Shown here one piece after another: positions 1-20,308 of a stretch of DNA of 20,308 nt; positions within the stretch are counted from its first letter, which is position 1; the number at the start of each line of letters is the position of its first letter. The DNA comes from a virus, in IMG/VR virus record IMGVR_UViG_3300027791_000173, positions 1 to 20,308 of that record. The stretch is one strand, 5' to 3'. Below the pieces are notes generated by a model. The model made no database searches. It saw only the letters and a list, made by a program, of their open reading frames with translations, and was not told where the DNA came from. The position numbers and the translations under genes are program-made.

Positions 1-711
1 TTATCATTAGATACCGGTTCTAATCACTTTGTAAATGGTATAAAAACTAAATTAGATGCTGAATTAGTACTAAGTGGTAGTAATTTAGATGGAATGACCG
101 TAAGTGGTTCATTTAGTGGTTCTTTCCAAGGTGATGGTAGTGGATTAGTTAATGTAACAACAGAAATTACAGAAGTTTCCACAGTATCAGATACTTTCAC
201 AAATGCAACTTCTAAAGTAGTAACTCACAACTTTGGTACTAAAAATGTAATAGTAACAGTATATGGTGATGATGATGGTTATTTTATACCAAATTCAATT
301 GTAACAACGAATACTAATCAAGTAACTGTAACATTTGCATCAACCGAAAGTGGTAGGATAGTAGTTGCAAAAGGTGGACATGTTGTACAAGGAGTTTCTT
401 CCGATTCAAATCTATTAGATGGTGAAGATGGAACACATTACCTAAATTATGGTAATTTTACAAGTGTTCCAAGTGGAATCGTAAGTGGTTCTTCACAAAT
501 AACAGATTTAACTACTCATAAAGAAACAGTTAGTGGAGCATCTTCATATGTAATAGACCACAACTTAAATGAACAATATCCAATAGTACAATGTTGGAAT
601 ACTTCAACTTCACAACAAGAACAAGCAGAATCAGTAACAACAAACTCAGTAAACAGAGTAACTGTTGTATTTTCAACTACATTTGCAGGAAAAATAATTG
701 TAAAAAAATAA
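1..711 (+). CDS. Tail fibre/adhesin-like structural protein, 5' end outside the window
   Basis: The reading frame is open from base 1, so the gene starts upstream; the first ATG in the window (94) lies inside the protein and is probably not the start. The visible 236 residues are rich in Ser, Thr, Gly and Val and nearly free of Cys, as in beta-rich phage fibres. A GSFSGSFQGDGSGLVNV stretch near base 110 resembles linkers common in phage tail fibres. Two related units of about 65 residues follow, near bases 181-375 and 514-708. Each has a V-x-D/T-HN motif, a central beta region with VTTN, a VTVxF strand and a closing G-K/R-I-I/V-V strand, and the second ends the protein with IIVKK. I infer a fibre or spike with two duplicated C-terminal head domains that may contact the host surface. 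The glycosyltransferase gene starts 3 bases after the stop. The family is not identified more precisely. Confidence 0.7.
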   Translation, partial: LSLDTGSNHFVNGIKTKLDAELVLSGSNLDGMTVSGSFSGSFQGDGSGLVNVTTEITEVSTVSDTFTNATSKVVTHNFGTKNVIVTVYGDDDGYFIPNSIVTTNTNQVTVTFASTESGRIVVAKGGHVVQGVSSDSNLLDGEDGTHYLNYGNFTSVPSGIVSGSSQITDLTTHKETVSGASSYVIDHNLNEQYPIVQCWNTSTSQQEQAESVTTNSVNRVTVVFSTTFAGKIIVKK

Positions 712-714
712 TTT

Positions 715-1713
715 ATGGTATATGATGTGTATTATACTACGGGTGGTGGACCTTGGGTAAATGCTGGTACTGATACATGGGTAAATCTATGGATGGAATT
801 AATTGCACCCAAATTAGATGTAAAACCTATTCTTCTTTTACATAGAAACAAACCAAAAGGACATGAAGATTACGAATTTCCAATAGAAGCTTATTGGCAT
901 GGGGATGATATTGATAAATTTGAAGAATTGTGTAATGGTGCAAGACGAATCAATATATTACATGGACATTATACTCCAATGAAGGTAATAGATGAAAATA
1001 TACATAAAATACATTCAAATGTATTACATAATTCAGTAGACCATATAATAAAATCACAATTTGGAACAGATAATTCATTTATACAACATCCATATATGGA
1101 TTCTAAATGGGAACAGAGTATAAATGATGTTTCTAAACATTCTATATGGGTTGGTTTATATGATATTCTAATAGAAAATACAAATATTACAAATTATTAT
1201 GAATTTAAACATAACTTACAATTAAGTGATTCAAATACACTAGGTTTTACAGCAAGAAGTGAAGGTAGAAAAAATCCAAGATATTTGGATGGATTGTCAT
1301 CTATACTATTTACTAATTCTAATCATTTTAAAGTGGTTTGGAAAAAAGGAATGAAAATGGATACATCTAAAATGAAAATATATCATTATATACCTGAATT
1401 TGCAAATACATTTTATAATATGGATTGGGGAATATCACATTCATGTTTTACATATGAGCCATTTGGATATTCAATATTTGAAGCAGTGGATTATGGTAAA
1501 TTGCCAATTTTACACTCAACATGGTGTAAGAATTTCGAATATCCATACAGAGCTTCATCTAAAAAAGAATTTAATGATATTTATACTCAGTTAATCAACA
1601 CTTCTTATGAAGAAAAAAATAAATGGTTTTTATCTTTAAAAGAATTCATGAAAACTAATTTTACAGATAAGGATAAGTGGATTAAGGATTTACTTGATAT
1701 TTATAATATATAG
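715..1713 (+). CDS. GT-B fold glycosyltransferase
   Basis: Predicted 332-residue cytoplasmic glycosyltransferase, probably using a nucleotide sugar. The N-terminus has a glycine-rich segment (TTGGGPWVNAGTDTW, residues 8-22), as in the first Rossmann domain of GT-B enzymes. The C-terminal half has an exact E-x7-E motif, E248-PFGYSIF-E256, followed by AVDYGKLPIL. This is the signature of the donor-binding domain in GT4-like retaining enzymes, where the second Glu contacts the sugar-nucleotide. No signal peptide or membrane segment is visible. It sits between a fibre gene and a Hint-containing structural gene, so a virion glycoprotein or a host surface glycan are both plausible acceptors; this part is inference. 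The ATG at 715 follows the upstream stop by 3 bases with no SD, which suggests coupled translation. Confidence 0.7.
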   Translation: MVYDVYYTTGGGPWVNAGTDTWVNLWMELIAPKLDVKPILLLHRNKPKGHEDYEFPIEAYWHGDDIDKFEELCNGARRINILHGHYTPMKVIDENIHKIHSNVLHNSVDHIIKSQFGTDNSFIQHPYMDSKWEQSINDVSKHSIWVGLYDILIENTNITNYYEFKHNLQLSDSNTLGFTARSEGRKNPRYLDGLSSILFTNSNHFKVVWKKGMKMDTSKMKIYHYIPEFANTFYNMDWGISHSCFTYEPFGYSIFEAVDYGKLPILHSTWCKNFEYPYRASSKKEFNDIYTQLINTSYEEKNKWFLSLKEFMKTNFTDKDKWIKDLLDIYNI

Positions 1714-1725
1714 GAAAGATATACA

Positions 1726-3066
1726 ATGGCAATAACTTCAGGAGAAACACTTAGTTTAAATAATTTAGCAGGAGCTAGAGGTCACACTCAAGGCTCAAAT
1801 GTATCACTTGGTAGTGTATATAGTGGAATAGCACAGGCTGGAGATAATATTTCAATAGGCTCATTTGGTATAGATACAATTTCATCTGGTATTACTGGAT
1901 ATACTTATGCAGTTGAAGGTACAAATGAAACATACACAATGGGATTTACAGGCGCAGGTTCTCAGTTTGCATCAATTTCATCTAGATATCAAAACTTTAC
2001 TTGGTCTGTTTCACCAACACATAATGGAGCTCCAAATGCAAGTGGATACTTGAATATTAACGCAAATCAAGATTTAAGTGCAGTAGTTAGTATTACTTAT
2101 ATGAACGCTGCATTTGCTGATGCTGACCAAGGAAATGGTACTCAAGGTACATTAATGGGGAATGTATCACACACATTATCAGCAACATTTGCTGATGGTT
2201 TTAATGACCATGCAACAAATTACAATATAGCACAAACAAAAACAGTTTATTCAGTAGATTCATATGATGGAAATTCAACAGCATTATGTTTAACTATTGA
2301 TTCACCCGTAACTCTTGCAGATGGAACAACTATTGAAGTTGGAGATTTAGAAGAAGGAGATGTATTGAGAGGATTTTCAATTGGTGGATTGGGAACTGAT
2401 GAAACTGGTTTCCTAGATTGGTCAGCTGAAACATTAACAACAGATGCACAGGATGTAGTTGTTGAAAATTTAGTATATTCTTTTTCAGGTAGACATTATG
2501 ATATTAATGATGGTGAAATAACTGCAACTGCAGAACACCCAATGTTAGTTAAAGATGCTACTGATGGAGAATATAGATTTAAAGAAATGTTTAACATTAC
2601 TACAAACGATAAATTAATTAAAGAAGTTTCTGGTGTTATTACTGAAATTGATGTAATATCTATTGATATTGTAAACCAAACATCAGAGATAGTATCTATT
2701 GATGTTGAAACAAATGATACATATTTAGTTAATGGGTATATAACTCACAATAAAGGTGGTAATTCACATACCGATGAAACAGCCGGTAGTGCACCAACAA
2801 CCCTTGCATGGGCAAATGGTACACATACTCTTTCTTGGAGTGGTGATGGTACAAATGATGTATATGATGTACAGATAGATGATAACTCAAATTTCTCATC
2901 AACATTAGTTAGTCAAACACAATGGTCAGCAACTTCAGTTGTAACAACAACAGATAGTGGTACTTTTGATATTGGAACTGGTACAAGATATGCAAGAGTA
3001 AGACAATACTCAACAAATGGGTTATTGAGTAACTACTCAAGTACATTAACATTTACAGTTAGTTAG
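1726..3066 (+). CDS. Virion-type protein with an internal intein-like Hint domain and a C-terminal FN3-like domain
   Basis: A 446-residue protein in three parts. Residues 1-187 are Ser/Gly/Asn-rich and beta-like, starting MAITSGETLSLNNLAG, a style seen in phage virion proteins. Residues 188-342 form a Hint (hedgehog/intein) domain: C188 begins block A (CLTIDSPV, then EVGDLEEGD), T268-A-E-H271 is block B, and DTYLVNGYITHN ends at H341-N342. Residues 343-446 begin KGGNS and contain a fibronectin-III-like sandwich (TLSWSGDGTNDVYDVQID, later ARVRQYS). No homing endonuclease fits in the 155-residue Hint segment. The +1 residue is Lys343, not Cys, Ser or Thr, so normal protein splicing is not expected; cleavage or ligation as in bacterial intein-like (BIL) domains is more likely. 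The start has AGGA about 11 bases upstream. A structural role rests on neighbours and composition only. Confidence 0.75.
   Translation: MAITSGETLSLNNLAGARGHTQGSNVSLGSVYSGIAQAGDNISIGSFGIDTISSGITGYTYAVEGTNETYTMGFTGAGSQFASISSRYQNFTWSVSPTHNGAPNASGYLNINANQDLSAVVSITYMNAAFADADQGNGTQGTLMGNVSHTLSATFADGFNDHATNYNIAQTKTVYSVDSYDGNSTALCLTIDSPVTLADGTTIEVGDLEEGDVLRGFSIGGLGTDETGFLDWSAETLTTDAQDVVVENLVYSFSGRHYDINDGEITATAEHPMLVKDATDGEYRFKEMFNITTNDKLIKEVSGVITEIDVISIDIVNQTSEIVSIDVETNDTYLVNGYITHNKGGNSHTDETAGSAPTTLAWANGTHTLSWSGDGTNDVYDVQIDDNSNFSSTLVSQTQWSATSVVTTTDSGTFDIGTGTRYARVRQYSTNGLLSNYSSTLTFTVS
2287..2751 (+). other. Region encoding the Hint (BIL-type) domain
   Basis: Encodes residues C188 to N342 of the preceding protein. 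The residues needed for an N-to-S acyl shift (Cys1, block B TxxH) and for Asn cyclisation (terminal His-Asn) are all present, while the +1 nucleophile is replaced by Lys. Known BIL domains with this pattern cleave at one or both ends instead of splicing. Confidence 0.75.
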
Positions 3067-3095
3067 TAATTATTTTTACGTTTGGGAAAAATCTA

Positions 3096-3107
3096 TATAT
3101 TTATATA
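3096..3107 (+). promoter_or_regulatory. Putative late promoter box
   Basis: An exact TATATTTATATA lies 31 bases before the ATG at 3139, in a 72-base gap. The same 12-mer recurs exactly before 6493 and 7526, with close variants before 3516, 5898 and 16299. Recurrence upstream of genes, not base composition alone, is the evidence. No -35 element is obvious. The transcription start is not known. Confidence 0.5.
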
Positions 3108-3138
3108 TATTACGTAACAAATCAAAAATTAAAAAATA

Positions 3139-3438
3139 ATGGCGAAAGCAATTAAGTTTACAAAAGAAGAAGTAGAATCAGTAAATGATTTAAGACAAGA
3201 TGTTGCAAATGTGTTTACACGTTTGGGACAACTTCAAATTGAAAAGAAAAGAAGGATTGAAGAAATCGAAGTTGTAGAACAAGATTTACTAAATCAACAC
3301 TCTACATTAGTAGAAAAGGAACAAACAATGTTTAAAGGTTTAAATGATAAGTATGGTGATGGAAATTACGACCCTGCAACTAATACATTTACTCCAAATA
3401 AAGAAAAAGAAGAAGTTTTAGAAGAAACCGAAGTATAA
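3139..3438 (+). CDS. Small coiled-coil phage protein, unknown function
   Basis: A 99-residue acidic protein. Residues about 8-75 look like a continuous helix with heptad-like spacing, suited to a coiled coil. The end of this helix runs into NDKYGDGNYDPATNTFTP, then an acidic tail (KEKEEVLEETEV). I recall similar helix-then-'KYG.G..dP.tg.ft' small proteins near the structural genes of marine T4-like phages, where they have no assigned role. It has its own upstream promoter-like box and precedes the sheath gene, so a virion assembly or scaffold-like role is possible but unproven. The start has an A-rich leader (TTAAAAAATAATG) and no SD. Confidence 0.75.
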   Translation: MAKAIKFTKEEVESVNDLRQDVANVFTRLGQLQIEKKRRIEEIEVVEQDLLNQHSTLVEKEQTMFKGLNDKYGDGNYDPATNTFTPNKEKEEVLEETEV

Positions 3439-3461
3439 TTTATATTTTCAGAAAAGTTAAT

Positions 3462-3473
3462 TATACTTATATA
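3462..3473 (+). promoter_or_regulatory. Putative late promoter box for the sheath gene
   Basis: TATACTTATATA followed by AGAG matches the repeated TATATTTATATA(A)GAAC element with one mismatch in the core. It lies in the 77-base gap before the sheath start at 3516. Confidence 0.45.
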
Positions 3474-3500
3474 AGAGTATTAATATTCAACACACATAAC

Positions 3501-3506
3501 AAGGAG
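3501..3506 (+). promoter_or_regulatory. Strong Shine-Dalgarno site of the sheath gene
   Basis: AAGGAG with a 9-base spacer to the ATG at 3516. Most genes in the window lack such a site; this one and the tube gene share it, fitting the need for many copies of these two proteins. Confidence 0.75.
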
Positions 3507-3515
3507 TAAAATAAC

Positions 3516-5843
3516 ATGGCAGAAAAAATTGTATCACCTGGAGTATTTACGAGAGAAAATGACCTTTCTTTCTTATCACAAGGGATTGGTGAAATCGGAG
3601 CAGCTGTAATAGGACCTTTTCATAAGGGACCAGCATTCGTACCAACCGTTGTAAATACACAATCCGAATTCGAAGAAATCTTCGGTACACCTGATGGCTC
3701 ATACTATACAGGATATACCGTACAAAACTACCTAAGAGAAGCAGGAACAGTAACTATTGTTCGTGTGGGTCATCAAGGTGGTTATACACAAACCAAACCA
3801 ATAGCAATTGTAAGTGTTGATGATGCTTCTAATAGTCAAATATTAGGAACATTATTCGAAACACACAATGGACCGGGAACACTAGTAAGTTCTAGTATTG
3901 AAGCAGCAGTATCAGCTTCAAGTTTCGCAATAACGGTAACAGGTTCAGCTGCAATATCAGCATCTATCAGTCCAGCAGATGGAAATGATTTGGGTGATGT
4001 ATTTGGAACTAACCCAAGAGGTTCAAAAAGTTCATATGTATATAACTATTTTGAAAAAGCATCAGCTGATTCAATTACAGATGGACAAACACAAATATCT
4101 CTTATTACATTAGCAGACCAAGTATATGGAGATATTCAACATTCTTCTACACCTTGGATACAATCACAATTAGTATCTGGTGAAAGACACAATCTTTTCA
4201 AATTACATACTATCGGTGATGGTACTGTATATAATAAAGAATACAAAGTATCTATATTTAATGTAAAAGCAGCAGGTTCATCTAATGCAACTGATTACGC
4301 TACTTTCTCATTGATGATTAGAGGAAACTCCGATACCGATAAAAGAAAATCAGTATTAGAAACATATAATAACTTGAACTTAGACCCAGCTTCTCCTAAT
4401 TACATCAAAAAAGTAATTGGTGATAGAAACTTGGTAATAGATGCAAATGGAAAACAAACTGAAAATGGTGATTACGTTAATCGTTCTAAATTCGTAAGAG
4501 TTGAAACGGTTGCTGAAGGTGCTCATCCTATCGTTGCTGGACCATTTGGACATGATAAGTACAGTAATCCATCTTTCGTTGGTAATATTGGTTCACATGG
4601 TTTAGGTGAATCTATTATACCATCTGTATTATTTTCAACCGGTTCTGATGTTAACACATCATCAAAATCTATATCATTTAGTGGTATTGATTTAGAAACA
4701 CCACAAGTTAAAATAGATAATAATAATTACTTATCTCCAATACCAACCGGAGCAACACAAGGTGGAAACACAGTATTTGCATTTGATGGTACGGTAAGTG
4801 TAGTTGGTGGTACTAAGGCATTTGGATATCAACTAACCGGTTCACTATCATCTGATATGAACAAAAGACAATTTTCAGTAAGTTTCCAAGGTGGATTTGA
4901 TGGAATTAATCCAACAGTATCTATTGATAAAGGAACTGATATATCAAGTGGTAATTCACAAGGATTTAACTTATCAACTTCAACGGCTGCTGGTTCAGTT
5001 GCGTATGTAAAAGCAATCGCATCTGTATCTAATCCAGATGATTTTGATATCAACTTGGTATCTGTACCTGGAATCGTAAGAAGACATCACTCATATGTAT
5101 TTGACAAAGCAGTTGATATGTGTGAAGCTAGAGAAGATTGTTTCTTCATTGGTGATGTAGTTGGTGCAGGTGATTCAATATCACAAGCAATCGAGCAAGG
5201 TAACGCAGTTGATTCTAACTATGTAGGTACATACTACCCATGGGTTAAAACAATTGATTCACGAACTAATAAACTAATTTCAGTTCCACCATCAGTATTG
5301 ATGCCAGGAATATATGCTTCTAACGATGCAGTTGCAGCCGAATGGTTTGCACCAGCAGGTTTAAATAGAGGTGGTATAGTAGGTGCTATATCTGTACTAA
5401 ACAGATTAACACACGCTGAAAGAGATGAATTATATGAAGGAAAAATTAATCCAATCGCTCAGTTCCCTGGAGAAGGTATCGTAGCATTTGGACAAAAGAC
5501 ACTTCAAGATAAAGCATCGGCACTTGATAGAATCAATGTTAGAAGATTGATGATTAAAGTTAAGAAGTATATAGCTTCTACATCAAGATACTTAGTATTT
5601 GAACAAAATACATCTCAAACGAGAGGTAAATTCTTAAATACTGTGAATCCTTATTTAGAAGGAATACAACAAAGACAAGGATTGTATGCATTTAGAGTGG
5701 TGATGGATGAAAGTAATAACACACCAGATGTAATCGACAGAAATATATTGGCTGGACAGATTTTCTTACAACCAACTAAAACTGCAGAATTCATCGTGTT
5801 AGATTTCAATATCTTACCAACTGGAGCATCTTTTACGGCATAA
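3516..5843 (+). CDS. Contractile tail sheath protein
   Basis: A 775-residue tail sheath subunit, functional counterpart of T4 gp18. Sheath subunits polymerise around the tube and contract to drive it through the cell envelope. The N-terminus (MAEKIVSPGVFTRENDLSF, then GPFHKGP and TEFEEIFG-like text near residues 34-56) is typical of the sheath family. The C-terminal domain (about residues 645-775) carries the conserved INVRRLMIKVKKYI and FEQNTSQTRGKF stretches, and ends with a beta region including VLDFNILPTGASF. The middle (about 100-500) is Ser/Gly-rich and probably forms the exposed domains. It is somewhat longer than T4 gp18 (659 residues). The tube gene follows. The start is set by an AAGGAG at a 9-base spacing. 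The identification is firm. Confidence 0.96.
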   Translation: MAEKIVSPGVFTRENDLSFLSQGIGEIGAAVIGPFHKGPAFVPTVVNTQSEFEEIFGTPDGSYYTGYTVQNYLREAGTVTIVRVGHQGGYTQTKPIAIVSVDDASNSQILGTLFETHNGPGTLVSSSIEAAVSASSFAITVTGSAAISASISPADGNDLGDVFGTNPRGSKSSYVYNYFEKASADSITDGQTQISLITLADQVYGDIQHSSTPWIQSQLVSGERHNLFKLHTIGDGTVYNKEYKVSIFNVKAAGSSNATDYATFSLMIRGNSDTDKRKSVLETYNNLNLDPASPNYIKKVIGDRNLVIDANGKQTENGDYVNRSKFVRVETVAEGAHPIVAGPFGHDKYSNPSFVGNIGSHGLGESIIPSVLFSTGSDVNTSSKSISFSGIDLETPQVKIDNNNYLSPIPTGATQGGNTVFAFDGTVSVVGGTKAFGYQLTGSLSSDMNKRQFSVSFQGGFDGINPTVSIDKGTDISSGNSQGFNLSTSTAAGSVAYVKAIASVSNPDDFDINLVSVPGIVRRHHSYVFDKAVDMCEAREDCFFIGDVVGAGDSISQAIEQGNAVDSNYVGTYYPWVKTIDSRTNKLISVPPSVLMPGIYASNDAVAAEWFAPAGLNRGGIVGAISVLNRLTHAERDELYEGKINPIAQFPGEGIVAFGQKTLQDKASALDRINVRRLMIKVKKYIASTSRYLVFEQNTSQTRGKFLNTVNPYLEGIQQRQGLYAFRVVMDESNNTPDVIDRNILAGQIFLQPTKTAEFIVLDFNILPTGASFTA

Positions 5844-5865
5844 TTAAATTAAAATAAAAAAACCT

Positions 5866-5880
5866 TATATTTATTAATAT
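5866..5880 (+). promoter_or_regulatory. Putative promoter box for the tail tube gene
   Basis: TATATTTATTAATAT lies 17 bases before the tube ATG, a looser match to the repeated TATATTTATATA element (the first nine bases match). It could also be plain AT-rich intergenic sequence, and read-through from the sheath gene is possible because no terminator lies between them. Confidence 0.35.
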
Positions 5881-5882
5881 AA

Positions 5883-5888
5883 AAGGAG
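5883..5888 (+). promoter_or_regulatory. Strong Shine-Dalgarno site of the tube gene
   Basis: AAGGAG with a 9-base spacer to the ATG at 5898, the same sequence and spacing as at the sheath gene. Confidence 0.75.
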
Positions 5889-5897
5889 AAAAACAAC

Positions 5898-6386
5898 ATG
5901 GCAGAAGTATTAGAATTTAACGATATGTTTTATACCAATTTCGAACCAAAGATGAAAAATCGTTTCATCATGGAAATCGATGGTATTCCTTCATATTTAA
6001 TAAAAACAGCAAATAGACCTTCAATTCAGTTTGAAACTATTACCCTAGACCACATTAACGTTAAACGTAAATTAAAAGGTAAGGGAGAATGGCAAGATGT
6101 AGAGATTACATTATTTGACCCAATCGTTCCAAGTGGAGCTCAATCAGTAATGGAATGGGTGAGAACATCACATGAATCTATTACAGGTAGAGATGGATAT
6201 GCAGATTTCTATAAGAAAGATGTACAAATATATCTATTAGGACCAGTTGGTGATAAGATTGAACAATGGACTCTTAAAGGTGCATTTATCAACAATGCAG
6301 TGTTTAATGATTTAGATTGGAGTTCAAATGACCCAGCAGAAATCACATTGACATTATCTTATGATTACGCTATCTTAGAATTCTAA
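5898..6386 (+). CDS. Tail tube protein (T4 gp19-like)
   Basis: A 162-residue tube subunit, almost exactly the length of T4 gp19 (163 residues). Hexameric rings of this protein stack to form the inner tail tube. The sequence shows the family features: an N-terminal NRFIMEIDGIPSYLIKTANRP region, a central beta-hairpin region with DHINVKRKLKGKGEWQDVEITLFDP, then a MEWVRTSHES helix, and a C-terminal LDWSSNDPAEITLTLSYDYA strand set. It lies directly after the sheath gene, the normal order, and a strong intrinsic terminator follows 24 bases after its stop, so its transcript probably ends here. Confidence 0.95.
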   Translation: MAEVLEFNDMFYTNFEPKMKNRFIMEIDGIPSYLIKTANRPSIQFETITLDHINVKRKLKGKGEWQDVEITLFDPIVPSGAQSVMEWVRTSHESITGRDGYADFYKKDVQIYLLGPVGDKIEQWTLKGAFINNAVFNDLDWSSNDPAEITLTLSYDYAILEF

Positions 6387-6410
6387 TAAGAATTAAAAAT
6401 ATATTTACTG

Positions 6411-6442
6411 AAAAGGTTCTCTTTGTGAGAACCTTTTTTTTT
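6411..6442 (+). terminator. Strong intrinsic terminator after the tail tube gene
   Basis: A perfect 11-bp stem (AAAAGGTTCTC at 6411-6421 and GAGAACCTTTT at 6427-6437) with a 5-base TTTGT loop runs into a T tract ending at 6442. It separates the sheath/tube unit from the chaperone unit. Confidence 0.92.
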
Positions 6443-6460
6443 CTCATTTTTCAAAAGTTA

Positions 6461-6480
6461 TATATTTATATACGAACAAA
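6461..6480 (+). promoter_or_regulatory. Putative late promoter box for the chaperone gene
   Basis: TATATTTATATA followed by CGAACAAA. This 20-base stretch matches the one at 7489-7508 at 19 of 20 positions, although the flanking genes are unrelated. It lies between a terminator and a start codon, where a promoter is required. Confidence 0.6.
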
Positions 6481-6492
6481 ATAAACAAAGTT

Positions 6493-7257
6493 ATGGCAAA
6501 ATTCGATTTTCCAACGGAAGTAATAGATCTTCCATCACAGGGTAAACTTTATCCTGAATCTAGTCCTTTATCAAAGGGTTCAATTGAAATAAAGTATATG
6601 ACGGCTAAAGAAGAAGATATATTAGCCTCACAAAATTTAATAAAAAAAGGTGTTGTACTTGATAAATTATTTGAATCAGTTGTTGTTGGTACTGGTGTAA
6701 ATGTTAATGATATATTCATTGGTGATAAGAATGCAATTCTTTTAGCAACTCGTATCTTAGGATATGGAAAAGATTATCATGTAGAAGTGAATGACCCATT
6801 TACTGGAGAAACACAAAAAGTAAACATAGACCTTTCAGCAGTACAGATTAAAGAAATTGATGTAGATGCACTAAATTCAGAAAACAGATATGAATTTGAT
6901 TTGCCACTTGGTAAGAAAAAAATCATATTTAGATTATTAACACATAAGGATGAAATTGATATTAATGCTGAAGTACAAGCACTTAATAGATTAACTAAAG
7001 GTGATAATATATCTCAAGATGTATCAACTCGTTTACGATATATGATACAAGAGGTAGATGGTAATGAAGATAGAGGATTTATTAATAATTATGTAAAGAA
7101 CAGTTTACTTGCAAGAGATTCCAGAGCTCTTAGAAAGTATGTTCAAACATTCACTCCAGATTTAGAATTGAAATTCAATTTTGTATCTGATATTACTGGT
7201 GAACAGGAGGCACTAGATATCCCCTTCGGGGTTGGGTTTTTTTACCCTTCCGAGTAA
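6493..7257 (+). CDS. Tail assembly chaperone / T4 gp26-like protein
   Basis: A 254-residue protein of the T4 gp26-like 'baseplate' family (PF12322 type, recognised by eye). The opening has the familiar pattern DLPSQGKLYPESSPLSKGSIEI, KYMTAKEEDIL and KKGVVLDKLFESVVVG within residues 13-65. It ends ALDIPFGVGFFYPSE. Lying between the tube and tape measure genes, it occupies the place where tailed phages encode the tail assembly chaperone (lambda gpG/GT), which coats the tape measure before tube polymerisation. The C-terminus overlaps a second frame (7232-7465), giving a G/GT-like arrangement that suggests programmed recoding. In T4, genes 26 and 51 are likewise adjacent. The start has a SD-less AAACAAAGTT leader, also found at the hub gene start (13121). 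Family assignment is good; the chaperone role is inferred from position. Confidence 0.8.
   Translation: MAKFDFPTEVIDLPSQGKLYPESSPLSKGSIEIKYMTAKEEDILASQNLIKKGVVLDKLFESVVVGTGVNVNDIFIGDKNAILLATRILGYGKDYHVEVNDPFTGETQKVNIDLSAVQIKEIDVDALNSENRYEFDLPLGKKKIIFRLLTHKDEIDINAEVQALNRLTKGDNISQDVSTRLRYMIQEVDGNEDRGFINNYVKNSLLARDSRALRKYVQTFTPDLELKFNFVSDITGEQEALDIPFGVGFFYPSE
7205..7247 (+). promoter_or_regulatory. Candidate recoding (frameshift or slippage) element
   Basis: Within the last codons of the chaperone gene lie an internal AGGAGG (7205-7210), a short GC hairpin CCCC-TTC-GGGG (7221-7231; it can also fold as C-TTCG-G), a T7 run (7237-7243) preceded by GGG, and a CCC (7245-7247) able to pair with that GGG. 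The +1 frame opens only after a TAG at 7214-7216, and the zero frame stops at 7255-7257, so any switch must fall within about 40 bases, where the T run sits. Phe-tRNA on TTT can re-pair fully one base forward. Polymerase slippage on T7 after an RNA hairpin is an alternative. Confidence 0.55.
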
Positions 7258-7465
7258 CTACTCTGCACAACTACATTCTCAGATTTGGGAAATGGTTAAC
7301 TATGGTAATGGATTTACTTGGTCAGAAGTTTACTTCATGCCAATTCATTGGAGAAACTTCTATTTCAAGAAGTTATTAGATGCCAAGAAAAAAGAAAAAG
7401 AAGAACACGATAAGTCTTCCAAGAAAAAGGGAGGACGAAGTCCAAATGTAAGAGTGAAGAAGTAA
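7232..7465 (+). CDS. Second-frame chaperone extension (T4 gp51-position domain), probably made by recoding
   Basis: An open frame +1 relative to the gp26-like gene, overlapping its end. It has no convincing start: only a TTG at 7232, with the AGGAGG too far upstream (21 bases), or a late internal ATG at 7291. Its content is clearly protein-like: LHSQIWEMVNYGNGFTWSEVYFMPIHWRNFYFKKLLDAKKK in two segments, then a Lys-rich tail. The MP-h-x-R-x-FY-x-KKL pattern is what I recall from second-frame tail chaperone domains and gp51-like proteins. Fusion at the T run would give a product of about 323 residues, with 250 from the first frame and 73 from this one. Its stop lies in the loop of a terminator. 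A sequencing indel joining one gene is an alternative, but the separate, family-like end of the upstream protein argues against it. Confidence 0.65.
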   Translation: MGFFTLPSNYSAQLHSQIWEMVNYGNGFTWSEVYFMPIHWRNFYFKKLLDAKKKEKEEHDKSSKKKGGRSPNVRVKK

Positions 7466-7484
7466 AATTCTTCACTTTTTTTTT
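7453..7484 (+). terminator. Intrinsic terminator after the chaperone unit
   Basis: A 9-bp stem (AGTGAAGAA, 7453-7461, with TTCTTCACT, 7468-7476), a 6-base loop and a 9-base T tract. The TAA at 7463-7465 falls in the loop, so the stem overlaps the coding end. Confidence 0.88.
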
Positions 7485-7488
7485 GTCG

Positions 7489-7508
7489 TATATTTATATA
7501 AGAACAAA
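7489..7508 (+). promoter_or_regulatory. Putative late promoter box for the tape measure unit
   Basis: TATATTTATATA followed by AGAACAAA begins five bases after the terminator T tract and ends 17 bases before the ATG at 7526. It is the near twin of the element at 6461-6480. Confidence 0.6.
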
Positions 7509-7525
7509 TATATAGGATTAACAAC

Positions 7526-7744
7526 ATGGCTAAAAAAGAAATCAACGAAGGATTGTTTGGAGCAGCTAAAAAGTTTTCTGATGCATTTTTTGATGGATTG
7601 AAAACAAACTCAACAAATATTGCTTTAAAGAAAGCTAAACAAAAAGGATTCCCACCTGAAATACAAAAACAAATGGATAGAGTTAATAAGGAATCTGAAA
7701 AATTAAGAAGTCAACTTAAGGGTTATACACATAAAGTAAGATAA
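7526..7744 (+). CDS. Small basic protein preceding the tape measure, unknown function
   Basis: A 72-residue Lys-rich protein. The N-terminus MAKKEINEGLFGAAKKFSDAFFDGL looks like an amphipathic helix, followed by basic helical text (KKAKQKGFPPEIQKQMDRVNKESEKL). It begins the transcription unit that runs into the tape measure gene, whose ATG is only 10 bases after this stop. I infer a tail assembly role from position, possibly binding the tape measure or its chaperone; no family is recognised. Confidence 0.75.
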   Translation: MAKKEINEGLFGAAKKFSDAFFDGLKTNSTNIALKKAKQKGFPPEIQKQMDRVNKESEKLRSQLKGYTHKVR

Positions 7745-7753
7745 GGATTATAA

Positions 7754-10700
7754 ATGGCAGCAGATAGATTAAAAGCTTTACAAGCTATTGAAAAAGCTCA
7801 AATACGATATCAGAAATTACTTGATCAACAAGAAAAATCTGGTAATGACTATACTGTGTCATTAAATAAACAAAACGAAAAAATTAAAAAACTTGCAAGT
7901 GGACTTAAGGAGATTAACAATGGTAATCAAAAGTTCATAGGTGAATTAGAAAAAGGAACACAATCAATCGCATCTCATTTTAAAGATTTTAGTACAGCAC
8001 AGATGGAATCTGTAACTGCTACTAAATCAATGGGTAGCTTAAATGAAGCACAACAAAGTGCAATTTCAACTATACTTGAAGACACACGAAGTTTATCAGA
8101 ATTAAATTCAGATGATGTAGAGCAAGTATTGGCAAAAACCGAATCACTAAAAGAACAAATAGATATAGCTGCAGCTATTTTGGGTAAAGACTCGGAAATA
8201 GTTGCAAGTATGGAAAGGCAATTAGGATTAGCAACAGATATTACTAAAATGTCTAAAAAGGAAAAGGACACCTTATCTAATCAAATTTCTGCATTTGATA
8301 CACTTAATAATATATCGGGTGGGTTTCTGAAAACACTTGAGGATGTATTTCAAAGTACATCAGCAATAGTAGGCTCTATAATTATTGGAATTGGAAAAGT
8401 AGCGGGTGTACTTGGTAAGACAACTCGTGAAATGGGTGGTTTTGTTGGTGGTTTAACTGGAGCAACATCCCAGGTATCTTTATTATCAACCATATTTCCA
8501 CAAGCACTTGATACTGCTAAAGGATTATCGGCTGAATTTGGTGGGTTAAGTGATTTATCATTTCAAACTCAACTTAACACTAACCTCATGGCAACGAACA
8601 TGGGTATTAGTGGAACTGAAGCGGCCGCATTAACTGGTAACTTTGCAAGATTAAACGGTGGTAGTGTAGAAACGGCACAAAACTTAGCAGAATCTACAAA
8701 ACAATTAGCTATCGCAAATGGATTAATGCCATCTCAAGTAATGGCAGATGTTGCTGGTTCTGCAAAAGCATTCGCAGAATATGGTTCAGATGGAGGAAAG
8801 AATATAGGAATAGCCGCAGTTGCAGCAGGGAAACTTGGTGTTAATATGGCTACAATGACCGGTGTTACAGATTCTCTATTAGATTTCGAATCATCTATTA
8901 CTAAGGAATTAGAATTAGGTGCAATGTTAGGTAAGAATATAAATCTTGGTAAAGCAAGACAATTAGCATATGAAGGTAAGATAGGAGCATCTGTAAAAGA
9001 AGCTCTGAAAGAAATGGGTGGTATTGAATCGTTTAATAAGATGGATATCTACCAAAAAAGAGCCGCAGCTGCTGCATTAGGTGTATCAACTGAAGAATTA
9101 CAGAAGATGGCTACCAACATGGATAAGTTGAATGATGATGGTACAATGCAGTTATCTACATTCGAATCTCTGAACCAAACTATGAAAGCACTTGCAAGTG
9201 GACCAGCGGCAACTTTTCTCCAAACATTAGGTGGGGGAGTTATCGCAATAGGTCAAATGGGTGAAGGATTTACTACATTAGGAAAAATGTTTCCGAATTC
9301 AGCAAAAGCCTTAGGTGGTATGTGGGATAAGATGAAAGGTATTGCAGGTTCTACATGGGAATGGGTAAAGGGATTATTTAAGGCAAAAGCAATAGAAAAA
9401 GCCACAGAAAGTGGAGGTATAGCTAAAGATGTAGGTGGTTCTATTGCAGATAAGGGTAAAGATTTAGTAACAGATAAAATAACGGATTCTGCTAAAGATA
9501 AGGGAACGGATTTAGTAACAGATAAAATAACGGATGTTAAAGTTCCTGATGCACCTGCAGTAGCATCTGGTCCATCAATGGGTGATAAACTTAAAGATTT
9601 AGCCGGTGGTTTAAAAGAAATGGGTAATGCGAAAGTATTATTTGGAGCTTTAAACTTAATACCAACAGGAATAGGATTCTTATTTATGACTGCTGGTATT
9701 CCTGGTATGATGGGAACTGGATCATTTGGAGCTGCAGCAGGAACTGGTTTAGTTTCATTAGGATTAGGATTAACTGCAATGGGAACTGGAGCAGTTTCCC
9801 TTGGAGCGTTAAACTTGGCACTTGCAGGAGCAGGATTTTTGTTAATGACACCAGGTATAATAGGAATGGCAGGAGTTGCTTTACTTGGAGTAGCAGCAGG
9901 AGCAGGATTAACTGCATTAGGAGTAGGATTATCAGCATTTGGAATGACCGCACCAGTTGCATTGGTTGGAATTGGTTTATTAGCATTATTGGGATTAGCA
10001 ATGATTCCATTTGGATACGCACTTTCATTAATAACACCACTAGTAGAATCATTTGGAAACATTATAATAGGTGTATTGGCAGCAGTACCTCCAATAATTA
10101 CTGCAATTGCAGCTGGAATGGTTTCTATGTTAGGAGCTATAACTTTAGAAAAAGCATTAGCAGTTAGTATGTTGGGATTATCATTTTTAACTTTAGCTGG
10201 TTCGTTACTCGCATTATCTATTGCAAGTTTATTCGCATTACCTGCTTTAATGGGATTAGCATTTATTGTTCCGTTATTAGGTGCTGGATTTAATCTATTA
10301 GGAATGGGTATGCAATCAGTAGGTTTGGGATTATCTAGTATAATGACATCATTAGGTGGTTTAGTTGGAATTATCGGACCAGTAACTATGTTATCACTTG
10401 CACTATTAGGATTATCAGGTGCACTAATGGGATTAGGATTATCAATGGCCTTTTTAGGATTTGCCGGATTACCTGGAATGTTAATGTTGGCAGGAATTGC
10501 AGCAATATCTGCACCAATTATAAAATTAGCTGGATTGTTTGGTGTTGGTGGTGAAGGAGGAGATTCTGAAACATCATCATTAGAAGAAGGTTCATTAAGT
10601 GAATATGAAACAAATATGTTAGCTAAAATGGATCAACTAATACAAGCAACATCATCACAAAGAGATATTTACTTAGATAAAGATAAAGTTACCAATGTAG

Positions 10701-10756
10701 TTATGGACCGAGGTGAACGAAGTGCTGTAAACAAGTTCTCATTAAATAAAGCTTAA
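7754..10756 (+). CDS. Tape measure protein
   Basis: A 1000-residue tail tape measure protein, which sets tail length and is ejected through the tube during infection (functional counterpart of T4 gp29). Residues 1-180 are helical and coiled-coil-like (KALQAIEKAQIRYQKLLDQQEKS, EEKIKK-type repeats). Residues about 190-540 are Gly/Ala-rich with amphipathic helices. A short duplicated linker occupies about 566-594. Residues about 627-935 are a long run of hydrophobic Gly/Ala/Leu segments, enough for several membrane-spanning helices, as expected for a protein that may form or cross the inner membrane channel. The C-terminus is acidic then hydrophilic. At roughly 1.5 angstroms per residue, it would imply a tail near 150 nm. 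AAGG lies 7 bases before the ATG. Confidence 0.93.
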   Translation: MAADRLKALQAIEKAQIRYQKLLDQQEKSGNDYTVSLNKQNEKIKKLASGLKEINNGNQKFIGELEKGTQSIASHFKDFSTAQMESVTATKSMGSLNEAQQSAISTILEDTRSLSELNSDDVEQVLAKTESLKEQIDIAAAILGKDSEIVASMERQLGLATDITKMSKKEKDTLSNQISAFDTLNNISGGFLKTLEDVFQSTSAIVGSIIIGIGKVAGVLGKTTREMGGFVGGLTGATSQVSLLSTIFPQALDTAKGLSAEFGGLSDLSFQTQLNTNLMATNMGISGTEAAALTGNFARLNGGSVETAQNLAESTKQLAIANGLMPSQVMADVAGSAKAFAEYGSDGGKNIGIAAVAAGKLGVNMATMTGVTDSLLDFESSITKELELGAMLGKNINLGKARQLAYEGKIGASVKEALKEMGGIESFNKMDIYQKRAAAAALGVSTEELQKMATNMDKLNDDGTMQLSTFESLNQTMKALASGPAATFLQTLGGGVIAIGQMGEGFTTLGKMFPNSAKALGGMWDKMKGIAGSTWEWVKGLFKAKAIEKATESGGIAKDVGGSIADKGKDLVTDKITDSAKDKGTDLVTDKITDVKVPDAPAVASGPSMGDKLKDLAGGLKEMGNAKVLFGALNLIPTGIGFLFMTAGIPGMMGTGSFGAAAGTGLVSLGLGLTAMGTGAVSLGALNLALAGAGFLLMTPGIIGMAGVALLGVAAGAGLTALGVGLSAFGMTAPVALVGIGLLALLGLAMIPFGYALSLITPLVESFGNIIIGVLAAVPPIITAIAAGMVSMLGAITLEKALAVSMLGLSFLTLAGSLLALSIASLFALPALMGLAFIVPLLGAGFNLLGMGMQSVGLGLSSIMTSLGGLVGIIGPVTMLSLALLGLSGALMGLGLSMAFLGFAGLPGMLMLAGIAAISAPIIKLAGLFGVGGEGGDSETSSLEEGSLSEYETNMLAKMDQLIQATSSQRDIYLDKDKVTNVVMDRGERSAVNKFSLNKA
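9449..9535 (+). repeat. Tandem 39-base repeat, 48-base period, inside the tape measure gene
   Basis: Two copies, 9449-9487 and 9497-9535, share the final 27 bases exactly and differ at a few bases near their starts. They encode DKGKDLVTDKITD and DKGTDLVTDKITD, separated by SAK. The period is a multiple of three, so changes in copy number would keep the frame and alter tape measure length by 16 residues each. Confidence 0.9.
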
Positions 10757-10761
10757 ATATT

Positions 10762-12801
10762 ATGCCGAGTATATTAGAATTATTTCATAGTAGTGGATTA
10801 AAAGAATCAGTTAAGGCTGATACGGAAACTCTTGTCGAACAAGAAACAAGTGGAATTCGTATTAAATCACTTGTTGAGTTAAACAACCCACTTATCTATG
10901 GTAACGAAGCCACACGTATTGCAAATCGTTCAACATCTGATGTTGAGGAAATGACAACTTCTAATGGGGGTAGTGGCACTGATGGTGGTTTAATAGGAAA
11001 AGGACTTTCAAAACTTGGTATTGATGGTGGTATAAGTGGACTTAGAGATAAGGTAAATTCCAAATTAGGAATCCCTACAAATGCAATACCAACTCGATTA
11101 CTAGGTAAGGAAGGATTTACAGATTTAAAATCTACTGATCCTGTTACATTGGATACATATGGTGATAATGGAACTGAAATTGGTAAATTTCTAAAACAAA
11201 CAGGAGGAGGAAACCCAAAAACAATTGGTAAACAAGCTCTTGGAAAAGGAATAGGAGTTGCAAAGGATGTTCTAAGAGGAGCTTTATTTGGTGAAGGTGC
11301 AGAAGAAGCAACTAATGGGACAAACTTAGAATACGCAGTAGAATTTACTGATAATACAAACAAATATACTGAAGTAAAAAAAACACAAAGATTAGTATCA
11401 CCTGATGGTGCACAAAAAGATTTAGAAAAAAATTCAAAACTAGGAGGAGTAAAATTACAATCAGTATCACCTATATATGGTTTAAAAAGAAAAGAAGAAG
11501 ATAGAAGAGGATGGTTGCAAGGGCGTGAATACGGAATGAACTCACTTGAGAATAGTAGATATTCTCCTGCTGAACCTAAAAGATCAATCGTAAAAGATGT
11601 GGACAAAGATGGTAATCCTACTAATTACTTTGCAGAAACGAAAATGGAATCGGAATATCGTTTGACAAATGGTGATGGATTAAATACAATATCACCAGCA
11701 GATGATTTTACAATGGAAGATAATGCTTTCATGAAAGTTGGTGAAGAGGTATATAGAGATTTCGTTCCATTGTGGTTTAAAAAAATAGGTGCTACAAAAC
11801 CACTTGTATTTAGAGCAATCATTAGTGGATTAACAGAAACATCAACTCCATCATGGAGCGGAAATAAATTTATAGGTAATCCATATTCATTTTATACGTA
11901 TAGTGGTGTTGAAAGAAGTGTATCTTTCAATATTAAATTAATGGCATCATCTCCAATTGAATTAAACGTTATATGGGAGAGATTAAAAGTATTAACATCA
12001 TACACTTATCCAACAATTTACAAAGGATTATCAAATCCACCTATTATAGAATTTAGACTGGGTTCTATGTATGTAGATAGAGTTGCTTATGTAGATTCAT
12101 TAACTTATACAATACCTGATGAATCAAATTGGGAAACTGATGGTAATATTGGGTATCTACCAAAAACGATAGATGTTGCACTTTCTATGAAGTTTATAGA
12201 ATCTGGAGGAGCAGAAGATAGATTATATGATATGGATATATCTAAAGCAGCTGCTAAAACAATTAACGATGCAAGAAAAGATGAAGTAGATGCTATAAAT
12301 GAAGAAGCAAAAACCAGAGGTGGTAAAGCTGTTGCAGTACCTCAAAAAGTAACAGAGAAAAAACAATCTTCTGTTACTGTATTAAAAGGAAAAGGAAGTT
12401 CAGCATTCGGAAAAGCAAAAGATGTATTAAAAAGTCTTAAAGGAAAAGCTGATGATGTTACGACTACTCCAGCTGATAAAGAAGCATCTATTCCAGACCC
12501 AAAAGCTGGTCAATCTGCAATAGTTGAAAAACTTGATGGTAAAACTCCAATAGAGGCAATTAAGGAAAATCAATCAAATGGAATGAGTCCTAAACTTGCT
12601 AAATCAGTTGCAAATCTTTTATCAATGGGGTATGTGGAATGTTCACGTGATGACGTTCCTGCTAACCAAGTTCAATTTATTAGTGAAAAATATGGACCTT
12701 CTAAATTTTTCAAGAAAACTGAACGGAATGGTAGTTGGGAAATTCAACAAGCAGTATCTAACTTCTCCCTCACTATCCGAGTTGCAGGTGGGAGGTTTTA
12801 A
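10762..12801 (+). CDS. Baseplate / tail tube cap-like structural protein
   Basis: A 679-residue protein. Only about residues 340-480 look like a folded, conserved core: PLVFRAIISGLTET, then FYTYSGVERSVSFNIKL, an LTSYTYPTIYKG helix-turn, PPIIEFRLGSMYVD and SLTYTIPDESNWE, then LPKTIDVALSMKFIE. This resembles the tube-like domain with a 'T-I-x-D-x-x-x-WE' motif found in large phage baseplate or tube-initiator proteins (the place of T4 gp48/gp54), recognised from memory rather than alignment. The N-terminal 330 residues and 480-600 are Gly/Lys/Ser-rich linkers, and residues 600-679 form a second small domain. It follows the tape measure by 5 bases. Role inferred from position and core. Confidence 0.65.
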   Translation: MPSILELFHSSGLKESVKADTETLVEQETSGIRIKSLVELNNPLIYGNEATRIANRSTSDVEEMTTSNGGSGTDGGLIGKGLSKLGIDGGISGLRDKVNSKLGIPTNAIPTRLLGKEGFTDLKSTDPVTLDTYGDNGTEIGKFLKQTGGGNPKTIGKQALGKGIGVAKDVLRGALFGEGAEEATNGTNLEYAVEFTDNTNKYTEVKKTQRLVSPDGAQKDLEKNSKLGGVKLQSVSPIYGLKRKEEDRRGWLQGREYGMNSLENSRYSPAEPKRSIVKDVDKDGNPTNYFAETKMESEYRLTNGDGLNTISPADDFTMEDNAFMKVGEEVYRDFVPLWFKKIGATKPLVFRAIISGLTETSTPSWSGNKFIGNPYSFYTYSGVERSVSFNIKLMASSPIELNVIWERLKVLTSYTYPTIYKGLSNPPIIEFRLGSMYVDRVAYVDSLTYTIPDESNWETDGNIGYLPKTIDVALSMKFIESGGAEDRLYDMDISKAAAKTINDARKDEVDAINEEAKTRGGKAVAVPQKVTEKKQSSVTVLKGKGSSAFGKAKDVLKSLKGKADDVTTTPADKEASIPDPKAGQSAIVEKLDGKTPIEAIKENQSNGMSPKLAKSVANLLSMGYVECSRDDVPANQVQFISEKYGPSKFFKKTERNGSWEIQQAVSNFSLTIRVAGGRF

Positions 12802-12819
12802 GATTAATAATTAAAAATT

Positions 12820-13107
12820 ATGGGAAGATATAATAGTAGTAAAACACAGAAATTAAACGATGGTAGACAAGTTCTACGATCTAAAATCTATCCTAATATA
12901 CCTAAAAGGGATAATGATATTCATATTGTAACCCAACAAGGAGATAGATTGGATTCTCTTGCAAATCAATTTTATGATGATTCATCTTTATGGTGGATTA
13001 TTGCAACTGCCAATAATATACATGATTCAGGATTCTCAGTAGCACCAGGAACAATACTAAGAGTACCTGTTGATTATCTTGGAATTACGCAAAATTTTAA
13101 TAAATAA
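12820..13107 (+). CDS. Baseplate wedge protein, T4 gp53-like with LysM domain
   Basis: A 95-residue protein. Residues about 33-85 form a LysM-like unit: IHIVTQQGDRLDSLANQFYDDSSLWWIIATANNI, split here into the opening beta strand and helix plus the WW helix, ending VAPGTILRVP. T4 gp53 is a small baseplate wedge protein with such a domain, and related short LysM proteins occur next to hub genes in many contractile-tail phages. It likely ties wedge and hub together rather than binding free peptidoglycan. It sits between the tube cap-like and hub-like genes, which agrees. There is no SD; the start follows an A/T-rich leader. Confidence 0.85.
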   Translation: MGRYNSSKTQKLNDGRQVLRSKIYPNIPKRDNDIHIVTQQGDRLDSLANQFYDDSSLWWIIATANNIHDSGFSVAPGTILRVPVDYLGITQNFNK

Positions 13108-13120
13108 ATAAAACAAAGTT

Positions 13121-15865
13121 ATGTTTCCACAACTAAGTAACATTGATTCACGAATTTGGAACTCGATACAGGATAAAACGGGTAAGAATCTTCGCGCTTC
13201 ACAAACAATGCCATGGGTTCGAGTAACATCTACTATGGGTAATTGGTTGAGTATGGAATCTTGTGCTGAAAAGGGAGAATCATTTGCACAAAAATACGGT
13301 AATACTAAACGAAGTGGTAGGTTGGGTATAACTAATGATGCAGATGGAAATAAAGATATTTATGGTAAAGAATCTACTGATAGAGCTCTTAGACCTTCCC
13401 CTGTAATAAATTCAATTTCGGTAACTCAAGGAACTGAGGGATTAAGTAAAAAAACATCATTTACAATTATATGCTATTCATTAGGACAGGCAGATGTAGT
13501 TATGAAATACTTCTTAGAACCAGGAAATATGGTTTTAGTAGAATGGGGTGAAAACACAAGGAAATCTGTTGCTCAAAAAGTAAAACTTGATGCTTGTTCA
13601 GTTGCAGTTTTGGCTGGACATAAAGTTCTTCAAAAAAAGAGAATGGATGCTGGTGATATGGCTATGCACACAAATGAATACAGACCTGATGATGGTGCTA
13701 CTCCAATGAATGGAGGACAATATGATGCGGTACTTGGTTATATAACAGGAGGAGGAATGAAGTATGGTGATAATGAATCATATGAAATTCAAGTTGAATT
13801 ATCATCAGTAGGTGAATTACCTGCATATTTACAACATCATAAGGATGTTAGTGGAAAGGATGTCAAAGACAGTGCATTAACTTTTCAAGAAGGAGAATTA
13901 GAAAAAGAACATCCTAAATTTCCAAAAGGATATAAATTATTTATGCAAATGTTTAATGATTTGCCTTCTAATAAAAGACACAAAGAAGTAAAAAATTTGA
14001 AGAACCAAGATTGGGCTCTCGATGCATCAAATTTCATAAATTTTGACAAAACAATGCGTGAAAATTTACTTGAGCAAATAGGTGAAGGATCCAAATTATC
14101 AGGAATGGGTAAGAATGATCAAGGAGATGATATTGAAATAATGACAGATATGCCACTATTTAGTGATAAGCGATTTTTAAAAGTTTCACTTGCATTTACA
14201 ATATTGGATACACAATCAGCCGCCTTTCAAGCAAATTCATTGGGTAATTGTGGTGTTAAACCAGCATCAATGAATATTTCTTGGAAAAATACAATACTAA
14301 GAGCCCATAAAAATATATTTTCTGCCGATTCTGAATATTTACATATTCCAAATAAATATTCTCCAGATTGGGATTTGAAAAAAGTTCTTGCTACAACCAA
14401 GGGAGTAGTAGAGATACTACCACCTAAAGAAAGATTTGGAGATCCTGATAAGAATGGAAGATTGACTTTGGATACCAATGAACCAGGTATTGCTATTGAT
14501 ACTCACCCACATGGAGAAGCTGCAGATGACCCAAAATTAAATTATTTTCCCCGTCATGATAACTGTTTGTTTTTTGACCAACAATTTCATGATAAATGTG
14601 TAGAACCAACTGAATTCGATGCATATGAATGGGGATTCTTACGAGATTTATATATTAATTTTGATTTCTTCTGTGATGTAATGCAAAAAACAGGACTTGT
14701 TACTAAAGATGTATATTATGATTTATTAAATGGTATATCATCTGCAGTTAATTTAAATTGGGAGTTTCAAATAATACAAACTAAATGGAAAGTACCAATT
14801 TATCATCCAGATTATAATTCAACAGAAGATAAATTTGTAAAATACATTCAGAGTACGGAAACCGATTTAAAACCACAAACAACAGGTGATAATGAACTAC
14901 AAGTAGTATGTTTAGCATCAACTGGAGATCCTACTAAGCTTGTTTCAAAAGGAATTGGATTAGCTAAATTCAAATCAAGAGGGTCTGAAACTCCATTTTT
15001 ATCATGTGATTTTACTATGGATATTCCTGGAGCAATGAAAGGTATGATAGTTGCAAAAGGACAATCAGGAACATCATCCCCAAATATGAACCCTGAGGCA
15101 AAAGAACAACATGATGAAAGCAGTGAAAAATCAGAAGGTTTATTTTCAAATGAAGCAGATTCTGTAAAATTGATATTAAATCCAATTACTATTGCAAAAT
15201 CAAAAGAACAGGCAGAAGCAGATAAGAAAGCAGAAGAAGAAAGAATAGAAGCAGAAAAGGGATGGATAGAAAAGACAACAGACTCAGCAAGTAGTAAATG
15301 GTCAGCTTTCGCTCAATTTGTAGGAATAGAAGATACTGAGGAGGAAATTGCACTTGCAGCACAAGCTAAATCCAATATTGAATTCTTTTTAAAAAATGTA
15401 CTGGTAGTACCTGCAATTCAAGGACTTGCTGAGGGTGAATCTGATGATATTGTAAAAAATTGGCATGATTGGGGTAGTAGTTCTACCGTAGATATTAATA
15501 GTTTTATTCTTGCTGGTGGGTGGAATGATTCGAGTTTATTAAAAAGAATACAAAGATATAATACACAGAAATACGTAAAAGAAGGTGGAAAAGTAGTTGT
15601 TTCTGGAGGAGGACAGGATTCTAAAACAAATGTACCACTATTACCAATTAAATTTAATTTTACTATACATGGAGTATCTGGTCTTCAAGTGGGAAATACC
15701 TTTTCAATACCTGATTTACCTGGTAAAAGCTATAGTAAGAAAATTTTTCAAATCACTTCGATAGAACATAGTATTTCACAAGATTTATGGACTACTTCGG
15801 TTGAGGGTAGTATGCGAAATTTAGATGTAGGTAGTGGTACAATAAAAAAATTTAATGATAGGTAA
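13121..15865 (+). CDS. Large baseplate hub-like protein
   Basis: A 914-residue protein. Near residue 91, RPSPVINSISVTQGTEGLSKK starts a beta domain followed by an EPGNMVLVEWG turn, a pattern I associate with hub or tail-tip proteins of contractile-tail phages. About residues 690-720 are a short charged helix (SKEQAEADKKAEEERIEAEK). The C-terminal 70 residues (IKFNFTIHGVSGLQVGNTFSIP, then QITSIEHSISQDLWTTSVEG) match the closing domain of gp27/gpD-type hub proteins, which ends with a strand pair carrying 'I-x-H-x-I-x-x-x-x-W-T-T'. I infer that it forms the baseplate centre on which the tube and spike sit. No peptidase motif (HxxEH or zinc-type) was seen. The SD-less AAAACAAAGTTATG start resembles that at 6493. 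Confidence 0.7.
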   Translation: MFPQLSNIDSRIWNSIQDKTGKNLRASQTMPWVRVTSTMGNWLSMESCAEKGESFAQKYGNTKRSGRLGITNDADGNKDIYGKESTDRALRPSPVINSISVTQGTEGLSKKTSFTIICYSLGQADVVMKYFLEPGNMVLVEWGENTRKSVAQKVKLDACSVAVLAGHKVLQKKRMDAGDMAMHTNEYRPDDGATPMNGGQYDAVLGYITGGGMKYGDNESYEIQVELSSVGELPAYLQHHKDVSGKDVKDSALTFQEGELEKEHPKFPKGYKLFMQMFNDLPSNKRHKEVKNLKNQDWALDASNFINFDKTMRENLLEQIGEGSKLSGMGKNDQGDDIEIMTDMPLFSDKRFLKVSLAFTILDTQSAAFQANSLGNCGVKPASMNISWKNTILRAHKNIFSADSEYLHIPNKYSPDWDLKKVLATTKGVVEILPPKERFGDPDKNGRLTLDTNEPGIAIDTHPHGEAADDPKLNYFPRHDNCLFFDQQFHDKCVEPTEFDAYEWGFLRDLYINFDFFCDVMQKTGLVTKDVYYDLLNGISSAVNLNWEFQIIQTKWKVPIYHPDYNSTEDKFVKYIQSTETDLKPQTTGDNELQVVCLASTGDPTKLVSKGIGLAKFKSRGSETPFLSCDFTMDIPGAMKGMIVAKGQSGTSSPNMNPEAKEQHDESSEKSEGLFSNEADSVKLILNPITIAKSKEQAEADKKAEEERIEAEKGWIEKTTDSASSKWSAFAQFVGIEDTEEEIALAAQAKSNIEFFLKNVLVVPAIQGLAEGESDDIVKNWHDWGSSSTVDINSFILAGGWNDSSLLKRIQRYNTQKYVKEGGKVVVSGGGQDSKTNVPLLPIKFNFTIHGVSGLQVGNTFSIPDLPGKSYSKKIFQITSIEHSISQDLWTTSVEGSMRNLDVGSGTIKKFNDR

Positions 15866-15877
15866 TAAAACAAGATA

Positions 15878-16267
15878 ATGAATATTGACAGATATAAACA
15901 ACTAAGTAAATCTTCTTATATTAATAATAGTAAGAAGATTGAGACATCTATTCCTCTACCAAAAGATGTAGATTATAAACGTGGGTACATCAATAGATAT
16001 TTTATTCAGAAAGTTAACGATAAGGGTTCTCCTATATATGAATTAAATTCTACTACTTTTCAATCTTATAAAAACAAAGCACAATTTAGTTCTGTTTCAT
16101 TGAAATGGAGAATAGTTGGACCAACACTTCCACAATACGATTCTAAAGGTGTTGTAATTGATAAGCCAGTTTCAGATTCAAATAGAATAGCTATACAATT
16201 GGTAGCTCATACGATACCAAACTTAAAATTATATTTACCAAATTTATTACAATTTTATAAAAAGTAA
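15878..16267 (+). CDS. Small baseplate-associated protein, unknown function
   Basis: A 129-residue protein starting 13 bases after the hub gene. The centre reads KRGYINRYFIQKVNDKGSPIYE, and SVSLKWRIVGP follows near residues 75-85. I recall this 'GYI-x-RYF...SPIYE...LKWRI-x-GP' pattern from small proteins adjoining hub genes in marine myoviruses, annotated as hypothetical or virion structural. The C-terminus is a short helix (NLKLYLPNLLQFYKK). It is the last gene of the long tail unit before a new promoter-like box at 16270. Confidence 0.75.
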   Translation: MNIDRYKQLSKSSYINNSKKIETSIPLPKDVDYKRGYINRYFIQKVNDKGSPIYELNSTTFQSYKNKAQFSSVSLKWRIVGPTLPQYDSKGVVIDKPVSDSNRIAIQLVAHTIPNLKLYLPNLLQFYKK

Positions 16268-16269
16268 TA

Positions 16270-16289
16270 TATATAGATATAGAAACTAA
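16270..16289 (+). promoter_or_regulatory. Putative late promoter box for the oxygenase gene
   Basis: TATATAGATATA followed by GAAACTAA resembles the TATATTTATATA(m)GAACAAA element (10 of 12 in the core). It lies in the 31-base gap before the ATG at 16299. Confidence 0.4.
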
Positions 16290-16298
16290 ATACGTTAT

Positions 16299-17060
16299 AT
16301 GAGTCACTTATCGCTTACAGAAAAACAACAATTACAATTTGATTGGAGATATAAAGGAGTATCTATCCTAAACTTACTAACAGAATCCGAAACTAATTCT
16401 ATTTCAAGTGAGTTAGAAAGAATCCGAGTTAAAAGACAAAAAAACGATGTAAATGGAGAGTGGGGAGATTATGACCCTTATATGTACCCACATAAAGAAT
16501 CTAAAGTTCTTGATGGGTTAATGAAACACCCTAAAGTAATAGAAGCTTGTGAATTTTTAATGGATTCTAAAATATTAGGTGTTCAAACTTGGGCATACTT
16601 TAAACCACCAGGTCAATTAGGTAGAGATATGCACCAAAACATATTTTACACACAATGTAATACTAACGAAATAATAAATGTTTCAGTTGCTCTTGATAAT
16701 GCAGACCCTCAGAATGGTTCTGTTTGGTATTTAGAAGGTTCTCATCGTTTAGGTAAATTACCTATTGAAATCGATGAAGAAAGAGTAGGTTCAAACCCCA
16801 AAAATTGGAGAAGTGAAAGAGGTAAAGCATGTGTATTACCAACTGACCATAATTTTCCACATATAGATGGATATCTTAGAAAAGGACAAGTAGCATTACT
16901 ACATTCAAATGTAATACATGGTTCAGAAAAAAATACATCTGATAGATTCCGAAAAGCATTCTTAACTGGTTACATAAAAGAAGGAGCTAAGTTTGCAGCT
17001 GGTGCACAAATGAATAGAAAACCTATTGATGTAGGTTCTGCAAAACTTCCCATACAATAA
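16299..17060 (+). CDS. PhyH-type Fe(II)/2-oxoglutarate oxygenase family protein
   Basis: A 253-residue protein of the phytanoyl-CoA dioxygenase (PhyH) superfamily. After an N-terminal helical region, H112-Q113-N114 (in RDMHQNIFYT) sits where the metal-binding H-x-D normally lies. NVSVALDNADPQNGSVWYLEGSHRLG (two strands and the familiar 'NG-x-W-x-x-GSH' turn) follows, then the distal H207-G and, 11 residues on, R218 for 2-oxoglutarate. So the fold markers are present, but the usual Asp ligand is Asn, which could weaken iron binding or change the reaction. Related enzymes are common in marine myoviruses and their substrates are mostly unknown. It has its own promoter-like box after the tail genes. 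Family is firm; activity is uncertain. Confidence 0.85.
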   Translation: MSHLSLTEKQQLQFDWRYKGVSILNLLTESETNSISSELERIRVKRQKNDVNGEWGDYDPYMYPHKESKVLDGLMKHPKVIEACEFLMDSKILGVQTWAYFKPPGQLGRDMHQNIFYTQCNTNEIINVSVALDNADPQNGSVWYLEGSHRLGKLPIEIDEERVGSNPKNWRSERGKACVLPTDHNFPHIDGYLRKGQVALLHSNVIHGSEKNTSDRFRKAFLTGYIKEGAKFAAGAQMNRKPIDVGSAKLPIQ

Positions 17061-17063
17061 ACC

Positions 17064-17080
17064 AAATATTTTAATATTTT
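17064..17080 (+). terminator. Weak possible terminator after the oxygenase gene
   Basis: AAATATT-TT-AATATTT forms a 7-bp stem of A-T pairs only, with a short T extension. The position, between a stop and a new promoter, is right, but the stem is weak. Confidence 0.3.
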
Positions 17081-17095
17081 TTAAAAATAAGTGAT

Positions 17096-17133
17096 AAAAA
17101 GCTTGTGCGTCTCATATATTTTTCGTATATTTA
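17096..17133 (+). promoter_or_regulatory. Promoter with paired boxes (P1), accessory region
   Basis: AAAAAGCTTGT (17096-17106) is followed, after 19 bases from the TTG, by TATATTTA (17126-17133). A second promoter 455 bases downstream has the same AAAAAGCTTGT and a TATATTA box at 20 bases. The TTG-N19-TA-n-n-TTT form is close to the Bacteroidota -33/-7 consensus (TAnnTTTG). The presumed start of transcription falls near 17139, just at a hairpin. Confidence 0.7.
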
Positions 17134-17135
17134 CT

Positions 17136-17176
17136 ATGTAGTTTGGAGAGAGGGAGAGAAACCACCCCAACTACAT
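17136..17176 (+). promoter_or_regulatory. 5'-terminal leader hairpin with GA-rich loop (P1 leader)
   Basis: ATGTAGTT (17136-17143) pairs with AACTACAT (17169-17176), with GG/CC inside. The loop is purine-rich (GGAGAGAGGGAGAG), then ACC-rich. Placed at the predicted 5' end of the transcript for 17200-17541, it may protect the mRNA or regulate translation. The same design recurs at 17593. Confidence 0.6.
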
Positions 17177-17199
17177 TAAACCTTAAAAAACCTTAAATT

Positions 17200-17541
17200 A
17201 TGAATTATTTAGTACAACCACAATCACTTATTGAGAAAGCAATAAGAATCCCATCATTCGCTAGTATGTTCTCAAAAGAACAAATCCAATTTTCCGAATT
17301 AGTAGATATCTCTATTCAAATCGTTGAAGAGTGGAGTTCTGATTGGGAAGAAGGACATGGATTCGGTTCTTCTGATGGAACTTATATGTTGAAAGACTTT
17401 ATGGATACAGTTATTAGTAACTTCACTAATAGTATTTACAACAAAAGTGGATATCAAACAGTATTCAATCCAACTTTATCAGTAGAATACAAATATTCTG
17501 AATCAGAATTAGTATCATTTGAAGATGATGGACAATTTTAA
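17200..17541 (+). CDS. Unknown phage protein, first gene of the accessory region
   Basis: A 113-residue acidic protein with no recognised family. The N-terminal half is helical (SLIEKAIRIPSFASMF, then LVDISIQIVEEW), followed by a Gly/Ser-rich turn (EEGHGFGSSDGTYM) and a second helix (LKDFMDTVISNFTNSIY). It has no signal peptide or membrane segment. The ATG follows a leader ending TTAAACCTTAAAAAACCTTAAATT, a pattern shared with the genes at 17639 and 18548. Its dedicated promoter and hairpin leader suggest it is expressed separately from the tail genes, probably earlier. Confidence 0.75.
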   Translation: MNYLVQPQSLIEKAIRIPSFASMFSKEQIQFSELVDISIQIVEEWSSDWEEGHGFGSSDGTYMLKDFMDTVISNFTNSIYNKSGYQTVFNPTLSVEYKYSESELVSFEDDGQF

Positions 17542-17550
17542 AATAAATGA

Positions 17551-17588
17551 GAAAAAGCTTGTTTAATCCAATAATAAGTCGTATATTA
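17551..17588 (+). promoter_or_regulatory. Promoter with paired boxes (P2)
   Basis: GAAAAAGCTTGT ends at 17561; TATATTA begins at 17582, a 20-base gap after the TTG. The upstream box is identical to P1 over AAAAAGCTTGT. The first bases of the leader are palindromic (see 17584-17616). Confidence 0.7.
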
Positions 17589-17616
17589 CATATGTAATAC
17601 AGAGAGAGATATTACA
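17584..17616. promoter_or_regulatory. Palindrome plus GA-loop hairpin at the P2 start
   Basis: TATTACATATGTAATA (17584-17599) is a perfect 16-base palindrome overlapping the -10 box, and TATTACA recurs at 17610-17616. In RNA from near 17593, TGTAATA can pair with TATTACA around a CAGAGAGAGA loop. The palindrome could be an operator; the hairpin mirrors the P1 leader. Confidence 0.55.
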
Positions 17617-17638
17617 CTAAACCTTTAAAACATAAAAC

Positions 17639-18253
17639 ATGAGTAAATTAAAAAAGTTAAAATTTTCAATCAACAAAAACGAGTTCACATTACCTCTTGA
17701 TTCTTATAGAGAACAAACATGGGGTGGTAGTCTTGAGAAGTACATCCACATGAGTGCTAAGAATTCAGCTACCGTAATCAAACAATTTGTAAAACAAAAC
17801 TTTCCTGACCTTAAGGTGTGGGCTGTGAGTGATACATATAGTGGTGGTTCTTCTACTAGAATATATGTGTGTAATGAAGATGGGAGTTCTATCCCAACAG
17901 AAGATTATAAGAGAATCGAACAATGGAAGTGGATACTAAGTGGAGGTTCTTTCAATGGTATGGAAGATATCTACGAGTATAGAGAAGATGAGTTAACTAC
18001 CGATAATGGAATGGCATTGAAATACTTTCCTTCTTACATATTCATCGATAACAAACCTAAATGGGGAACTGTTGAATATTGGTTAAATGAGTATAACACT
18101 TACATGGATAATTTCACAGAAGATAACTATAAAGTAATGAGAGCAGCAATTGAAAAAGCTGGTTCATTCTTAGAGTATAACAAAACTTACATGACTCCGA
18201 GTGAGTATAAGAAATGTGAAGTAAGATTTTCTGATTGGAGTAACCCTTTATAA
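17639..18253 (+). CDS. LPD29-like domain protein
   Basis: A 204-residue protein. Residues about 39-77 read as an LPD29 (large polyvalent protein-associated domain 29) core: a helix with SATVIKQFVKQNFPDLKVWAV, then the D-T-YSGGSSTRIYV strand, close to the family's 'A..IR..LK..FP..kFSV..s.YsGGsSi.V'. SGGSFNGMEDIYEY near residues 101-114 also fits the family's 'FDGM.D'. LPD domains usually occur in huge phage or plasmid polyvalent proteins thought to be injected or to act early in the cell; here the domain stands alone with a C-terminal helical part. The role is unknown. It has its own P2 promoter and hairpin leader, and a 24-residue gene follows after one base. Confidence 0.6.
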   Translation: MSKLKKLKFSINKNEFTLPLDSYREQTWGGSLEKYIHMSAKNSATVIKQFVKQNFPDLKVWAVSDTYSGGSSTRIYVCNEDGSSIPTEDYKRIEQWKWILSGGSFNGMEDIYEYREDELTTDNGMALKYFPSYIFIDNKPKWGTVEYWLNEYNTYMDNFTEDNYKVMRAAIEKAGSFLEYNKTYMTPSEYKKCEVRFSDWSNPL

Positions 18254-18254
18254 T

Positions 18255-18329
18255 ATGAAGAAAGAACAAAACGAAAACGAATTGGAATATGTTTCTATAT
18301 TTCATTTCTACGAACAATTAAACAAATAA
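18255..18329 (+). CDS. Microprotein copy 1 (24 residues)
   Basis: ATG at 18255, one base after the LPD29-like stop, encodes 24 residues: a charged start (MKKEQNEN) and ELEYVSIFHFYEQLN. A close second copy lies at 19305-19376. Conservation of 15 residues in a row, with synonymous changes nearby (gaa/gag, ttg/tta, tct/tca), argues that it is translated. No membrane segment is evident; the aromatic helix suggests binding to a partner protein. Function unknown. Confidence 0.65.
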   Translation: MKKEQNENELEYVSIFHFYEQLNK

Positions 18330-18334
18330 AGGTT

Positions 18335-18526
18335 ATGGTGGGAGTACAAAAATACACTTGTGGAGCTGGAGATGGGATGTTTGATGATGATAATGGGAGT
18401 TGGGTAGAAGTGAAAGAATATAACAGGTTAAACGAATATTTAGAAGAGTTATATGAATTGGCTTACAATAATTGTAGGGGATTGGCTCATGATGAATTAA
18501 ATGAAATTGTAAAGAAATACGAATAA
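18335..18526 (+). CDS. Small acidic protein, unknown function
   Basis: A 63-residue acidic protein with a DGMFDDDNGSWVEVKEYNRL turn and strand, then helix LNEYLEELYELAY and a CRGLAHDELNEIVKKYE end. Only the two Cys residues stand out. It starts 5 bases after microprotein copy 1, preceded by AAAGG, and is followed by a TAAACCTTTAAAAC leader for the next gene. Similar short 'W-V...Y..L' proteins are frequent in phage early regions without function. Confidence 0.65.
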   Translation: MVGVQKYTCGAGDGMFDDDNGSWVEVKEYNRLNEYLEELYELAYNNCRGLAHDELNEIVKKYE

Positions 18527-18547
18527 TAAACCTTTAAAACTTAAAAT

Positions 18548-18829
18548 ATGAATTGTACAGTAAAAGTAATGGCTCAGTATCACGAAAACTATTCAGATAC
18601 AGATACTCCTTATTGGAAACCAAAAGGTGGACAGGAATTCCAAATCGTAATAGATTCGGATGTGGTGATGTATTCAAATGATTTAGTAAAACATCTAATG
18701 GAGATAGTATCAGCTCAGTCTGATGAACATAATAAGTATTCTTATTTAGAACATGATGTTGAATTTATCAAACCAGTAGTATTGGATAGTAAAGTGTTGT
18801 TAAACTTAATTAGAAAGGAAGCAGCATGA
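18548..18829 (+). CDS. Widespread small phage protein, unknown function
   Basis: A 93-residue protein starting MNCTVKVMAQYHENYSDTD, with PYWKPKGGQEFQIVIDSDVVMY and a later EHDVEFIKPVVL strand. I recall this pattern ('vMAQYyENY...WKpKGG..F') from many phage genomes, always annotated hypothetical. The mix of strands and a central helix (LVKHLMEIVSAQ) suggests a small alpha/beta fold. Its last codons overlap the next start (ATGA), so translation is coupled. The leader carries the AAACCTTTAAAAC motif. Confidence 0.75.
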   Translation: MNCTVKVMAQYHENYSDTDTPYWKPKGGQEFQIVIDSDVVMYSNDLVKHLMEIVSAQSDEHNKYSYLEHDVEFIKPVVLDSKVLLNLIRKEAA

Positions 18830-19068
18830 GAATAGATTTTAGAATATTAAAAAATATAGAAGAGTGGTATGGTTCGGATGATTTCGAAGTAGGTGATGTT
18901 AATGAAAAAGAAGCAATATCTATTCGTTTCGGATATTGGAGTTCAGTTGAACTCACAGAATTACAACAATTACTTCCACATTATTTAAAAGTAATAGAAA
19001 ATGAAGTAGATGAGGATGAAGATACAGGTGTTCTTTACAACTATATAATTAAAAGAGTTTATGAGTAA
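18826..19068 (+). CDS. Small acidic protein, unknown function
   Basis: An 80-residue acidic protein whose start overlaps the previous stop by four bases (ATGA), with AAAGGA 8 bases ahead. It reads RILKNIEEWYG, then ISIRFGYWSSVELTELQQLLPHYL, a strand-helix unit, and an Asp/Glu-rich end (NEVDEDEDTG). No family recognised. It overlaps the next gene by 8 bases, so the three genes from 18548 to 19300 are probably translated together. Confidence 0.7.
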   Translation: MRIDFRILKNIEEWYGSDDFEVGDVNEKEAISIRFGYWSSVELTELQQLLPHYLKVIENEVDEDEDTGVLYNYIIKRVYE

Positions 19069-19300
19069 AGATGAAAAAAGATATGTAGTAACAGTAGATA
19101 TGTACGTTTATGGTGAGGATGATTACATGGCTCGTAAAAATACATATAAGATGTTAGATAAGATTGATAAAAAGTATCCAAATGCAAGACCATTAGTTAC
19201 AGAATTGGGTGAACAACCATTCGCAACTATGAGTTATAGAAAATTAGATGACCATAGTAAACCAATCCCTAAAGTAAAAGATAAACCTTTACCTTTTTAA
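19061..19300 (+). CDS. Small basic protein, unknown function
   Basis: A 79-residue protein. RYVVTVDMYVYGEDDYMARK is a strand followed by a helix (TYKMLDKIDKKYP), then LVTELGEQPFATMSYRKL, a beta-alpha-beta pattern like ferredoxin-fold small proteins. The tail is Pro/Lys-rich (KPIPKVKDKPLPF). The start overlaps the preceding gene by 8 bases. Microprotein copy 2 begins four bases after its stop. Function unknown. Confidence 0.7.
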   Translation: MSKDEKRYVVTVDMYVYGEDDYMARKNTYKMLDKIDKKYPNARPLVTELGEQPFATMSYRKLDDHSKPIPKVKDKPLPF

Positions 19301-19304
19301 AATT

Positions 19305-19376
19305 ATGAAGAAAGAAGAACAAGAGTTAGAATATGTTTCAATATTTCATTTCTACGAACAATTAAATAATAAATAA
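19305..19376 (+). CDS. Microprotein copy 2 (23 residues)
   Basis: ATG at 19305 encodes 23 residues, MKKEEQ then ELEYVSIFHFYEQLN, ending NK. It is a near duplicate of the gene at 18255. The two share a DNA stretch of about 26 identical bases over the second half, with synonymous changes in the first half. The short spacer, TTTTTAAAATTATGAA, carries no SD. Confidence 0.65.
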   Translation: MKKEEQELEYVSIFHFYEQLNNK

Positions 19377-19383
19377 AAAATAA

Positions 19384-19415
19384 TTAGGATATTACAAATA
19401 AATTTTGTATATTAG
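19384..19415 (+). promoter_or_regulatory. Possible promoter before the small-gene/polymerase run (P3)
   Basis: TGTATATTAG (box TATATTA at 19408-19414) resembles the P1 and P2 boxes, with a poor TTA at 19384-19386 replacing TTG. If real, the leader is only a few bases long, because the ATG is at 19423. The surrounding gap is 46 bases. Confidence 0.35.
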
Positions 19416-19422
19416 TACTATT

Positions 19423-19557
19423 ATGAATAAAACAGAATTAAAACAACAAGATGGAATGTATTATGTAGGACACTTAATCGATATCGATGGAAGTGGTTAT
19501 GTAGATGAAGAATCTGCAGAACTAATCCTATTAGAACATAATGCAGGAGTAAGATGA
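19423..19557 (+). CDS. Small protein with an EF-hand-like loop
   Basis: A 44-residue protein. The centre reads DIDGSGYVDEES, which has Asp at loop positions 1, 3 and 9, Gly at 6 and a hydrophobic residue at 8, as in EF-hand calcium loops, but Ser at position 12 instead of Glu. A helix-like ELILLEHNAG follows. It may bind a divalent metal weakly or only resemble such a loop. The stop overlaps the next start (ATGA). Confidence 0.5.
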   Translation: MNKTELKQQDGMYYVGHLIDIDGSGYVDEESAELILLEHNAGVR

Positions 19558-19682
19558 AACCAAAGTTTAAACTTATAACAAGAGCGGGTATCTATGAAAC
19601 AGATACTTTCTTTCAATTAGTAGTAGAAGTACTTAAACATAGGTTTTGGCATCTACGAACACATGGAAAATGGATGGATTAA
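19554..19682 (+). CDS. Small basic protein, unknown function
   Basis: A 42-residue protein starting at the ATG within the previous gene's last codons (ATGA overlap). It reads MKPKFKLITRAGIYETDT, then FFQLVVEVLKHRFWHLRTHG, a single aromatic and basic helix, ending KWMD. The overlap supports translation coupled to the gene before. The polymerase-like gene starts three bases after its stop. Confidence 0.5.
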   Translation: MKPKFKLITRAGIYETDTFFQLVVEVLKHRFWHLRTHGKWMD

Positions 19683-19685
19683 CAT

Positions 19686-20308
19686 ATGATTATAGTAGAA
19701 ACTAATAAAGAGAAAGAACAATTTCTCGAATATTGGAATAACGAAGAATCTAAGATTATTCCGATTTGGGAAGATTTGGATAGACATCCTATGAATAATG
19801 GGTTGTCATTTTTGTATGTCCGATTTCGTGATGAAGAAACCGATGATGGTTATGTTCCTATTGATTTTATACTTCCATTCAACCATAATGATTGTGAAAA
19901 GCTAGAAATAAATTTATCAACCTCGAATCAAGATAAATGGATTTGGGATAAAAAAGGATTCCTTCAAACGGATATTAAGATAAAAAACATAAAAGATGTG
20001 CAAACTTCTTTATTCTTTGAGAAATTCCAATTATATGATTTACAATCAAAATTAGAACCTCTAACGAACTTTCACTATCGAATGGGGTTACGTGATGACT
20101 TGGGTACTACTCTTCCTATAATGAAGTGGGGTGAGGTACTACGAGGTATTGTTGGTGAATGGGAAGTAGAACATACAAATCTTTGGGTGGATGAAACGAT
20201 GATTCCTCTTCTTTCAGATATCGAGAGAAAAGGGATTAATGTCGATAGGAAAAAATTTATTGATAGATGGTCTTCCAATGATAAACAACTTAAAGGAGAT
20301 AATGTGTA
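19686..20308 (+). CDS. Family A DNA polymerase-like protein, N-terminal part, cut by the window edge
   Basis: The frame stays open to the edge, giving 207 residues. Residues 169-191 (DETMIPLLSDIERKGINVD, then RKKF) match the conserved 'E-x-P-L-x-P-V-L-x-x-(I/M)-E-x-x-G-(I/V)-x-x-D' segment that links the exonuclease and polymerase domains of Pol I. Before it, LSFLYVRF and YVPIDFILPFNH lie where the 3'-5' exonuclease domain would be, but the catalytic D-x-E is not seen (IWEDL instead) and no clear Y-x-x-x-D precedes the linker. The palm and fingers are outside the window. It is probably the phage replicative polymerase. Assignment rests on the linker motif and is moderate. The start has no SD. 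Confidence 0.6.
   Translation, partial: MIIVETNKEKEQFLEYWNNEESKIIPIWEDLDRHPMNNGLSFLYVRFRDEETDDGYVPIDFILPFNHNDCEKLEINLSTSNQDKWIWDKKGFLQTDIKIKNIKDVQTSLFFEKFQLYDLQSKLEPLTNFHYRMGLRDDLGTTLPIMKWGEVLRGIVGEWEVEHTNLWVDETMIPLLSDIERKGINVDRKKFIDRWSSNDKQLKGDNV

Follow-up and report, generated by a model that had tools for sequence, protein, structure and literature searches.

A conserved Hint domain with an invariant +1 lysine in a virion-type protein of large tailed phages: probable autoprocessing through an amine

In BIL domains, the cysteine at the start of the domain forms a thioester, the terminal asparagine cyclises, and the amine freed by this step attacks the thioester so that the two flanks are joined (PMC4031507). 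A-type BILs, which end in His-Asn, can ligate their flanks by such aminolysis without a nucleophile at +1, the residue following the Asn, but cleavage products dominate (PMC4031507). BILs have been described from the variable parts of bacterial proteins that are not themselves conserved (PMC7765530). A eukaryotic relative, BIL2 from the BUBL1 polyubiquitin locus of Tetrahymena thermophila (PDB 6TMM, 6Y75), is flanked by ubiquitin-like domains; it reportedly makes an isopeptide bond with Lys and transfers its N-flank onto other proteins (PMC8616854), and it sits between two separately folded domains (PMC9200820). The Hog domain of Hedgehog (PDB 1AT0) passes its start-Cys thioester to an external nucleophile, cholesterol; a sterol-recognition region follows its Hint part, and it has no C-terminal Asn step.

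The window, i.e., the whole stretch of 20,308 nucleotides that was analysed, is a tailed-phage record (20.3 kb) that contains genes for tail sheath, tail tube and baseplate. Its Hint gene and the surrounding features are listed in Table 1.

Table 1. Features of the Hint gene and its neighbourhood (positions in the window)
Feature	Position	Strand	Observation
Virion-structural/head-decoration-like protein; 5' end outside the window	1..711	+	phrog_16122 E 3e-14, phrog_2647 E 1e-8
GT-B fold glycosyltransferase, directly upstream of the Hint gene	715..1713	+	predicted structure
446-aa ORF coding for N-terminal, Hint and fn3-like domains	1726..3066	+	105 distinct homologues, identical three-domain architecture
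N-terminal domain (potential N-flank), residues 1-187; last residues ...DSYDGNSTAL	1726..2286	+	L187 invariant
Hint domain, residues 188-342, 155 aa	2287..2751	+	profile, fold and conservation evidence
C188 (TGT), presumed nucleophile of the N-S acyl shift	2287..2289	+	only Cys in 82/105 homologues
T268-x-x-H271, block B motif (T268 2527-2529, H271 2536-2538)	2527..2538	+	H 105/105, T 104/105
D331	2716..2718	+	invariant, 105/105
H341-N342, block G pair (presumed Asn cyclisation)	2746..2751	+	105/105
K343 (+1), AAA	2752..2754	+	105/105; sole Lys of residues 343-446 in this protein
fn3-like C-terminal domain, residues 352-446	2779..3063	+	VIA Z about 11.7, fibronectin type III
99-aa protein, function not assigned, syntenic	3139..3438	+	conserved gene order
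Tail sheath protein	3516..5843	+	phrog_23 E 5e-71

A preliminary description, made from the letters of this DNA, had proposed an intein-like Hint domain with C188, T268-x-x-H271 and H341-N342 in place, Lys at +1 and an FN3-like domain behind it. All these residues are found where it had put them in the 446-aa ORF, the C-terminal domain does resemble fibronectin type III domains, and matches to Hint profiles, obtained in several ways, show that the motifs are no chance likeness. The NCBIfam model TIGR01445 (intein_Nterm) scores the window protein at 27.1 bits against a curated cut-off of 24.5 (E 6e-6) and matches 22 of the 22 members of the Hint alignment. Pfam PF14890 likewise matches 22/22, the window protein taken alone being a weak hit below the cut-off (E 0.014-0.044). 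When the family profile was run against the PDB with hmmsearch, T. thermophila BIL2 (E 1e-4) and the C. thermocellum BIL (E 0.0015) were retrieved. Alignment by hhalign with phage poly-Hint domains, taken from proteins above the Pfam Hint cut-offs, gave a probability of 98.4 % (E 5e-15), with TxxH and the C-terminal His aligned.

Structure prediction leads to the same family. The AlphaFold model (mean pLDDT 75; Hint part 50-85; C-terminal junction 341-352 below 50) displays the horseshoe-shaped, all-beta HINT fold at residues 183-337, and its best match is again BIL2 (VIA Z 14.3, rmsd 2.0 Å over 130 residues, 21 % identity; Foldseek E 2.6e-7). Hedgehog (Z 14.1), the Mtu RecA intein (13.8) and the C. 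thermocellum BIL (13.3) follow, and VIA Z scores of 12-14 over 117-139 residues are reached with many inteins, BILs and Hedgehog. No fold was identified for the N-terminal region of the model (residues 1-182). With its fold, start Cys, block B TxxH and block F/G patterns, the domain is a member of the HINT superfamily; D331 presumably lies near the spot of the block F His of many inteins (placed by eye).

BIL2 is thus both the best fold match and the best sequence match in the PDB. It shares with the phage domain the start Cys, the terminal His-Asn, the lack of Cys, Ser or Thr at +1 and the position between two folded domains. However, its +1 residue is Met (MQ after the mutated Asn) whereas the phage residue is an invariant Lys, and in place of the ubiquitin-like flanks of the BUBL type the phage protein has an fn3-like C-flank, with no ubiquitin-like match to Pfam in the N-flank of the window protein. 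The A-type BIL of C. thermocellum (PDB 2LWY) has in common with it the Hint fold, the terminal His-Asn and a +1 residue that is no nucleophile by the usual definition. In all 105 homologues the start Cys and the His-Asn end are accompanied by Lys, never by Cys, Ser or Thr, at +1, as in A-type BILs. Nevertheless, the phage Hint is a strongly conserved, constant component of a gene that is itself conserved; its +1 residue does not change, the domain architecture is fixed and the glycosyltransferase gene lies upstream in 161/161 loci, unlike the situation of BILs in variable, non-conserved proteins. Since the assignment rests on sequence features and this last trait differs, we call the domain A-type-BIL-like and do not file it as an A-type BIL. 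B-type BILs lack the intein-like C-terminal His-Asn, which is present in all homologues here, and the Hog domain, in spite of its common fold and start-Cys thioester, differs by the invariant His-Asn and by the fn3-like domain that follows the phage Hint.

From scans of viral contigs we retrieved 105 distinct three-domain homologues, whose identity to the window protein goes as low as 39 %. Clustering at 70 % identity yields 25 groups of them, and at 50 % identity 5; the uncultured large tailed phages that carry this virion-type protein are a widespread group. L187, C188, H271, D331, H341, N342 and K343 are kept in every one of them, and T268 and G344 in 104. The pattern of the first scan contained HNK and could favour K343, but the invariance of this residue was the same in the scan with N-domain patterns and in the last scan, both of which were free of the HNK pattern. 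Among 97 sequences, codons differ synonymously at T268, H271, H341, N342 and K343 (for K343, AAA in 89 and AAG in 8), so selection acts on the amino acid; C188 is TGT throughout. Because K343 is invariant in 105 distinct homologues, and is not the lost nucleophile of a single phage, its conservation suggests that the lysine at +1 itself matters. It is also the sole invariant Lys in the family. Beyond K343 (2755-3063 in the window) the homologues have a mean of 0.95 Lys per 102 residues (0.93 %) vs 3.3-4.1 % in neighbouring virion proteins, and 34 of 97 have none at all; this poverty is suggestive only.

These data bear on whether the Hint fold could be a mere structural insert or spacer between the two other domains, devoid of catalysis. 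Hint activity is a prediction here, and degenerate members do exist among related phage Hints. However, the catalytic residues stay unchanged across deeply diverged homologues in spite of synonymous codon drift, and no other domain of the protein is conserved as well as the Hint, which makes an inert spacer highly improbable.

A second possibility is a mobile intein that has lost its +1 nucleophile, an idea for which the Hint fold and motifs can be invoked. Class 1 inteins carry Cys, Ser or Thr at +1, where all homologues have Lys, and are recognised by intein-free alleles or sporadic insertion. When loci were fetched solely by N-domain patterns (best 80 kept), every homologue had the Hint. 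Since the Hint is never missing in loci fetched in this way, we regard it as a fixed component and not as a mobile intein. The combination of N-terminal domain, Hint and C-terminal domain is seen in 96 of 98 distinct ORFs; L184 and L052, the two exceptions, are truncated by contig ends. Moreover, a domain of 155 aa in total has no room for an endonuclease, the junction falls at a domain boundary, and degeneration would not preserve all catalytic residues together with the same Lys. A decaying intein is therefore hardly credible. The C-terminal domain (A3) proved too weakly conserved for searching viral contigs.

As judged from these sequence features, the Hint domain probably cuts and re-joins the protein, or cross-links it, by means of an amine instead of the usual Cys, Ser or Thr. 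On balance, the likely course is a coupled autoprocessing resembling that of A-type BILs, which would join the N-terminal domain to the fn3 domain through K343. From the observed fold, motifs, K343 invariance, architecture and gene context we infer the chemical steps, the identity of the amine and the presence of the protein in the particle. An N-S acyl shift would first generate a thioester between L187 and C188. Cyclisation of Asn342 would then free the fn3 domain with K343 as its new N-terminus, and an amine would resolve the thioester. This amine would most likely be provided by K343, either as the new alpha-amine or as the side chain, before or after the cyclisation step. The outcome would be an N-terminal domain joined to the fn3 domain and an expelled Hint; in the main variant, the acceptor would be a lysine in an adjacent protein of the particle.

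We favour a coupled reaction over cleavage only, cross-linking, no catalysis and a decaying intein because both junctions are always kept, a requirement of a coupled reaction but not of a one-sided cut. The contrast is with related phage Hints, which do lose one side: many members of the ATP-grasp-like arrays described below end without His-Asn, BN7874_135 of Phage NCTB has neither the start Cys nor the block B His, and in the LR756508 protein Gln replaces the latter His. K343 suggests itself as the source of the attacking amine because it is invariant yet not needed for Asn cyclisation. In a more specific form, lysine would have taken over from Cys, Ser or Thr as the splicing nucleophile at +1: the side-chain amine of K343 might attack the C188 thioester in cis so that, once Asn342 has cyclised, the two domains would stay joined by an isopeptide bond as a permanently branched splice, a course that we hold to be rather improbable. 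Several points count against the coupled ligation through K343. The predicted model is of middling confidence in the Hint part and of low confidence at the C-terminal junction. Low Lys content is in part common to the neighbouring virion proteins. K343 may have some other purpose, e.g., binding, since +1 Lys is not general among related phage Hints. Finally, the A-type BILs that have been studied yield mostly cleavage (PMC4031507, PMC7765530).

The latter observation is also an argument for cleavage only. In this reading, the Hint would cut at one end or at both without any re-joining, and maturation would consist in setting free the fn3 domain, with Lys343 as its first residue, and/or the N-terminal domain. 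In the same vein, the Hints of jumbo phages often end the protein just 2-10 residues past His-Asn, so that nothing would need joining. However, a C-terminal cut alone needs no C188 and an N-terminal cut alone no H341-N342, both of which are kept in 105/105 homologues, and a cut by Asn cyclisation does not require a Lys at +1. Cleavage only is an unlikely reading, though the strongest of the alternatives. Alternatively, the C188 thioester could be passed to a lysine of another molecule, to an N-terminus or to a host amine, and the protein would act as a one-shot cross-linker, its N-terminal domain becoming covalently fixed to a neighbour in the particle or to the host surface. The virion context and the C-terminal Hints of other phages, which have no C-flank for joining, speak for such a reaction. 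Nevertheless, no acceptor can be named, and the conserved K343, G344 and post-Hint linker point to the protein's own C-flank, which renders intermolecular ligation distinctly improbable.

The preliminary description had stated that ordinary splicing cannot occur. This is correct in so far as K343 is no splicing nucleophile, but the flanks could still be joined by aminolysis (PMC4031507). The BIL-type outcomes that it envisaged, i.e., cleavage or the ligation of an amine at the thioester, are the right set. Among them, the retention of both junctions in every homologue favours coupled ligation over release of the FN3 domain alone.

With respect to genomic context, the order structural gene, glycosyltransferase, Hint protein, 99-aa protein, sheath and tube is kept, and in each of the 161 loci that extend 1.5 kb or more in the upstream direction the glycosyltransferase gene precedes the Hint gene. 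The placement of the Hint gene between a virion-structural gene and that of the tail sheath agrees with the virion-type nature initially ascribed to its product. The neighbouring glycosyltransferase, also proposed at the outset, is borne out by a GT-B fold in the predicted structure (pLDDT 70, pTM 0.73; Foldseek E 2e-7 to UDP-sugar transferases). This fold is visible in the model only, its sequence having no match in Pfam or the PDB. The label of fibre given to the product of the first gene is not established, the PHROG matches being to virion-structural and head-decoration proteins. In the distant 484-kb phage LR756508, a glycosyltransferase 35 % identical to that of the window adjoins the gene of a protein with a C-terminal Hint, in reversed order. 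The linkage between the two genes is real; any role of the glycosyltransferase in the processing would be an extrapolation from it. The tail gene region of the window also harbours a phytanoyl-CoA dioxygenase-like gene (16299-17060; PF05721, E 6e-22).

A search of mainly open literature found no paper on this architecture or on Hint domains as virion processing parts. If active, the Hint would be a domain domesticated as an obligatory maturation tool of the phage particle, capable of self-splicing or self-cross-linking without a partner enzyme and with an amine as joining group. BIL/BUBL ligases would then be connected with virus assembly, BIL domains, whose biological roles are poorly known, would gain a testable function, and protein engineering would be offered a large natural family of +1-Lys Hint ligases.

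Hints also terminate virion or tail-region proteins in Phage NCTB, in Erwinia and Dickeya jumbo phages, in LR756508 and in a prophage-like region of Shewanella hanedai, with 2-10 residues past His-Asn and Ala, Thr or Lys at +1. The jumbo-phage representatives (Phage NCTB BN7874_132/136, Erwinia phage SNUABM_7 gp117, Dickeya phage AD1 gp108; phrog_38766) resemble the window family by the location of the Hint in virion/tail-region genes and by a +1 residue other than Cys or Ser. They differ in that the Hint stands at the very end of the protein with Ala or Thr at +1, no fn3 domain follows, and the N-terminal domains are not those of the window family. One diverse set had Ile (44), Lys (26), Ser (8), Leu (6), Glu (3), Ala (1) and Thr (1) at +1; +1 Lys is not general in phage Hints, yet it is fixed in the family of the window. 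No isolated-phage relatives of the LR756508 protein were found in viral contigs. In bacteria the Hint profile had few matches: one relative in the genome contig scan, and hits in 3 of the 395 genomes scanned from the order that includes Shewanella.

Some apparent connections were discarded. A general occurrence of Lys in the short tail past the His-Asn of phage virion Hints was dropped as not convincing: Lys is present in 17 of 18 tails of a list picked by hand and by eye, and in 10 of 13 distinct tails of one fetched set vs about 3 expected from overall composition, while 43 % of the other ORFs at the same loci have a Lys among their four C-terminal residues. A common N-terminal domain with the S. 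hanedai prophage Hint protein was a likeness by eye only (hhalign probability 1 %). Matches in Vibrio phages were rejected as relatives since they are ordinary helicase inteins with Cys at +1; in Vibrio phage 13VV501A, a helicase-like protein (L270:1658-4159) has two intein-like insertions with ordinary Thr and Cys at +1.

Further Hint arrangements were encountered on the way. LR756508 encodes a 1387-aa ORF (L265:2761-6921), portal-like by eye, with three intein-like insertions and with Ser and Thr at +1 after the first two His-Asn ends. The free-standing BN7874_135 (L242:789-1250) is a degenerate Hint of 153 aa that ends in HNKVD, and its gene directly adjoins that of a full Hint tail protein. 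In a marine phage family (L282:802-3492, L286, L307, L285 and others; L263:225-2519), proteins of 450-916 aa contain 1-4 tandem Hints behind an N-terminal domain that is ATP-grasp-like by eye and has no Pfam match; the next Hint often starts 2-5 residues past His-Asn, and many last members end in SDES, not in His-Asn. Lastly, the 276-kb genome of one member of the window family (L009) encodes two further Hint proteins. In the first, of 839 aa (L264:286-2802, on G001:C1), the C-terminal Hint ends in HNAKGGAPPG; the second, of 765 aa, carries three Hints in tandem and ends in VVHNK.
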